A stretch of 64,000 bases of DNA from Lysobacterales bacterium (GTDB lineage: Bacteria > Pseudomonadota > Gammaproteobacteria > Xanthomonadales > Marinicellaceae). The stretch covers positions 1-64,000 of the forward strand of contig JAGRJR010000005.1 of NCBI GenBank assembly GCA_020442635.1. Direction: 5' to 3'. Positions within the stretch are counted from its first letter, which is position 1. Every line of letters starts with the position of its first letter. This document shows, piece by piece, positions 1 to 64,000 of the stretch. Under the pieces are notes generated by a model. The model had not been told where the DNA came from. It ran no database searches and was given only the letters and a program-made list of their open reading frames with translations. A program made the position numbers and the translations under genes.

Positions 1-201
1 GTCTTGTGCTGTTTCCGACTGAGTCAATCGGTGTTGCTGGAAATTGGAAACGGATGTTTGCGAACTGGATTTCGAAATCATTGCTGGCTCAGCGGATGCT
101 GTTTCTACCACTAAACTAGCTTCATGATTGCTCAAATAAGAATAAATTAGCGTTACAAGCAACCCTAAAATAATCATATATAAAATGGTTTTATGACTCA
201 T
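1..201 (-). CDS. Membrane-anchored protein of unknown function, N-terminal part only
   Basis: An open frame of 67 codons begins with ATG at 201 on the minus strand and runs off the left edge of the window. Upstream of the ATG is a purine-rich AGAAGAAG stretch that can serve as ribosome binding site. The product starts MSHKTILYMIILGLLV, a short basic N-terminus followed by one hydrophobic segment (about residues 5-24), then a polar, Ser/Gln-rich region. This looks like an inner-membrane anchor with a periplasmic linker. The gene lies 285 bases downstream of mnmG, a gap in which I see nothing else. The family cannot be named from this fragment. Confidence 0.6.
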   Translation of the reverse strand, partial: MSHKTILYMIILGLLVTLIYSYLSNHEASLVVETASAEPAMISKSSSQTSVSNFQQHRLTQSETAQD

Positions 202-486
202 GCTTCTTCTTTAACAGAAAAAATAATTCCCATTAAACACATATACGCACATCAACAGTTGCATACAATAAAACACTGCCAAGTGCAAAGCATTCATAAC
301 GATATGTTTGACTTTCACTTCTTTCAACTCACTCTTAAATCACTGATGTTTCAATACTTTTTAAAATTTTTTTAATTGTACTTCATGCATCAGCAACCAC
401 ATACGAACAAGCATCATATCAAATACATCGGCCAGTCACCACTTTATTAAATAATTCATGATAAAAAATAGTAAAAAGTTGTTTTT

Positions 487-2358
487 TTACCCAGCCTTCT
501 TCAAATGTACCAGTAACAATGACACGGCTGCCGGGGTCATGCCTTGAATCCTACTCGCTTGGCCGATGGTTTCGGGTTTGATTTGGTTGAGTTTTTCGGT
601 GAGTTCGCCACTCAAACCTCTGATCAGGCTGTAATCCAAATCTGTAGGTAAGGCTTTGTCTGCATGGTTTTTGGCTTTGTCGATTTCTTGTTGTTGGCGT
701 TCAAGGTAACCTGCATATTGGGTTTGAATTTCGACTTGTTCAAGAACTTTTTCTGCTTGCGATGGCAGATTGATTTCATCCAGTTCAATCAGCATACTGA
801 TATTGACCTCTGGACGGCGCAGTAAATCATAAGCACTGGTTTCTTTGCTTAATTCAATACCGGTTTGGGTGGTGAATTTTTTGCCCAGTGCATTGTTTGG
901 ACTGAGCCACACGGCTTTGAGGTGTTCAAGAGAACCTTCCACATGTTGTTTTTTCTCGCAGAAGGCTTGCCACCTGACATCATCAACCAGGCCCAATTCG
1001 CGACCCTTTTCGGTCAACCTGAAATCGGCATTGTCCTCACGCAACATCAAGCGATATTCGGCTCGGGATGTGAACATACGATACGGTTCATTGGTGCCTT
1101 GTGTAATCAAATCATCAATCAAAACACCCATGTAAGCTTCATTCCTTGCCGGTGTCCATGAAGGTTTACCCTGTACTTTCAAAGCTGCATTCATACCAGC
1201 AATCAAACCCTGCGCACCAGCCTCTTCATAACCTGTGGTACCATTGATTTGACCAGCGAAATACAGGCCTTCAACGTACTTAGTTTCCAATGACGATTGC
1301 AAACCTCGCGGATCAAAGAAATCATATTCAATCGCATAACCCGGACGGGTAATGTGGGCTTGCTCAAAACCTTTGATTGAACGTACCAGCTTTAACTGCA
1401 CATCAAATGGCAGTGAAGTCGATATCCCGTTGGGGTACAACTCATGTGTACCTAAACCCTCTGGCTCAACAAATATCTGATGCGAGTCTTTATCAGCAAA
1501 ACGCATGATTTTGTCTTCAATTGAAGGACAATAACGTGGTCCTCGGCCTTCAATCACACCTGAATACATGGGTGATCGATCCAAGCCTGCGCGGATGTAG
1601 TCGTGAGTTTGTAAATTGGTATGCGTGATGTAGCAACTGACTTGTTCAGGCTGTTGTTCTGTTGATCCCATGTATGAAAAAACAGGCCGTGGAGTATCTC
1701 CAGGTTGCTCTTCCATCACCGAAAAATCGACCGTTTTGCCATCAATACGTGGTGGCGTACCTGTTTTCAAACGTGCCACTTCAAAAGGCAAAGCACGTAA
1801 TTTTTGCGCCAAAACTGTTGCTGGCGGATCGCCTGCGCGTCCTCCTGAATAATTCGATAGGCCTATGTGGATTTTTCCTGCCAAAAAAGTACCAACGGTT
1901 AACACCACAGTTTTGGCCATGTAAATCAAACCCATTTGCGTCACACAGCCTTTGACTTGATCATTCTCAATGATTAAATCCTCAACACCTTGTTGAAACA
2001 TGTAAAGGTTTTCTTGATTTTCTACCACTGAACGGATGTGAGCACGATACAAAGCACGGTCACATTGAGCACGTGTTGCTCTTACCGCGGCACCTTTTCT
2101 TGAGTTTAAGGTGCGCCATTGGATGCCCGCATGGTCGGTCGCTTCTGCCATAACACCACCTAATGCATCAATCTCCTTGACCAAATGACCTTTACCTATA
2201 CCGCCAATCGCCGGGTTACAACTCATCTGACCGATGGTTTCAATATTATGAGTCAACAGTAAAGTTTTGGCCCCCACCCGCGCAGCCGCCAGTGCGGCCT
2301 CTGTACCGGCATGGCCGCCACCGACTACAATCACATCAAAAACCTGGTCAAATTTCAT
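487..2358 (-). CDS. mnmG: tRNA uridine-5-carboxymethylaminomethyl modification enzyme MnmG (GidA)
   Basis: MnmG is the FAD-dependent partner of the GTPase MnmE. Together they install the (carboxymethyl)aminomethyl group on C5 of wobble uridine 34 of several tRNAs in the cytoplasm. The 623-residue length matches the family (E. coli 629). The N-terminal dinucleotide-binding motif [11 protein letters not shown] is at about residues 12-22. The conserved [18 protein letters not shown] segment follows near residue 47, and a [16 protein letters not shown]-like block marks the C-terminal half. The common neighbour rsmG is not directly downstream. The gene is divergent from the exported protein at 2514, with about 155 bases between them. 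Confidence 0.97.
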
Positions 2359-2513
2359 GATTCACTCTTATACTTAAAGCAACCTTGTATTATACCAAAA
2401 TATATTGAGAATCAATGTTTTGGCTAATAAATACTGGCATAACACCATCTTATAAACCATTTTTTAACTGTATAAAGACTAAAATATGCCAATTTCCCCC
2501 AATGCAGCACACC

Positions 2514-3968
2514 ATGAAAAGTTGTTTTAAGGCTTATATTTTGTTGGTTTCAATGACCTGTACCGCAGAAGATTTTATACCAGCTCCCAGTAATGAAGTA
2601 TTGAACAATCCGCACCGGGGGTTTATGCTTTGGGGCTCAAATGTCCTGGCTGATGGCGGCTTGCCCGACAACTTTCACGGTGCCAGCATCTATCATGTAT
2701 ATTTACCCTGGCGCATGGTAGAAAGCTCAGATCAGGTGTTTGAATGGGATTTAATTGAACAAACCTATCTTGAACCGATCAGTGATATAGATCCTCAAGC
2801 CACCTTTGTGATGCGATTGGTTGCTGACTATCCTGATGGTCCCGGCTCTGGCATAGATAATCATTACTCCGGTGGTGACATCAACCGTGACTATCCTTTG
2901 TTTTTGGAACAAACACCACTGAATATCGGGCGACGTGTTTATACAGATTGTGATGGTGACGGTCCTGGTATTGCACCAGACTGGAATGATCCAGAATTCA
3001 TCAGTCAAGCCAACCAATTGATTTTGGCCTTTGGACTACATTTTGATGGCGATCCAAGAATCACAGCTGTTCAAGTGGGTTTGTTAGGTTTATGGGGAGA
3101 ATGGCATCAATCTGGCTGTGATACTTTAGCGCCTCATGACACGGTTAAAAACAGCTTGAAAGACACCTATGATTTGGCATTCAACATCACCCCCTTACAA
3201 ACACGTTATGCCAGAAATCCTGATGTCACAAACGTCACTTTTGGTTTTCATGAAGATTATTTCCCTTCATTTACCGCTCAATGCATCTACGGTTTTCCTT
3301 TGTGTAACGACAGCGGCGATTGGAACCTGGAATATGGATTAACACATGTTGTTCCTGCTGCCCGAAACAACTGGCAAGACAACCCCATATCCGGAGAAAG
3401 CCCTTTGACCAGTCAAAAAAATGCGTGGGTCAGTGATGAAGCCGATATCACAACAATAATCAATGATTACCATTTCAGTTTTTTGGGCCCTGCAGGAAAA
3501 CATGAAGAAAGCGGCAACTCCTCAGTAATGAATCGACTAGCTAATCAATTGGGTTATCGGATACAAATAAACCAAATGACCATTAAGACTCCTATTACAA
3601 CTCCGTTAACAACTGTTTCTGTAACAATAGCCAACGTCGGTTCTGCGCCAATTTATCATCCGTATCAACTGGCCTTAGACTGGGTAAATGCAGCCAACCA
3701 AACCGTGACCACCTGGATTTTTGATCAACCAATGAGCGAGTATATGCCCAAGCTTTCAACAACCATTGACCAAAATTTTTTCCAAACACTACCAAACGGT
3801 AGTTATTCTATACGTGCATATGGTAGACCACTGAATCCCAATGCACAGCCATTGACCTTGGCCAATTCAAACAAAGATGTATTGAATCGGGTTATTATTG
3901 GTGAAGTTCAGGTTTCAATAGTTGATTTAATTTTTGCTGATGATTTTGAAACCATCGGTAATGATTGA
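2514..3968 (+). CDS. Exported DUF4832/DUF4874-like protein with IFxDGFE-type tail
   Basis: I place the start at the ATG at 2514. It gives a 484-residue protein with a clean signal peptide (MKSCFKAYILLVSMTCTA, cut before EDF). An upstream ATG at 2415 would put 33 non-signal residues in front. The mature N-terminus reads EVLNNPHRGFMLWG and is followed by YLPWRMVE and a WGEWHQSG motif. This pattern fits DUF4874/DUF4832 proteins, which have a TIM-barrel-like fold and are often linked to polysaccharides, but no substrate can be named. The last residues, DLIFADDFETIGND, are a variant of the tail seen on six other exported proteins here. It probably acts in the periplasm or outside the cell. Confidence 0.65.
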   Translation: MKSCFKAYILLVSMTCTAEDFIPAPSNEVLNNPHRGFMLWGSNVLADGGLPDNFHGASIYHVYLPWRMVESSDQVFEWDLIEQTYLEPISDIDPQATFVMRLVADYPDGPGSGIDNHYSGGDINRDYPLFLEQTPLNIGRRVYTDCDGDGPGIAPDWNDPEFISQANQLILAFGLHFDGDPRITAVQVGLLGLWGEWHQSGCDTLAPHDTVKNSLKDTYDLAFNITPLQTRYARNPDVTNVTFGFHEDYFPSFTAQCIYGFPLCNDSGDWNLEYGLTHVVPAARNNWQDNPISGESPLTSQKNAWVSDEADITTIINDYHFSFLGPAGKHEESGNSSVMNRLANQLGYRIQINQMTIKTPITTPLTTVSVTIANVGSAPIYHPYQLALDWVNAANQTVTTWIFDQPMSEYMPKLSTTIDQNFFQTLPNGSYSIRAYGRPLNPNAQPLTLANSNKDVLNRVIIGEVQVSIVDLIFADDFETIGND

Positions 3969-4293
3969 TTATTCAAGCTTTCTGCTCAAACTTTCCGATT
4001 TGGTTTGTTTAGTAATAAATCCAAATCATCATTATCAGTGCCACAATCACCAATAAAGAACTTCCCGCTGCCCAAGGTCATACAACACGACCTTCTACTA
4101 AAACCACCATAAAATAAAGACAGTGATGAAATCATACCCAACGTGCTCATTTGCTACAAATAGATTTGCATATATATAAATGAAGCCACACCCCCGAGAT
4201 CATTCAACAATTCTTTTATTCATGGCTGTCAATCTACGACAAAAGCTCAACATTCTGCTATGATATTAGAGTCCATTGAGCAAATAAAATAAG
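3969..4293. other. Intergenic region with a possible decayed membrane ORF
   Basis: No convincing gene lies in these 325 bases. On the minus strand, 4110 down to 4009 reads as 34 codons from ATG, interrupted by one TGA after ten sense codons. The part after the TGA (PWAAGSSLLVIVALIMMIWI, then YY and stop) looks like a transmembrane segment. It may be the remnant of a small membrane-protein gene, or chance. I see no strong terminator or promoter. Confidence 0.3.
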
Positions 4294-6492
4294 ATGAAAA
4301 CAAACTTCCTCATCATATTGACTGTACTGCTGTACCCAATTTTCTCAGAAGCCAAAATTCCCACAACTGGCATGTGGTATCCACCACAACACAATGGGCA
4401 TGGTTTTGATTTACAGAAAGTGGGCAATCAATATATCTTGTTGTTTTACACCTATGATGAACAAGGCAACCCGACTTGGCTACAATCGTTACCTCAGTGG
4501 CAAGACGACAAATTGCAAGGAAATTTCAATCACATCACCTATGATGCCAATGCCATGCCACCTACACAAATCAATGAAACAGCCAACCATTTTTCTCTGG
4601 AGTTCATCAACACCACCAACCACCTTGCGTGTTCAGCAATAACTTATGAAGAAAAAGCCATTATTAGCTGGGACATTGACGGAGAATCTGGTGTTTGGTG
4701 TATTGTGCCCATCTTGGCACAGCACAATGTCCGACAAACTGATTTCACGGGCCACTATTACAGTGGAGAAAACGATACGGGTTGGGGCATCACTTTGGAT
4801 TACCAAGGAATTGAGGCAACCAAAACAGAGGTCGCCGTTTTGTATTATTACGATGCTGATGGCAATCCAAGGTGGGCAATAGGCACAGCGCAAAGTAAAA
4901 ACGGCGAAAGTCACATCAACTTGAGTCATGTCAATGGGTTTTGTCGAAGTTGTGAACCACAAGAATTGATATTGTCAAATGCAGGAACAGTTAATCATCG
5001 CCTTGAATTTAACCAGGCTGGTCGGTTGGGATTTATTGATGTCAATATAAGTTACCCTCAAAACCCTGGAGGCAGTTGGATACGCGAGAACGTCCCACTG
5101 CAACCACTTTCAGAGCCTGAGCCTGGTACAACACCATTACCAGAAACCATTGATGATGACATAATCATTGCACTGACTGATGTCACCCTGGTTCCAATGA
5201 CAGCCGGATTTCCAGTGCTTGAGCACCAAAATGTGTTGATTGAAAATGGCCAATTTATCATGATTAATGATTCGCCCGCCTTTCAAATTCCTGATGGATC
5301 CATAAAACTTGATGGACGCGGCTTATTTATGGCTCCAGGCATGTCTGAAATGCATTTGCACATAAGTGTTGGTAATCAAAAAGCTGCTGAGCAAGCAGGG
5401 TTGTTGTTAATTGCCAATGGCATCACCACTGCATTAAATACAGGTAATTCTTTTGCCATAGACGTCCCTGAATTATCCAGAAAATTTGTCGATGGTGAAT
5501 TGATTGGTCCAACCATGTATTCAGGTCAAGTGGCTTATGGTCCAAATGACAATGGCGGTACGCAACACACGGTTTCTTCACCTGAAGAAGCGACTGCTTA
5601 TGCACAATTATTGAAAAACTCTGGGTTTGATTTTATCAAGGTTTATTGGCAATTATCTGTCCCTACTTTGGAACAATTCTACATTGAAAGCGATGCTTTG
5701 AAACTACCCATCATAGGTCACATTCCCAAAACTCAATCAATGTTTCGTTCATTGTATTTTGGTCAAAAACTGGCCGTACATATCCAAGAACCACATGTTA
5801 CCTATATGAACAATGCTCGAAACCCTGAATTGTTTTCTGAAGTTAATGACATTTTTTTAGAACATGGCACTTATCTGTCACCAACCTTAGCAGTTTTTGA
5901 ATCTTGGGCTCTGGTAACCGGTGCAAAAATTGACAATTACAGAACATTAATTAATCGAAATGGTAACCAATACACACCTCAGATCGTGAAAAATATTTGG
6001 CGAAATTATTTTTACCAACCATGGATTCAACAAGGCAATCATGAAGATCTGATGGATTTATTGGCTTTTTATAAATTAATGACCAAATCCATGTTTGATG
6101 CAGGTATCCCCTTACTCAGCGGTACAGACGCCACCGGCTTTCCTGGCGTAATCGCTGGCTATGGTTTACATGAAGAATTGCGCCTGTTACATGAATCAGG
6201 CATCCCCATTACTGATGTTTTTGCCATCACCACAAGAAATGCCGGTCAATTCATCGACGAAACGCTCACTGAAAACCTGTCTTTTGGCACCATTGAAGTG
6301 GGCAAAAGGGCTGATTTTATTCTCACAGAACAAAACCCACTCGAATCACTGGAAACCATCAAAGAGCCGTTTGGTGTCGCTGCAAGAGGGAGATTTTGGT
6401 CACAAATTTACTTACATTCACAACTGGAAACATTGGATTTAACAGCAAGCAACAAAGAGCTAGAATCTCCATTACCCTTTTGCCTTCATTAA
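4294..6492 (+). CDS. Exported amidohydrolase fused to an N-terminal duplicated beta domain
   Basis: This 732-residue protein has a signal peptide (MKTNFLIILTVLLYPIFSEA). Two related segments follow. The first begins GMWYPPQHNGHGFDLQ and contains FYTYDEQGNPTWL. The second begins GHYYSGENDTGWGITL and contains YYYDADGNPRWA. From about residue 290 on it is a metal-dependent amidohydrolase (imidazolonepropionase/prolidase-like class). The entry motif is APGMSEMHLH (HxH). A candidate carbamylated lysine lies in FIKVYW, histidines in IIGHIPK and LAVHIQEPH, the metal aspartate in LSGTDATGFPG, and the usual closing GTIEVGKRADFIL is present. The substrate is unknown, perhaps a peptide-like or cyclic amide in the periplasm. 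Unlike its flanking exported neighbours it lacks the DGFE tail. Confidence 0.8.
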   Translation: MKTNFLIILTVLLYPIFSEAKIPTTGMWYPPQHNGHGFDLQKVGNQYILLFYTYDEQGNPTWLQSLPQWQDDKLQGNFNHITYDANAMPPTQINETANHFSLEFINTTNHLACSAITYEEKAIISWDIDGESGVWCIVPILAQHNVRQTDFTGHYYSGENDTGWGITLDYQGIEATKTEVAVLYYYDADGNPRWAIGTAQSKNGESHINLSHVNGFCRSCEPQELILSNAGTVNHRLEFNQAGRLGFIDVNISYPQNPGGSWIRENVPLQPLSEPEPGTTPLPETIDDDIIIALTDVTLVPMTAGFPVLEHQNVLIENGQFIMINDSPAFQIPDGSIKLDGRGLFMAPGMSEMHLHISVGNQKAAEQAGLLLIANGITTALNTGNSFAIDVPELSRKFVDGELIGPTMYSGQVAYGPNDNGGTQHTVSSPEEATAYAQLLKNSGFDFIKVYWQLSVPTLEQFYIESDALKLPIIGHIPKTQSMFRSLYFGQKLAVHIQEPHVTYMNNARNPELFSEVNDIFLEHGTYLSPTLAVFESWALVTGAKIDNYRTLINRNGNQYTPQIVKNIWRNYFYQPWIQQGNHEDLMDLLAFYKLMTKSMFDAGIPLLSGTDATGFPGVIAGYGLHEELRLLHESGIPITDVFAITTRNAGQFIDETLTENLSFGTIEVGKRADFILTEQNPLESLETIKEPFGVAARGRFWSQIYLHSQLETLDLTASNKELESPLPFCLH

Positions 6493-6601
6493 CAGTAAAT
6501 CCATTTGAGGTTAAAAAATTTCAAAAATATTGACTCAATTCATAAATAAATTTCATTTTTTCTCGATATAAACAATAAGAAATTCAATTTGAGGTGAAAT
6601 C

Positions 6602-8380
6602 ATGAAATTTGTTGTTGTTTTTTTGCTTATAGGCTCATTCATTGTAAAAGCCAACGAAATTAACTATTCCGTCGGAACTATTGGCATATGCGATTACGCA
6701 ACGCCACAACAAGCATTAGATGCCATCAATGCAAAAAACGTGCCTGGTAAAAGAGCAGGTGTTGATAACTACCACTTAAGATTAGTTGCTGAAACCTTTG
6801 CCGATGGATTTTATATCAGTGACAAAGATGAATTTAAATTGACCGGTGGTTATGAAAATTGTTTAGCAGCTGAAAACATGATCAGAGAACCTGGCAGTCA
6901 ATCAATCATTGATGGCAATGGTTCAGTAGCGATGGCATTATTAAACAACAACCCCGAAAACATCCAAATGCATGTCACTGGATTAAAGGTCATCAACGGC
7001 ATTAGTGGCGGTTTTTTTCCCTCAGGAGGATTAAATGTAGCTGGTAATTTAGATGTTATCATCAGAGAGTCAACATTTGAAAACAACAACAGCCTCTGGG
7101 GAGGTGGTATCTATGCAGGTGAAAATACCTACTTGAGAATGGTAGAGACTATGGTAATCAATAATGATGCCACCTTTGGTGGTGGTATTTACTGTACAGA
7201 TTGTATTTTGACCCTAAGCACGGATAGTGGTATCACTGATAATCACTCCATTGAAAATGGTGGTGGCATCTTTATGAACAATGGTAGCAGCCTCTCACTG
7301 TTTTCTGGCTCTGATAATCCCTTGTTGGATGACTTTGGTGTTCATAATAATGTGGCAGGACAACTGGGTGGTGGAATTTTTATTGAACAATCATCGGCCG
7401 TTTTGTATGGCTTTGCGTTTAATGGCAATGGTGATGACATTAATCCTGTTAGTGTCACTCACAACACCGCATTACAAGGAGGCGGAATTTATGCAGTAAC
7501 AGCTAACGTGAATTCAGCACTACTCAACTTAAGCAATAATAAAGCCAGTCAGGCTGGCGCTGGAGTTAGTCTGAATGTCAATTCTTCTTTTAATCTTGAT
7601 ATTTTAGACCCATTGGATGTGCCATTTACCTCTTGCTGGAATCACAATAAAAGCAAATGTAACTTGATTCAAAATAACATCATCCAGAACGGTGCTGCCA
7701 CTGGTGCGCATGGTGGCGCATTTGATGTCAATGATTCAATATTGAAGGTCGAATACACTTGGTTTGAAGGTAACGATGCTGGCGGGCAAGGTGATGGTGC
7801 AGCGTTGGCTTTTAACAGTATCAATCCTGGCTCAAGAATTGATCAAAGTGTATTTCATAACAATGGCTACCCGACAGGTGATGACAACAGCATGATTTAT
7901 CTGTCTACTTTTTCAAATATCTCTGTCAGACAAAACACCTGGACTGATAACAACATTTCGCAAGCTCTGGTTCAAATTGAGGATTCGGGCAGTGGTATTG
8001 ATTTACGCAATTCCGTGATCAGCAACTTAAATGGTGATACCGTTCTGGACTATCCTGCCATGGCAAATGTAAGCGCTGAATGTATGTTAACTCATGAGAG
8101 CACCTCATTTCCTCCACCACCTGCAACAAATAATGTCTGGCAAGGAGACCCCATGTTTTACAACAGAGCCGGTGATGATTTTAGAGTCTTAGGCGCATCA
8201 GTCACTACCATTGACCGTTGCGCACCGATTGTTGGTTTGGATGTGGTTGATCTGGCCATGCAAAATCGCCAGCACGATGTTGAAAATCTAGCAAATGACG
8301 ACAGTAATTACGTAGATACAGGCGCCTATGAGTACCAAGGTATCAGCCCAGATGTGATTTTTATCGATGGTTTTGAATAG
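6602..8380 (+). CDS. Secreted right-handed beta-helix protein with IFxDGFE tail
   Basis: The start is supported by GAGGTGA eight bases upstream and by a signal peptide (MKFVVVFLLIGSFIVKA, then NE). The 592-residue product is Asn/Gly-rich, with repeated GGGIY/GGGIF turns (for example NNSLWGGGIYAG, NDATFGGGIYC, IENGGGIFM). These are typical of parallel beta-helix proteins of the polymorphic-outer-membrane/choice-of-anchor type. The C-terminal part (DPMFYNRAGDDFRVLG ... VDTGAYEY) resembles the choice-of-anchor Q region. The protein ends DVIFIDGFE. It is probably a surface or extracellular protein. No catalytic motif is visible, so adhesin or carbohydrate-binding roles are guesses. Confidence 0.8.
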   Translation: MKFVVVFLLIGSFIVKANEINYSVGTIGICDYATPQQALDAINAKNVPGKRAGVDNYHLRLVAETFADGFYISDKDEFKLTGGYENCLAAENMIREPGSQSIIDGNGSVAMALLNNNPENIQMHVTGLKVINGISGGFFPSGGLNVAGNLDVIIRESTFENNNSLWGGGIYAGENTYLRMVETMVINNDATFGGGIYCTDCILTLSTDSGITDNHSIENGGGIFMNNGSSLSLFSGSDNPLLDDFGVHNNVAGQLGGGIFIEQSSAVLYGFAFNGNGDDINPVSVTHNTALQGGGIYAVTANVNSALLNLSNNKASQAGAGVSLNVNSSFNLDILDPLDVPFTSCWNHNKSKCNLIQNNIIQNGAATGAHGGAFDVNDSILKVEYTWFEGNDAGGQGDGAALAFNSINPGSRIDQSVFHNNGYPTGDDNSMIYLSTFSNISVRQNTWTDNNISQALVQIEDSGSGIDLRNSVISNLNGDTVLDYPAMANVSAECMLTHESTSFPPPPATNNVWQGDPMFYNRAGDDFRVLGASVTTIDRCAPIVGLDVVDLAMQNRQHDVENLANDDSNYVDTGAYEYQGISPDVIFIDGFE

Positions 8381-8667
8381 TCAATTTAAGCGCAAAATTT
8401 GTAACTGGTATTGAGGCTATTGGCAAATACAGAAAAAACAGCTCAAACACCTTACTTTTTGAAACCTTCACAAGTGCAAATCTGAGGAGTGTTGGCTTTA
8501 CTGAGGTGGTCAATAAGTTGATTTTACTTTTTGGCAGGTTGCGGATTGTCATTAGAGGTTTTAAGTTTCTTTTATTCTTATAAGATCAAAGCCGCTTGAT
8601 TTTTATATTTAGTCCATATTTGAATTTGTTTTCGGATCTGTACTTTTTTAAATTCAGTTAAAAACAA

Positions 8668-9039
8668 TCAAGTAAGATAATCGATAGGTAAAGGCAGTTG
8701 CTGGATTTTAAAAAAAGTCAACTGATCAAAATAACCTTTCTGATGTACAATTAAATTATCATCGACCTGAAAGAAACCACACCCTCTGAGTCCCAGAGGG
8801 TCCCGCCATTGTAAAATAACAGTATCATCACATTGGTAAATTTTTTCTTTGATACAGACCATAGTTGCTCGAGAAAACTCCAATTCAAACATGTCCTTAA
8901 TGGCAGGTTTACCAACCAGAGGTTCATTAAAAACCACTTGATCATTAATTGCATTTGCTGCATACAAAGCAACCAAACCTTCAACATCTGCCTGATTAAA
9001 GCGCTCTACCCATAGTTCTATCAGTTCTGTTGGTGTCAT
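8668..9039 (-). CDS. SnoaL/NTF2-like small protein
   Basis: The ATG at 9039 has a strong AGGAG ribosome binding site five bases upstream (TCAGGAGTTAC). It is preferred over an in-frame ATG ten codons earlier. The 123-residue product starts MTPTELIELWVERFNQADVE, followed by LVALYAANAI and a conserved GKPAIKDMFELEF segment. This is the cone-shaped SnoaL/NTF2 fold seen in polyketide cyclases, steroid isomerase-like proteins and many stress-linked proteins. The family has diverse functions, and the catalytic residues cannot be assigned here. It appears to be a single-gene unit. The 250 bases downstream towards the sortase gene hold nothing clear. Confidence 0.75.
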   Translation of the reverse strand: MTPTELIELWVERFNQADVEGLVALYAANAINDQVVFNEPLVGKPAIKDMFELEFSRATMVCIKEKIYQCDDTVILQWRDPLGLRGCGFFQVDDNLIVHQKGYFDQLTFFKIQQLPLPIDYLT

Positions 9040-9290
9040 TGTAACTCCTGATTTAAGATTTGATGTCATTATACAAACACCGCCTCATATTGAAACATCC
9101 CCAATTCTCTTCAGGTATAAAAAGAGGATGTATAAGATTTAAAAAATGTCTAAAAGCGAATTTGAGTTAAAGATCCCAACTGCTAATTCCACTCAGATTA
9201 ACACGAATAGTATCAATTGACTGTTTGGTAATAACGACTGATATAAATACTTTTGTATAAGTTTGATTCAGGAGTATCCATAGGGGTGGT

Positions 9291-9926
9291 TTATTGCCGA
9301 ATTGAAGTGACTTGATATCGCAGTTTTCCACCTGTTTGTAAAGCATTAAAAGGATAGCAAGTGGTGAGTATCAATTCATCGTTTTGATTGATGGTGATTT
9401 GTTGTTTGCTTGAGTCAACTACTTGAATGTTATTAACCTGATAAATAAAAGTACCCTTTAGGGTTTCTACTTCGATTGCATCACCCAGCTTGACTTGTCC
9501 TAAAAAGTCGAAATGTGAATCATTGTGTGCACTGATGATGGTTGAAATTGAATCTCCTGGCATACCAGATTTGATGGTTCTTGCAGGACCGAAGGCCATG
9601 TTGCGACCACTGGCACCTTCAAGAACATAGCTGATTTCAGCAACGGATGGAAAACTGAGCTTGGCAACAGGATGGGTATCGGCCCATGACCAGGGTTTAT
9701 GACGCTGACCGTCTTTGAGGGTTTGTTGCCAAGCATCGGCAATCAAGTACTGTGCCAATTGGGCTTTGGCCAGCAGATAGACGGAGGAACCTACCTGCCA
9801 GCTGCCCACGGCAAACAATGTAGCCAAGATGATTTTGAACCAAGTTTTTTTCCCTGATTTGCGATGTGCTGCTTTGGCTCCGAAAGCAAAGGTTTGAGAG
9901 TTAGAATAGTTCATCGTTGGCTCCAT
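9291..9926 (-). CDS. Class GN sortase (proteobacterial sortase)
   Basis: Sortases are cysteine transpeptidases that cleave a C-terminal sorting signal. The GN class occurs in Gram-negative bacteria, next to a single dedicated substrate. The 211-residue protein has a basic cytoplasmic N-terminus, one membrane anchor (about residues 29-52) and a periplasmic sortase domain. The catalytic triad is visible: His134 in ISAHNDSHF, Cys190 in ILTTCYPF and Arg203 in GKLRYQV. A second in-frame ATG four codons in is an alternative start. The gene lies 119 bases downstream of its probable substrate gene (10046-12115) on the same strand, so the two likely form one unit. The acceptor for the attached protein is unknown. 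Confidence 0.92.
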   Translation of the reverse strand: MEPTMNYSNSQTFAFGAKAAHRKSGKKTWFKIILATLFAVGSWQVGSSVYLLAKAQLAQYLIADAWQQTLKDGQRHKPWSWADTHPVAKLSFPSVAEISYVLEGASGRNMAFGPARTIKSGMPGDSISTIISAHNDSHFDFLGQVKLGDAIEVETLKGTFIYQVNNIQVVDSSKQQITINQNDELILTTCYPFNALQTGGKLRYQVTSIRQ

Positions 9927-10045
9927 TGTAGTCGTTTCTTAATTAGCCCTGAAAAGCATATTTAACACATAATTTTCTGGTCAATAAATTTTATAATTTA
10001 ATTTTTTTTTAAATCAATTTCTTATATGTCTTCAGGTTCTACTAC

Positions 10046-12115
10046 TTATACTTTGCGTTGAATCATCAAGGCCGAGATCATCATCATTAAGCCAATCAAC
10101 AGGTTCCAGCGCCAGCCCAATGAGCCCTGCGGGTAAGCGACTTGTTGTGCCGCTCTAGCCGCCGCCATTCGGCTGGCATCCGGATTTCTGTCCACTGCCA
10201 CCATGGCAGTGAACTCAGTGATCAGATGGTGTTTTAGCGCCAAATCAATGATCTCTTGTTTAAGCACGTCATAGTTACCACCCAACATCAAGTCATCAGT
10301 CATTTCCTCAACCTTGTTTCTGGCCCACAAGCGGGCAATACCGGTGGTTTCACCATCAGATTTGAGGGTTATTTGTTCTGACCAGGTTTTGTCATTATTC
10401 ATACCGCTGATTACAAAAGATGGCGCACCTGTTACTTTATTGACTGGCACTTTGCTGGTTATGACTAAAGGTTGATCCATGTATAAATCAGGAATCACGC
10501 TAGGGCTTTGTTCAACCCCCGAGGTGTTCCAGCTTACACCCAAATCGGTCAAGGCAGGCTTGGCTAACTGTGCAAAAAGATGACTCATCGACTCATTCAC
10601 ATGATCTAAACTAGCAATGTGCGTATAAGTGCCCTTACCAAACATCGCAGCTTTACTCATGAAATAGTTGTTGGGAGCAGGACCAATGGCAATGGTGAAC
10701 AAACGGGCATCACCAATGTCCTGGGCAATTTGATCAAACAACATCGCTTCATTACCCACTGAACCATCGGTCATAAAAATGATTTGATTCAGATAACCTG
10801 CTTTGATGTTTTCACGTTGCATAGCAATTTGTAAAGCGGGCGCCATATTGGTACCACCATCTGAACTGAAGCCATCAACGAAATCCAAAGCCAAACTGAT
10901 GTTGTCTGGCGTGGCTTTTCTGGAAGCTGGGAACAACACTTTCGCAGTTGAGTCAAAATCAATTACGTTAAAAAAACTGCTGGCATCAAGCTCACTCAAG
11001 GCAAACAACAAAGCATCCTTAGACTGGTTAAGTGCCTGTCCATGCATGGAGCCTGAGGTATCCATGATAAAGGTCATATTTCTTGGCTTGCTTGATTTTT
11101 CAGTGACTTCTGGCGGCATCACCATCAACATTGAATATTCAAAGCCATCCTGGATTTCTGAGAAATAAGCAGCTTTGGGAGTGCCCTCCAATCGTGGATA
11201 CCAACGCAACACAAAATCGTTTTGATCATAAAGTTGAGTGTCTGACAGTTTAACTTTATGGACATCAAAATCTTGGGCAATATTTATATTGTGATGCAGT
11301 GAACGTATTTCATCCAACTCAAATCCTGCATCAAGTTTCACATTAATCACTCGTTGGCCAAAATCAGTGATGTTACTATCGACAGGCAATTGTGGATCGG
11401 TGTTCGGTGGAATATAACGTGGCTTTATGGCCATTGGTAAACGCAGCTCATAATAACTCTGGTTATATTCCAGGCTCATTTGATAGGTGATTTCTACACT
11501 GATGGCTTCCAATGGTGCAATATTAGCAATATCAGAGGTAAAAATATTGGGACGGTATTGCTTCACCATGGTGGCTGTCAAACCCTCAGCTTTGGCCTGC
11601 TCATAAATATATTCTGCTTGCTTTTTTTCATGAATCTCGCCCTCAATCACCCGCTCACCCACGGTCATCTTCAACTGATAAACCGCTGATTTGTCAGCCA
11701 TTGGAAAGGCATAAACTCCTTCTGTAACCCAATCATTTTGTGCATTGAAAAAAGTTTGTTTCAATTTTATGGTTGCCAACAAACCAAAAACATCGACTTC
11801 GTATTCAGTGTTGGCTAAATACAGGCTATGATATTCGCCGGTGTTTTTATTGAATCGCATCATCATGCCACTTGATATGTCATCAAAATCAATGGCCGTA
11901 TCTAAACCTTTCGCTTTTACGTTGATTTGATACAAGGTGGTATAGAACAACACCAGTGAAAAAATCACCACATCCTTCCAATTTAATCCGAGTTTCTTGT
12001 AATTGCGGTTTTTTTCTGAATGGTTTTCTTTGTTTTTCTTACCCGACTGTTGTGCCAGTTGTTCCAATTCCCAGCGAATGGATTTTCTTTTAGTGCTCTT
12101 CATGCCTGTCCTCAA
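10046..12115 (-). CDS. VIT/VWA-domain sortase target protein
   Basis: This 689-residue protein has a long basic cytoplasmic tail, a signal anchor (about residues 48-64), a VIT domain (about 90-235) and a von Willebrand A domain (from about 345). The MIDAS motif is intact (Asp352-x-Ser354-x-Ser356 in FIMDTSGSMHG). The C-terminus ends with a hydrophobic segment and RKV, as expected for a sortase substrate. The architecture and the adjacent class GN sortase match the family known as marine proteobacterial sortase target protein. The residues before the hydrophobic segment read AYPQGSLGW, so a canonical LPxTG-like box is not present. It is probably a metal-dependent adhesion or assembly protein facing the periplasm or cell surface. 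Confidence 0.9.
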   Translation of the reverse strand: MRTGMKSTKRKSIRWELEQLAQQSGKKNKENHSEKNRNYKKLGLNWKDVVIFSLVLFYTTLYQINVKAKGLDTAIDFDDISSGMMMRFNKNTGEYHSLYLANTEYEVDVFGLLATIKLKQTFFNAQNDWVTEGVYAFPMADKSAVYQLKMTVGERVIEGEIHEKKQAEYIYEQAKAEGLTATMVKQYRPNIFTSDIANIAPLEAISVEITYQMSLEYNQSYYELRLPMAIKPRYIPPNTDPQLPVDSNITDFGQRVINVKLDAGFELDEIRSLHHNINIAQDFDVHKVKLSDTQLYDQNDFVLRWYPRLEGTPKAAYFSEIQDGFEYSMLMVMPPEVTEKSSKPRNMTFIMDTSGSMHGQALNQSKDALLFALSELDASSFFNVIDFDSTAKVLFPASRKATPDNISLALDFVDGFSSDGGTNMAPALQIAMQRENIKAGYLNQIIFMTDGSVGNEAMLFDQIAQDIGDARLFTIAIGPAPNNYFMSKAAMFGKGTYTHIASLDHVNESMSHLFAQLAKPALTDLGVSWNTSGVEQSPSVIPDLYMDQPLVITSKVPVNKVTGAPSFVISGMNNDKTWSEQITLKSDGETTGIARLWARNKVEEMTDDLMLGGNYDVLKQEIIDLALKHHLITEFTAMVAVDRNPDASRMAAARAAQQVAYPQGSLGWRWNLLIGLMMMISALMIQRKV

Positions 12116-12298
12116 GTAGTTAAATTTATATTGAGGTTTATTTAATCAGGCATTTATGAAGTATTAAGGTGGATAAAATGATTTGTTGTGCACAATTGTG
12201 GCAAATTTATGGCGGCCATCAATATTTCAGAGAACTCCTTTTCATTTTTGTGTGGTTATTGCTCTTAAACTCAGATAAGAGCATCCATTGACAACCCA

Positions 12299-12333
12299 GA
12301 GAAAGCACATATCTATACCTTATGTGCTTTCTC
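12299..12333. terminator. Perfect 13-bp hairpin downstream of the serine hydrolase gene
   Basis: Arms 12299-12311 (GAGAAAGCACATA) and 12321-12333 pair perfectly around a 9-base loop, 20 bases beyond the stop codon at 12353. There is no long T-run on either side, so it may act as an mRNA 3'-end stabiliser or a weak terminator for the minus-strand S41 peptidase/serine hydrolase unit. Confidence 0.55.
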
Positions 12334-12352
12334 AAATTTGGAAATAACAAAC

Positions 12353-13786
12353 TTACCTTATCTTTTCTAAAACATCCTTGGCACTCTGTAACTTGGGATC
12401 CATCTTCAGTGCTTTTTCATAGTATTTCAGTGCTTTTTTCTTGTTGCCATTTTTCAAATAAGCTTCACCTAAACTGTCCCAAACATTGGCATCCTCAGCA
12501 CCGAATAATTCGGTGTTCAAGCGAAAGACTTCAATTGCTTTTTCTGTTTGGTTTTCCCACAAGAAGCCATATCCAACTTGGTTTAAAATTAATGCTTTGG
12601 GATCTGTTGGGTGAAAATTGACAGTCAGACTTTCAAAATGATCCCGTATGTAATCAATACCTTTTTCTGTATAAGCCAGGTAAATATTTTCAATCGCAGG
12701 AAGTGATGGTTGCTCAGGTTCTTTATTTCTGATGATGTTTAGAATGCCCAGACCTAATTGTTCGGCCACTGGCTCATTCATATTTGCCAACACTGTGATG
12801 GTTATTTGATCTCTTAAAATTTCAAAATTAACTGAGTTGGCTCCATTAAAACCACCGGCATGTGGGATGGCTCCACCCGTGTTAAGATGGTCTCTGGTCA
12901 TACGAAAAAATTCATCTTTCATTTTTGTGGTTTCCTTCAAGATTCCGTGTCCATGATGGAATTCCCGATAGAATTTCATCACGTCCAAAGCTGTGGATTG
13001 AAAACCACCGTCTGGATTGGGAACTTCAACAAAACCAGCATTATCACGTAATTCACCTTTCATGTTTTTGAAATATCCTATGGCTCGCTCTGGTACGTTG
13101 TATTTATCTTTCACATACGTTTCAGTAAGACCTAAGGGTTCAACAATACGCTCTTTAACCACTTGGTGATAAGTTTTCTTTGTCGCTTTTTCGATGACAG
13201 CACCTAATAGGATATAGCCTGAGTTGCTGTATTCCATTTGTTCACCCGGTTTAAAGAGTAAAGGGATTTGGCGAATTCTCTGAACCAAAGATTCAATGTC
13301 TTTTTCGCTGACAGGTAACTCAAAAAAACCCTCCGAACTGTAATAATCACCAAATCCAGCTGAGTGATTAAGCAAGTGTTCAATGGTGACACCAGCATAT
13401 TCATTGCTGTCAAACTGCGGTAAAAAATCTCTCAATTTGTCTTCAAGTTTCAGCTTACCTTGCTCAACCAGTTGCAAAATAATGACCTTGGTAAAGGTCT
13501 TATTCATGGAACCTATATCAAACTTGGTATGCAATGTGTTCTTAATATTCCGTTCTCGATCCGCCAATCCAAATGCTTTGTGATAAACAGGCTTACCTTT
13601 TTCTGCAATTAAAACCACTCCCGAAAAAATGTCCAAATCAAGGTAACTTTTTACCAAGTGGTCTACTTTTGATTCGATTGTAGACCATTGTTGAAATTGA
13701 GCGGCTTGCCGGTTTTCTTTTGATTCAGTGATATGAACATTAAACAAGCCGATAAATATCAATAAATAAGTAAAATAAGATTTCAT
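12353..13786 (-). CDS. Exported serine hydrolase (beta-lactamase/PBP-like) with C-terminal TPR
   Basis: The 477-residue product starts with a signal peptide (MKSYFTYLLIFIGLFNVHITES). It carries the class C beta-lactamase/AmpH-type fold. The SxxK nucleophile is Ser93-Lys96 (IGSMNK), the Tyr-Ser-Asn motif is at 186-188 (EYSNSGY), and IPHAGGFNG probably supplies the third motif. The last 80 or so residues form tetratricopeptide repeats (NVWDSLGEAYLKNGN, KALKYYEKALKMDPK). The natural substrate is not predictable; this family includes D-aminopeptidases, esterases and peptidases. The start overlaps the stop of the upstream S41 peptidase gene by four bases (ATGA), implying translational coupling and a shared role. 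Confidence 0.88.
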   Translation of the reverse strand: MKSYFTYLLIFIGLFNVHITESKENRQAAQFQQWSTIESKVDHLVKSYLDLDIFSGVVLIAEKGKPVYHKAFGLADRERNIKNTLHTKFDIGSMNKTFTKVIILQLVEQGKLKLEDKLRDFLPQFDSNEYAGVTIEHLLNHSAGFGDYYSSEGFFELPVSEKDIESLVQRIRQIPLLFKPGEQMEYSNSGYILLGAVIEKATKKTYHQVVKERIVEPLGLTETYVKDKYNVPERAIGYFKNMKGELRDNAGFVEVPNPDGGFQSTALDVMKFYREFHHGHGILKETTKMKDEFFRMTRDHLNTGGAIPHAGGFNGANSVNFEILRDQITITVLANMNEPVAEQLGLGILNIIRNKEPEQPSLPAIENIYLAYTEKGIDYIRDHFESLTVNFHPTDPKALILNQVGYGFLWENQTEKAIEVFRLNTELFGAEDANVWDSLGEAYLKNGNKKKALKYYEKALKMDPKLQSAKDVLEKIR

Positions 13787-15450
13787 TCTTCGTCTCCGAT
13801 TTGCTGTATCAATAATGTTAGGTCTTGAGTAGCGGTTGTAATATCAGGTATTACACCACTTCCTTCCCAATCCTGTTTTGTTAAGACATGCTTCTCATAA
13901 GCGATAGGCACCAGACCTATCAAGCCTTTGATGAGCGGCACATCAATGGATCCGTGAGCGGCTCCAAAAGTTGTTTCACCAATAATGGTTGCTCGTTGAT
14001 GATTTTGTAATAGATAGGCCAGTTGCTCTCCTGCTGAAACGGTATTTCTATCAACAAATACATATACTGGTATGGCCTTTAAGTGCTCAAGACTGTATCG
14101 AGTTTTGACCGTCATAATAGACTCTGTTTGATTCTTTAAAACTCGCTGATAAATCATGGTGTTGGCAGGTAAGAGATAACTGGCCAAGTAGCGATTGAAG
14201 CTGCCTGCACCACCTGTATTATTTCGAAGATCTATAATTAGCCCAAGGTGATTATTGGCTTGCAACATGTGTGAATCAATAACATCTCTGGCCAATTCAA
14301 TCGGCAGCATTTCCTCGATTTTTAAATAGTAAAAATCTTTATCAGGTATTTTTTTTGAGTACATACTCGAAGACAAGCGTTGCTGTTGACTGCTTGTAAT
14401 CACTGTGCCGCTTTCTGAATGGTTATCAGCTAACAGGGTAAAAAGTTCAGGATTGTAGTCAATTCCAAAGTGATAATCGCCAATCAAGGTGATCATTTGC
14501 TCTGTCAAAAACTGAGCTAACATGCTTGAGCTTGTTATTTTGCTGTATTGACCCTCTTCTTGATTTTTTAATAACTCAACCCGAAGTTTTTCAATTGAAG
14601 TCAAAAAAGGACTTTGCTCATCCAAAGCAAGAAGATAACCATCAATGACAGTTCTGATATCTCTATCGGTGAGTTTGTTGTCAGAACTTAAGCCATCAAT
14701 CGCAAATAAATCATGGTTCACATCATTGACCCATTCGATGTCAGTGATTGAATAAACAATTTTTATACCTGTTCTTTGGTCAGTCCATTTTTCAGGAATC
14801 AACACGCCCTGATGTCGAACATAGTTATCAAAAGTTCGTACAACCTCAACCAAACCCAATTGCGGATGAAAAGAATTGAATACCATGCTGTGAATCAAAT
14901 TGGTTTGAGCATTGAGTAAAACAACGATCTTGTGTCCGGTATTGGTTAGCACTGATATTTGGTGAAAACTTTGATCGCCCTGTTGGAAGAAACTGCCAAG
15001 GTGCATTACAAACCCCATTTTCTTAAAATAAAACAGAGGACTTAATTCAGTGGTGTTCAGATTAATCCAGTTGTTCCTGGCCTGATCTGGCATTCGCGTA
15101 ACATTCAACCCGCTTCCCATATCAGTTTCATCAACCACAAAATAAGCGCCCTCATTATTCACTTTCTTGATAATGGGAGGAGATAGATCCATTCCCTGTA
15201 GAACTTTATTTTGTTTAAAGTAATAATATTTGTTTTGCACCTGTACGGCCTCGAAAGGAATGGTTAAAGTAGCAAGTGACAAATTTCCGCGAATACGACT
15301 GGAATTTGAATTTAACAATGCCACTGAACCCAGTGCCTTATAATGCCGAGACAAGACATCATTCAGTGAAGTGCTTGCCTCTTGATCTGAAGCAGCAAAC
15401 GAAAACGCTGAAAAAAATAATAGCAAGCAATAAATAATGACACTTCTCAT
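13783..15450 (-). CDS. Exported S41-family serine peptidase
   Basis: With the start at 15450 the protein has 555 residues and a good signal peptide (MRSVIIYCLLLFFSAFSFAA). The open frame continues upstream to an ATG at 15549, but that would precede the signal with 33 residues. No strong ribosome binding site settles the choice. The C-terminal third carries the S41 core: GLIIDLRNNTGGAG, VYVFVDRNTVSAGEQ (probable nucleophile Ser in TVSAGE), and ATIIGETTFGAAHG. The N-terminal half is poorly conserved and may recognise substrate. It overlaps the serine hydrolase gene by four bases downstream. It is divergent from the LytS-type kinase gene, 203 bases apart. Confidence 0.82.
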   Translation of the reverse strand: MRSVIIYCLLLFFSAFSFAASDQEASTSLNDVLSRHYKALGSVALLNSNSSRIRGNLSLATLTIPFEAVQVQNKYYYFKQNKVLQGMDLSPPIIKKVNNEGAYFVVDETDMGSGLNVTRMPDQARNNWINLNTTELSPLFYFKKMGFVMHLGSFFQQGDQSFHQISVLTNTGHKIVVLLNAQTNLIHSMVFNSFHPQLGLVEVVRTFDNYVRHQGVLIPEKWTDQRTGIKIVYSITDIEWVNDVNHDLFAIDGLSSDNKLTDRDIRTVIDGYLLALDEQSPFLTSIEKLRVELLKNQEEGQYSKITSSSMLAQFLTEQMITLIGDYHFGIDYNPELFTLLADNHSESGTVITSSQQQRLSSSMYSKKIPDKDFYYLKIEEMLPIELARDVIDSHMLQANNHLGLIIDLRNNTGGAGSFNRYLASYLLPANTMIYQRVLKNQTESIMTVKTRYSLEHLKAIPVYVFVDRNTVSAGEQLAYLLQNHQRATIIGETTFGAAHGSIDVPLIKGLIGLVPIAYEKHVLTKQDWEGSGVIPDITTATQDLTLLIQQIGDEE

Positions 15451-15653
15451 ATTTTGGAGACGTTTAATTTGGATTATGATTAATCTTAAAAGCTTCTTTT
15501 CTGTAGCGAGTATTTTGTTTCCAACCGCAGCAAACATGTGATTAAACAAATCATTATTGTGAATAATGTGGTTTCAAGCCAGTTCACAACAAATTCAAGG
15601 GGGTTGATAACAAGACACTTTCTATTCTCATGGGTTGAATTTAAGATTGGCTC

Positions 15654-16679
15654 ATGAAATGGATTGAACACATAGTCAACGTTTTATTTTGGATCATCAC
15701 TGGCTGGTTAATTACCAGCAGCTTTTCCATACGCGGGCAAGAAATTGAAATTCTGAATGACATTGAGATTATTCGCACTATAAGAGATGAACACATTGTC
15801 CATCAACTTCTGGCTTGTATTGTGATTTCAGTCATGCTGTTTTATGCCAATTTTTACAACATCATTCAATTAAAGGCAGATCAGCCGAAAGCAAAAAAAA
15901 TCATCATTGCCATTTCAATCTTTCTTACCGCACTTGCTGTCTATTGGGTGATTGAACATCATTTTTTTAATGCCTTGTTACTGCCCAAGCAAATCACCTT
16001 GGGTGTGATGTTTTTTTATTTCACTGTTTCCTTGTCCTATGGATTGTTAAAACTATGGATTTTCTCGCAACAACGAGAACAAAACCTGATATTGGCAAAA
16101 AACCAAGCAGAATTGAACTTGCTTAGAAATCAACTACAACCACACTTTTTATTCAATGCTTTGAATAACTTGTTATCATTGGTTAATCAGGAAAAGTCAC
16201 CCCTGCTAAGTGCATCCTTTGAGCATTTATCACTGTTATTAAGGTATGTGATTGAAGAAAACAAATCCCAATTAGTGCCCCTAACAAAAGAAATTGAGTT
16301 CGTAAAAAACTACTGTCAATTACAACAGTTGCGTTTCGAAGATGATGAGGTCAATTTAAAACTAACCGTACATGGTGACCCAACAGATAAGTTCATTGAA
16401 CCAGGATTGTTTATCCCTTTCGTGGAAAACGCTTTCAAATATGGTGCGGAACCCGAATCTCAAACAACTATTAAAATCACTTTCAACTTGGAAAAAACCA
16501 AAGAAATTTCATTCACCATTTGTAACCATGTGATTGACACATTAAAAAAAAACCAAGGAACGGGAACAGGTATTTCTACCACCAGAAAGCGGTTGGAATT
16601 GGTATACCCCAAAAAGCACACTTTATTAATTGAAGACTCTGATATCTTCAGGGTGGATTTGAAGGTTACAATCCAATGA
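15654..16679 (+). CDS. LytS/YehU-type sensor histidine kinase
   Basis: The 341-residue protein has four predicted membrane segments in its first 135 residues and no large periplasmic sensor. The cytoplasmic His_kinase domain typical of the LytS family follows. The phospho-acceptor is His164 in QLQPHFLFNALNNLL. The ATP-binding part includes LFIPFVENAFKYG (N box) and NQGTGTGIS (G box). It overlaps the response regulator gene by four bases (ATGA) and surely signals to it. The stimulus is unknown; this class often senses membrane state, small metabolites or peptides. Confidence 0.92.
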   Translation: MKWIEHIVNVLFWIITGWLITSSFSIRGQEIEILNDIEIIRTIRDEHIVHQLLACIVISVMLFYANFYNIIQLKADQPKAKKIIIAISIFLTALAVYWVIEHHFFNALLLPKQITLGVMFFYFTVSLSYGLLKLWIFSQQREQNLILAKNQAELNLLRNQLQPHFLFNALNNLLSLVNQEKSPLLSASFEHLSLLLRYVIEENKSQLVPLTKEIEFVKNYCQLQQLRFEDDEVNLKLTVHGDPTDKFIEPGLFIPFVENAFKYGAEPESQTTIKITFNLEKTKEISFTICNHVIDTLKKNQGTGTGISTTRKRLELVYPKKHTLLIEDSDIFRVDLKVTIQ

Positions 16680-17356
16680 AAGTTATTATTGTCGATGATG
16701 AGCCAAAAGCCATCGCTTTACTTAAAAAATACCTGGAACACTTCAATGATTTTAATGCGGTTGCCACCTTTAGAAATGGTTTGAAGGCTTTTGAATATTT
16801 GAATGAACATCATGTGGATTTAATCTTCCTCGATATCAACATGCCACATATTGATGGTTTATCCCTGGCTAAATTGATTGATAATCAAACAAATGTCATA
16901 TTTACTACTGCCTATTCTGAATTTGCTGTTGAAAGTTATGAAGTAAAGGCAACAGATTATCTTCTAAAACCAATCAGTTTAGAGCGCTTCACAAGATCGA
17001 TCAGCAAATTCATTGAACAAAAAAATAAACCATTGCAGAAGAGCAATGACATCGTATTGATTAAAAGTGGTGCCACCACCCACAGAATAAATGTCAATGA
17101 CATTCACTTTATCAAAAAAGAGGGCAATTATTCACTCTACCACCTGAAAGATAAAACAATTATGGCAAGGGAGTCGGTTGCAGAAACATTGGCTAAACTC
17201 CCAGATAAATTCATTCAGATTCACCGATCCTATCTGGTCAATCTAGATAAAGTTACCTGCTTTGAGAATGATATGTTGACTGTTTTGAACGAAGAAATAA
17301 CCATAGGAGATACCTTTAAAAAACAAACCATTAACCTACTATTGAATCTTCAATAG
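16676..17356 (+). CDS. LytTR-type response regulator
   Basis: The 226-residue cytoplasmic regulator has a receiver domain (acidic pair in IIVDDEP, phospho-acceptor Asp53 in FLDINMPHIDG, Thr in FTTAYS, Lys in LLKPIS). A LytTR DNA-binding domain follows (about residues 125-226, with FIKKEGNYSLYH and QIHRSYLVNL). LytTR proteins usually bind direct repeats upstream of a small number of targets. Coupled by a four-base overlap to the upstream kinase. Candidate targets are the flanking S41 peptidase/serine hydrolase genes or the exported protein gene downstream, but I see no clear direct-repeat operator. Confidence 0.93.
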   Translation: MKVIIVDDEPKAIALLKKYLEHFNDFNAVATFRNGLKAFEYLNEHHVDLIFLDINMPHIDGLSLAKLIDNQTNVIFTTAYSEFAVESYEVKATDYLLKPISLERFTRSISKFIEQKNKPLQKSNDIVLIKSGATTHRINVNDIHFIKKEGNYSLYHLKDKTIMARESVAETLAKLPDKFIQIHRSYLVNLDKVTCFENDMLTVLNEEITIGDTFKKQTINLLLNLQ

Positions 17357-17392
17357 CTTATTACATTATTGCAACTACAAAAATAAAGGAAA

Positions 17393-17414
17393 CAGGGGCT
17401 CAGAATTGCCCCTG
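17393..17414. terminator. Hairpin between convergent genes
   Basis: CAGGGGC (17393-17399) pairs with GCCCCTG (17408-17414) around an 8-base loop, between the convergent ends of the response regulator gene (17356) and the exported protein gene (17443). On the minus strand it is followed by TTTCCTTTATTTTTG, on the plus strand by AAATCTTGG. It probably serves mainly the minus-strand gene. Confidence 0.55.
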
Positions 17415-17442
17415 AAATCTTGGACTATCAGATTTTAAATTG

Positions 17443-18729
17443 TTAAAACACCGGACAACTTGGCGGTGGAGGGTCACCTTCAAAACCATTGGCAAAGATT
17501 GGATCAATTATTGGTTCAAAACCATCATAGAAAATCAAATCACTACCTAACAGACTACTGATACTCGGAGGTGTACCGAAAGGCAAACTACTGCCATCTC
17601 CAAATGGAAATGGATCAATGTTATCGACCAAGGTAGTTATCACACCAGTATTAACATCTATCCAACGTCCTGTATTTTCATTGGCAAATACTGCAACCAG
17701 TTTATTCTGTTGGCTGAACATCAAGCTGGTCAGAACACCCGTATTGTTCCCGGCATCTGCATACTCTGTACAAGTGGCTTGCATGGTACCTGCATTCACT
17801 TCAATTAAGACATCACGGTCATCATAAGACATGGAATCCAATGCATAGTAATTGCCATTTAACGGACTAACGGCAAAATCATGGATGCCATAGTCAAGTA
17901 CCGAAGTACTGGCCAAACAGGCTTGTACAGCGGCTTGTTCATCACCGTTTGCCAAGTAATCGCCCACCACACATTGAGAAAATGTGTTAGTCCGAACAGC
18001 GAATTGGTTCATCACTGCAGCACAAGTGGCATCAGTACTGGTATCTGCTTCCAACCAGGCGGTCAAAATATTACCGCCATTGGCTGCCGTTAATGCTGCA
18101 CTGCTGACCTGACCAATCATGATTTTAGGTGCTTTGTACAATACTTCCGCCGTTCCTGCCATCACATTAGCACTGGACTCATAATTGGTTTTATAGCCCA
18201 GCACAAACATACTACCTGTAGCATTAAAAGAAGAAGCTGAGTGCACAATTGGAATAACCTGCTCTTCACCTGGCGGTAAAACCGCATCTTCTGTTGGTGG
18301 TTGTATGGCGCCAATTCTTTGGTAACCGCCATCATTACCTATACGATAAACATCGACAGCATCAGCCTTCATCATATCACCTGGCTGACCGGGTGATGGA
18401 AATGGAAAAACATCGAATTGAATATGTGCTCCAATACCCATGGCATCAGTTGGCATCAAGCCATATAAAAACTGATCACTTGGATTAAGTCCCAAACCAT
18501 TAATTGGGTTTGTCAGCAAACCACAGCCATTTAAAACACTGATTTGTTGCTGATCTGACATATTGGTACATTGTGAATACAATGCGTTGGTTCCCATCAC
18601 ATCGTTGCTGATGGTAAATGCTTTGTTATTGTAATCACTAAAAATGGTCGTTGCATCTGGCGTACACAATTGAGCTGTGGCCGAAGTACCTACAACAAGG
18701 CCCAATCCTATTTTGAAAATGTTTTTCAT
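17443..18729 (-). CDS. Exported protein of unknown function with two DGFE-type motifs at the C-terminus
   Basis: I choose the ATG at 18729. It has a CGGGGA ribosome binding site and a signal peptide (MKNIFKIGLGLVVGTSATAQ). The open frame extends 55 codons further upstream without signal character. The 428-residue mature protein is rich in Ala, Asn and Asp, with few strong motifs (ALDSMSYDDRDVLIEVN, NENTGRWIDVNTG). These suggest a beta-propeller-like or DUF4394-like repeat structure, which is inference. The end carries two copies of the tail motif, DLIFYDGFE and DPIFANGFE, followed by a Pro-rich GDPPPPSCPVF. No enzymatic function can be assigned. Confidence 0.7.
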   Translation of the reverse strand: MKNIFKIGLGLVVGTSATAQLCTPDATTIFSDYNNKAFTISNDVMGTNALYSQCTNMSDQQQISVLNGCGLLTNPINGLGLNPSDQFLYGLMPTDAMGIGAHIQFDVFPFPSPGQPGDMMKADAVDVYRIGNDGGYQRIGAIQPPTEDAVLPPGEEQVIPIVHSASSFNATGSMFVLGYKTNYESSANVMAGTAEVLYKAPKIMIGQVSSAALTAANGGNILTAWLEADTSTDATCAAVMNQFAVRTNTFSQCVVGDYLANGDEQAAVQACLASTSVLDYGIHDFAVSPLNGNYYALDSMSYDDRDVLIEVNAGTMQATCTEYADAGNNTGVLTSLMFSQQNKLVAVFANENTGRWIDVNTGVITTLVDNIDPFPFGDGSSLPFGTPPSISSLLGSDLIFYDGFEPIIDPIFANGFEGDPPPPSCPVF

Positions 18730-19049
18730 AAATCCCCGAGCTATATCACACCAAGTATTTTTAACATTGATGATATGACCTGTCAATGATTTCAAATTCA
18801 CTTGAAAAAAAACATCCTTTTCCTGTCTAGAGAGGTAGTCAAAACGCTTTTCATTTCGAATAATTGACAAACTTTTGTACAGATATTTTGTCATAAGTAT
18901 CTTTTACTGATGCTTTAGGGTGTAACACAGGTTTTCTTTATTTCAATTTTCATGTTACAAATTGTGAATTAACGTTTTTGAAATTGACCAAAACCTTATT
19001 CATTGTTATGCTAATTACCATATTAAAAATTTAATGAGGAGTAAACACT
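18730..19049. other. Divergent intergenic region with the lysM promoter
   Basis: The first 165 bases remain open in the frame of the minus-strand exported protein but look non-coding. The remainder holds the lysM promoter (18984-19012), listed separately, and its ribosome binding site. No other gene or repeat is seen. Confidence 0.6.
18984..19012 (+). promoter_or_regulatory. Sigma-70-type promoter of lysM
   Basis: TTGACC (18984-18989) and TATGCT (19007-19012) are separated by exactly 17 bases, 37 bases before the lysM start codon. A GAGGAG ribosome binding site follows. The match to the housekeeping consensus is good (5/6 and 4/6). Confidence 0.7.
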
Positions 19050-19559
19050 ATGGGATTTTTTGATTTTTTAGCTGATGCAGGTTCAAGAGTATTTGGTAAG
19101 GATGATCCAGAACCAGAAGTAACGTTGCCAATCATCAAACACATTGAAAACAGTGGTGTTGATGTAACCAACTTGAAAACTAATTTCACGGCTGGTGTGG
19201 TAACTTTATCTGGTTATGTACCCAATCAGGAACAAAAAGAAAAAGCCGTTTTAACAGCAGGCAACATAGCTGGCGTTTCCAGGGTTCAAGATAATTTGAT
19301 TTTAGGTACACCACCTGCTGATGTGATTGAAGCTGAAAAAGCAGAAGCAGAAGCCGCTGCTGCAGAAGAAGGTAAGGCCGGAGAAGATGCCTGGGAATCC
19401 AGAACTTATACCGTTAAATCGGGTGACACTTTAGGTAAAATTGCCAAAGAATTTTACGGCAATGCCATGCAATACCCGAAAATCTTTGAAGCCAACAAGC
19501 CCATGCTTAAAGATCCGGATAAGATTTACCCGGGCCAGGTATTAAGAATTCCTGAGTAA
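19050..19559 (+). CDS. lysM: BON-LysM protein (LysM/Kbp/YgaU family)
   Basis: The 169-residue protein has a BON domain (about residues 25-85, TLSGYVPNQEQKEKAV, GVSRVQDNLIL), an Ala/Glu-rich linker and one LysM domain (about 115-168, YTVKSGDTLGKIAKEFYG, PGQVLRIPE). This is the architecture of E. coli YgaU/Kbp, a potassium-binding protein induced by osmotic stress, and of related LysM proteins. No signal peptide is visible, which agrees with a cytoplasmic location as for Kbp. The gene is monocistronic, with its own promoter and a strong terminator. The K+ link is family knowledge, not visible here. Confidence 0.9.
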   Translation: MGFFDFLADAGSRVFGKDDPEPEVTLPIIKHIENSGVDVTNLKTNFTAGVVTLSGYVPNQEQKEKAVLTAGNIAGVSRVQDNLILGTPPADVIEAEKAEAEAAAAEEGKAGEDAWESRTYTVKSGDTLGKIAKEFYGNAMQYPKIFEANKPMLKDPDKIYPGQVLRIPE

Positions 19560-19586
19560 AATCATTACCTCAAATTAAGGGTGTGA

Positions 19587-19627
19587 ATAGCCGTTTGGTT
19601 TATGCTGAATCAAACGGCTATTTTTTT
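19587..19627 (+). terminator. Rho-independent terminator of lysM
   Basis: An 11-bp perfect stem (ATAGCCGTTTG at 19587-19597, CAAACGGCTAT at 19611-19621) is followed by seven Ts (19621-19627). The right arm contains the stop codon of the convergent tcdA gene (19618-19620), so the two transcription units end on top of each other. Confidence 0.9.
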
Positions 19628-20355
19628 ATCAATTTCTTAATCACAACATCAGCCGCAATAATACCAAAACTGCTGATAACCATCGGACTGGTGCCATAGC
19701 CTGAATCACAATCGAGTTTAAAAGATTGTTTTTCACCCACCTCACAAAACGGCAATATCATGGGTTGGTCAGAATAAACTGCCTGGATTTTGAATTTCTT
19801 TTTGTTTTTTAATCCATGGTGTTTGCGCAATTCATAACGCACTTTTTTAAGCAGACGATCACCACTGCTCTTGGCCAAATCAGCACTTTGAATGCATGAA
19901 GGATCGGTTTTACCACCAGCACCACCACAGGTCACCACTTGAATATTTCTTTTCAAACACTCTGCCAACAACAGAACTTTGTGTTTCACTGAATCAATGG
20001 CATCAATCAAATAATCATAATTGATCAACAATTCATCAGCTGTGCTGGCCATAAAAAACTGTTCTTTGATATGTACTTCACAATCTGAATTGATGTCATG
20101 GATGCGCTTTGCCATCACTTGTACTTTGGATTGACCCACAGTACTGTCAAGGGCATGAATTTGACGATTTATATTGGTCACACACAATTCATCGGCATCT
20201 ATTAGGGTGATTTGCCCTACACCTGACCGCGCCAACATTTCCGCCGCCCAACATCCTACACCACCAACACCAACTATGGCCACATGTGCTTGCCCTAGTT
20301 GAGCCAAAGCCTCCTCACCGAACAACCGCTCTATGCCACCGAAACGTGCTTTCAT
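19618..20355 (-). CDS. tcdA: tRNA threonylcarbamoyladenosine dehydratase TcdA (CsdL)
   Basis: TcdA is an E1-like enzyme that uses ATP to cyclise t6A to ct6A at position 37 of ANN-decoding tRNAs. The 245-residue protein starts with the family N-terminus (RFGGIERLFGEEAL). The Rossmann nucleotide-binding loop is VGVGGVGCWAAEMLARSG, followed by the NRQIHAL block. The GGAGGKTDPS motif and the C-terminal SFGIIAADVV hydrophobic end are also present. Its start overlaps the tatD-like gene stop by four bases, making it the last gene of the minus-strand respiratory block. Its stop lies inside the lysM terminator stem. Confidence 0.95.
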   Translation of the reverse strand: MKARFGGIERLFGEEALAQLGQAHVAIVGVGGVGCWAAEMLARSGVGQITLIDADELCVTNINRQIHALDSTVGQSKVQVMAKRIHDINSDCEVHIKEQFFMASTADELLINYDYLIDAIDSVKHKVLLLAECLKRNIQVVTCGGAGGKTDPSCIQSADLAKSSGDRLLKKVRYELRKHHGLKNKKKFKIQAVYSDQPMILPFCEVGEKQSFKLDCDSGYGTSPMVISSFGIIAADVVIKKLIKK

Positions 20356-21116
20356 AACCGGAATAGTTGTTTGGCATTTGCGGACATGTGCATGGCCAAA
20401 AAATCTGGCTCAATGCCTAATAACTTCGCAATTTCCATATTTACCTTCAGTAAATCAATCGGCAAATTACGTTTACCAGCCCGGTCGTAAAAGGGTTGAT
20501 CAGGTGCATCTGTTTCAATCATCATGTTTGCTATGGGCACTTGTTTGATCATGTCTTGTAATTTTGTTGCCTTAGGATTACAAACCGCAGATCCAAACCC
20601 CAAATAAATACCATGTTCAGTGACTTGCCTCGCTTGTTCTACCGAGCCATTAAAACTGTGCATCACAGCTCTGAAATAATCATGCTTTTTCAATATGTTA
20701 AAAACATCATCAATCGCCCCTCTGACATGTAAAACCAGTGGCAAATCGAAATATTTAGCCAGTATCACCTGCGCTTCAAATATTTTATGTTGTTTAACCT
20801 TATCCAAATCCTTTAAATAATAATCCAAACCACATTCACCCACGCCAACAGCACCAGAACCTTGTAAAGATTGAGCCAGAAATTCCAAATCAGCGGCTTG
20901 GTGTTGATTGATGAAATAAGGGTGCAGACCCAATGTATAAACAACAGCTGGATGCGCTTGCGCCACTTTTAGCACAGCAGGAAAGCGATTGACTGTTACA
21001 GCCGGCACAACAAAATGACTGACGCCAGCCAATTGTGCCATTTTAATCAACTCGTTTCGATCGTAATCAAAACGCGCATCATCTAAATGTATGTGAGAAT
21101 CTATCAACAAGCTCAA
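20352..21116 (-). CDS. TatD-family metal-dependent hydrolase
   Basis: The 254-residue protein has the TatD signature: N-terminal metal ligands in DSHIHLDDARF, the glutamate in GVGECGLDYY, histidines in PLVLHVRG and AVMHSFNGS, and the final aspartate in MIETDAPDQPF. TatD proteins are cytoplasmic TIM-barrel 3'-5' exonucleases acting in DNA repair; some have D-aminoacyl-tRNA deacylase activity. The gene overlaps ctaB upstream and tcdA downstream by four bases each. It is co-translated with them, although no respiratory function is expected. Members are hard to separate into TatD, YcfH and YjjV by eye, so no symbol is given. Confidence 0.93.
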   Translation of the reverse strand: MSLLIDSHIHLDDARFDYDRNELIKMAQLAGVSHFVVPAVTVNRFPAVLKVAQAHPAVVYTLGLHPYFINQHQAADLEFLAQSLQGSGAVGVGECGLDYYLKDLDKVKQHKIFEAQVILAKYFDLPLVLHVRGAIDDVFNILKKHDYFRAVMHSFNGSVEQARQVTEHGIYLGFGSAVCNPKATKLQDMIKQVPIANMMIETDAPDQPFYDRAGKRNLPIDLLKVNMEIAKLLGIEPDFLAMHMSANAKQLFRL

Positions 21117-22021
21117 ATAATCGGTTCCACAAACAATCGTGGCATCACATCCCCAAAATGGATGTAATGATCTGCCAATAAAAAGGCGTAGAGCAACATC
21201 AGATACCAGATCGAGTATTTAAAAGTTTGCCAAGCCAGCAAGGGTGATTGGGTTCGTTTTAGCTTGATGGCCATCCATAAAAACTTACCACCTAACAACA
21301 AAGCACCTGTTAAATAAATCAACCCACTCATACCTGTGAGGAAAGGAAATATAGTCACCAATATCAGAATAACTGTATAAAAAATAATATGTAACTGAGT
21401 GAATTGCACACCATGAGTCACTGGTAACATCGGTATATCGGCCTTGGCATAATCTTCTTTACGATAAATCGCCAATGCCCAAAAATGTGGCGGCGTCCAT
21501 GCAAAAATAATGCCAAACATAATCAACGCATCCGCGGTAACATGTCCCGTCATGGTCGACCAACCCAACACTGGTGGCGTGGCTCCAGCAGCACCGCCAA
21601 TTACAATGTTCTGTGGAGTGGCTCGTTTCAAATAAAATGTATAGATAAAGGCATAGCCGATCAGTGACAAAAAGGTCAACACCGCAGTCAATACATTGAT
21701 GAAATAGACCAGTACAAACATACCGATGGCGGTCAATATGCTGGCAAAAACAAGTACTTTAGAAGCATTTAACTCACCACTGGGTAACGGTCGATGCTGG
21801 GTGCGTAACATGATGGCATCGGCTTTTTGATCCGCCCAATGATTAATCGCCGCAGCTGCGCCCGATGACAAGCCAATTCCTATCAATCCCCAAAATATCA
21901 ATATCCATTCTGATTCTGGGAAATTCCGCATGGATAATAACATGCCCACGAAGGCTGTAAACAGAATCAGCAGCACCACTTTGGGTTTGGTCAGTTCCAG
22001 ATATTGTTTGAATTGGCTCAT
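21113..22021 (-). CDS. ctaB: Protoheme IX farnesyltransferase (heme O synthase)
   Basis: CtaB/CyoE attaches a farnesyl group to heme b, giving heme O, the precursor of heme A for the cytochrome oxidase encoded upstream. The 302-residue inner-membrane protein has about nine membrane segments. The prenyltransferase motif is NHWADQKADAIMLRTQHRPL (Asp-x3-Asp and the MxRTxxRPL signature). A second polar loop (YTFYLKRATPQNIVIGG) is also typical. The gene starts 22 bases after ctaA and overlaps the tatD-like gene by four bases. Confidence 0.97.
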   Translation of the reverse strand: MSQFKQYLELTKPKVVLLILFTAFVGMLLSMRNFPESEWILIFWGLIGIGLSSGAAAAINHWADQKADAIMLRTQHRPLPSGELNASKVLVFASILTAIGMFVLVYFINVLTAVLTFLSLIGYAFIYTFYLKRATPQNIVIGGAAGATPPVLGWSTMTGHVTADALIMFGIIFAWTPPHFWALAIYRKEDYAKADIPMLPVTHGVQFTQLHIIFYTVILILVTIFPFLTGMSGLIYLTGALLLGGKFLWMAIKLKRTQSPLLAWQTFKYSIWYLMLLYAFLLADHYIHFGDVMPRLFVEPII

Positions 22022-22043
22022 ATTAGCACCTTTATATCTCTGA

Positions 22044-23024
22044 CTATTCTTTTCTGGTTTTATACAACAAGATCACCATATTGGCGAGCAACAATGCCGC
22101 CACACCATTGTGCATAGTAGCTATGGGCAATGGTAATGAATAGGTCACATTAATAATACCTAATGCAATTTGCCCTAATAACAACAACAACAAACTCAAG
22201 CCCAGTGGCATCAATTCACGATTACGTGTCAGTTTATAAATCAGCCACGAAAAGTATAGGGTAACAACGACAAATCCCATGCGGTGCATCATTTGAATCG
22301 CCATTCTGGCAGGTCCATCTTTTACGCCAAACTCATAATTCGGACCGTATTTTTTAAATACGTCCAGAGCTTGGGCAAAATCCATATCAGGCCACCACAC
22401 CCCATTACACTGTGGAAAACCAACACACGCCAAAGCTGCATAATTGGCACTGGTCCAACCACCCAAAGCAATCTGCATCACCAACAAAACCAATCCTAAA
22501 ACCACCATCCATTGCTTAACATGGCCTGCGTAGCGATAGGGGGTAATTGTTGGTGTTCTTGAGCAAGCAAGCCATGTCAGTAATGACAGGGTTAATAAAC
22601 CACCCAGTAAATGGCTCATTACAATACTGGGGTGAAGTTTCAGAGTAACTGTCCACATGCCGAGAGCGGCTTGAAAAAGAATCACAAAACAGATCGTCAA
22701 AGGCAAAGCATACGACTCTATATGTCTTTTCCTGAAGGCCCAGATAAACAAAGACAAAACCGTTAGCGACAAAAATCCCGCAAGATATCGGTGTACCATT
22801 TCCTTCCAGGCCTTATGAACCTCCACAGCCCGTTCAACATAAGTTTCATTGGCTTGAGCAATTTCGTGAGCTTCATTGGGCCAAGCCAAATGACCATAGC
22901 AACCTGGCCAATCAGGACAACCCAATCCCGCATCTGACAAACGCACAAAAGCACCCAGAACCACCACACACAAAGTGAGCCCAACTGCAAACCAGGCCAA
23001 ATGTCTGTATTTCATATCAATCAC
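22044..23024 (-). CDS. ctaA: Heme A synthase (COX15/CtaA)
   Basis: CtaA oxidises the C8 methyl of heme O to the formyl of heme A in the inner membrane. The 326-residue protein has eight predicted membrane segments in two homologous halves. The first half has the Cys pair in GLGCPDWPGCYG and histidines in VHKAWKEMVHRYLAG. The second half has the Cys pair in ACVGFPQCNGVWWP and histidines in MMHRMGF and MHNGVAA. Having both Cys pairs matches the type found with CtaB in Proteobacteria. The start overlaps the upstream unknown gene by eight bases. A second Met three codons in is an alternative start. Confidence 0.96.
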   Translation of the reverse strand: MIDMKYRHLAWFAVGLTLCVVVLGAFVRLSDAGLGCPDWPGCYGHLAWPNEAHEIAQANETYVERAVEVHKAWKEMVHRYLAGFLSLTVLSLFIWAFRKRHIESYALPLTICFVILFQAALGMWTVTLKLHPSIVMSHLLGGLLTLSLLTWLACSRTPTITPYRYAGHVKQWMVVLGLVLLVMQIALGGWTSANYAALACVGFPQCNGVWWPDMDFAQALDVFKKYGPNYEFGVKDGPARMAIQMMHRMGFVVVTLYFSWLIYKLTRNRELMPLGLSLLLLLLGQIALGIINVTYSLPLPIATMHNGVAALLLANMVILLYKTRKE

Positions 23025-23583
23025 CCTTCCTTTTCACTAATAAAGACAAATCCTTAATGATTTCACTGGATGTGTTTTCAGCTGAAAAAGCCATCATTAA
23101 ATACCCTTCAGGCGCAACCACATATAAGCCATGCCCCTTACCCAATGACACCGAAGACAATCGAGCAAACTCCTGTTGCAAAGCCAGTTCATTGGCCATG
23201 CTCACTTTTTTAACGTGTGGATATTTGTCAGTCATTTCTGATAAAAAATCATCGGCAATCAACATCAACTGCATTTTATCCGCACGATGCGCCAAACTTT
23301 TTTGATAGCGGCTCAGCTCATCCTCAAATGCTTGGCATTGATTGACACAGGTCTCTGGCACCACCCTAATTAAAGTCCAGGTACCGATCAAGTCCTTGAC
23401 CCATGAAGCTTTGGTTAAATCCTCGATTTTGACTATGGGTGAGACAAAATGACCTTTATTTTTGGTATTTTCAGGCTTGTAATCAATTAAGCCTGAGCTC
23501 AGCAAATATGCTGCCACAACAGGTCCCATAAAAAGCAATATGGTAATGACGATGGTAAGTCGATTTTTTGTTTTAGCTTCCAT
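23017..23583 (-). CDS. Membrane-anchored thioredoxin-like cytochrome oxidase assembly protein candidate
   Basis: The start at 23583 follows the SURF1 gene by five bases. The longer frame up to 23709 would run deep into SURF1. The 188-residue protein has one N-terminal anchor (about residues 9-31) and a periplasmic domain with a CVNQC motif in PETCVNQCQAFEDEL, like the Cu-binding CxxxC of Sco1. I cannot place the downstream Sco histidine with confidence. Pseudomonas-type cox clusters carry a similar unnamed gene between SURF1 and ctaA, so a role in copper or thiol chemistry of oxidase assembly is likely. That function is inferred from context. Confidence 0.78.
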   Translation of the reverse strand: MEAKTKNRLTIVITILLFMGPVVAAYLLSSGLIDYKPENTKNKGHFVSPIVKIEDLTKASWVKDLIGTWTLIRVVPETCVNQCQAFEDELSRYQKSLAHRADKMQLMLIADDFLSEMTDKYPHVKKVSMANELALQQEFARLSSVSLGKGHGLYVVAPEGYLMMAFSAENTSSEIIKDLSLLVKRKGD

Positions 23584-23588
23584 TGAAG

Positions 23589-24302
23589 TTATCCAACATA
23601 GTGTTTTCTTAAGAAGATGATATAAACCAGACACAACACCAATGACATGGTGAACCACTGAGCTGCATAAGCCTGGTGTTTTTCTGCGGTCATTCTCGGT
23701 AATTGCCATTTTCTGACAAAGCCATTCTTTGCCTCAGGGTCAAGCTTAAACACAACTGACAGCATTATACATTCATTGTCTTGTTCTTGCTGACAGAGTC
23801 GTTGTCGCAAAGCTGAATAAACTGATTCTTGAGGTAGATATGTGACATGTTGTAATACAGTGTTAGCGATATTTTGTTCACCCAACTGTATCCCAGGTCG
23901 TGGCCATTCCCCCACAAGTCCTTTTATTGACACCAGTTCATCTGAAAGGTCGTATGAATCTGATTTTGTAGCAGTCCATCCACGATTAACCCACAACCAG
24001 ACACCTTGACGAGTTTTAAAAGCAGTGTAGACAAAATATCCTATTTGACCATCCAGGATTTGATTATCTTGTAGGAGATGCATGGATGCAAATTTACCCT
24101 CAATTCCCACGGCATCAAAAGATTTTAACTGTTCCCACTCTAATATCGATTTGGGTCTATGATAAACACCTGCTGACACCCTTTCTTTGATGAGTTTTTT
24201 TTCCTCAGCTCTACCTAGTTGCCAAAAGCCAGCCCAGATCATAACCAGCAAAATTGATAGCCACAATAAACTAAATATCCACGGAAAACTTTTTGATTTC
24301 AT
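23589..24302 (-). CDS. SURF1-family cytochrome oxidase assembly protein
   Basis: SURF1 proteins help insert heme A into subunit I of cytochrome c oxidase. The 237-residue protein has the family layout. An N-terminal membrane segment ends in WAGFWQLGRAEEKK, and a periplasmic domain contains GQIGYFVYTAFKTRQGVWLWVNRGW. A C-terminal membrane segment follows HQAYAAQWFTMSLVL. It shares one base with the preceding DUF2909 gene (TAATG) and lies five bases before the thioredoxin-like gene, placing it in the assembly operon. Confidence 0.94.
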   Translation of the reverse strand: MKSKSFPWIFSLLWLSILLVMIWAGFWQLGRAEEKKLIKERVSAGVYHRPKSILEWEQLKSFDAVGIEGKFASMHLLQDNQILDGQIGYFVYTAFKTRQGVWLWVNRGWTATKSDSYDLSDELVSIKGLVGEWPRPGIQLGEQNIANTVLQHVTYLPQESVYSALRQRLCQQEQDNECIMLSVVFKLDPEAKNGFVRKWQLPRMTAEKHQAYAAQWFTMSLVLCLVYIIFLRKHYVG

Positions 24303-24514
24303 TAGGGATTCAAGAATTGTGGGACATGAGTTTCAATCCAACCCATTTTAGCGGCTAAAATAATGAATAAAAAAAGTAACACACTGAGTGTTACCCTCAC
24401 TGTCAGAAATCGGACAGTATTTTGGCTTTTCCCCTGTCCCTTTACGAGGTAAAACATGGCCGAACCGAGACTGAAAATGATGAATAGCAGCAGAATGACT
24501 ATGATGTATTTCAT
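24302..24514 (-). CDS. DUF2909-type twin-transmembrane protein
   Basis: A 70-residue inner-membrane protein with two hydrophobic segments (about 3-22 and 44-60) separated by a basic loop (VKGQGKSQNTVRFLTVR). This matches the small DUF2909 proteins that sit between coxC and SURF1 in gammaproteobacterial cytochrome oxidase clusters. Its stop overlaps the SURF1 start by one base. It is the first gene after the terminator-like hairpin that follows coxC, so a new promoter probably lies in 24515-24560. Its molecular role is unknown. Confidence 0.85.
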   Translation of the reverse strand: MKYIIVILLLFIIFSLGSAMFYLVKGQGKSQNTVRFLTVRVTLSVLLFLFIILAAKMGWIETHVPQFLNP

Positions 24515-24562
24515 GATGGTGTGGGATGTTAATGAAGTTGGCGTATTTTAATTCATACCAAG

Positions 24563-24590
24563 TAAAAAACCCATCAAAGCGATGGGTTTT
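24563..24590 (-). terminator. Terminator downstream of coxC
   Basis: On the minus strand AAAACCCATC and GATGGGTTTT form a 10-bp stem with a 5-base loop, running directly into TTTTTT. It lies 26 bases past the coxC stop and separates the structural oxidase genes from the DUF2909-SURF1-ctaA-ctaB assembly genes. Partial read-through would still link the two. Confidence 0.85.
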
Positions 24591-24615
24591 CTAACGTCAG
24601 ATTTTATTTGGCGAA

Positions 24616-25488
24616 CTATATGATATAAACAAATATAAACAGTCCTAACCATACCACATCAACAAAGTGCCAATACCAAGCCACTGCTTCAAAACCGAAA
24701 TGACTTTCAGGCTTGAAATGACCTCTTATCACACGAATGGTAATAATGGTAATCATGATGGCACCCAAGGTTACATGCATCCCATGGAAACCAGTCAACA
24801 TAAAAAAGGTAGAACCATAAATACCTGAACCCAAAGTCAGATTCAAGTGCGTATACGCTTCAATGTATTCTTCTACTTGATAAAACAAGAAAGTAGCACC
24901 CAATAAAACTGTAGCAATTAACCAAATAACCGTCTGCTTACGGTTATTAGCCCTTAATGCATGATGAGCAATGGTAATGGTAACGGAACTGGCCAATAGC
25001 AACAAGGTGTTCACTAAAGGCAAATGATACGGATCAATAATTTCAAAACGCCCACCTTTTTCAGCAGGACCGTTGGTGGGCCAAACACCTTCGTAACCGG
25101 GATATAATACTTCATTGGTAGACAGACCCGTTCCTTCTCCACCCAACCAAGGCACTGAAAAATTTCGAGCATAAAACAAGGCGCCAAAAAAGGCCGCAAA
25201 GAACATCACTTCAGAAAAGATAAACCAAATCATACCCATACGGAATGATGTATCAACCTGGGTGTTATACAAGTTATCTTCACTTTCCTTAATGACTTCA
25301 CCAAACCAACCAAACATCATCAATAAAATGGTGGCAAACCCCAAATACAAAATCCATGGTGTTCCAGGATTTTCACTGTTTAACTGATTGATGGCACCCA
25401 AAACTGTGACCGTTAAACCTATCGATCCAACAATAGGCCACTTGGCGAGATGTGGTACATAATATTGATCTTTACTTAATTCTGACAT
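24616..25488 (-). CDS. ctaE: Cytochrome c oxidase subunit III
   Basis: Subunit III is a seven-helix inner-membrane protein that stabilises the aa3-type oxidase and feeds protons to the D channel. The 290-residue length and motifs fit: YYVPHLAKWPIVGS at the N-terminus, FIFSEVMFFAAFFGALFYAR, FLFYQVEEYIEAY, GFHGMHVTLGA, and the closing VAWYWHFVDVVWLGLFI. It lies 17 bases after ctaG in the same operon and is followed by a terminator. Confidence 0.97.
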   Translation of the reverse strand: MSELSKDQYYVPHLAKWPIVGSIGLTVTVLGAINQLNSENPGTPWILYLGFATILLMMFGWFGEVIKESEDNLYNTQVDTSFRMGMIWFIFSEVMFFAAFFGALFYARNFSVPWLGGEGTGLSTNEVLYPGYEGVWPTNGPAEKGGRFEIIDPYHLPLVNTLLLLASSVTITIAHHALRANNRKQTVIWLIATVLLGATFLFYQVEEYIEAYTHLNLTLGSGIYGSTFFMLTGFHGMHVTLGAIMITIITIRVIRGHFKPESHFGFEAVAWYWHFVDVVWLGLFIFVYII

Positions 25489-25505
25489 TACATTGCCCCT
25501 AAAAG

Positions 25506-26075
25506 TTAAATTTTCTCATGTATTTCACGACCTTCAGCTTGTTGTTCTGAAGTCATGTGATTCTTGTTAAAAAATGTGTATGACAAGGTTAACACTTTAA
25601 TATCCCTTGGCAAATCCGAACTGACTATAAAAGTCACCGGCATGTTCTTCTCCTCACCAGGAGTCAACAGCTGTTCAGTAAAACAGAAACATTCCGTCTT
25701 ACTAAAATAAATAGACGCCTGATTCGGCGCGACACTGGGCACAGCCTGGCCTGTGACATCGTATCCAGCAATGTTCTTGGCAATATACTCTGCGGAATAC
25801 AACTTACCTGGAATCACCTCCATAGAAAATTGCTTCGGCTTGAATGACCAAGGTAAATCACTGTTCACCGTACCATCAAACTGTACCACCACCGTACGAT
25901 TATCAGCCTGTTCTTTGACATCTTGTTGTGCCAACACGCCGGTTTTACCGTTCAGACCTGTGATGTCACATATCACATCGTACAAAGGCACCAAAGCAAA
26001 ACCAAAACCGACCATCAGTACAGCGATAGTCAAGCCCAGTTTTAATACTTTCTTGTTTTCCTTATCCCTTTGCAC
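25506..26075 (-). CDS. ctaG: Cytochrome c oxidase copper chaperone CtaG (Cox11)
   Basis: CtaG/Cox11 delivers copper to the CuB site of subunit I. The 189-residue protein has a short cytoplasmic N-terminus and one membrane segment. Its periplasmic domain begins VPLYDVICDITGLNGKT and carries the copper-binding motif ECFCFTEQ. The VDLPxD-like end is present as SSDLPRDIKVLTLSYTFF. The start is GTG at 26075; its first 14 bases overlap the 3' end of the small membrane-protein gene. This overlap and the rare start codon suggest coupled translation. Confidence 0.96.
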   Translation of the reverse strand: MQRDKENKKVLKLGLTIAVLMVGFGFALVPLYDVICDITGLNGKTGVLAQQDVKEQADNRTVVVQFDGTVNSDLPWSFKPKQFSMEVIPGKLYSAEYIAKNIAGYDVTGQAVPSVAPNQASIYFSKTECFCFTEQLLTPGEEKNMPVTFIVSSDLPRDIKVLTLSYTFFNKNHMTSEQQAEGREIHEKI

Positions 26076-26193
26076 TTTCTAATACGATGTATATCGACCA
26101 TGCAAAAAAACCCAAAGCCACCGCAGCCACAATCAAAGCTGTTTTTCTGGCGGCTTTTCTTTGTGCCTGGATTTGTTCGTCATTATCACTCAT
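26062..26193 (-). CDS. Small single-pass membrane protein of the cox operon (43 residues)
   Basis: An ATG at 26193, eight bases beyond the coxA stop, opens a 43-codon frame ending at TAA 26062-26064. It overlaps the GTG start of ctaG by 14 bases. The product starts MSDNDEQIQAQRKAARK and continues with a hydrophobic segment (TALIVAAVALGFFAWSIYIV), then a short LESAKG tail. Position, size and topology match the short 'cytochrome oxidase small assembly protein' genes between coxA and ctaG in other Proteobacteria. Family membership is by context and topology only. Confidence 0.85.
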   Translation of the reverse strand: MSDNDEQIQAQRKAARKTALIVAAVALGFFAWSIYIVLESAKG

Positions 26194-26201
26194 TATTTCA
26201 A

Positions 26202-27824
26202 TCAGTGTGTTTTACCATGAGCCATTTTATCCAGATCAACTGGTCCAAACTCTTCAAAAGTGTGGTGTGGCGCGGGTGATGGAACAGTCCATTCCAAACC
26301 TTTAGCACCTTCCCAAACTTGAGCAGTGGCTTTTTCACCACCTCTGACTGTTTTCCACACAATAAAAATAAAGAACACTTGAGCCAAACCAAAGGCGAAA
26401 CCACCAATAGATGACCACATATTGAATTCAGCAAACTGGGTTGAGTAATCAGGAATACGTCTTGGCATACCTGCTAAACCCAAAAAATGTTGTGGGAAGA
26501 ACAACACATTCACTGAAATGGTTGACCACCAGAAATGTATTTTGCCTAACCGCTCGTTATACATATGACCAGACCATTTTGGTAGCCAGTAATAAGCACC
26601 CGCAATAATAGCAAATACCGCACCTGTCACCAATACATAATGGAAATGGGCCACAATAAAATAGGTATCATGGTACTGTAAATCGACTGGCGCCAATGCC
26701 ATCATCACACCAGAAAAACCACCAATGGTAAATAAAATCACAAAAGCTAGCGAGAACAACATCGGTGTTTCAAAAGTCATCGAACCTTTCCACATGGTGG
26801 CTACCCAGTTAAAGATTTTCACGCCTGTTGGCACTGCAATCATCATCGTGGCATACATAAAGTACAATTCTCCACCCAGTGGCATCCCAACCGAAAACAT
26901 GTGGTGAGCCCAAACGATGAATGACAAGAAAGCAATACCTGCCGTTGCATAAACCATTGAAACATAACCAAACAAAGGTTTACGTGCGAATGTAGGAATG
27001 ATTTCTGATACCACACCAAAAGCAGGTAAAATCATAATGTACACTTCCGGATGACCGAAGAACCAAAAAATATGCTGGAACAAGACAGGATCACCACCAC
27101 CCGCTGCACTAAAGAAACTGGTATCAAAATAACGATCTGTCAACAGCATAGTCACTGCACCAGCCAGTACTGGCATCACCGCAATCAACAAAAATGCCGT
27201 AATCAACCAAGTCCAAACAAACAATGGCATGTTCAAGTATCCCACATTTGGCGCGCGCATGTTCATGATTGTGGCTATCACATTAATCGCACCCATAATA
27301 GAAGAAATACCCATTAAGTGAACAGCAAATACCAAATAAGCCACGTTATGACCACCTTGTAAAACCAATGGTGGGTACATGGTCCAACCACCAGCTGGCG
27401 CCCCACCTTCCATAAATAAGGTTGAGGCCAATAAGGTGAATGCAAATGGTAAAATCCAGAATGACCAGTTATTCATACGTGGTAACGCCATATCAGGCGC
27501 ACCAATCATCATTGGAATCATCCAGTTAGCCAAACCCACAAACGCGGGCATCACCGCACCAAACACCATAATCAATGCGTGCATGGTGGTCATTTGGTTA
27601 AAGAAATCAGGTTCTACGAACTGCAAACCCGGTTGAAACAATTCCAAACGAATGATCATCGCCATGGCACCGCCCAAAATGAACATGGCAAAAGCGAAAA
27701 TCAAATACAAAGTACCAATGTCTTTGTGGTTGGTAGTCATTAACCATCTTTTCACAAAACCTTTAGGCTTGTGGTCATGGTCATGACCGTGGGACATTTC
27801 ATCATGTGTAATATCGTGACTCAT
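26202..27824 (-). CDS. ctaD: Cytochrome c oxidase subunit I
   Basis: Subunit I holds heme a and the heme a3-CuB centre where oxygen is reduced. The 540-residue, twelve-helix inner-membrane protein shows the expected motifs. The heme a ligand lies in MTTMHALIMVFGA. The CuB histidine and the cross-linked Tyr lie in FWFFGHPEVYIMILPAFG. Further CuB histidines lie in WAHHMFSVGM, and heme ligands in HDTYFIVAHFHYVL. The His-rich N-terminus (HDEMSHGHDHDHKPKG) is unremarkable for the group. It starts 15 bases after coxB in the operon order and is followed by the 43-residue gene and ctaG. Confidence 0.98.
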   Translation of the reverse strand: MSHDITHDEMSHGHDHDHKPKGFVKRWLMTTNHKDIGTLYLIFAFAMFILGGAMAMIIRLELFQPGLQFVEPDFFNQMTTMHALIMVFGAVMPAFVGLANWMIPMMIGAPDMALPRMNNWSFWILPFAFTLLASTLFMEGGAPAGGWTMYPPLVLQGGHNVAYLVFAVHLMGISSIMGAINVIATIMNMRAPNVGYLNMPLFVWTWLITAFLLIAVMPVLAGAVTMLLTDRYFDTSFFSAAGGGDPVLFQHIFWFFGHPEVYIMILPAFGVVSEIIPTFARKPLFGYVSMVYATAGIAFLSFIVWAHHMFSVGMPLGGELYFMYATMMIAVPTGVKIFNWVATMWKGSMTFETPMLFSLAFVILFTIGGFSGVMMALAPVDLQYHDTYFIVAHFHYVLVTGAVFAIIAGAYYWLPKWSGHMYNERLGKIHFWWSTISVNVLFFPQHFLGLAGMPRRIPDYSTQFAEFNMWSSIGGFAFGLAQVFFIFIVWKTVRGGEKATAQVWEGAKGLEWTVPSPAPHHTFEEFGPVDLDKMAHGKTH

Positions 27825-27839
27825 AATAAATCCTCTTAA

Positions 27840-28994
27840 TTATTGTTTCATGCTTTTGACAGTGGCAGGTTGCACTACATCGCCTGCGGTATTGCCAAAA
27901 GAATTACGGGTATAAGTGATGGCAGCAGCAATGTCTGTCTCAGACAAAATGTTACCGAAGGCTTGCATGGCAGTTCCTGCCCTGCCATTTAAAACCAAAT
28001 CAATTTGAGCTTCAGCAGGTCCATTAACAATCTCGCTGCCAGCCAAAGCTGGAAACGCCGGAGGCATACCTGCTCCCGTGGCCTGATGACAAGTAGCGCA
28101 TTGAGTGTTGTAAACTTCTTCACCTTTGGCCAGTAACTCTTCCTTACTCCACTCTGTTTGTACCATGACTTCTGCTTGCGCCTGTTCGCCTTTCTGGGCG
28201 GCAAGCCAACTTGCATAATCTTCCTTGCTCAACACTTCCACTACAATCGGCATAAAACCATGATCTTTACCACATAGCTCAGCACATTGGCCACGGTAAG
28301 TACCTGGTGTTTTGACATTGGTCCATGCTTCATTAATAAAACCAGGGATGGCATCACGCTTCCAACCAAAATCCGGAACCCACCATGAATGAATCACATC
28401 GTCGGCAGTCAATAAAAATCTGATGTTGGTATTGGCAGGAATCACCAGTGGGTTATCAACATCCAGCAAATAGTTTTCAACTGTATTTGGATCTATACCT
28501 GACCCTTTTTGTCGAGCCATGTTGCTGTCTTTAGCGAGGGTACTTAAAAAACTGACACCTTCTTCCATGTAATCATATTTCCATTTCCATTGATACCCAG
28601 TCACTTTGATGGTCATATCCATTTGCAAACGCTTACCATCTTCTGTGGTTGGGTTTTCCATCTCAATCAAAGCTTTGGTGGCTGGAATCGCAATTACAAC
28701 CAAAATAAGGATAGGAATAATGGTCCAAATCACCTCAGCAGTGGTGCTATGAGTGAATTGCTCAGGCTTAGCCCCTTTGGATTTTCGGTGAGAAAAGATG
28801 GAAACAATCATCGCTCCAAAAACCGCTATACCAATCACAATACAAATCCACAATGTGAACGTATGCATCTCATAAGCTGTCTGACTGTATTTCGTGACAC
28901 CCTCTCTTAAATTCAATCCATATTCAGCCGCTGCCAGGGTTGAAGCCAATAAACCAGCAACCAGCAACATGAATTTCATTTGCATTTTTTTCAT
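27840..28994 (-). CDS. ctaC: Cytochrome c oxidase subunit II with fused cytochrome c domain
   Basis: Subunit II accepts electrons at the CuA centre. I place the start at the ATG at 28994, which gives a signal peptide (MKKMQMKFMLLVAGLLASTLAAA). The open frame extends 40 codons upstream without signal character. The 384-residue protein has two transmembrane helices and the cupredoxin domain with CuA ligands (His in VIHSWWVPDF, CAELCGKDHGFM). A C-terminal class I cytochrome c domain carries heme motif CATCH and the distal Met in GMPPAFPALAG or MQAFGN. This fused form marks a caa3-like arrangement in which the oxidase carries its own electron-donating haem. It is the first gene of the cox cluster. 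Confidence 0.96.
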   Translation of the reverse strand: MKKMQMKFMLLVAGLLASTLAAAEYGLNLREGVTKYSQTAYEMHTFTLWICIVIGIAVFGAMIVSIFSHRKSKGAKPEQFTHSTTAEVIWTIIPILILVVIAIPATKALIEMENPTTEDGKRLQMDMTIKVTGYQWKWKYDYMEEGVSFLSTLAKDSNMARQKGSGIDPNTVENYLLDVDNPLVIPANTNIRFLLTADDVIHSWWVPDFGWKRDAIPGFINEAWTNVKTPGTYRGQCAELCGKDHGFMPIVVEVLSKEDYASWLAAQKGEQAQAEVMVQTEWSKEELLAKGEEVYNTQCATCHQATGAGMPPAFPALAGSEIVNGPAEAQIDLVLNGRAGTAMQAFGNILSETDIAAAITYTRNSFGNTAGDVVQPATVKSMKQ

Positions 28995-29201
28995 AAATTT
29001 ATACCCTAATGAATTTTTGAAAACCAAGACCTTTATTCTATTCAATGAATGCGACCCAAAGTCACACAGGTCAAACGCGGCAATTCTACCATGTGATATG
29101 GCAAATATCTTCAAACATTGTTATTTTTTTGTTATCGCATGCGGGCTTTTACAAGATAAAACAGGCTGTCTAGTTTCTGACCGCTCATTAGATGCCAGTT
29201 A

Positions 29202-31652
29202 TCAATCTTGCTCTTGAACCTTTTTTTCCATTGCTTTGAGTTTTTCTTTGGCTTGTAATGTAAAAGAGTTGTCCGGTCCATAAACTTGATTTTTCAATTC
29301 TATGACGTTTTGAATCGTTTTTAGTGCTTCACTCAATTCATCACTTAAATACAAAGCCCAGGCTTTGGCCTCTAACATTTCAAGGGTGACCTGATGTTTG
29401 GCACCCAGTTTTTCTTCTGACATCACCAGATATTTATCCAGCAATGTTTTTGCCTCTTCTGGTTGATTCTGTTTGTTATACAATTCTGCCAGATTAAACA
29501 CCGTTGATAAGGTAAACACGTGATATTCACCCATGTGTCTGGATGCTTTATCAATGATATTTAAGTATATCTCTGCGGCTTCTCCGGATTGTCCTAAACC
29601 CACTTTGGTGATGGCCAAGGCTGACTGAAAATAAAGGTAAAATTCACTGTTTGTATTTTCAATTGATTCAAAAACAGGTAGATATTGAGTCTCTATTTCA
29701 AGCGCTTGTTGAAATGCTTCCAACTGGTTCAGGTTGCTTATAAAATTAATGGTTATGATCAGGTGCTTTGGATGCTCCTCACCAAAATACCGGCCTGATT
29801 CTTTTTGCAAGGTATCTAAAACAGCCAAAGACTTTTCTGGCTGTCCGGCTTGAGCCAGTGTTGCTGCCAGATTTGTTCTGGCTTCGATGATACTGACATT
29901 GACATCATTTTCAGCATACTTTTCGGCAAGCGCTAATGCTGATTGGTAATACTGGCTGGCCTCGTAATACTGACCATTTGAAGCGTGTAAGTTACCTAAT
30001 TGATTAGTCATTTTGAATTGTTGCAAACCATTGCTTTTATTCTCTTCCTTTTGCTGCCAATAACTCAAAGCCTCTAGCAATGATTGTTTAGCTCCATCAA
30101 GATCATTATCCCATTGCTCAATAAGCGCATTTAAATAGGCAAGTTCTGCTGTAAGCTGGGCATCAAAGCCGTCTCCCGATCCGATTAAATCTTTTACTTT
30201 TAAAACAATATGTTCGATTTCCTCTAATCTTTGCTGGTGGGTGATTTCAACATATTGCTCTAACAATTGTCCTTTTCTTAATAATATGTGGGCCCTTAAC
30301 TCTGTTGAAATGAGATCATTCGACAGCACATGATCAATAAGCTCCAAGCCCTGGCTTTGAAATCCAAGGTTAAATTGTGATATGGCTAAAGTCGCCAGTG
30401 CTCGACCCTTTGTTGTGTCATTTATGTTCTGCGCTTCTTTGGTATTGGCTATCAACTCATTAAGAACGTTTATCATTAAAACATCTTTCCCTTCGCGCGA
30501 GGGTGACACTGTTGATAACAAATCGTACATCAAAGCATTGATTTCTGAGGTCTCTTTTAATGATAAATTGGTCCTTTCCTGTTCCTTCTTTAACTGGTGG
30601 TAATTAATCAGACTGAGCGCCAGTACCACACTCAGCATCGTAAATATTGAAGCAATTGCAATTCTTTTCATCCGTTTAAACGGCCTTTGTTTTAACTCAA
30701 TCAATTGGTTCTTAATGTGTTGAGCAGCAGGTCGTTTGTTTGGATTACTGCTCAGCATTTGCGTAATCAAGCCCTTCAAGATTGCTGGCAATTTATTAAA
30801 GCTCAACTTTCTAATGGGTTGCTGCAACAATTTCTTTAATTCTGTCATGCTGGCTGGGTTATACGGATATGTTCCATCATTAAAGATGTAGTAATAAACC
30901 ACTCCCAAGGCGTAAACATCTGATGCACTGGTAGTTTTTTTATCATGAAACAGTTCAGGAGCCATGGCTAATGGCGTGTAAGCAGTAACCATCCTGTTCG
31001 ATTGTTCTTTTAAGTCGTGTCCTGCACCAAAATCCATCAGGACGGCACCCCGACCTGGCTCAATCATGACATTCTGAGGCTTGATATCGGCATGTACCAC
31101 ATGGTTTTTATGAATGGCGTTCACTGCATGGGCCAATTGGAGTGCAAGATTCAGTTTTTCATCATAGCCCAGTGACTGAATTTCAAACTCTGCCAATGTT
31201 TTGCCACTGAGTAACTCTGACCAAAAACCAGCCACATTCTGATCGATTTGCGCACCAAAAATTGCCATGATGTGCGAGTGCCTGATTTTAGCCACTCGTC
31301 TGGCTTCTTCAATAAATGATTCGGGCGAAATGTATTGACTGGATTGACTGGAAAGAAATTTTACCGCTACATCCCTGTTTAAAACGGGGTCAAAAGCTAA
31401 GTAGACATCACCCATGCCACCGGAGGCAATCTTATCTTTGATTTGCAAACCGCCCCAATGCGCTTGAGGAGATTTTGAATTTGGATTCAAAGAGCGCTCT
31501 GGACAATGATTAAATTGTTGCTTGACCTTATTAAGTAAATTGATTTTTTCCAGGTTGGATTCATTGAACAACTCATGTTCTTGTTCAGTAGAGAGCTCAC
31601 CAGTCAGACTTTTGAGCGCTTGCAGTAGTTTGTCTTTATCGTGCTCGTTCAC
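29202..31652 (-). CDS. Transmembrane Ser/Thr protein kinase with TPR-rich C-terminus
   Basis: The 816-residue protein has a Hanks-type kinase domain (about residues 70-320). It includes a glycine-rich loop KIASGGMGDVYLA, Lys98 in VAVKFL, catalytic Asp189 in HADIKPQN and DFG at 207-209. One membrane segment follows (about 331-351, IASIFTMLSVVLALSLIN). The periplasmic part of about 460 residues is made of helical TPR-like repeats (YYQSALALAEKYAEND, EAAEIYLNIIDKASRH). The activation segment contains several Ser/Thr (SNRMVTAYTPLAMAPE). Its start overlaps the ECF sigma factor gene by four bases (ATGA), so the sigma factor is its likely partner and substrate. What the TPR domain senses is unknown. 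Confidence 0.93.
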   Translation of the reverse strand: MNEHDKDKLLQALKSLTGELSTEQEHELFNESNLEKINLLNKVKQQFNHCPERSLNPNSKSPQAHWGGLQIKDKIASGGMGDVYLAFDPVLNRDVAVKFLSSQSSQYISPESFIEEARRVAKIRHSHIMAIFGAQIDQNVAGFWSELLSGKTLAEFEIQSLGYDEKLNLALQLAHAVNAIHKNHVVHADIKPQNVMIEPGRGAVLMDFGAGHDLKEQSNRMVTAYTPLAMAPELFHDKKTTSASDVYALGVVYYYIFNDGTYPYNPASMTELKKLLQQPIRKLSFNKLPAILKGLITQMLSSNPNKRPAAQHIKNQLIELKQRPFKRMKRIAIASIFTMLSVVLALSLINYHQLKKEQERTNLSLKETSEINALMYDLLSTVSPSREGKDVLMINVLNELIANTKEAQNINDTTKGRALATLAISQFNLGFQSQGLELIDHVLSNDLISTELRAHILLRKGQLLEQYVEITHQQRLEEIEHIVLKVKDLIGSGDGFDAQLTAELAYLNALIEQWDNDLDGAKQSLLEALSYWQQKEENKSNGLQQFKMTNQLGNLHASNGQYYEASQYYQSALALAEKYAENDVNVSIIEARTNLAATLAQAGQPEKSLAVLDTLQKESGRYFGEEHPKHLIITINFISNLNQLEAFQQALEIETQYLPVFESIENTNSEFYLYFQSALAITKVGLGQSGEAAEIYLNIIDKASRHMGEYHVFTLSTVFNLAELYNKQNQPEEAKTLLDKYLVMSEEKLGAKHQVTLEMLEAKAWALYLSDELSEALKTIQNVIELKNQVYGPDNSFTLQAKEKLKAMEKKVQEQD

Positions 31653-32194
31653 AACCTTATATACTTTAACAATTTTGCCAAAGCGCGGTTAAACTGCATT
31701 CTGGCAGCATCTTCACTGTTTTTTTCTAAAGCACCAGCAATTTCATTGAATGACATACCAAACTCAACCCTTAATATGATGATGTCCTGTTCAGACTGCG
31801 TCAGTTTAAGTAATGCCTCTTCATAAATAACCAACTCATCAATATCATCCTTTAATATCAATTTTGATTGTTGCATTTGAGCCTCTTCAAGTGACTGTGT
31901 GGCTTTTTCTGACCTGAGCTTTTCGTTAATGGTATTTATAAAAATTCGGCGCAAATAAGCCAAAAAAGACCCTGGTCTTAATGATTGAAAGTCATTCAGT
32001 TTATTCATACCTTTGACCAAGGTTTCCTGAACTACATCAGAGGTATCAATTAAACTATCCAGGGTTCTGGGAATTCTGCCATGCGCCCAACTCAATAAGG
32101 TAGGATAAACATATTCAGCCAACTGTTCATTGGCACGCTTATCACCTTGCTTTGATTGCTCAATCAAAATAGCGGTTTTAGATGGATCAAACAT
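31649..32194 (-). CDS. ECF sigma factor, probably controlled by the adjacent kinase
   Basis: With the ATG at 32194 (GGGTG upstream) the protein has 181 residues. The longer frame would need a TTG start at 32215. Region 2 spans about residues 8-85 and region 4 about 120-178 (LTQSEQDIIILRVEFGMSFN, then EIAGALEKNSEDAARMQ). Region 2.2 reads DTSDVVQETLVKG at residues 50-62. Common ECF factors carry an acidic DAED-like motif there. No anti-sigma factor gene is nearby; a Ser/Thr kinase gene is coupled instead. This resembles the ECF43 type (EcfP/PknT in Vibrio parahaemolyticus), where the kinase phosphorylates a Thr in region 2 and so activates the factor. Group assignment is inference. Confidence 0.9.
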   Translation of the reverse strand: MFDPSKTAILIEQSKQGDKRANEQLAEYVYPTLLSWAHGRIPRTLDSLIDTSDVVQETLVKGMNKLNDFQSLRPGSFLAYLRRIFINTINEKLRSEKATQSLEEAQMQQSKLILKDDIDELVIYEEALLKLTQSEQDIIILRVEFGMSFNEIAGALEKNSEDAARMQFNRALAKLLKYIRL

Positions 32195-32220
32195 AACACC
32201 CGTAATAAATTTCAAAAATA

Positions 32221-32247
32221 TGTTCGGATTCAGACACTGGTTGCATT
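32221..32247 (+). promoter_or_regulatory. TGTTCGG-N15-GCATT element upstream of beta-helix gene 1
   Basis: TGTTCGG (32221-32227) and GCATT (32243-32247) are separated by 15 bases, 31 bases before the start codon at 32279. The same spaced pair occurs upstream of the two following paralogues and of the HzsA-like gene. It is a candidate ECF-type promoter. It also lies in the divergent region of the sigma factor gene. Confidence 0.5.
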
Positions 32248-32278
32248 GGTAACCTATCTTAAATTAAAAAGGTGACTT

Positions 32279-33373
32279 ATGCAGTTAAAAAAGATATCTG
32301 TTATTTTACTGTTGTTTTGGCAATACATATTAGACAGCCAAGCAGCTGAATTTTGTGCGACTAACAGCACAGAATTGACCAATGCTTTATCCAGTGCAGA
32401 AAACAACAATCAACATGATGTGATTAAAATTGCTGTTGGCAATTATGAAGGAGGTTTTACATTTACTGGGGGCGAAGGATATGATTTGTCCATCAGTGGC
32501 GGTTGGAGCGATTTTTTTGGCAATCCTTGCGGGCAACAAATCAATCCACCCTTTGACACCATTTTAGATGGAGATAACAGCCAAAAAGTATTGGATATCA
32601 TTGCACATGATGACAATGACATCACCATTTCTAACCTTACTTTAATCAATGGCAACGCATTACCCGGCAGTGCTGGCGGACTTGAATTATTTGGCTGGAC
32701 TGGTTACGTGGGAGATGTCATCATCGAAAAAGTGGCCTTCATCAACAACAAAGGCAACTTCCATTCAGCCCTAAGCGTTTCAAGAGGTCGTAAAATCACT
32801 GTAAGAAACAGTATTTTTGCCATCAATGAAAACACCACTGGTGATGGCACTGTGGATTTAAACAACAGTGAACTTGGTATCTACTTTAATAACAATACAC
32901 TTGTAAATAACACATCAGTGGCAACCGATTCCAGTGTGCACTCAGGGCTGAGAGCCAATTTCCACGATGGTGCAGGTATATTCGTTGCTAATAATTTATT
33001 TTGGAATAATGACGGGCACGATGCCTATTTTGGTGGCGTTAACATGACCACCACCGAATCGTATTTATATAACAATAACATTAACTCTTATATCGGTACA
33101 ATTCATAACATCGAAAACAATTTCACAGCAGAACCCATCTTCGAAAATGGCTTTTTAAATTACACGCCAACAATTGCCTCACCTGAAATCAATCAAGGTC
33201 GTCAATCACCGTTTTTTGTACCAGTACCACCCCCCTTTAATATGCAGTGGGGGGTTGGCATAACAGATTTCGAAGGCAACACCAGAGTTCAAGATGGCAG
33301 GGTTGATGTTGGCGCCATTGAAGCAGAACCGGAAGAGCCTATTTTTAAAAATGGCTTTGAAATCATTCTTTAA
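32279..33373 (+). CDS. Secreted beta-helix protein, tandem copy 1, with GFE tail
   Basis: The 364-residue product has a signal peptide (MQLKKISVILLLFWQYILDSQAA, then EFCATNS) and an AAGGTGA ribosome binding site. The body is a right-handed parallel beta-helix rich in Asn and Gly (FGNPCGQQ, TILDGDNSQKVLDI, IYFNNNTLVNNTS, FVANNLFWNNDGHD). The end resembles the choice-of-anchor Q region (TRVQDGRVDVGAIE). It finishes EPIFKNGFEIIL, the shared tail. There are two conserved Cys (FC near the mature N-terminus and NPCG) that could form a disulfide. No catalytic motif is visible. It starts 84 bases from the divergent sigma factor gene. It may be an adhesin or matrix protein, which is not shown. Confidence 0.82.
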   Translation: MQLKKISVILLLFWQYILDSQAAEFCATNSTELTNALSSAENNNQHDVIKIAVGNYEGGFTFTGGEGYDLSISGGWSDFFGNPCGQQINPPFDTILDGDNSQKVLDIIAHDDNDITISNLTLINGNALPGSAGGLELFGWTGYVGDVIIEKVAFINNKGNFHSALSVSRGRKITVRNSIFAINENTTGDGTVDLNNSELGIYFNNNTLVNNTSVATDSSVHSGLRANFHDGAGIFVANNLFWNNDGHDAYFGGVNMTTTESYLYNNNINSYIGTIHNIENNFTAEPIFENGFLNYTPTIASPEINQGRQSPFFVPVPPPFNMQWGVGITDFEGNTRVQDGRVDVGAIEAEPEEPIFKNGFEIIL

Positions 33374-33451
33374 ACAGTCATAAACCATCTAATATTTTTT
33401 GCTGCTTTTAACTGGGTTAAAAGTGATTTTCCACGGCCATTTGGTCGTCTG

Positions 33452-33485
33452 ATAAGTGTCCAAATTAACTATTTTGGACACTTAT
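33452..33485. repeat. Perfect 13-bp inverted repeat after beta-helix gene 1
   Basis: ATAAGTGTCCAAA (33452-33464) pairs with its exact complement at 33473-33485 around an 8-base loop. A closely related hairpin with the same GTGTCCAAA core and loop length follows gene 2. No T-run follows, so termination would be inefficient. It may instead be a transcript end stabiliser or protein-binding palindrome. Confidence 0.7.
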
Positions 33486-33528
33486 GTTGCTTCAAATTAT
33501 AAAATAATGACACTCCTTTAAAATTATT

Positions 33529-33555
33529 TGTTCGGTACTGTCCATTAAATGCATT
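33529..33555 (+). promoter_or_regulatory. TGTTCGG-N15-GCATT element upstream of beta-helix gene 2
   Basis: TGTTCGG (33529-33535) and GCATT (33551-33555) have the same 15-base spacing as upstream of gene 1. The element lies 36 bases before the start codon at 33592. A promoter here implies that each tandem copy is transcribed separately. Confidence 0.5.
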
Positions 33556-33591
33556 CACTCATCATTAATAATAAAAACTATGAGGTGATTT

Positions 33592-34686
33592 ATGCAACTG
33601 AAAAAAATAGCAGTTATATTAACTATAGCTTGGCAATTTTCCATATCTACACACGCTGCGGAGTTTTGTGTGACTAATAGCACTGAACTTTCAAGCGCTC
33701 TGATAACATCCCAAAACAATAGCCAAAGTGATGTGATAAAAATTGCAATTGGCAGTTATACGGGAGGGTTCGCTTATTCAGGCTCAGAAGACTTCCATTT
33801 ATCCATTAGTGGCGGTTGGAGTGATTTTTTTGGCAATCCTTGTGGACAACAAATCCATATGCCTTTTGATACGATTCTAGATGGAAATAACACACAAAGA
33901 GTGATGATTATCCAGGCTTGGGCTAATTCTGATATCAACATTTCAAACATGACTTTTATTAATGGTAATGCCAATCCCGACAGCGCAGGTGGGTTAGAGG
34001 TGCGATCTTTTGAAAACTATGTGGGTGATGTACTTGTTGAAAAGGTTGCATTCATAAACAATAAAGGTCATTTCAATTCAGCCCTAGAAATCTCAAGAGG
34101 ACGAAAAATCACCGTAAGAAACAGTATTTTTGCCATCAACCATAATACGACTGGAGATGGTACTATAGATTTAAATAATGCTGGTCTTGGTATATATTTT
34201 AACAACAATACAATAGTCAACAATACTTCTGACGCAACTGACCCTGGTGTCATTTCGGGTTTGCGTGCTAACTTTCATGACGGAGCAGGTATTTTCCTTG
34301 CTAACAACCTATTCTGGAATAACGACGGTCACGACGCTTCTTTTGCCGGTGTGAATATGACCGCAACAGAATCCTATTTGTATAACAATAACATAGATAC
34401 CTATATCGGCCTCATTCATACAATCGAAAATAATTTCTCCGAAGCACCCATTTTTGAAGGTGGTTTTTTAAACTACACACCAACAATCGCCTCACCTGAA
34501 ATCAACCAGGGCCGTAATTCACCTTTTTTTGTACCAGTACCACCGCCTTTCAATATGCAGTGGGGGGTCGGAATAACAGATTTCGAAGGCAACACCAGAG
34601 TTCAAGACAGAAGAGTTGATGTTGGCGCCATTGAAGCAGAACCGGAAGAACCTATTTTTGAAAATGGTTTCGAAATCATTCTTTAA
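33592..34686 (+). CDS. Secreted beta-helix protein, tandem copy 2, with GFE tail
   Basis: This is the second of three paralogues. It has 364 residues with signal peptide (MQLKKIAVILTIAWQFSISTHAA, then EFCVTNS), a GAGGTGA ribosome binding site and the same beta-helix body (ISNMTFINGNANPDSAGG, IYFNNNTIVNNTS, FLANNLFWNNDGHD). It ends EPIFENGFEIIL. At DNA level its last roughly 120 bases are nearly identical to copy 1, with two unbroken 35-base identities. Its first half instead shares stretches such as GSEDFHL and VMIIQAW with copy 3 (VMLIQAW). It therefore looks like a mosaic shaped by recombination between neighbours. No enzymatic motif is seen. Confidence 0.82.
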   Translation: MQLKKIAVILTIAWQFSISTHAAEFCVTNSTELSSALITSQNNSQSDVIKIAIGSYTGGFAYSGSEDFHLSISGGWSDFFGNPCGQQIHMPFDTILDGNNTQRVMIIQAWANSDINISNMTFINGNANPDSAGGLEVRSFENYVGDVLVEKVAFINNKGHFNSALEISRGRKITVRNSIFAINHNTTGDGTIDLNNAGLGIYFNNNTIVNNTSDATDPGVISGLRANFHDGAGIFLANNLFWNNDGHDASFAGVNMTATESYLYNNNIDTYIGLIHTIENNFSEAPIFEGGFLNYTPTIASPEINQGRNSPFFVPVPPPFNMQWGVGITDFEGNTRVQDRRVDVGAIEAEPEEPIFENGFEIIL

Positions 34687-34730
34687 AAATCACAAGTCAA
34701 TGTAAGACTTTTTAGGTTGCTCTCAACTGG

Positions 34731-34772
34731 CAACACAGGTGTCCAAATTAAACATTTTGGACACCTGTGTTG
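34731..34772. repeat. Perfect 17-bp inverted repeat after beta-helix gene 2
   Basis: CAACACAGGTGTCCAAA (34731-34747) pairs without mismatch with 34756-34772 around an 8-base loop. It shares the GTGTCCAAA core with the hairpin after gene 1. TTGTTTCTATTTAT follows, a weak T-rich tract. It is likely an intrinsic terminator or mRNA 3'-end element duplicated together with the gene. Confidence 0.75.
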
Positions 34773-34825
34773 TTTCTATTTATCAGGAAATGAATTAACA
34801 ACCATCACTTACCTCTTCAATAATT

Positions 34826-34852
34826 TGTTCGGTTCTGTTAATTCATTTACTT
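34826..34852 (+). promoter_or_regulatory. TGTTCGG-N15-TACTT element upstream of beta-helix gene 3
   Basis: TGTTCGG (34826-34832) is followed after 15 bases by TACTT (34848-34852), 26 bases before the start codon at 34879. The heptamer and spacing match genes 1 and 2; the downstream box differs in its first three bases. Confidence 0.45.
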
Positions 34853-34878
34853 CATGTAATTAAAGAAAGAGGTGACTC

Positions 34879-35970
34879 ATGAAACTAAAAACAATCGCGG
34901 TGATATTTGCCATTTCATGGCCGTTTTGTTTCTCTGCTCAAGCTGCTGAATTTTGCGTGACTAATAGTATTGAACTTAAAAATGCTTTGACCTCATCCCA
35001 AAACAACAGTCAAAGTGATGTGATTAAAATTGTGACTGGCAGTTATACAGGAGGTTTTTCTTATTTAGGCTCAGAAGACTTCCATTTAACCATCAGTGGA
35101 GGTTGGAGTGATTTTTTTGGCAATCCTTGCGGGCATCAAATTCATACACCTTTGGATACGATATTGGATGGAAATGACACACAAAGAGTGATGCTTATCC
35201 AGGCTTGGGCCGGCTCTAACATCAGCATTTCAAACATGGCAATTATTGATGGTGATGCCTATCCCGCCAGCGCTGGTGGTTTAGAGATTCGATCACACGA
35301 AAATTATGTAGGTGATGTTCTCGTTGAAAAAGTAGCATTCGTTAATAACAAAGGCTTTTTTCATTCAGCTTTAGCAACTTCAAGAGGCCGAAAAATTACT
35401 GTCAGAAATAACATTTTTGCTGTTAATGAAAATATCACAGGAAACGGCACTGTGGAAATAAACGACGCAGGCCTCGGCATCTATTTTAATAACAATACAA
35501 TTGTCCTTAACACATCACTAGCAAATGATGCAGGTGTGAACTCTGGACTCAGAGCCACTTTGTATGAAGGGGCTGGTTTATTTGTTGCCAACAATTTATT
35601 TTGGGATAACGATGGTCATGATGTTACTTTTATCGATGTTGATATGATAACAACAGAATCATATTTATATAACAACAATATTGACACTTATGTTGGAACC
35701 ATCCATAACGTCGAGAACAACTTCACAGCTCAGCCAATCTTTGATAATGATATTTTTTTAGCACCAACTATCGCTTCTCAAGAAGTTAATAACGGTCGTA
35801 ATTCACCTTTGTTTGTACCAGTACCACCTCCCTTTAATATGCAGTGGGGTGTCGGTATTACTGACTTCAATGGTAATGCAAGAATACAAGATGATAAAGT
35901 TGATGTTGGAGCCATTGAAGTAGAGCCAGAAGAACCCATTTTTAAAAATGGATTTGAAATTATTCTATAA
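34879..35970 (+). CDS. Secreted beta-helix protein, tandem copy 3, with GFE tail
   Basis: The third paralogue has 363 residues with signal peptide (MKLKTIAVIFAISWPFCFSAQAA, then EFCVTNS) and a GAGGTGA ribosome binding site. It shares the same framework (ISGGWSDFFGNPCG, IYFNNNTIVLNTS, FVANNLFWDNDGHD) and ends EPIFKNGFEIIL. It is the most diverged copy, with many synonymous differences over the last 120 bases compared with copies 1 and 2. Its own promoter-like element precedes it and a genuine rho-independent terminator follows. The function is unknown. Secretion could depend on a type II system, since gspA and gspB are encoded 8 kb away, but that is inference. Confidence 0.82.
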   Translation: MKLKTIAVIFAISWPFCFSAQAAEFCVTNSIELKNALTSSQNNSQSDVIKIVTGSYTGGFSYLGSEDFHLTISGGWSDFFGNPCGHQIHTPLDTILDGNDTQRVMLIQAWAGSNISISNMAIIDGDAYPASAGGLEIRSHENYVGDVLVEKVAFVNNKGFFHSALATSRGRKITVRNNIFAVNENITGNGTVEINDAGLGIYFNNNTIVLNTSLANDAGVNSGLRATLYEGAGLFVANNLFWDNDGHDVTFIDVDMITTESYLYNNNIDTYVGTIHNVENNFTAQPIFDNDIFLAPTIASQEVNNGRNSPLFVPVPPPFNMQWGVGITDFNGNARIQDDKVDVGAIEVEPEEPIFKNGFEIIL

Positions 35971-36007
35971 ATAAATGACCGTCAAGTTATAATCTCAAAG
36001 TTAAACT

Positions 36008-36044
36008 GCAGCCAGCTTAAATCATTTTTACTGGCTGCTTTTTT
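36008..36044 (+). terminator. Terminator after the beta-helix gene array
   Basis: GCAGCCAG (36008-36015) pairs with CTGGCTGC (36031-36038) and is followed by six Ts (36039-36044). It ends seven bases before the convergent HzsA-like gene stop at 36051. Confidence 0.88.
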
Positions 36045-36050
36045 GTAGGC

Positions 36051-38228
36051 TTAATTAAAGCCATCCTCAAAAATCAAATCCTCAAAGTTGGCATCCCAAT
36101 GACGAAGCAATTGTCTGAAGGCTTCCGGTTTGATGGTAGATGGCAATTGTCCTGCTTGATCGACTTGGTTGACACCATGACAACCACCACAAGCACGAAT
36201 TTCACCTGGCTGAAAAGTAATCCAATAACGTTCTCGCACCACAGGTTCTTCTGTAGGTGATAAAGTCTGCCAGCTCAAGGCCCGTTGTGCAGGTACAAAA
36301 AAGGCCACTGAACCATCTGGATAGACTTCAGCGCTACCCGGTGGAGCATTTGTAAAATTGATGTTTTGACTCATCGCACGCTGCTCATGTAAATATTGCG
36401 CAATAACTCTTTGACCCGGATCAGGGTTGGATATGCCCCCATAACCCCTGATTTGATCCCCTTGAAGAAATTGCAAGTGTGAAACCTCGTATAGCAACCC
36501 ATTGTTACCAATGGTTTGGTGTGGACTACCAGCCACTTTTAAATTATAAGGTTGCTGTAAATCCAGTTCGTCTCGTGTTGTTACATCACGCATCACCACC
36601 ACACTCAAATTATTGGTTCGCAAAAAGCCCTGGAACATGGCTAAATCAATATTCTCCTCCGCGATCACCTGTAACTCAGGCGCTTGTAAGGTTTGCTGCG
36701 TCAATGTTGGTACAGTGCGACTGACTACCTCTACGGGTCTCATTTCCCAAAGAGGACCTGTATAGGTAACCAATACATCAGGGTCATAATAAGAGATGGT
36801 AACATCACCTAAATTAGTAAGGCGAGTACCTGGTATCCAATCACTACTGGCATTTTGAGTTAATTTTTTGATGGTAAAATCATAACGAGGCTGAGGATTG
36901 GCTCGGGTACCATCATTTCCAGCACGATGTGTTTCAGCCGTATGCACGGCGAGCAATTGACCATCATTTAGTGTCAACGGACTTCTGAAAAAACCCACAT
37001 GCTCCAAAGGAGGTGTTATACCCTCATCGACAACTTCACGAGTGCTTTCATGGCTCAAATATTCAACTTGTACTTGAGAAGGATCAGCACCCACAGGTAA
37101 ATTAAAAGCAATCAACTGCCCCGCAGCATGGGTGGCAAATTCAGGTGCATCAATAGCCAAATACCTACCTGCTTGGTTTGGATCTTCATGCATTTGAAAC
37201 ACATTAAGTATGCTGTTTTGATTGGGTCTGCCACCACCGGCAATAAATTCCACTAAACCCGGATCATCATTCAAACTGCGATTAAAATAACTGTGAAACT
37301 CATGCCTGCCGACATGATTCAATGTCTCCTCCTCTGTGCCGTCCTGATTCAACTGCCATGGAAAGAAATGATTGAACCGATGACCTTCCAGGTTGGTACC
37401 ATCTAATAGGGCAGACTCAGCAGGTCGTGGTTCTGGGAACACTTCTGCTACGGTATTAATCGCAGTGGCATTTGGGCTTTCATCTGTATAATTAAAAGCA
37501 TCAAACACATTAACTGGTGAAGCTTGTTGATCGCGCTGCAAATGATCCCAACGGGTAAACAACAAACGACCATAACTATCAATCAACGGGCTGAACGAGC
37601 CAGAAGGAGAATGTTGCATCAATTTCACCTGGCCATCTTGTAATTTCCACAATCCAGTATTGGTTGGTGTTGACTCATACTCATCATATTGTGGATAGTT
37701 GAAACGATTTTTAGTTCGAGGCATGTCAGAAGTAAAAATAATGGCGTCATCGGAACCATATATCGGTGTGATGTTGTTATAATTTTCTGGCTGACCGGCA
37801 ATCGGTGAAATACTGACGGCGTCCCCCTGTCCCAATCCGGTGACCTCATAGATTTGCCAAAAATAATCATTATAATCAAACTGTTCTGGGGCGCCTATCA
37901 CCATACTGAACAAGGCCTTTTGACCACTCCAATGCACATGAGGATCTCGAACCGCGATGGCGTTTGCACCCTGTAAACCAGTCATACCATAACCGGCTTC
38001 CCTGGTTAAATTGCGCAAGGTGCCATCTGGATATTGAATGTATAAATCACCCCCTCTTCCCACGCTCTGCATACTCGCTGAATGATTGGCAAAGGTCGAA
38101 CCGATGGTGGCAAAATCATTGGCAATCGGAAACTGAGTCACAAACAAGATTGGATTGTTGAGGTTGATACCTCCAGCAAAACTTTGCGTAACCAGTAAAA
38201 ACAGAAATAAAACTCTCAACATAATCAT
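36051..38228 (-). CDS. Exported HzsA-like protein with one CxxCH haem motif and DGFN tail
   Basis: The 725-residue protein has a signal peptide (MIMLRVLFLFLLVTQSFA, then GG). Its long body shows propeller-like segments (DAIIFTSDMPRTKNRF, YGRLLFTRWDHLQRD). A C-terminal region follows with one c-type haem site, ACGGCH in GEIRACGGCHGVNQ. The layout resembles proteins annotated with the hydrazine synthase alpha-subunit middle domain. In ordinary heterotrophs these are not true hydrazine synthases, and anammox chemistry should not be inferred. The last residues, EDLIFEDGFN, are the shared tail. A TGTTCGG element lies about 150 bases upstream. The role may be extracytoplasmic redox chemistry, function unknown. 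Confidence 0.75.
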   Translation of the reverse strand: MIMLRVLFLFLLVTQSFAGGINLNNPILFVTQFPIANDFATIGSTFANHSASMQSVGRGGDLYIQYPDGTLRNLTREAGYGMTGLQGANAIAVRDPHVHWSGQKALFSMVIGAPEQFDYNDYFWQIYEVTGLGQGDAVSISPIAGQPENYNNITPIYGSDDAIIFTSDMPRTKNRFNYPQYDEYESTPTNTGLWKLQDGQVKLMQHSPSGSFSPLIDSYGRLLFTRWDHLQRDQQASPVNVFDAFNYTDESPNATAINTVAEVFPEPRPAESALLDGTNLEGHRFNHFFPWQLNQDGTEEETLNHVGRHEFHSYFNRSLNDDPGLVEFIAGGGRPNQNSILNVFQMHEDPNQAGRYLAIDAPEFATHAAGQLIAFNLPVGADPSQVQVEYLSHESTREVVDEGITPPLEHVGFFRSPLTLNDGQLLAVHTAETHRAGNDGTRANPQPRYDFTIKKLTQNASSDWIPGTRLTNLGDVTISYYDPDVLVTYTGPLWEMRPVEVVSRTVPTLTQQTLQAPELQVIAEENIDLAMFQGFLRTNNLSVVVMRDVTTRDELDLQQPYNLKVAGSPHQTIGNNGLLYEVSHLQFLQGDQIRGYGGISNPDPGQRVIAQYLHEQRAMSQNINFTNAPPGSAEVYPDGSVAFFVPAQRALSWQTLSPTEEPVVRERYWITFQPGEIRACGGCHGVNQVDQAGQLPSTIKPEAFRQLLRHWDANFEDLIFEDGFN

Positions 38229-38359
38229 CCTACCTGTAAATTAACCATTGTATATGTTTCACAATTACCAAGCTGTTAACCACCTCCCAGTTTCCCTATA
38301 TCAACAAGCTCAATCATGCAAACCAGTCATTAATATTTTTAAAGCCTCTCAGCTTATAT

Positions 38360-38386
38360 AAGGAAACCACATGGCTAAACCGAACA
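38360..38386 (-). promoter_or_regulatory. TGTTCGG-N15-TCCTT element upstream of the HzsA-like gene
   Basis: On the minus strand TGTTCGG (38386-38380) is followed after 15 bases by TCCTT (38364-38360). Spacing is identical to the three beta-helix genes, but the distance to the start codon (38228) is longer, about 130 bases. This is the fourth copy in this neighbourhood and the only one on the minus strand. Confidence 0.4.
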
Positions 38387-38486
38387 ATTAATTTAAATAA
38401 ATGGTCCGTTATTTAACCAGCATAACAATTCCTGCGCCTCACAAGAGGTCAGAAAGTAACAAATGCACTGACTCTGATGCTAAATA

Positions 38487-38515
38487 CTGACTATTGCAGA
38501 TACTTTCTTTATAAT
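38487..38515 (+). promoter_or_regulatory. Sigma-70-type promoter of putA
   Basis: A perfect TATAAT (38510-38515) is preceded, 17 bases upstream, by CTGACT (38487-38492), a 4/6 match to the -35 consensus. It lies 34 bases before the putA start codon. Confidence 0.6.
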
Positions 38516-38549
38516 CCCGCCTCATCACTAAGCTTTTGGGATTACTGAC

Positions 38550-41500
38550 ATGACATACGATGCTTTGCCTTTTTCTGCACACTATTTAATGGACGAGGAG
38601 ATTTGGGTCAATCAATTGCTTGATTATGCCAATCCAGGTGCCGCCAAACGCCACCAAATCAAGCAACTGGCAGCAGAGTTGGTGCAAAATGTTCGTAACA
38701 AAATTGATGACATGGATGGCATTGATGCCTTTATGAAAGAGTATGACTTGTCATCCAAGGAAGGCATATTGTTGATGTGCTTGGCTGAAGCATTACTGCG
38801 TATCCCCGACAAATCGACGGCCGACAAACTGATTAAAGACAAAATCCTCGATGCCGATTGGAAATCTCATTTAGGTAAAAGCGATTCCTTGTTTGTCAAT
38901 GCTTCAACCTGGGGCTTGATGCTGACTGGTAAGATCATTGATGTGGATGAAAGTCGTGGTGGTATGAAACGAGCCCTTGATAAATTCATTAACAAAACTG
39001 GCGAACCTGTGATTCGTAAAGGTATTCATAAAGCCATGCAAATGATGGGCAAACAGTTTGTCATGGGTCGCAACATCAAGGAAGCCATTAAGCGCTCTGC
39101 CAAAGGTGATTTCAAAAAGTACCGTTATTCCTATGACATGCTCGGTGAAGCCGCCTTAACACAAGCGGATGCCGATCGTTATTTTGCTGCTTACATGTCA
39201 TCAATTGCCTCTATTGCTGAAGCCAATAAAAAACGTCATATCAATGATGCTTCCAGTATATCAATCAAGTTATCGGCATTACATCCCAGATACGAAGTGG
39301 CCAATGTCAAAAGAGTGATTGCCGAACTGGCCCCTAAAGTATTGGAATTGGCCAATCATGCCAAAGCTTTGAATGTGGCAGTAACCATCGATGCAGAAGA
39401 AGCTGATCGCCTGGAAATTTCATTGAAAATTTTCGAAGCCGTTTATTCACAATTAACTGACTATCAGGGTTTTGGTCTGGTCGTACAGGCCTATCAAAAA
39501 AGAGCCATGAAAGTATTGGAATGGTTGGCCGATTTGTATGATCAACACCAAAGACTCATACCTATTCGTTTGGTCAAAGGTGCCTATTGGGATACCGAAG
39601 TCAAACGCTCACAAGAACAGGGCTTAGCTCACTACCCAGTATTTACCCGTAAGGTCAATACTGATGTGTCATACCTGGCATGCGCACGTTTTTTGCTGGA
39701 TAATCGCAAGCGGTTTTATCCACAATTTGCCACCCATAATGCCAATACCGTAGCGGCCATTAAAGTGGTCGCTGGAGACACTGGCGGCTATGAATTTCAA
39801 AGACTACATGGTATGGGTCAGGCGCTGCATGCACAAACTGTCAGTGAACAAGGTCTGAATAGACCCTGTAGAATTTACGCACCTGTTGGTTCTCATGAAG
39901 ATTTATTGCCGTATTTGGTACGCCGGCTTTTGGAAAATGGTGCCAACACCTCATTTGTAAACCGTTTGACCGATTTAACCTTAGACATTGATGCGATCAC
40001 TCAAGACCCCATCGAAAAAGTCAGAAAACACAAAACCCATAAGCACCCCATGCTGCCCTTACCTCGTGACATTTACGGAGAGAGAAGAATCAATTCTGCA
40101 GGGTTCAACCTGGGAGATATGCAAACGGTTGATGAATTACTCAATAAAATCAGCCAGGAAAGCGAGTTAAAACACCACGCCACCAGTTTAATACCAGGAA
40201 CCGAAGCGATGAGTGAAATGCATGAAGTTCATTCGCCAGCTAACCTTGACTTGTTGGTGGGAACCTGCCACCACGCCTCTGCTGCTGATGTTGATATAGC
40301 CATCAACAATGCTCAACAAGCTTTCCCTCAATGGCGTGACGTGCCAGTCTCAATCAAATCTGACATGTTATTGAAGTTGGCAGATTTGATGGAAACCAAC
40401 AGTCATGCACTGATCAGTTTGTTGCAAAATGAGGCAGGTAAAACATTGGGCGACTGTATTGCCGAGTTGCGCGAAGCGGTTGATTTTTGTCGCTACTATG
40501 CCTACCAGGCTGTTGACTTATGTGGAGATGGTGAAAAAATGCCGGGTCCAACAGGTGAAAGTAATTACCTCTATCATCAGGGTAAAGGCGTGTTTGTTTG
40601 TATCAGCCCCTGGAATTTTCCTTTGGCCATTTATGCAGGACAAATCGTCGCTGCCCTGGTCACTGGAAACTGCGTGATAGCCAAACCCGCTGAGCAAACC
40701 AGTTTAATTGCACACTTCACTGCACAATTAATACATCAAGCGGGCATACCCAAAGAAGTGTTCCAATTGGTCTTGGGTTCTGGCCGCACTATTGGTAATC
40801 AAATGTGTCAAAGCGATGCCATCACTGGGGTCGTATTTACAGGCTCGACCCAAACGGCCCAGATCATCAACAGTAATTTAGCCTCCCGCAAAGATGCCGC
40901 TATAGCGACCTTGATTGCTGAAACAGGTGGGCAGAATTGCTTGATAGCTGACTCATCATGCTTACCTGAGCAATTGGTTAAAGATGTGATTAACTCAGCT
41001 TTCCTCAGTGCAGGTCAACGCTGTTCAGCACTGCGTGTACTTTATATTCAGGATGATGTGGCCGATAAAGTCTTACACATGTTGCAAGGCGCCATGGATG
41101 AATTGTCAATCGGCAATCCTCAATTGTTCTCAACTGATTTGGGACCTGTTATTGATACCAAGGCCTTAGGGATTTTAAAAACCCACAAAACACGAATGGA
41201 ACAACAGGCCAAATGCATCAAGTCATTGCAGACACCTGAAATCAACGGTCATTATTTTGCCCCTCAGGCATTTGAAATCAGTGGAATTGATGTATTGGAA
41301 CAGGAAATATTTGGCCCATTCCTGCATGTCATCAGGTACAAAGCATCGCAATTGAATCAGGTGATTGATGCCATCAATAGCACTGGCTATGGATTGACTA
41401 CCGGGGTTCATTCACGCATTGATGACACCATCGAATACATCGTTTCGAGAGTACAAGCGGGTAACTGCTATATTAATCGCAACATGATTGGGGCAGTGGT

Positions 41501-41663
41501 GGGTGTACAACCCTTCGGCGGTATGGGCTTATCAGGTACCGGTCCCAAAGCTGGTGGTCCAGGTTATCTCAGACAATTTGTCACAGAAAAAACCATCACC
41601 AATAATATCTCAGCAGTGGGTGGTAATGCGGACTTATTGGAATTATCGGATGATGCTGATTAA
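38550..41663 (+). CDS. putA: Bifunctional proline dehydrogenase / glutamate semialdehyde dehydrogenase PutA
   Basis: PutA oxidises proline to P5C with FAD, then the hydrolysed semialdehyde to glutamate with NAD+, linked to the respiratory chain at the membrane. At 1037 residues it has the proline dehydrogenase barrel (about 190-490, with SIKLSALHPRY, RLVKGAYWDTEVKRSQ, FATHNANTV). The aldehyde dehydrogenase domain follows (about 560-1015), with Glu791 in IAETGGQN and catalytic Cys825 in SAGQRCSALR. It lacks the N-terminal ribbon-helix-helix DNA-binding domain of the 1320-residue E. coli protein. It is therefore a non-autoregulatory type A PutA. It is monocistronic with its own promoter. Confidence 0.97.
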   Translation: MTYDALPFSAHYLMDEEIWVNQLLDYANPGAAKRHQIKQLAAELVQNVRNKIDDMDGIDAFMKEYDLSSKEGILLMCLAEALLRIPDKSTADKLIKDKILDADWKSHLGKSDSLFVNASTWGLMLTGKIIDVDESRGGMKRALDKFINKTGEPVIRKGIHKAMQMMGKQFVMGRNIKEAIKRSAKGDFKKYRYSYDMLGEAALTQADADRYFAAYMSSIASIAEANKKRHINDASSISIKLSALHPRYEVANVKRVIAELAPKVLELANHAKALNVAVTIDAEEADRLEISLKIFEAVYSQLTDYQGFGLVVQAYQKRAMKVLEWLADLYDQHQRLIPIRLVKGAYWDTEVKRSQEQGLAHYPVFTRKVNTDVSYLACARFLLDNRKRFYPQFATHNANTVAAIKVVAGDTGGYEFQRLHGMGQALHAQTVSEQGLNRPCRIYAPVGSHEDLLPYLVRRLLENGANTSFVNRLTDLTLDIDAITQDPIEKVRKHKTHKHPMLPLPRDIYGERRINSAGFNLGDMQTVDELLNKISQESELKHHATSLIPGTEAMSEMHEVHSPANLDLLVGTCHHASAADVDIAINNAQQAFPQWRDVPVSIKSDMLLKLADLMETNSHALISLLQNEAGKTLGDCIAELREAVDFCRYYAYQAVDLCGDGEKMPGPTGESNYLYHQGKGVFVCISPWNFPLAIYAGQIVAALVTGNCVIAKPAEQTSLIAHFTAQLIHQAGIPKEVFQLVLGSGRTIGNQMCQSDAITGVVFTGSTQTAQIINSNLASRKDAAIATLIAETGGQNCLIADSSCLPEQLVKDVINSAFLSAGQRCSALRVLYIQDDVADKVLHMLQGAMDELSIGNPQLFSTDLGPVIDTKALGILKTHKTRMEQQAKCIKSLQTPEINGHYFAPQAFEISGIDVLEQEIFGPFLHVIRYKASQLNQVIDAINSTGYGLTTGVHSRIDDTIEYIVSRVQAGNCYINRNMIGAVVGVQPFGGMGLSGTGPKAGGPGYLRQFVTEKTITNNISAVGGNADLLELSDDAD

Positions 41664-41689
41664 TGAACTGGTAGTACAATGATTGGATC

Positions 41690-41705
41690 GCCGGCAGCTG
41701 CCGGC
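41690..41705. repeat. GC-rich 16-bp palindrome after putA
   Basis: GCCGGCAGCTGCCGGC is a perfect palindrome 26 bases beyond the putA stop and 15 bases before the end of the convergent gene. It stands out in this AT-rich region. It can form a short hairpin but no T-run follows, so it is a weak terminator candidate or binding site. Confidence 0.55.
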
Positions 41706-41720
41706 ATTCATGTTTCAGGA

Positions 41721-42431
41721 TCATTTTCTGATTTCATTAATTATTGTTTCAATATTTTTATACAACAACTCAACCCAAGCAGCCGATCCTTCAGGCACCT
41801 TTAATGCGCTCAAATCAGGATCGGTAGGGGTGATAACCACTTTTACATTGGGTCTGCCAACCCTATGGACCAGGGTAAACAGTTCTTCTATCGCTGCATC
41901 ACCCATGGCCAAACAACCCACTGAAGCCGCTTTACCATGAATAAATATATTGCTCCCGGGTTCAGTTCGACCCTCGATTTGGGCATATTTCAAATCAAAG
42001 GCATTGGGGTAATTTAGCTTCAGTGACAAGTGATATGAACTATTGGGATTGAACGCATTGATGTTGTAAATACCTTCAGGCACCTGAAGATCACCTTCTC
42101 GCAGTTTTGGTCCAAGCGTTCCACTGGCGGCTTTGATGGGATAAGTTTTGATTTTTTTTGATTGGGCTGCCTTGTGTGCCCATAATTCCAGAATATCTGT
42201 ATCCTTGATAGCAACCAAGCTTACACGCTCTGGTGGATAACTGAAATTAGCTTGATTAAATGCTTGTTGCAATTTAGCTTCGTTTACCACTCCAATATCA
42301 TCAATGACTTCCTCAATCGATTTCATACCAACGACAGACACATAATAAGGATACCAGTAACTACGACCCCAGTGGTAATAACCGAGTATCGTCAGAAACA
42401 TTAAACCCAACCAAAGATAAATTTTCATCAC
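41721..42431 (-). CDS. YafK/DpaA-like L,D-transpeptidase-fold protein
   Basis: The 236-residue protein has an N-terminal membrane segment (MMKIYLWLGLMFLTILGYYHW) acting as uncleaved or cleaved signal. The YkuD-type domain carries the catalytic motif IFIHGKAASVGCLAMGD (His and Cys). The SVGC-(Y/L)-AM form matches the YafK/DpaA branch rather than ErfK. In E. coli that branch cleaves the bond between Braun lipoprotein and peptidoglycan. It therefore likely acts in the periplasm as a murein amidase or transpeptidase. LREGDLQVPEGIYNI is another family block. It may be co-transcribed with the membrane-protein gene 48 bases upstream. Confidence 0.85.
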   Translation of the reverse strand: MMKIYLWLGLMFLTILGYYHWGRSYWYPYYVSVVGMKSIEEVIDDIGVVNEAKLQQAFNQANFSYPPERVSLVAIKDTDILELWAHKAAQSKKIKTYPIKAASGTLGPKLREGDLQVPEGIYNINAFNPNSSYHLSLKLNYPNAFDLKYAQIEGRTEPGSNIFIHGKAASVGCLAMGDAAIEELFTLVHRVGRPNVKVVITPTDPDLSALKVPEGSAAWVELLYKNIETIINEIRK

Positions 42432-42479
42432 TGCAACTCACTGTTGTTTCATCTTCTGACAAAATGCCTATTTGAATGT

Positions 42480-43139
42480 TCAAACATTCCATGTCATTAC
42501 CCAAATCATGACCCCAAACCACAAGACAATCTGCCCAACGAAAAATAAAATTGGATTGTCTAAACTGGCATCTGTCAACAACACATCGCCTCGTGCCACC
42601 GCCAATAAAAACCTCAATTGTTGAAAACCCGTGCTAATAAGTGCCAATAACAACGGTAGCAAACTTAACCAACTCAATTCCGGGTTTAACAACAACCAGT
42701 TTTGCAACAAGCCCCAAAATGACAGCCCCAGGAAACTACCAAACATCAAAAAGCCAAATAAAGCCATTCCCCAATCTTCCTTAATCTTTGACAACATTGC
42801 GAAAGTGACGGCAAAATTTAGCAATAATACCTCCATAATAAACAATTCAATAAAATATTGGATCATACCACCGCCATAGACGAATTGTCGCAGCATGATC
42901 AACACAGGTGGCACAAGTGCTGTTGTGGTTCGATACAGCGGTGAATGAATCAAAGCATCTGCTTGATTCACTGACAGAAAAAATATCTGAAAAATAAAGG
43001 CGGTAATCCATCCTGTCAGATAAAACATCCACGATGCTTGAGCACCCGTTTTACCCACAGCAATCAATGCCAGATAAGGCAATGATAAATAAAACCACAT
43101 CATCAGTCGTCGCATTAAACCCGAAAATGCAGTGTTCAA
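42480..43139 (-). CDS. Polytopic inner-membrane protein of unknown function
   Basis: The 219-residue product has about seven hydrophobic segments (near residues 10-28, 36-55, 72-90, 92-115, 125-146, 155-172, 195-215) with short polar loops. I recognise no family signature. It lies between an exported protein gene 37 bases upstream and the YafK-like gene 48 bases downstream, all on the minus strand. A three-gene unit related to the cell envelope is plausible. The transmembrane pattern and base composition argue for a real gene. Confidence 0.65.
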   Translation of the reverse strand: MNTAFSGLMRRLMMWFYLSLPYLALIAVGKTGAQASWMFYLTGWITAFIFQIFFLSVNQADALIHSPLYRTTTALVPPVLIMLRQFVYGGGMIQYFIELFIMEVLLLNFAVTFAMLSKIKEDWGMALFGFLMFGSFLGLSFWGLLQNWLLLNPELSWLSLLPLLLALISTGFQQLRFLLAVARGDVLLTDASLDNPILFFVGQIVLWFGVMIWVMTWNV

Positions 43140-43176
43140 AAGATTACAGTCCTATAGTTAATACAATAGCGATTTC

Positions 43177-43803
43177 CTATTGCAACACCAGGCCATTGAG
43201 AAACTGATCAATGTCTTTACGATATTTTTGCACCAAATTAGTACCTGTGTAAGCGAGATATTGAACAGAGCCTGAGGCATCTGAATAATAATAGCCGAGG
43301 TATGTGAACCTCACCTTTTGAATGGCTCCTTCCATTTCCATATAAATCACCTTCAAACCATTAACATTTCGGTATTCTTTTGTAACAACCTGGATATCAG
43401 GAGCGGCATCTCTGGCATTATCAACAGCGATGTCAACCAGAGTTTCCAATGCGATCTCTAACTGTTCAGTGATGGCCATGGCGTATAAATCGCCCGACTT
43501 GAGTTTGAAATTGTATTCCGCAGCTTCGCCCTGTTCATCCTTGGAAAAATTCCACTGTTTTGGGTCGAACTTAAAAGCCACATCAGTTCGGTTGCTTTTA
43601 AGTTGAAAATTAGCATTTGACGGAGCAGAGAACAATTTCGGATTCTTACTAATCGCCACTGGAACAGCCGCTGCGCCGTTTTCGTACACCCAGGTGCCAT
43701 CATCATTTAACACCACCACATCCCCCTGTTCTGTGACTGCTTTTTGGCTGGCTCTTGCATAACAAAACAGCACAAGCATCATAACCAATACGCCTACTCT
43801 CAT
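43177..43803 (-). CDS. Exported protein of unknown function
   Basis: The 208-residue protein begins with a signal peptide (MRVGVLVMMLVLFCYARA, then SQK). The sequence VTEQGDVVVLNDDGTWVYE is a short domain that recurs at the N-terminus of several unrelated periplasmic proteins of Gammaproteobacteria. A mixed alpha/beta domain of about 140 residues follows, with YRNVNGLKVIYMEME and the closing YRKDIDQFLNGL. No catalytic site or lipobox is evident. It is the probable first gene of the minus-strand set running to 41721. Periplasmic location is inferred from the signal peptide. Confidence 0.7.
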   Translation of the reverse strand: MRVGVLVMMLVLFCYARASQKAVTEQGDVVVLNDDGTWVYENGAAAVPVAISKNPKLFSAPSNANFQLKSNRTDVAFKFDPKQWNFSKDEQGEAAEYNFKLKSGDLYAMAITEQLEIALETLVDIAVDNARDAAPDIQVVTKEYRNVNGLKVIYMEMEGAIQKVRFTYLGYYYSDASGSVQYLAYTGTNLVQKYRKDIDQFLNGLVLQ

Positions 43804-43928
43804 AATAACCCTCTCGTCGATAAAAAATCATCATACAAGATATATGAATAGCTTGTCATTCATTTTTGCTTCACCAGTCAAAGACGATTACAATTGAACC
43901 TTTTTTATGGATTTATGCCAGATAAGCC

Positions 43929-45431
43929 ATGTATTTAGCGTTTTTTGACTTAAAACAAGCACCCTTCTCGATCACGCCTGATCCAGAATTTGTGTATTTG
44001 AGTGAAAAACATCAAGAATCGCTGGCACATCTGATCTATGGAGTGACTCGCGGCGGAGGCGCTGGCTTTGTACAGTTAACCGGCGAAGTGGGTACAGGCA
44101 AAACCACCATCAGCCGATTGTTTTTACAAAAATTGCCGAAAGATACACAAGCGGCTTTGATTTTAAATCCCAATATTACCCCCATTGAATTATTGGAAAA
44201 CATCTTCAAAGAATTGAAAATATCAACGCGAGGCATCAAAGGCAAACTCAATGCCATGATAGAAAAGCTCAATGAACATCTGTTGCAATGGTGGTCAGAA
44301 GGGAAAAATACCTTGGTGATTATTGACGAAGCACAAAACATACCGCGTGACACCTTGGAACAATTGCGCCTGTTAACTAACCTCGAAACTGATCAGCAAA
44401 AACTGTTACAAATCATCTTAATTGGTCAACCTGAACTGAAACAATTGATGCAACGCAAAGATTTGCGACAATTGGCACAGCGAGTGACCTCAAGATTCCA
44501 TCTACAACCCTTATCAAGTGATGAAACTCGGCAATACATCAAACACCGAGTTGCCGTCAGTGGCGGTAACAAAAAGCTGTTTTCAGACCGAGCCATTCAT
44601 CGCGTCTATCGACAAACCGAAGGTATTCCACGTCTGATCAATGTGTTGTGTGATCGCGCTTTATTGGTGGCTTTTACAGATGAAGCGCAAACAGTCACAC
44701 TCAAGCATGTTAACCAGGCCATTGCAGAAATATATCCTGATAAACCCTCTGTACATTTCAGTCGATATGTGTGGCCTGTTGCGTTGTTTTTGGGGGCAGT
44801 GATGCTGTTGTGGTTTTGGCCAAAAAATCAGCCAAATCCAACCATAAACCAAACTGTTAACACCCATCCAACTGAAGTCGAAGAATCACCTATAATCGTT
44901 CCCATTCAATCCATCAGCTGGCAACATTACCTGAATTTATGGGATGCTGACAACAGCCTTATCTGGAATGAAAACAAATGCCCTGATGTGGTCATGATAG
45001 GCATGGGTTGTCTACGCAAACAGGGCAATCTGACCCAAATCAGAAGGCAAAACACCCCAGTCTTGTTGGAACTTAACCAGGGCCAATTGGCATTGGTCAC
45101 TGCGATGAATGATAATCAGGTCACTTTGAAAACTGTTGATGGTGAACAAAATTACAACCACCAACAAATCAATAAGAACTGGCTGGGTCATTATTTTGTC
45201 TTGTGGCCGATGGCGTCTGAACTGGTTGATGATACAATAAGCGAATCTGTGAATAATTGGGCTTTGAATGTGGCCAAGGTCATAGACAACAACCCCGAGC
45301 TCAGCCCGGCAAATTTGACTGAATGGATAACCAACTTTCAACAACAAAATGGCTTGCTGGCTGATGGCATCATTGGCAAGGAAACCCAAATGGCGTTGTC
45401 ATTGAAAGCCTACCAGGGACCAAAATTGTGA
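43929..45431 (+). CDS. gspA: ExeA/GspA-type AAA ATPase with peptidoglycan-binding domain
   Basis: GspA with GspB forms an inner-membrane complex that helps place the type II secretion secretin through the peptidoglycan. The 500-residue protein has an AAA domain: N-terminal FFDLKQAPFSITPDP, Walker A GEVGTGKTT at 52-60, Walker B VIIDEAQN around 131-138, and TEGIPRLINVLCDRAL. One membrane segment (about 280-297) follows. The periplasmic part has a peptidase C39-like region (NTPVLLELNQGQLALV) and a peptidoglycan-binding repeat (FQQQNGLLADGIIGKETQM). gspB follows eight bases downstream. The rest of the type II secretion genes lie outside the window. Confidence 0.95.
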   Translation: MYLAFFDLKQAPFSITPDPEFVYLSEKHQESLAHLIYGVTRGGGAGFVQLTGEVGTGKTTISRLFLQKLPKDTQAALILNPNITPIELLENIFKELKISTRGIKGKLNAMIEKLNEHLLQWWSEGKNTLVIIDEAQNIPRDTLEQLRLLTNLETDQQKLLQIILIGQPELKQLMQRKDLRQLAQRVTSRFHLQPLSSDETRQYIKHRVAVSGGNKKLFSDRAIHRVYRQTEGIPRLINVLCDRALLVAFTDEAQTVTLKHVNQAIAEIYPDKPSVHFSRYVWPVALFLGAVMLLWFWPKNQPNPTINQTVNTHPTEVEESPIIVPIQSISWQHYLNLWDADNSLIWNENKCPDVVMIGMGCLRKQGNLTQIRRQNTPVLLELNQGQLALVTAMNDNQVTLKTVDGEQNYNHQQINKNWLGHYFVLWPMASELVDDTISESVNNWALNVAKVIDNNPELSPANLTEWITNFQQQNGLLADGIIGKETQMALSLKAYQGPKL

Positions 45432-45438
45432 GTAAAAC

Positions 45439-46299
45439 ATGTCTTCAATCATCGATGCTTTAAAAAAATCTGACCAAAACAGAAACAACGAACAAACTGC
45501 TGGTGTCAATAACATCAGTTTCAGTGACAACCCACCACCCAAAAGCCGTCGGGGCTTTTGGCTACTGGTGACATTCTTATTGATTGTTGCTGGAGGGGTA
45601 TATGCCTGGCAACAAGGCTGGCATTATCAATTAAAGGCTTATTTAACACAAAATGATTCAACCGCCACTGAACCACAAGCTGATCTCAAGCCAGTAAGGC
45701 AGAATAAAGCCTCCGCCAAACCTGCAAACTCCTCACAAACTACCCAACCCAAAAGCTCAACTGGCAACCAACTGACACCACCCAAGCAAAGCGATATCAA
45801 GGCTAAATCTGAACAAATCCAAAAAGAAAAATTAACTCAGAACGCCCCTGATGAGCTGAAAACAATCAGTAAAAACAACCGATCCACCAAACCATTGAAA
45901 AGCACTCACGAAGCCAGCGTGAATGCCGATAATTCTGAACTGACACAGCACAAACCAAAGCAAACCAAACAAGACAATGATCTGGTCGTGAAAAAAGCAG
46001 AACCTACGCCCTCAAGTGATTCAGATTCTGTTACCGTCAAGAAAAAACCTTTGGAACCCACCTTAAAACAGGATTACCTGTTGTTACATCAAATTGACTT
46101 TGCCATCAGAAAAAACATACCACCGGTTAAAATCAACATCCACATTTACGACCCAGATCCTGAAAATCGCATGGTTTTGATTAATGGCGAACGCTATAAC
46201 ATTGGAGATTCCATTGGGGATGTTTTAACTGTATCTGACATAGTCAAGGAAGGCATAGTTGTGTCGTATGAAAACCTGCGGTTTCTCATTCCCAAGTGA
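45439..46299 (+). CDS. gspB: GspB-type type II secretion protein
   Basis: The 286-residue protein starts with the family hallmark MSSIIDALKKSDQNR. One inner-membrane segment (about 36-55) and a long low-complexity Lys/Gln/Ser/Pro-rich periplasmic linker (60-205) follow. The compact T2SSB domain at the end contains IDFAIRKNIPPVKINIHIY, NGERYNIGDS and YENLRFLIPK. It partners with GspA, encoded directly upstream. Its stop overlaps the GTG start of the rhomboid gene by four bases, so all three genes are co-translated. Confidence 0.95.
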   Translation: MSSIIDALKKSDQNRNNEQTAGVNNISFSDNPPPKSRRGFWLLVTFLLIVAGGVYAWQQGWHYQLKAYLTQNDSTATEPQADLKPVRQNKASAKPANSSQTTQPKSSTGNQLTPPKQSDIKAKSEQIQKEKLTQNAPDELKTISKNNRSTKPLKSTHEASVNADNSELTQHKPKQTKQDNDLVVKKAEPTPSSDSDSVTVKKKPLEPTLKQDYLLLHQIDFAIRKNIPPVKINIHIYDPDPENRMVLINGERYNIGDSIGDVLTVSDIVKEGIVVSYENLRFLIPK

Positions 46300-46928
46300 T
46301 TAATTTTTCAAACCAAAAACCAATTTATTTCCCCTATGTCTCAATCATTTTATCTTTGGCATTTGTTGGTTTTTTGTTTTTAACTGAATTCACTACCTAT
46401 CAACCCAAATTGATGGATTATTATGCCATTCATACAGCCACTTTTTGGCATACCATCAAACAACAGCCCCTAGAATTGGTACGACTGTTAACCGCGTTAT
46501 TCCTGCATGGAAATTGGCTGCATTGGATCATAAATAACTCCATTTTTTTATTACTTTCGTTTTCCATTGAACGCATGATTGGAGGACAAAAGCTGGGCTT
46601 GATTTTTTTTAGTGCTGGGGTCATCGGCAATATTGCTGGTTGTTTGATGTTTCAGGGACAAGATAATTTGTTGATAGGAGCCAGTGGAGCTGTTTCCGGT
46701 CTGATTGGTTTGTGGTTGGTGATGTTTCCAGATAAGAAAATTAATTTCATCATTCCTATTGGTTTATATCTGCAAAAAACCTCAATGCCTTTGGCAGTGG
46801 TGATTTTATTGTGGTTGTTGGTGCAAATTATTTTGCAGTTTCAACCACACCCTTCCTATGACATTTCATGGATCAGCCACATCGCTGGTTTTTCAACTGG
46901 TTTTTTGTTGGCTTGGTTTGTAAAATAA
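46296..46928 (+). CDS. Rhomboid-family intramembrane serine protease
   Basis: The 210-residue protein with six membrane segments carries the rhomboid catalytic set: Ser130 in LIGASGAVSG, His195 in SHIAGFSTG, and the oxyanion region HWIIN (His76, Asn80, as His150/Asn154 in GlpG). The GTG start overlaps the gspB stop (GTGA). Rhomboid relatives called rhombosortases process GlyGly-CTERM substrates of type II secretion, and the link to gspAB here is suggestive. However, the GFE-tailed proteins in this window have no C-terminal membrane segment. The substrate is unknown. A later Met at residue 40 is an unlikely start. Confidence 0.9.
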   Translation: MINFSNQKPIYFPYVSIILSLAFVGFLFLTEFTTYQPKLMDYYAIHTATFWHTIKQQPLELVRLLTALFLHGNWLHWIINNSIFLLLSFSIERMIGGQKLGLIFFSAGVIGNIAGCLMFQGQDNLLIGASGAVSGLIGLWLVMFPDKKINFIIPIGLYLQKTSMPLAVVILLWLLVQIILQFQPHPSYDISWISHIAGFSTGFLLAWFVK

Positions 46929-46961
46929 TACACAGCTTTTCTCCTTGCCATTGTAAAACCA

Positions 46962-47285
46962 ATGAAGCCAAAATCAACGATATATCGGATTAATTACATC
47001 AACCATAATCAGGTGTATGAACTGTATGCCAAAAAAATTTCAACTAACAGTCTATTGGGCTTTATGAGTATTGCTGACATAATGTTTGACTTAAAGGATG
47101 GCGTGGTCATCGACCCTATCGAAGAACAACTCAAAGCTGAATTCAGCGATGTTGAAATTTTGCACATCCCTTTGAACCATGTTTTAAAAGTTGAAGAAGT
47201 AAAACAAAAAAAATCATGTAAAATCAAACAACTGCACTCAAATAAAATGACCACAACAAACAGCCAATCAGGATCCACACCATGA
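46962..47285 (+). CDS. DUF1820 family protein
   Basis: The 107-residue cytoplasmic protein has the conserved DUF1820 pattern IYRINYINHNQVYELYAKKI, then GFMSIADIMF, VIDPIEEQLKAEF and HIPLNHVLKVEEV. The family is widespread in Gammaproteobacteria and its function is unknown. The last four bases overlap the start of the NtrX-like regulator gene (ATGA), so the two are translationally coupled. It is preceded by the rhomboid gene with a 33-base gap. Confidence 0.88.
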   Translation: MKPKSTIYRINYINHNQVYELYAKKISTNSLLGFMSIADIMFDLKDGVVIDPIEEQLKAEFSDVEILHIPLNHVLKVEEVKQKKSCKIKQLHSNKMTTTNSQSGSTP

Positions 47286-48625
47286 GCCAATCACATATAC
47301 TTATCGTTGACGATGAACCAGATATTCGCAATCTGATTTCAGAAATTTTGGTCGATGAAGGCTATCAGGTGACCACAGCTGAAGGTGGTGAAGATGCTAA
47401 AAAACAACTCATGTCCATTTCGCCCGATTTGGTGTTGCTGGATATTTGGATGCCGGATATCGATGGCATCAGTCTATTGAAGGAGTGGAGCCAGGAGCAA
47501 AAGATGCCTTTTTCGGTGGTGATGATGTCGGGTCATGGCACCATTGAAACAGCCATTGAGGCGACTAAAATGGGTGCCAAAGATTTCGTGGAAAAACCGA
47601 TTTCTCTGGCGAAATTATTACAAACCATAGAAGTTACACTGGAACAGAGCCAGGCATTGACTTCAGCCCAACCTACAACAACAGAATGGCATGTGCTTGA
47701 ACCGATTGGTTCTTCAGCCGCTGTCAATGAGTTGCGAGATACCATTGCCAAACTCAGCAAAACCAAGACCAATACCCTGTTTGTAGGTGATAGCGGCACT
47801 GGCAAATTAACCCTGGCTCTGTGGCTACATCAACAAAGACAATTACCTAATCAAGCCGCCAAAATCATCGACAGTTTGAGCCTGACTGATAATAATTTGT
47901 CACAGGAACTTGAAAAGCATACCAATGACATCATCAATACGCATCAATTTGGATCATTGATACTCACCAATGTCGATTGCTTGACCGAATCCCAGCAAGA
48001 GCAATTGCTGATTCATATGAAAAAATGGCAAAAGCCACATCGATCAAACCCTGTTCAATTATTGTCCACTTCACAACAAGAAATCAAAGCACTGGTTGCC
48101 AATGGTGATTTTGACCGCGAACTCTATGACTTCATAGCAGAATTTATGGTACCCGTTTGTGCACTGACCGAACGTATTGAGGATATACCTGAATTGTTGA
48201 ATTTTTATGTGAATTTTCTCCCGGATCAGGAACAAACACCTTATCGTAAAATCTCTTTTGCGGCTCAGAATCATTTGCGTAATTATCACTGGCCAGGCAA
48301 TTTGCGAGAGCTTAAAAATCTGGTCAGGCAATTACAACTACAAGAAGGCACTACCGAAATCCAGTTACAAGAGGTGATTGATTTATTGGAACAATCCAGC
48401 TTGGACAACAGCCCGACTTCGCACCACACTCGGTATGATTTGGAACTTCGGGAAGCCCGGGAAGAATTTGAGCGGGATTATTTCTTGTATCACCTGAAAG
48501 CGGTGGATGGCAAAGTCGGTGATCTGGCTAAAATATCCGGGATGGAGCGAACCAATCTGTATAGAAAACTCAGGACATTGAACATTAATCCCAAGAATAT
48601 GCCAAGCAGCAAGGATCAATCATGA
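47282..48625 (+). CDS. NtrX-like response regulator with degenerate AAA domain
   Basis: The 447-residue protein has a receiver domain with phospho-acceptor Asp54 (LVLLDIWMPDIDG), a central AAA+ domain, and a C-terminal Fis-type helix-turn-helix (GDLAKISGMERTNLYRKLR). The AAA part is eroded. Walker A reads GDSGTGKLT, the Walker B position reads SLILTNVD instead of a DE motif, and I find no GAFTGA loop needed to contact sigma-54. The WPGNLRELKNLV segment is kept. It therefore probably represses or activates without sigma-54, as some alphaproteobacterial NtrX proteins do. No kinase gene is adjacent. It overlaps DUF1820 upstream and trkA downstream by four bases each, which suggests a role in K+ homeostasis or respiration. 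Confidence 0.88.
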   Translation: MSQSHILIVDDEPDIRNLISEILVDEGYQVTTAEGGEDAKKQLMSISPDLVLLDIWMPDIDGISLLKEWSQEQKMPFSVVMMSGHGTIETAIEATKMGAKDFVEKPISLAKLLQTIEVTLEQSQALTSAQPTTTEWHVLEPIGSSAAVNELRDTIAKLSKTKTNTLFVGDSGTGKLTLALWLHQQRQLPNQAAKIIDSLSLTDNNLSQELEKHTNDIINTHQFGSLILTNVDCLTESQQEQLLIHMKKWQKPHRSNPVQLLSTSQQEIKALVANGDFDRELYDFIAEFMVPVCALTERIEDIPELLNFYVNFLPDQEQTPYRKISFAAQNHLRNYHWPGNLRELKNLVRQLQLQEGTTEIQLQEVIDLLEQSSLDNSPTSHHTRYDLELREAREEFERDYFLYHLKAVDGKVGDLAKISGMERTNLYRKLRTLNINPKNMPSSKDQS

Positions 48626-49998
48626 AAATCATCATACTGGGAGCGGGACAAGTTGGTTCTTCAATCGCCGAACATCTCTCTCATGAAAACAATGATATAA
48701 CCGTGGTAGATACGGATGTTGAGCGCTTGCTTGATATGCAATCCAGACTCGATATCCGAACCATCCATGGTCATGCGTCACACCCATCAGTATTAATCAG
48801 AGCAGGTGCCAATGATGCCGATATGGTAGTGGCTTTGACCAATTCTGATGAAGTCAATATGGTGGCTTGTCAGGTCTGTTACAGTATTTTTAACACACCA
48901 ACCAAAATTGCCCGCATCCGTGAAGCTGAGTACGCATCACATCCAGAGATGTTTGAGCATGAACATGTACCAATTGATTTTCATATTTCACCAGAGCAAT
49001 TGGTCACACGGCATATTCAAGGTTTGATTGAATATGCTGGCGCCTTGCAAGTGATGGATTTTGCTGGAGGTTTGGCCCAGTTGGTCACCATCAAGGTTAA
49101 GAAAAATGGCCCTTTAGTAGATCAGCAACTGCGCGAATTTGGCTCTTTGCTTCCAGAGAATGTTGGTGCTCGGGTGGCAGCCATATTCAGAAAAAATAAA
49201 TCAGTTTTCCCCGACGGTGATACAGTATTGAAAGTCGGTGACATTGTGTTTTTGTTGGCGGCACGTAAAAATATCCACAAAATCATGACCTCTTGGGATA
49301 AAGCCGACAAAAACAGTTATAAAATCATTCTTGCTGGCGGTGGCAACATTGGATTTAATCTCGCTAAAGCATTGGAACGTGAGCATTCGGTTAAAATCAT
49401 TGAGTACAACAAAGAACGTTCAAAATATATCGCTGAAGAATTAACCAAAGCTTTGGTGATTCGTGGAGATTGCACCTCCGAAGAGTTATTGAACGAAGAA
49501 AACATCAATCACACCGATATTTTCTGCGCCTTGACCAATGATGACCAGGCTAATTTGTTGTCTTCTTTAATTGCCAAAAAAATGGGCGCCAAAAAAGTTC
49601 TGACTTTAATCAATAAACAAAATTACGCGCAATTGGTTGAGAAAGACATCATTGACATTGCCATTTCACCACAGCACATTACCATGGGTGGAATATTGGC
49701 TCATGTCCGGGGCGACTATACCGCACGGGTTCACTCATTGCGTTCTGGTGCTGCCGAAGCCATTGAAGTGGAGGTCAGTGGAGACTCAACATCCTCAAAA
49801 GTTGTCGGAAAATTAGTCAGAAACATCAACCTTCCACCAGGCTGTACCATTGGCGGCATCATACGTAATAATCAGGTATTAATGGCTCATCGGAATGAAG
49901 TCATCGAACCTAAAGATCACCTCATCATGTTTGTAACCGACAAGCGCAACATCAATGACCTGAAAAGGTTGTTTGAAGTTGACGCTTCTTTTTTGTAA
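48622..49998 (+). CDS. trkA: Trk potassium uptake system regulatory subunit TrkA
   Basis: TrkA is the cytoplasmic NAD(H)/ATP-binding ring that gates the TrkH channel. The 458-residue length matches E. coli TrkA (458). There are two Rossmann RCK-N domains (MKIIILGAGQVGSSIAEHL at 1-19; KIILAGGGNIGFNLAKALE near 235), each followed by an RCK-C domain. Typical blocks are VVDTDVERL and ALTNDDQANLL. The gene overlaps the NtrX-like regulator by four bases and is followed four bases later by trkH. This order (NtrX-trkA) is also known from alphaproteobacterial ntrYX-trkA loci. Confidence 0.97.
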   Translation: MKIIILGAGQVGSSIAEHLSHENNDITVVDTDVERLLDMQSRLDIRTIHGHASHPSVLIRAGANDADMVVALTNSDEVNMVACQVCYSIFNTPTKIARIREAEYASHPEMFEHEHVPIDFHISPEQLVTRHIQGLIEYAGALQVMDFAGGLAQLVTIKVKKNGPLVDQQLREFGSLLPENVGARVAAIFRKNKSVFPDGDTVLKVGDIVFLLAARKNIHKIMTSWDKADKNSYKIILAGGGNIGFNLAKALEREHSVKIIEYNKERSKYIAEELTKALVIRGDCTSEELLNEENINHTDIFCALTNDDQANLLSSLIAKKMGAKKVLTLINKQNYAQLVEKDIIDIAISPQHITMGGILAHVRGDYTARVHSLRSGAAEAIEVEVSGDSTSSKVVGKLVRNINLPPGCTIGGIIRNNQVLMAHRNEVIEPKDHLIMFVTDKRNINDLKRLFEVDASFL

Positions 49999-50002
49999 TG
50001 CC

Positions 50003-51454
50003 ATGAATCCTCGTGTAATTGCAAAAATTATCGGACTGTTATTATTGGTTTCCAGTTCCATGATGTTACCACCAGCATTGGTGGGGTTTATTTATAAAGA
50101 TGGGGATATCCTGCCTTTCCTGGAAGGATTTGCCACTTTAGCATTGGTTGGAGCCATACCATTTTTTATGTATCGCAAAGTAGAGGCCGAATTAAAAATC
50201 CGCAGCGGTTTTTTAGTAGTTGGTGCTTCCTGGCTGATTGTTGGTCTTGCTGGCGCCTTGCCCTTGTACTTTTCAGATCATATGAACCTCTCTATTACCG
50301 ATGCTGTTTTTGAATCTATCTCTGGCTTAACTACCACTGGTGCTACCATCCTTACCAATATTGATGAACTGCCTCATTCAATTAAATATTATCGACAACA
50401 AATACAGTGGTTTGGCGGTATGGGCATTATCGTATTGGCAGTAGCAGTCTTACCGATGCTACGCATTGGTGGTATGCAGATTTTCAAAGCAGAAACACCC
50501 GGTCCTATGAAAGACCAAAAGCTGACACCCCGCATCACTGAAACCGCCAAAGCCTTGTGGTATATTTATTTAGGTATCACTGTCATGTGTACCTTGAGTT
50601 ACTACATGGCTGGCATGAATATGTTTGATGCCATTTGTCATGCTTTTTCTACCATAGCCATTGGTGGTTTTTCTACTTATGATGATTCCATTGCTCACTT
50701 TAACAACTCGCTGATAGAACTGATTGCCGTTATTTTTATGGCCATAGCTGGTATCAATTTTGCATCACATTTTTTGGCCTGGAAATCTGCTTCCATTCGT
50801 ACCTATCTGAATGATTCCGAAGTTAAAGTGTTTATCGGGTTTCTCGCAGTGGCATCAGGTTTTGTCTCGGCGCAACTGTATCTGACCAATACCACCGATA
50901 CCCTCTATGAGTCTATCAGACAAGGAACATTTCAGGCTGTTTCTATTGCAACTACCACCGGATTTACCACCGAACCTTTTTATTTATGGCCAGGCTCATT
51001 GCCATTATTTTTGATGTTGCTTTGTGTGGTTGGTGGATGTGCAGGTTCAACCAGTGGCGGCATGAAGGTCATTAGGGTGGTATTGTTATTTAAAATGAGC
51101 ATGCGTGAACTTTACCGGCTAATACACCCTCATGGTAAATACTTGGTGAAAATTAACGGTAAAACAGTCAATTACCGTGTTCTCGACTCAGTTTCAGCTT
51201 TTTTTGTTCAATTTGCCTTTTTACTTTGTATTTTTACTTTGTTACTCACTGGTTTCGGGGAAAGTTTGATTACCGCATTTTCAGCTTCTTTAGCCAGTTT
51301 AACTAACATGGGGCCTGCATTGGATGAAGCTGGAGCCCACTATGCCAATATTTCAGACGCTGGCAAATCGGTACTTACCATTGCAATGATTTTTGGCCGA
51401 TTAGAACTTTTTACCCTTTTTATTTTGTTGATACCTGCATACTGGGAATACTGA
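50003..51454 (+). CDS. trkH: Trk potassium channel subunit TrkH, copy 1
   Basis: I place the start at ATG 50003, four bases after the trkA stop. It gives 483 residues, the same as E. coli TrkH. A frame opening ten codons earlier would overlap trkA. The inner-membrane channel has four pore repeats with filter-like segments: SGLTTTGATI, IAIGGFSTYD, SIATTTGFTTEP and SLTNMGPALDE. The intramembrane loop CAGSTSGGMKVIR and the end FGRLELFTLFILLIPAYWEY are typical. It is probably gated by the TrkA encoded just upstream. Confidence 0.96.
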   Translation: MNPRVIAKIIGLLLLVSSSMMLPPALVGFIYKDGDILPFLEGFATLALVGAIPFFMYRKVEAELKIRSGFLVVGASWLIVGLAGALPLYFSDHMNLSITDAVFESISGLTTTGATILTNIDELPHSIKYYRQQIQWFGGMGIIVLAVAVLPMLRIGGMQIFKAETPGPMKDQKLTPRITETAKALWYIYLGITVMCTLSYYMAGMNMFDAICHAFSTIAIGGFSTYDDSIAHFNNSLIELIAVIFMAIAGINFASHFLAWKSASIRTYLNDSEVKVFIGFLAVASGFVSAQLYLTNTTDTLYESIRQGTFQAVSIATTTGFTTEPFYLWPGSLPLFLMLLCVVGGCAGSTSGGMKVIRVVLLFKMSMRELYRLIHPHGKYLVKINGKTVNYRVLDSVSAFFVQFAFLLCIFTLLLTGFGESLITAFSASLASLTNMGPALDEAGAHYANISDAGKSVLTIAMIFGRLELFTLFILLIPAYWEY

Positions 51455-51495
51455 CAGCCAATTATTGAATCATTCTACATGACATTCTAATCATT

Positions 51496-52968
51496 ATGCT
51501 GAATAAGAAAAAACCAAACCCAGTCGTTTTATTTTGCTCCTATGTATGTTTAGTTATGGGTGCATTGTTGATATTGCCACTAATGATGTCTCTGTTTGAA
51601 GTCGGCACTCTGGATCAAGAAGTCTTTGCGCTCATTTGCGCTTTATGCTTAATCATCGGATACCTTGGAGTGAAACTCAACCTTAATTCTTTTGAAGAAA
51701 TTTCAAGCAAAGAACTCTACCTCACAACAATTTGTTCATGGTTAATACTTGGATTTATCGGCGCACTGCCTTTTTTATTTGCATTACAAAAAATAACGAT
51801 TACAGATGCTCTTTTTGAATCATTCTCCGGCATTACCACCACAGGCTCCACCGTTTTATCTAACTTAAGCCAAATGCCACCAAGCTTATTGTTATGGAGA
51901 GGCATTCTTCAATGGGTCGGTGGTATCGGTATCGTTGTACTTTCAATAGCAGTTTTGCCCCATTTAAAAGTTGGCGGAATGAAGTTGTTTGCCACTGAAT
52001 CATCAGACTGGTCAAGCAAAACGCATCCAAGAGCTAACAAAATGATTGTTTCTATACTAAGCATTTATATATTACTTACCTTCACTTGTGCGCTTATATA
52101 TTTAATTGGAGGAATGAATGCTTTTGATGCGGTCGTACACGCCATGACAACATTATCTACTGGGGGGTTTGCTAATTATGATTCATCTTTTGGGTATTTT
52201 TCACACAATCCGATTTTAATCTGGACAGCAAATACATTCATGGTACTTGGTGCTTTGCCTTTTGTTTTCTACGTCAACTTACTCTCACGCTCTCATCGTA
52301 ATTTTGGTGTTGACTCACAAATACTTGGGTTTTTTAAAGTATTGGGCATAACCATTTTTTCCTTAACAATAGTTCGATCTTTCACTTCTGATGAGACGAT
52401 GTTTGAAATACTGAACCATGTATGTTTTAACATCATTTCTGTCATTACCACCACGGGATTTGCTTCAACAGATTACACGTTGTGGGGCGAATTCGCGGTT
52501 ATGTTTTTCTTTTATCTGATGTTTATTGGAGGTTGTTCAGGTTCAACTTCAGGATCTGTGAAAATTTTCAGGTACCAATTAGCATACTTGATGCTTAAAA
52601 GCCAATTGAGAAGAATGACACACCCGAATGGTGTTTATGTACTCAAATACAACCAACGACTTGTTGATGATGGCATCATTCGGTCAGTGGTTGCTTTCAG
52701 TATTATGTTTGTATTAACAATAGCCATCATCGCCATGCTTCTGACCTTATTTGGTCTGGATTTCATTACCAGTATTTCTGCTGCAGCAACAGCTGTTACC
52801 AATGTCGGCCCAGGATTGGGAGACACCATTGGTCCATCGGGTAACTTCTCCAGTTTGCCTGATCTGGCTAAAATTTTATTGTGTGTAGGGATGCTCGTTG
52901 GGCGTTTAGAAGTCATGACTGTCTTTGTGGTGTTAACACCCAGTTTGTGGAACCGTTGGAATCGATGA
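51496..52968 (+). CDS. Trk potassium channel subunit TrkH, copy 2
   Basis: This second TrkH-like protein has 490 residues and begins 41 bases after copy 1. All four filter-like segments are present (SGITTTGSTVL, LSTGGFANYD, ISVITTTGFAST, AVTNVGPGLGD), as are CSGSTSGSVKIFR and the closing VGRLEVMTVFVVLTPSLW. It is clearly diverged from copy 1, so it is not a recent duplicate. Two channel subunits may share one TrkA, like TrkG/TrkH in E. coli K-12. Directly after its stop lies a third, broken trkH tail. Confidence 0.94.
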   Translation: MLNKKKPNPVVLFCSYVCLVMGALLILPLMMSLFEVGTLDQEVFALICALCLIIGYLGVKLNLNSFEEISSKELYLTTICSWLILGFIGALPFLFALQKITITDALFESFSGITTTGSTVLSNLSQMPPSLLLWRGILQWVGGIGIVVLSIAVLPHLKVGGMKLFATESSDWSSKTHPRANKMIVSILSIYILLTFTCALIYLIGGMNAFDAVVHAMTTLSTGGFANYDSSFGYFSHNPILIWTANTFMVLGALPFVFYVNLLSRSHRNFGVDSQILGFFKVLGITIFSLTIVRSFTSDETMFEILNHVCFNIISVITTTGFASTDYTLWGEFAVMFFFYLMFIGGCSGSTSGSVKIFRYQLAYLMLKSQLRRMTHPNGVYVLKYNQRLVDDGIIRSVVAFSIMFVLTIAIIAMLLTLFGLDFITSISAAATAVTNVGPGLGDTIGPSGNFSSLPDLAKILLCVGMLVGRLEVMTVFVVLTPSLWNRWNR

Positions 52969-53165
52969 AAAAAATTTATACGTTGGCATCGAGCAAACAA
53001 TACCCAAAAAAATATAATCTTCAGGGAACATACTACGCCAACCTCACCAATGAGAGCAATTCAGTACTGACTGTGGCAAAGTTATTCGAAAACCTGAACT
53101 TATTTACCCGGTTAATTCTACGGACCCCTCTTAGTGGGAATTTTAGCCAAGCATGTTTTATCTAG
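52965..53165 (+). pseudogene. Remnant of a TrkH C-terminus
   Basis: Starting in the last bases of trkH copy 2, a frame of 66 codons reads MKKIYTLASSKQYP and then TYYANLTNESNSVLTVAKLF, ENLNLFTRLILRTPL. This matches the last 40 residues of copy 1 (AHYANISDAGKSVLTIAMIF, GRLELFTLFILLIPAYWEY) over the whole stretch, with several damaging changes (GR to EN, basic residues in the helix). It is therefore a decayed trkH 3' end, not a gene of its own. It implies a former additional trkH, or a recombination event that placed copy 2 upstream of an older tail. Confidence 0.8.
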
Positions 53166-53167
53166 TA

Positions 53168-53533
53168 ATGTACCCCATTTTAAAACAAATTCATATTATC
53201 CTGGTCATTTGTAGTTTGACATTTTTTCAGTTTCGATTTTGGTTTTACCGAGTTAAACAAAATGAACTGAGCAAATCATTCAAGGTTGCTCCTCATGTGA
53301 TTGATACTTTGCTGTTTACCAGTGGCATTGGGTTGGCTTTAATGGCTGGTTTTTCACCTGGTAATTCACCTTGGTTGTTATACAAATTGATGGCTTTGTT
53401 GTTTTACATTGTTTTTGGGGTGTTGGCCATGAAAAAATCTGGAATCATGCAGTGGCTAGGCTACCTCATGGCAACAACTGCCGTTGCCTATATTATTTCT
53501 ACCGCCACCCAAAAATCCGCATGGCCATTCTGA
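53168..53533 (+). CDS. SirB2-family membrane protein
   Basis: I take the ATG at 53168. It gives a 121-residue protein with four membrane segments (YPILKQIHIILVICSLTFFQ, VIDTLLFTSGIGLALMAGF, LLYKLMALLFYIVFGVLAMK, GYLMATTAVAYIISTA). Size, topology and the conserved HxxL and RxxW-like beginning (KQIHI ... FRFWFYR) fit SirB2, a family of unknown function often found near prfA/hemK-type genes. Its 3' end overlaps folK by 13 bases. Confidence 0.85.
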   Translation: MYPILKQIHIILVICSLTFFQFRFWFYRVKQNELSKSFKVAPHVIDTLLFTSGIGLALMAGFSPGNSPWLLYKLMALLFYIVFGVLAMKKSGIMQWLGYLMATTAVAYIISTATQKSAWPF

Positions 53534-54051
53534 GACAAACCTATTTTCTCGGCATAGGTAGCAATGTTAATCGTCAGAAAAACATCAAGTCGGCCTTGAA
53601 TTATTTGGCTTGTTCTTTCAAGTCTTTGCAAGTTTCACCAGTATATCAATCAGTTGCGTTTGGCTTTGAGGGTCAGGATTTTTATAACTTGGTGGTTAAA
53701 CTTGAAACCGTATTTACTCCTCACCCACTTAAAGATTGGCTACAAAACATTGAGAACATTCATGGACGGGATCGCAGTAAACCTCGTTATTCTGATAGGA
53801 CATTAGATATTGATTTACTTTTATGTGATGGTCTGATTATAGATGATGGTGTGGTTCAGGTGCCAAGAACAGAAATTCTTAAAAGAGATTATGTACTCAA
53901 ACCATTACAAGATTTAGCCCCAGATTTGATTCACCCTGTAGCACAAAAAAGGCTCGCTGAATTATGGCAAGCCTTAAATGAAAGTCAGGTTGTTGAACTG
54001 AAATTAGTCCCTAATGATTTTATCACCGATAACATCACCGGTTTCGGCTGA
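53521..54051 (+). CDS. folK: 2-amino-4-hydroxy-6-hydroxymethyldihydropteridine pyrophosphokinase FolK
   Basis: FolK transfers pyrophosphate from ATP to the pterin in folate biosynthesis. The start at 53521 gives 176 residues beginning MAILRQTYFLGIGSNVNRQK, as expected for HPPK (GSN motif). An upstream frame to 53371 is only a shadow of SirB2. The signature GRDRSKPRYSDRTLDIDLLL carries the metal-binding DxD. The RDYVLKPLQDLAPD block follows. It overlaps SirB2 by 13 bases and runs 48 bases into the convergent repeat-protein gene, so both strands are coding there. Confidence 0.95.
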   Translation: MAILRQTYFLGIGSNVNRQKNIKSALNYLACSFKSLQVSPVYQSVAFGFEGQDFYNLVVKLETVFTPHPLKDWLQNIENIHGRDRSKPRYSDRTLDIDLLLCDGLIIDDGVVQVPRTEILKRDYVLKPLQDLAPDLIHPVAQKRLAELWQALNESQVVELKLVPNDFITDNITGFG

Positions 54052-54672
54052 TTTATCAATGAATAATTTCACCTTCTTCTTGAAAATCAAATCCCCTTTA
54101 ACCACCACATCTTTACCAATGTGCACTTCTGGTACTTTGTTATTGCTGTTGAACCAACCACTTGATTTATCAACAAACAGATCACCTTCTACGATGGTCC
54201 CATCTTCTAAGTAAATGTCACCATTGACGGTTTTGATGCTGCCTTCAACCACAGAAGCAACTGCAGAAATCTTGCCGTTAACTGTTTCCATATCACCTTC
54301 AATTTGACAGCCTTTATCGGCTGATATTTTGCCATTGACTGTTTCAGCATGACTTTTAATCAGACAATTGGCGCCCAATTCAATGGAGCCATTGACCGTT
54401 TCAGCATGTTCTGCAGTAACGCCATCACCAAATTTGATGCTGCCATTGACAGTTTCGGCTTTACCAACAATCGCGTCGTCACCTACTTTGATCGACCCAT
54501 TGACTGTATCCAGATTATCAACATGGGACTTTTCACCCACGGTGATGCTGCCGTTAACCGAATCGTAATCTTTTTCTGGCGAATTGGTGCCTGCCTCAAC
54601 TTTTTCGCTACCAAAAACGCCCGCTTGTACAGTTACAGTCAATGCCAATAACAATATTAAAACGTATTTCAT
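54004..54672 (-). CDS. Exported repeat protein with TVNGSI repeats
   Basis: The 222-residue product has a signal peptide (MKYVLILLLALTVTVQA, then GVFG). Seven tandem repeats of about 18-21 residues centred on (D/E)(S/T)VNG(S/K/D)I follow (DSVNGSI, LDTVNGSI, AETVNGSI twice, AETVNGKI, METVNGKI, IKTVNGDI). These suggest a short beta-solenoid like polymer-forming (bactofilin-like) or DUF4097 proteins. The end (KDVVVKGDLIFKKKVKLFID) continues the pattern. It is likely periplasmic. Single transcription unit; its 3' end overlaps the convergent folK by 48 bases. No function can be given. Confidence 0.75.
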   Translation of the reverse strand: MKYVLILLLALTVTVQAGVFGSEKVEAGTNSPEKDYDSVNGSITVGEKSHVDNLDTVNGSIKVGDDAIVGKAETVNGSIKFGDGVTAEHAETVNGSIELGANCLIKSHAETVNGKISADKGCQIEGDMETVNGKISAVASVVEGSIKTVNGDIYLEDGTIVEGDLFVDKSSGWFNSNNKVPEVHIGKDVVVKGDLIFKKKVKLFIDKSAETGDVIGDKIIRD

Positions 54673-54725
54673 GTATACCTCTTGTTTAATGATAATGCCT
54701 AAAAAACGGATAACGATTTGTTTTG

Positions 54726-55277
54726 TTACTCCTTTGGATGAAATTTATGCCTTTTTGACTCTCCAGGTAATAAACCACTCAGGCCAATGTTGCCAATCTG
54801 GGTACGAATTAAACGCAATACTGGCAACCCTACCGCTGCGCACATGCGCCTGACCTGACGGTTCTTACCCTGATTGATGGTCAAAGATAACCAGCTGGTT
54901 GGGATATTTTTGCGCTGCCGAATGGGCGGATTTCTTTTCCAAACCCAACCTGGCTTTTTAGCCAGAATTTCAACGAATACTGCAATGGCAATGTAATCTT
55001 TGACTTTGATACCTTGCCTTAATTGTTGGACGTGTTTAGCTTGTACCCTACCTTCTACTTGCACCAGATAAGTCTTATTAACCGCTTGGCTGGTAATAAA
55101 ATGTTGTATTTTGCCATCATCAGTCAAAATCAATAAACCCTCTGAATCATAATCGAGCCGTCCGGCTGCATAATAACCAGGCTCATTGATGTAATGTCCC
55201 AAATGATCCCGGTTTTCTTTATCGGTAAATTGAGTCAAGACTTGAAAAGGCTTATTGAATAAGATGATTTTTTGCAT
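54726..55277 (-). CDS. rluE: 23S rRNA pseudouridine(2457) synthase RluE
   Basis: The 183-residue protein belongs to the RsuA/RluE/RluF branch of pseudouridine synthases but lacks the N-terminal S4 domain, as RluE does. The start ILFNKPFQVLTQFTD, the catalytic motif GRLDYDSEGLLILT (Asp nucleophile) and KTYLVQVEGR are present. WLSLTINQGKNRQVRRMCAAVG is the conserved RNA-binding end. It modifies U2457 of 23S rRNA during ribosome assembly. Separated by 163 bases from the divergent TonB-like gene. Confidence 0.92.
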   Translation of the reverse strand: MQKIILFNKPFQVLTQFTDKENRDHLGHYINEPGYYAAGRLDYDSEGLLILTDDGKIQHFITSQAVNKTYLVQVEGRVQAKHVQQLRQGIKVKDYIAIAVFVEILAKKPGWVWKRNPPIRQRKNIPTSWLSLTINQGKNRQVRRMCAAVGLPVLRLIRTQIGNIGLSGLLPGESKRHKFHPKE

Positions 55278-55440
55278 TTCTTAAAAGAATTAGAACCGTT
55301 ATATTTTAGAAAAAATAGATGAGGGAAATTTATTCGTCAAGTAAAAAACCAATATTACGAAATTATTAGTAAATAAATGGAACCTTATATATAGGCCAAA
55401 AGTCACACCTCATACTACTAAGAAAAAACTGGAGAAGTGT

Positions 55441-56076
55441 ATGAAGCAAATATTAAGATTTTCTGTATCAGGATTACTAGGTTTAGTGATAACTGCAGCT
55501 TTGTTTATCGGCATGCTCAGCTTATTAAACGGTCAGAAATCTCAAATAAAAACCGATGGTGTAAATATCAAGTTTTCTTTTGTGAAAGATTTCAAAGCAC
55601 CAGAAGTTAAACCCAAACCAGAAAAAAAACTACCTGAGCAACAGAAAATTACCCAGGCACCAACCATCAATCGTATAGCGACCGATCCCATTGACACACC
55701 TGAAATTGAGGTCCCAAACAGTGGGAATACAGGTGAAAAATTTAACATCGGTCCATCCATTGGTATTACGAGTAATGGTTTTTCAGGAGGTGATTGGGCT
55801 CAAGGCAATCCAGGCGATATAAAAAGTGCCATTCCGCCTATGTATCCACAGAAAGAGTTGGCAAAGAAAACCGAGGGTTGGGTTCAATTACTGATTGAGG
55901 TCAATGAGTTTGGCAATGTAAGTTCTGCTGAAGTATTACAGGCCAAACCAGCCAGGGCTTTTAATGCAGCTGCCATCAAAGCCGTCAGGAAGTGGAAGTT
56001 TCACCCCAAAGTGGTTGATGGTAAAGCCATGCCATTTCAGGTAACACAAACCATTGAATTTAAACTGGATCAATAA
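55441..56076 (+). CDS. TonB-family energy transducer
   Basis: The 211-residue protein has an N-terminal membrane anchor (about 8-30), a short Lys/Pro-rich stretch (APEVKPKPEKKLPEQQ) and a C-terminal TonB domain (about 125-211: PPMYPQKELAKKTEGWVQLL, VSSAEVLQAKPARAFNAAAI, AVRKWKFHPKVVDG). It passes proton-motive-force energy from ExbB/ExbD to outer-membrane receptors. It has a GGAG ribosome binding site. No exbBD or receptor gene is adjacent, and the spacer is short for a dedicated iron-uptake TonB. It may thus be an alternative TonB-like protein. Confidence 0.9.
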   Translation: MKQILRFSVSGLLGLVITAALFIGMLSLLNGQKSQIKTDGVNIKFSFVKDFKAPEVKPKPEKKLPEQQKITQAPTINRIATDPIDTPEIEVPNSGNTGEKFNIGPSIGITSNGFSGGDWAQGNPGDIKSAIPPMYPQKELAKKTEGWVQLLIEVNEFGNVSSAEVLQAKPARAFNAAAIKAVRKWKFHPKVVDGKAMPFQVTQTIEFKLDQ

Positions 56077-56101
56077 CCTCAATTGGACAGGGACGTCCTT
56101 C

Positions 56102-56329
56102 CTATCCTGAAGCCCAGCAAAATGGTAAAAGTAACAGCAGCAATATAGGCAGCAATAACAACTTGAACAAGAGCACAAAAAAACCACCAAATACCATCAA
56201 CAACAACATTCCAACGGACATAAAAACGCCAGCCACCAATATAATTGGGCTGAATAAAAGCACAAAAACCCAAAACAGAATTTTAAACACCACCAGTAGC
56301 AATAAAATGCCTATAAATGCTTCAATCAC
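56102..56329 (-). CDS. Possible small, very hydrophobic membrane protein
   Basis: A 75-codon frame with GTG start encodes an almost purely hydrophobic product: EAFIGILLLLVVFKILFWVF, SVGMLLLMVFGGFFVLLF, then LPFCWASG. It sits 67 bases downstream of the radical SAM gene on the same strand and ends 26 bases before the convergent TonB gene stop. The ribosome binding site is weak and the start uncommon, so it may be chance from a biased region. The sustained three-helix pattern favours a real gene. Function unknown. Confidence 0.42.
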   Translation of the reverse strand: MIEAFIGILLLLVVFKILFWVFVLLFSPIILVAGVFMSVGMLLLMVFGGFFVLLFKLLLLPILLLLLLPFCWASG

Positions 56330-56396
56330 CGGTAAAACTCAATGGAAATTAACAATTAAAATAGCAAAATATAGCTGTGAATTACAGTGCCGAAAG

Positions 56397-58904
56397 TCAG
56401 GATTCTGCAAACTCAGAAATAGACTTGGGTCTGGATACTTCAGAATGTAGTTCCCAAAAGTATTGGTGAGAATCGTATTGCAAATAGTCAAGGTCGATAC
56501 TGACCATTGAGTTAGGGTCGGAGACGTGGAATTTAGCAGGAGGATAACTCGACAATGGTGTGTCTTTATGACTGGCCTGACTGTTTTTGGATGAAAAATA
56601 AGCAGTGAAATCATGAGGCAATTCAACTTGCATGGGATAACTCAATGCATCATCGGGCATACATAATTGGTTAACTCGTAGGATGGTTTTTATACCGCTG
56701 TCAATTTCAATACTATATTGTTGTTCAATGTAATTCTCCACTTGCTGATAAAACAGCGTCCAACCACCTGGCATACACTTGTCTCTATTGAAAAACCGCA
56801 CTGCCCAGGTGAGTTGTTTGAACCGATTTGGATTTTGTCGGGTAAATCTTAATAAACCATCTAAAAAGTCAATTGCCCGAATGTCATGCTCCCATTGCAA
56901 ATAGCGAATCACATAACGCAGTAACGAATAACCATCTGCCATGGTATAAATTTGGTACATGCTTTTCATCCAACGCAAATCCTGTTCACTGAAGCTATAC
57001 GACGAAACCACAAAGTCTTGTGCATCAGTTTTAATTTGGTACTTGTCAATGTACTCAGGATTGGCCATCGGACTGTTGGGCAACAGTTGTGTTGGATAGG
57101 CTTTGACCGATACATCCATGTCTATATATCGTTGTAAATCGTTGTTAAAGGCTTTAACCGTGATACCCGGTAAACCAATCATCAAGTCAGTGGACAAAGG
57201 TAGTTTCAAATCATAAAAGACCTTAGTCAGCTCATCATATTTTTCTGTTTTGATGTTTTTACGGTTAATGACTTCCAGGGTTTTTTCATCGGTGGTCTGA
57301 ATAGAAATGATACCCTGACTGATGATTCCACCAGCCGTAAATATTTTAATGATTTCAACCAAACGCCAAGTTGAATTTTTGGTGTAATTAACTACCACTT
57401 CTTGAGGAAACCCATACTTTTCTTTGGTGTCGACGATGAATTGAGATAACTCAATGTCACGGTCATAGATACCAAAGTTGGCATCGGCGATCCAAATCAC
57501 CCTAACTTTGTTTTTACCAATCCATTCAATTTCATCCTTGACTCTCTGTAAATCAAATTTCCTCACTTTTTGATTGGTAGCAGAACCCCAGTCACAAAAA
57601 GTACAACCAAACGGACAACCCCGATTGGACTCAATAATAGCAGCTTCCACACGCCCCTCATAACGGTCAAACAAACCAGACAGATATGGCGAGGGAACAC
57701 TGTCTGGCTCAGCCATGCGTTTTCTTGGCGTGGTTCTGATCAAACCATTATTTAACTTGTCGCGAAAAGTGATGCCAGAAACTTCTGACAACATATCCTG
57801 ATGATAGGTAATCTCACCTTCCTGTGAACGAATAATTTTTTCAAAGACTTCAGTAATGGCCACTTCACCTTCACCATGAACAGAAATGTCCACTGACCGG
57901 TGTGCTGCCATAAAATCAGCGCTGGCCTGTTTGTATTCAGGTGTGCTTGGACCACCATGGATGGTTAAATTTTTTACGTCATGACTCTTGATGGCCTGAC
58001 TGACTTGCAAGTTAACATCCATTGACCACATGTAATTGGAAAACAACCACACACCGGCTCTGAATTTGCGGTAAGGTCCATTGAGTAAGTCATTAGGTGA
58101 TAAATAGCTGATTGGAATCAATTGAAACCGATCAAGTAAAACACCATCCTGATAATTGGCCAGAGCACTGTAAATAACCCCTAAAGCCAATGGATAATGG
58201 TTTTCCATGTGAGGCACAAAATAGACTGGTATGCGACCATCAGGTTCAATGTCTCTCCAAGAGGGTCGGTTATTTTCAGATTTGATTACGGCAAATTGAG
58301 TTACTTCATTAGTGGCTTTCTGCTGTTTTTTCTGCGCAATCAATAAGCCATGTTTGAACAGGGTTTGTAAAACTGCCTGGATGTCCTCGGTAAACAAAAA
58401 AGCCTTTTCTTCACACACCGCTTGATGCGCCTTGCCATCAGCAAAACCCAGCATCAACATCACCCAAGATACGGGCAATCGATACGGTTTTTGATCCACT
58501 GTTGAACAAGCAAAATAACCATCATCATGTAAGGAAATTGCTGCATGACTACTCAGGCTTAAAGTTTCCGGTAACTCGATAAACGCCTCAACTGACACCG
58601 AAGGCAAGTTATAAAGGGTTAAAGCATGATTCGGCGCTTGGCTTGGCTCAAAAAACCGTGCTTGTTGGAATTGCTCTACACGTTGCATCACGGCTTGGGT
58701 CTTAATGTGTGGCAACCATTTCTTAATCCAAGGATGCTCAACGAAATCATTGGCCACTAATTGTGCATCCTTTTTTTTCAAAAAATAACTGAGCAATAAT
58801 AAATCAGGTTCATGAATCACCATCGGCCTGACTTCACCTGAAATCTGCGAAACCAGCAATTGTCCTTTACGGCATAAAATCATGAAATCCTGATTAAGTT
58901 GCAT
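56397..58904 (-). CDS. B12-binding-domain radical SAM enzyme of unknown substrate
   Basis: The 835-residue protein has three parts. About residues 1-195 contain two winged-helix-like segments (HEPDLLLLSYFLKKKDAQLV and TEDIQAVLQTLFKHGLLIAQ). Residues of about 225-360 form a cobalamin-binding-like Rossmann region (FSNYMWSMDVN, LTIHGGPSTPEY, VHGEGEVAITEVFE). A radical SAM barrel follows, with the 4Fe-4S cysteines Cys430, Cys434 and Cys437 in RGCPFGCTFCDWG. DLMIGLPGIT and the methyl-radical style LIxS region follow. The class includes methyltransferases and ring-forming enzymes; this member cannot be assigned. It shares one base with the hydrolase gene upstream, forming a two-gene operon. Confidence 0.88.
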   Translation of the reverse strand: MQLNQDFMILCRKGQLLVSQISGEVRPMVIHEPDLLLLSYFLKKKDAQLVANDFVEHPWIKKWLPHIKTQAVMQRVEQFQQARFFEPSQAPNHALTLYNLPSVSVEAFIELPETLSLSSHAAISLHDDGYFACSTVDQKPYRLPVSWVMLMLGFADGKAHQAVCEEKAFLFTEDIQAVLQTLFKHGLLIAQKKQQKATNEVTQFAVIKSENNRPSWRDIEPDGRIPVYFVPHMENHYPLALGVIYSALANYQDGVLLDRFQLIPISYLSPNDLLNGPYRKFRAGVWLFSNYMWSMDVNLQVSQAIKSHDVKNLTIHGGPSTPEYKQASADFMAAHRSVDISVHGEGEVAITEVFEKIIRSQEGEITYHQDMLSEVSGITFRDKLNNGLIRTTPRKRMAEPDSVPSPYLSGLFDRYEGRVEAAIIESNRGCPFGCTFCDWGSATNQKVRKFDLQRVKDEIEWIGKNKVRVIWIADANFGIYDRDIELSQFIVDTKEKYGFPQEVVVNYTKNSTWRLVEIIKIFTAGGIISQGIISIQTTDEKTLEVINRKNIKTEKYDELTKVFYDLKLPLSTDLMIGLPGITVKAFNNDLQRYIDMDVSVKAYPTQLLPNSPMANPEYIDKYQIKTDAQDFVVSSYSFSEQDLRWMKSMYQIYTMADGYSLLRYVIRYLQWEHDIRAIDFLDGLLRFTRQNPNRFKQLTWAVRFFNRDKCMPGGWTLFYQQVENYIEQQYSIEIDSGIKTILRVNQLCMPDDALSYPMQVELPHDFTAYFSSKNSQASHKDTPLSSYPPAKFHVSDPNSMVSIDLDYLQYDSHQYFWELHSEVSRPKSISEFAES

Positions 58905-59452
58905 TATTTGAGTAACCTTGAAATATTTCTGAATTGTGGATTTTTGGCTGTTCGCATCAGTTCAAACAAAATCATTTCGGTACTGGTGATCTCAGCGCCG
59001 GCCTGTTCCATGTTACGCAAACCCAATTTTTTATTACTTCTTTGCCTTGATGAAACCGCTTGTTGATTCACTTTCACGCTCAATCCATTAGCCAGTAAAT
59101 CGAGCACGGTTTGGTAAACACAAACATGGGTTTCAATGCCGGTTACAATGCACTGATGGCGACCAGATGCACGCAATTGATTCATGAAATCTGTGACTCC
59201 ACAAGCGCTGAAACTCAGTTTTTCATGATAAAAATCATCAGATAACAGTTTCTTGATAGCAGCTTTGGTTTCACCAAGACCTTTTGGATATTGTTCAAAC
59301 CAATGAACCGGTATACCAAGAATTTTAGCTGCTTCAATCATGGTGATGATTTCTTTAAATAGCCGTTTCTTCTGATACATCAGGTCAGCCAATCTGCCCT
59401 GCACATCAATCACTAACAGACAACTTTGTTCTATGGTGAATCTCGATTTCAT
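58904..59452 (-). CDS. Isochorismatase-family cysteine hydrolase
   Basis: The 182-residue cytoplasmic protein has the catalytic triad of the isochorismatase/nicotinamidase superfamily: Asp16 in LLVIDVQGRL, Lys78 in YHEKLSFSA and Cys111 in TGIETHVCVYQTV. The substrate is not predictable; the superfamily cleaves amides, vinyl ethers and N-carbamoyl compounds. The cis-peptide region IETHVC is normal. Its stop overlaps the start of the B12 radical SAM gene by one base. That implies a joint pathway, or detoxification of a product of that enzyme. Confidence 0.92.
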   Translation of the reverse strand: MKSRFTIEQSCLLVIDVQGRLADLMYQKKRLFKEIITMIEAAKILGIPVHWFEQYPKGLGETKAAIKKLLSDDFYHEKLSFSACGVTDFMNQLRASGRHQCIVTGIETHVCVYQTVLDLLANGLSVKVNQQAVSSRQRSNKKLGLRNMEQAGAEITSTEMILFELMRTAKNPQFRNISRLLK

Positions 59453-59509
59453 TGGCGCATTTTATATGGTTTGCGAGTCATAGCGCAATCTATGGCACTG
59501 ATATTTCAA

Positions 59510-60322
59510 TCAATCAGGATAACCATCAATGGTGCGGACTTGTCTAACCCAGGCACCATTGGCAAGCGTTGCTGGCAGCGTATATTGCTGACTTATGGCC
59601 TCATCTCGGGAGCTGTAAAGTCCAACTAACACAATCCACCAATCAGCGCCTTCCCTTTGCGTTCTGACAAAGACATGGTTATGTTGCTGTAAATGATTAT
59701 TTGACACAAAATCTTCCAGCTTATGACGGTTTGAAGTACCCACTACCTGAAAAGTCCATTGCGTTGCAAAATGTGTTTGCCAATATGAAAAGTCGTTTGG
59801 AGCAGTGTGGAATGACTGCACATCAGTGGTTGGCTGACCTGTATCTGAAATTGCATTTACTTCGGTATGCTCAACAACTGGTACAGACATATTTTCTGTA
59901 GATTGTGGCTCAGTTGAAGCAATCGATTCAACAACTCCCTCTGACAATTCTGGTATTGGTTGTTTTTCCGATGAAACTTCCTCACGGGCTGTGAAATCCT
60001 GTATGTTATATGGCATAGTCGCATTGGGGTTTGATTGACGCGCTTGTAGCCCGATGTTCACTGGTTGCAAGGTTTGAATTTCTACACCATCATCAATCAA
60101 TTCCGGTTGATCGGGTTCAAGCGCCAGTTTTTGGGCTTTTTCCTGCGCCTTATGTTGTTCATCAGCCGGAGCACACACCCATTGCTTTTTGGCAGCAAAA
60201 CAGATGATGTTGTTTTCCTTAGACGGGTTTTTTTTATCTTTGTCTTGTGCCCAAACAGCTTGGATGACAAGCAAACCTATCAAGATAAAAAGATAATTTG
60301 TGAGCGTTGCTTTTAGGGTCAT
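59510..60322 (-). CDS. SPOR-domain protein (DamX-like position)
   Basis: The protein has 270 residues from ATG 60322, which overlaps the aroB stop by one base (TAATG). Another ATG at 60334 would overlap by 13. It has an N-terminal hydrophobic segment serving as signal or anchor (YLFILIGLLVIQAVWAQ), a long acidic linker, and a C-terminal SPOR domain of about 75 residues (WTFQVVGTSNRHKLEDFV, DWWIVLVGLYSSRDEAISQ). SPOR domains bind denuded septal peptidoglycan. In E. coli damX also follows aroK-aroB, so a division-linked role is likely. The central linker is not conserved. Confidence 0.88.
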   Translation of the reverse strand: MTLKATLTNYLFILIGLLVIQAVWAQDKDKKNPSKENNIICFAAKKQWVCAPADEQHKAQEKAQKLALEPDQPELIDDGVEIQTLQPVNIGLQARQSNPNATMPYNIQDFTAREEVSSEKQPIPELSEGVVESIASTEPQSTENMSVPVVEHTEVNAISDTGQPTTDVQSFHTAPNDFSYWQTHFATQWTFQVVGTSNRHKLEDFVSNNHLQQHNHVFVRTQREGADWWIVLVGLYSSRDEAISQQYTLPATLANGAWVRQVRTIDGYPD

Positions 60323-61398
60323 TAAGTTATACACGTGTTGATGGCCTTGAGGATGTTAGCATCATTTACACCTTCGGCAATAAACGCTTCTCCCATCCCT
60401 TTCAATAAAATCAGCCGATGCTGGTCATTAATGACTTTCTTATCCGCTTTCATCAATGCCAGAATTTCATCGGCCGAATATTCAATATCAAGCATAATTG
60501 GCAATTCAAAGGCTTGCAACAAGTTTTCCAGCATTTTTCGTATATCACCAGCACAATAGTCCAATTGCGCTGATAATTCAGCAGCCATCACCATGCCCAA
60601 TGCTACAGCTTCACCATGCAGGTATTTATATTGACTGACGGTCTCAATGGCATGTCCAAAAGTATGCCCCAGATTTAATAAAGCCCTGACACCTTGCTCC
60701 TTCTCATCCTCCTCGACAATTTTTGTTTTGAATTGGCAGCAATGGGTAATTAACTCCATCAATGTGGCTTCATCTAAGTGCTTAATGGCTTGTTGATTTG
60801 TTACCAACCATTCATAAAACCAGGCCTGGTTGATACCCGCATATTTAATCGCCTCACCAATACCCGCATTGAATTCCCTTTGGGGTAAAGTTCTTAAAGT
60901 TCTGGCATTGATAATCACTGCTTTGGGCTGATGAAAAGCCCCGATCATGTTTTTGCCTTTGACGTGATTGATACCAGTTTTTCCACCCACTGAGGCATCT
61001 ATTTGTGATAACAAGGTGGTAGGCACTTGAATAAAAGCCATGCCACGCATCCAAGAAGCTGCTGCAAACCCCGTAATGTCACAAACAATACCACCTCCAA
61101 GAGATACCAGCACATCTGAACGGTTAAATTGATGCTCAGCCAGGGCGTTAAGGATTGCTAACCAACTTTCCTGGTTTTTATGTGTTTCTCCATCACCAAT
61201 CAGGCAATGATGCACCACGTTATTGACAAAACATTGGCGAACTTCTTCAAGATATAGCGGTGCCACCACTTCATTACTGACCAACATGATTTTTTTACCC
61301 ACCAACCAGGATTCGAGGGCGGAAAAGTCAAACTTTTCTGAATCAATCACAATGGGATATTGGGCATTGGGCAAAGCAATGTTCAGTTGTTTTTGCAT
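60322..61398 (-). CDS. aroB: 3-dehydroquinate synthase AroB
   Basis: AroB converts DAHP to 3-dehydroquinate, the second shikimate-pathway step, using NAD+ and a divalent metal. The 358-residue length is as usual (E. coli 362). The NAD-binding loop GDGETHKNQESW and VSLGGGIVCDITGFAAASW are present. Metal ligands lie in NAGIGEAIKYAG (Glu), NLGHTFGHAIE (His) and YLHGEAVALGM (His). It overlaps aroK by 16 bases upstream and the SPOR gene by one base downstream. Confidence 0.98.
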   Translation of the reverse strand: MQKQLNIALPNAQYPIVIDSEKFDFSALESWLVGKKIMLVSNEVVAPLYLEEVRQCFVNNVVHHCLIGDGETHKNQESWLAILNALAEHQFNRSDVLVSLGGGIVCDITGFAAASWMRGMAFIQVPTTLLSQIDASVGGKTGINHVKGKNMIGAFHQPKAVIINARTLRTLPQREFNAGIGEAIKYAGINQAWFYEWLVTNQQAIKHLDEATLMELITHCCQFKTKIVEEDEKEQGVRALLNLGHTFGHAIETVSQYKYLHGEAVALGMVMAAELSAQLDYCAGDIRKMLENLLQAFELPIMLDIEYSADEILALMKADKKVINDQHRLILLKGMGEAFIAEGVNDANILKAINTCIT

Positions 61399-61946
61399 AG
61401 TTTTTTAATGCGTTTAAAGTTGTCCGGGTTATTAAAAAAACCAATGATTTTTTGCGCCATGCCATAAGAACTGGTGCGCCCACTGGCAAAGGCCACGTCC
61501 GCCACTTCGTCATACAAGGGGTTACGTATTCGAGCCAGGTTCAGCAGCCTTTCACGCCGCCCGGTTCCCTGCAGCAAAGGTCTTTGTTTGTCTCTTTTTA
61601 ACCTTTTGAGCTGGTGTTTTACTTCTGTTTTCAAGTACACCACCAAACCATCACTGTTTTTCAACAAGCCACGGTTGATTTCATTGCTGATGATGCCGCC
61701 GCCAGTGGCTATCACTGCGTTATCCTGTTGCAATAACTCTTCAAGCATAGCGGTTTCCCTTAGGCGAAATCCCGTTTCTTTCTCGATTTCAAAAATCAGA
61801 TTAATTGACACCCCGGTGCGCTTTTCCAATTCATGATCAACATCGATAAAGGTTTTATCCAGGACGGCTGCTATGCGCTTGCCCACAGTGGTTTTGCCCG
61901 CTCCCATGGGGCCAACCAGAATGATATTACGGGTGTTGATTGTCAT
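61383..61946 (-). CDS. aroK: Shikimate kinase AroK
   Basis: AroK phosphorylates shikimate at the 3-hydroxyl with ATP. I choose ATG 61946, which gives 187 residues and an N-terminus MTINTRNIILVGPMGAGKTT aligned with E. coli AroK; earlier in-frame ATGs at 61955 and 61976 add only non-conserved residues. The P-loop GPMGAGKTT, the DVDHELEKRTG shikimate-binding segment, the ATGGGII motif and the lid Arg in RPLLQGTGRRERL are present. First gene of the aroK-aroB-SPOR set, 36 bases after hutF on the same strand. Confidence 0.96.
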   Translation of the reverse strand: MTINTRNIILVGPMGAGKTTVGKRIAAVLDKTFIDVDHELEKRTGVSINLIFEIEKETGFRLRETAMLEELLQQDNAVIATGGGIISNEINRGLLKNSDGLVVYLKTEVKHQLKRLKRDKQRPLLQGTGRRERLLNLARIRNPLYDEVADVAFASGRTSSYGMAQKIIGFFNNPDNFKRIKKLCKNN

Positions 61947-61982
61947 GTTTTGCATTCTATCACGGACATGTGTCAAACCATG

Positions 61983-63227
61983 CTATAAATCCAAAGCCTC
62001 GGCGCTCACCCGGTCAGAAAACACATAGGCATCCAACATAGACTCTGGGGGTTGATCCAAGTCAGCTTGTAAGGTAATGATACCCGCCTGTTGCCCAATG
62101 GTTATCCCGCCAACTGGCTGTGCAGCAATCTGACTACCACCTGCCACAGCCTGTATCCACAACCAGCTGCCCACATGTGGCAGCTTTGCATCACAACAAA
62201 CATTACGTTGTTGCAGGAACAAACGTTGTGAGTATTCCAACATTTTCAGTTCTGCTGCTGGATTGATTTCAATGTGACTGTCCGAACCAATGCCAAACCG
62301 ACCTTGTTGTTGTATAAAGGCGGGCATTGGGAAAATACCATCACCCAAATTGGCTTCTGTTAAAGGACAGATGCCTGCCACAGCATTAGAGTTGCTGATC
62401 ATTTGTATTTCTTGATCATTCAAATGCGTTGCATGTACCAGGCACCAACGCTGATTGACCTCAAATTGACTGTACAAATACTCAACAGGTCTAAGACCGG
62501 TGTGTTGAATCAGCGCCTCTACTTCCGCTTGTTGTTCAGCGATATGGATATGTATAGGCCAATCTTCAGGCGTGTTCTCCAGCACTTCCCGTATTTGTTT
62601 TGCTGAAACGGCACGTAAAGAATGGAAACAGATACCAAGTTTTTGTCCACTTTGTAAACTAGCATGTAATTGATTCAATAAATTCAGATACTCAGAGACT
62701 GACAACTCAAATCGTTTTTGTTTAGCCAACAAAGGCTGTTTACCGACTCCGGCAAAAGCATACAAAACCGGCAACAAGGTGATGTTCAAGCCCACCTCAG
62801 CAGCAGCTTTTAATATCACTTTGGAATGTGTCAAATAGTCATTGTGATTATTTTTGTTACGATGCAGGTAATGAAACTCACAGACTGAACTGTAACCTGC
62901 CTGTTTCATTTCCTGATAACACCTTTTTGCGGTTTCATACAGGCTCGCTTCTTCCATTTCACTAGCCAGCCGATACATCAAGTCACGCCATGACCAAAAG
63001 TCATCATTGACATTGGCACGGTATTCACTGAGCCCTGCCATGGCACGTTGAAACACATGAGAATGAATGTTGGGCATTTGTGGAATTACCACTGACATGA
63101 TCTGATCTTGTGGCTGTGAATTGGCTCCAACCTCGATATGGCTGTAGTTACCCTGTGTGACTTCGACCCGGACATTATCTTGCCAACCTGAAGGCAACAG
63201 GGCCGATTTAAAAAAATAGCTGTTCAT
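61983..63227 (-). CDS. hutF: Formimidoylglutamate deiminase HutF
   Basis: HutF hydrolyses N-formimino-L-glutamate to N-formyl-L-glutamate and ammonia, in the five-step histidine degradation route. The 414-residue protein is slightly shorter than most (about 450). The metal site is visible: HxH in MPNIHSHVFQRAM, His in GICFHSLRAV, His in LVHATHLNDQE and Asp in GIGSDSHIEINPAAEL. The DDFWSWRDLMYRLA segment is characteristic of HutF. It is divergent from hutI, 64 bases apart, in a region likely to hold shared control. Confidence 0.94.
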   Translation of the reverse strand: MNSYFFKSALLPSGWQDNVRVEVTQGNYSHIEVGANSQPQDQIMSVVIPQMPNIHSHVFQRAMAGLSEYRANVNDDFWSWRDLMYRLASEMEEASLYETAKRCYQEMKQAGYSSVCEFHYLHRNKNNHNDYLTHSKVILKAAAEVGLNITLLPVLYAFAGVGKQPLLAKQKRFELSVSEYLNLLNQLHASLQSGQKLGICFHSLRAVSAKQIREVLENTPEDWPIHIHIAEQQAEVEALIQHTGLRPVEYLYSQFEVNQRWCLVHATHLNDQEIQMISNSNAVAGICPLTEANLGDGIFPMPAFIQQQGRFGIGSDSHIEINPAAELKMLEYSQRLFLQQRNVCCDAKLPHVGSWLWIQAVAGGSQIAAQPVGGITIGQQAGIITLQADLDQPPESMLDAYVFSDRVSAEALDL

Positions 63228-63291
63228 TCTAGATGATGTTTATCATAATGGTTGATGATTGGAACTGTAGGCCAAAGCCAAAATAAAAACA

Positions 63292-64000
63292 ATGAAAAAA
63301 CCATGCGATTTACTCATTCATCATGCCCAATTAATTTCCTGTGCTGATACCGGGGCTGGATGCGGTCTTTGGGAAAATGGCGCGATTGCATGTGAAGCGG
63401 GTAAAATCATTTGGATAGGCGCATCGGATCAAATTTCTGCTTTTGAACCTAAACAATCTGTGGATGCCAATAGCCAAATTGTCACACCTGCTTTGATTGA
63501 TTGTCACACCCATTTGGTTTTTGCTGGCAGCAGAGCCAATGAATTTGCCATGCGTTTGGCAGGGGCCGGTTATGAAGAAATAGCTCGTGCTGGTGGTGGC
63601 ATATTATCCACAGTGAAAGCCACCCGTGAAGCCAGTCTGGATGAATTGGTCAATTCAACTTGTGAACGAATGGCTCATTTAAAATCTCAAGGGGTGATGA
63701 CGGTAGAAATCAAATCTGGCTATGGACTGGATTTTGACAACGAATTAAAGATGCTGAAAGCAGCTCGATTAGCAGGTGAGCGTATGCAAATGAATGTGCG
63801 AACTACCTTATTAGCTGCTCATGCTTTTCCACCAGAGTACAAAGACAATCGCAATGGCTATGTTGATTTAATTTGTCACAAAATCATTCCCCATGTGGCC
63901 AAAAACCAATTGGCTGATGCGGTTGATGCTTTTTGTGAAGGTATTGGCTTTACTTATGAAGAGACGCAACAAATCTTTGATGCCGCAGCCCGTTGGGGTT
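63292..64000 (+). CDS. hutI: Imidazolonepropionase HutI, N-terminal part
   Basis: The frame opens with ATG at 63292 and runs off the right edge after 236 codons (family length about 410). HutI hydrolyses 4-imidazolone-5-propionate to N-formimino-L-glutamate, the substrate of HutF. Metal ligands HxH lie in LIDCHTHLVFAG. The family segments FAMRLAGAGYEEIARAGGGI, TVEIKSGYGLD and LLAAHAFPPEY are intact. Together with divergent hutF this gives the deiminase version of histidine degradation. Confidence 0.96.
   Translation, partial: MKKPCDLLIHHAQLISCADTGAGCGLWENGAIACEAGKIIWIGASDQISAFEPKQSVDANSQIVTPALIDCHTHLVFAGSRANEFAMRLAGAGYEEIARAGGGILSTVKATREASLDELVNSTCERMAHLKSQGVMTVEIKSGYGLDFDNELKMLKAARLAGERMQMNVRTTLLAAHAFPPEYKDNRNGYVDLICHKIIPHVAKNQLADAVDAFCEGIGFTYEETQQIFDAAARWG

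Follow-up and report, generated by a model that had tools for sequence, protein, structure and literature searches.

A spaced TGTTCGG element beside a kinase-linked ECF sigma factor gene is a probable promoter for genes of tailed exported proteins

In a draft genome of a Lysobacterales bacterium, the heptamer TGTTCGG recurs upstream of four genes for tailed exported proteins that lie beside an ECF sigma factor gene, which raises the question of whether these sites are promoters read by that sigma factor. We addressed this in a window of 64,000 nucleotides (the whole stretch of DNA analysed, contig C218 of the 3.54-Mb draft genome), in which genes were called with a simple caller written for this analysis and not with a standard program. 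The elements span 27 bp, and their distances are counted from the element start to the start codon. The features are as follows.

29202..31652, minus strand: membrane Ser/Thr kinase gene (816 aa; Pfam Pkinase 1.6e-38, and TPR)
31649..32194, minus strand: ECF sigma factor gene (181 aa, ATG start; from Pfam, AlphaFold helix and alignment)
32221..32247, plus strand: putative promoter element 1, TGTTCGG-N15-GCATT, 58 bp before ATG
32279..33373, plus strand: exported beta-helix protein 1 (364 aa, tail PIFKNGFEIIL)
33529..33555, plus strand: putative promoter element 2, TGTTCGG-N15-GCATT, 63 bp before ATG
33592..34686, plus strand: exported beta-helix protein 2 (364 aa, tail PIFENGFEIIL)
34826..34852, plus strand: putative promoter element 3, TGTTCGG-N15-TACTT (weaker -10), 53 bp before ATG
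34879..35970, plus strand: exported beta-helix protein 3 (363 aa, tail PIFKNGFEIIL)
36051..38228, minus strand: exported protein with a hydrazine-synthase-alpha-like (HzsA-like) middle domain (725 aa; Pfam HZS_alpha 6.6e-12; tail LIFEDGFN)
38360..38386, minus strand: putative promoter element 4 (heptamer 38380-38386), TGTTCGG-N15-TCCTT, 158 bp before ATG

The sigma factor classed as ECF (group 4), whose members have just Sigma70 regions 2 and 4: it matched PF04542 (33.5 bits, cut-off 24) and PF07638 (33.3, cut-off 21.1), while the region 4 family PF08281 was marginal (25.0 against a cut-off of 25.7), and Foldseek matched the protein to CnrH, SigW and sigma-E. Its best family match, NCBIfam TIGR02984 (Sig-70_plancto1), reached 76.3 bits, below the cut-off of 183.75. 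Region 2.2 carries the motif DTSD, and residue 162 in the recognition helix is Asp. An alternative TTG start at 32215 is possible for this gene. The kinase gene lies downstream on the same strand and overlaps the sigma gene by 4 bp; motifs and hydropathy indicated a cytosolic kinase domain (HADIK, DFG, APE), one transmembrane helix (331-349) and C-terminal TPR repeats. Divergent from this pair are the three tandem beta-helix genes, the first product of which gave an AlphaFold model of a beta-helix with pLDDT 88. All four target proteins end in an IFxxGF(E/N) tail, for which no model was found in the profile libraries searched.

The original prediction, that four intergenic heptamers adjoin the sigma gene, each followed after exactly 15 bases by GCATT, GCATT, TACTT or TCCTT, was borne out at every position and strand, as were the gaps from element end to start codon (31, 36, 26 and 131 bp) and the placing of the remaining heptamers of the window (11401, 12759, 17992, 20318 and 48668) in coding frames only. 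The bare heptamer was not enriched by itself, with 9 occurrences in the window and 5.4 ± 2.5 in shuffles. The spaced element occurred 5 times, once in coding sequence, compared to 0.54 expected from Markov shuffles. Counting against a promoter reading are the poor -10 boxes of elements 3 and 4 and the 158 bp that separate element 4 from its gene.

The search was extended to the whole genome by pattern matching, with sites placed against called genes and checked by hand. Only 5 of the 45 sites matching TGTTCG[GT]N16[AC]NTT were in promoter position on the correct strand, namely the four window elements and one on contig C203, which is 67 bp ahead of the gene for a tailed 838-aa protein and adjoins a second ECF-kinase pair. 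In each case the downstream gene encodes an IFxxGF tail and lies beside one of the two closest ECF-kinase pairs. Three further sites that seemed intergenic (C262, C12 and C187) were rejected because they fell within coding regions, in one case that for a signal peptide. Across this genome, enrichment was evident in promoter position only and not in overall site number, as a wider pattern, TGTTCGN-N14/15-KCRTY, matched 38 sites and its reversed control 32. In sampled DNA of the same genome the element preceded 6 of 50 tailed genes, one of these being a false start call, and none of 281 other genes; the sample was drawn from regions around TGTTCGG sites and tailed genes and was hence not random, although sampling around TGTTCGG sites would if anything bias it toward matches before other genes. 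The element was rejected as a genome-wide marker of tailed genes, since only 5 of about 50 carry it, and those 5 all lie beside an Asp-type ECF-kinase pair.

We then compared homologs of the sigma factor together with their flanking DNA, of which up to about 9 kb was retrieved if the contig was long enough. A tailed gene, often a beta-helix relative, was present within 9 kb in 37 of 53 discovery loci. The spaced element recurred before tailed genes of other genera as well as other families. It was found in related ECF-kinase loci of the same family (L198, two at L199, L200 and L201) and was matched in other families (L270, L245, L283, L297, L341 and L342), mostly 53-70 bp before the ATG. Unsupervised two-block expectation maximization (EM), run over 38 upstream regions from the family, yielded TGTGtngT-N12-tnGCaTT with one dominant gap, the spacing being that of TGTTCGG-N15-GCATT. 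Its log-likelihood was 129.8 compared to 68.8 ± 5.9 (maximum 81.9) in 20 Markov shuffles, using 37 regions after a near-copy was dropped; kinship among the sequences inflates this score, so the locus-by-locus tests below weigh more. The same procedure applied to high-G+C loci at the order level returned a meaningless GC-rich motif and was discarded. Based on these comparisons, GCATT ([GTC]C[AGC]T[TC]) is the predicted -10 consensus, and the TACTT and TCCTT of elements 3 and 4 appear to be weaker versions of it.

The upstream block took two forms, TGTTCG in loci that include L198, L199, L200, L201, L214, L245 and L270 and TGTG[TC] in most other loci, and these varied with residue 162 of the sigma factor, which is second in the predicted recognition helix (AlphaFold helix 161-180). 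The full forms were TGTTCG-N14/15-GCATT with Asp162 and TGTG[TC]-N14/15-GCATT with Asn162. A fixed rule (TGTTC or TGTG[TC], N14/15, [GTC]C[AGC]T[TC], no more than 160 bp from a tailed gene) applied to 95 loci gave TGTTC:TGTG counts of 11:1 for Asp and 1:19 for Asn (Fisher p=1.1e-6), where shuffles predicted 0.13, 0.31, 0.24 and 0.57 for the four cells. About forty of these loci had played no part in forming the Asp/Asn hypothesis, the exact rule having been fixed after a first look, and they gave 3:0 for Asp and 1:4 for Asn. Another 16 loci, retrieved only once the rule had been settled, formed a second held-out set and gave 2:0 and 0:2; among them, L341 and L342 have TGTTCGG-N14-GCATT 59 bp upstream of tailed genes. 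The two sets pooled gave 5:0 versus 1:6 (p=0.015). Tailed genes close to an Asp-type sigma factor had a recognisable element in 11 of 25 cases, and those close to an Asn-type one in 19 of 51, so that more than half of such genes had none. In the Asp-type locus L201, one beta-helix gene has a TGTG-type and not a TGTTC-type site. In family f12, many of the Asp-type loci had neither tailed genes nor the element. In the sigma factor tree, Asp and Asn were each clustered, the Asp label changed 5 times, and the 3-4 phylogenetically independent pairs were all concordant, a number too small to reach significance. Alignment through CnrH placed residue 162 near Gly168 of sigma-E, next to described base contacts, in a helix that contacts the -35 in sigma-E and SigW (PMC6713349). 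Since other positions also differ between the Asp and Asn groups, residue 162 serves as a marker and a candidate determinant only.

Could the motif be one 7-mer among many, picked by eye? The ordinary frequency of the bare heptamer is what chance would give. The spaced and positioned element, however, stood far above shuffles both in the window and in loci not seen before, and the held-out sets refute this explanation, to which we assign a negligible probability. A second account is that the sites are leftovers of one promoter region that was duplicated together with the tailed genes and kept without selection. Three of the targets are indeed tandem paralogs, 67-77% identical, and the original prediction had allowed that the beta-helix copies share the element by descent. 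Descent alone proved insufficient: between copies 1 and 2, which are 77% identical in protein and 53% at third codon positions, the heptamer is 100% identical, compared to 27% for the spacer and 40% for the upstream flank. The HzsA-like gene, as that prediction had also stated, is unrelated to the beta-helix genes and on the other strand; the 838-aa gene is likewise unrelated to them, and the element is common to these, to unrelated genes for 844- and 1599-aa proteins and to other families. Duplication without selection is thus largely refuted and highly improbable as an explanation.

An element under selection might still be the operator of a conventional DNA-binding regulator that the sigma factor gene merely adjoins, and the AT-rich flanks of the heptamer would be compatible with an operator half-site. 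We regard this as quite improbable, given two blocks at a fixed spacing of 14-15 bp, 53-70 bp before start codons, that recur beside ECF-kinase pairs, with one block varying with the recognition-helix residue of the sigma factor; in the neighbourhoods of related loci no conserved regulator gene was seen. It is rather unlikely, and a reading to which we give somewhat more weight, that these promoters are read in vivo chiefly by another ECF-kinase paralog of the genome, for example that of C203, or that several cross-read them. The C203 sigma factor is 48% identical, is also Asp-type and has a TGTTCGT target, but adjacency points to the local sigma factor, and in each locus the sigma type matches its own neighbours. 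Collectively, the recurrence, spacing and location of the element and its co-variation with sigma type argue that the four elements very probably serve the adjacent ECF sigma factor as -35/-10 promoters, and this factor would control a small, mostly local regulon of tailed exported proteins. The -35/-10 reading of the original prediction was thus upheld in recurrence, spacing and the variation of the -35 with the recognition helix, and was refined in its -10 consensus and its reach.

By this promoter model, the sigma factor probably binds core RNA polymerase, with domain 4 reading TGTTCGG and domain 2 the GCATT-like box 15 bp downstream, and from this geometry transcription is predicted to start 20-30 nt before most start codons. 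The TPR region of the kinase would face the periplasm, and gene pairing and precedent suggest that the membrane kinase most likely activates the sigma factor when this extracytoplasmic part senses a signal. By analogy with EcfP/PknT and EcfK/PknS (PMC8999054, PMC13147305), the kinase would phosphorylate the sigma factor, for which the invariant Thr of [DE]TxD is the obvious candidate site.

Few experiments have addressed kinase-linked ECF sigma factors, and we found no promoter motif for them in the literature searched; a literature search for TGTTCGG together with sigma factors also returned nothing relevant. The present analysis supplies a predicted promoter and predicted targets for such factors, and offers a first way into the regulation of the IFxxGFE-tailed proteins. 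On a wider scale, we see an even chance that one order of Gammaproteobacteria holds a distinct kinase-linked ECF group, often with several copies per genome, each driving a private set of IFxxGFE-tailed exported proteins from promoters in which a single residue of the recognition helix largely dictates the form of the -35 (TGTTCG for Asp, TGTG[TC] for Asn). This specificity hypothesis for residue 162 is testable by a single mutation.

The geometry found here is that of group 4, and sigma-E and SigW promoters have spacers of 15-16 bp. As in E. coli sigma-E and B. subtilis SigW, a -35 of about 7 bp, read by the recognition helix, is combined with a short -10 (PMC6713349). The -35 here is TGTTCG or TGTG[TC] with a GCATT -10, whereas theirs contain GAAC or GAAAC, and unlike in those systems no autoregulatory element was present before the sigma gene in the window. 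On the target side, the closest solved structure to the beta-helix model in Foldseek was Rhombotarget A, a GlyGly-CTERM protein, at 14% identity. Targets of rhombosortase have a C-terminal Gly/Ser motif followed by a hydrophobic segment and a basic end (PMC6219818), whereas the IFxxGFE tail ends the protein (PIFKNGFEIIL) with no transmembrane segment or basic end after it, so a GlyGly-CTERM identity was rejected. The nearest precedent is ECF43, represented by EcfP/PknT of Vibrio parahaemolyticus and EcfK/PknS of Xanthomonas citri, in which an ECF gene likewise lies beside a transmembrane Ser/Thr kinase gene, with a conserved Thr in region 2.2 and no anti-sigma gene seen (PMC8999054, PMC13147305). 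Membership in ECF43 was rejected, since NCBIfam TIGR02999 (Sig-70_X6) scored 36.6 bits, below its cut-off of 126.15, and region 2.2 is DTSD and not QTTA-type. The neighbours also differ, being tailed beta-helix and other exported proteins here and not type VI secretion or polymyxin-resistance genes. The Thr is present in 92 of 92 alignable relatives, mostly within [DE]T.D. ECF43 proteins lack the DxxD acidic residues (PMC13147305), which are kept here, and the phospho-Thr of EcfP is at motif position 3, whereas the invariant Thr here is at position 2, suggesting that the switch may work differently from that of ECF43.

We examined how targets and predicted promoters pair at related loci encoding an ECF sigma factor and a Ser/Thr kinase, where the sigma residue at position 162 (Asp or Asn) goes with a TGTTCG or a TGTG[TC] −35 element, respectively.

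L207 (G014:C69), 1735-3918, minus strand: homolog of the HzsA-like gene, adjoining an Asn-type sigma gene
L201, 5424-6494, plus strand: beta-helix gene, adjoining an Asp-type sigma factor
L214, 7695 and 344, both minus strand: TGTTCGG-N14-GCATC, upstream of the kinase gene and another small secreted-protein gene

The L207 homolog carried a TGTGTGA-like site at −120, with a weak −10, in place of TGTTCGG: the kind of target is as in the window and the predicted promoter type is switched. The single exception among Asp-type cases was the L201 beta-helix gene, whose sole site was TGTG-type (TGTGTTG-N14-GCATT at −150). The L214 element precedes the kinase gene, which itself seems to belong to the regulon in some loci.

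Inverted repeats were found behind two of the tandem beta-helix genes.

Window 33457-33490: inverted repeat after beta-helix gene 1
Window 34740-34770: inverted repeat after beta-helix gene 2

The repeats were near-identical (GTGTCCAAATTAA..TTTTGGACAC) and are likely terminators, suggesting that each beta-helix copy may be a separate transcription unit.

A genome-wide pattern search returned 47 occurrences of the tail motif IFxx[DN]GFE versus 0 for the reversed pattern: the tailed exported proteins form a large family, and no model for the tail was found in Pfam or NCBIfam.

Window 8357-8377, plus strand: example tail-motif match
Window 17479-17535, minus strand: two tail-motif copies near the end of ORF 17443-18894

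This ORF carries a duplicated tail, IFYDGFE then IFANGFE, the copies lying 36 bp apart.

Finally, the Asn-type sigma–kinase–beta-helix set of L208 (genome G012) and the window's Asp-type set were both flanked by putA and cytochrome oxidase genes, and this shared neighbourhood suggests that the module was swapped in place or has diverged.
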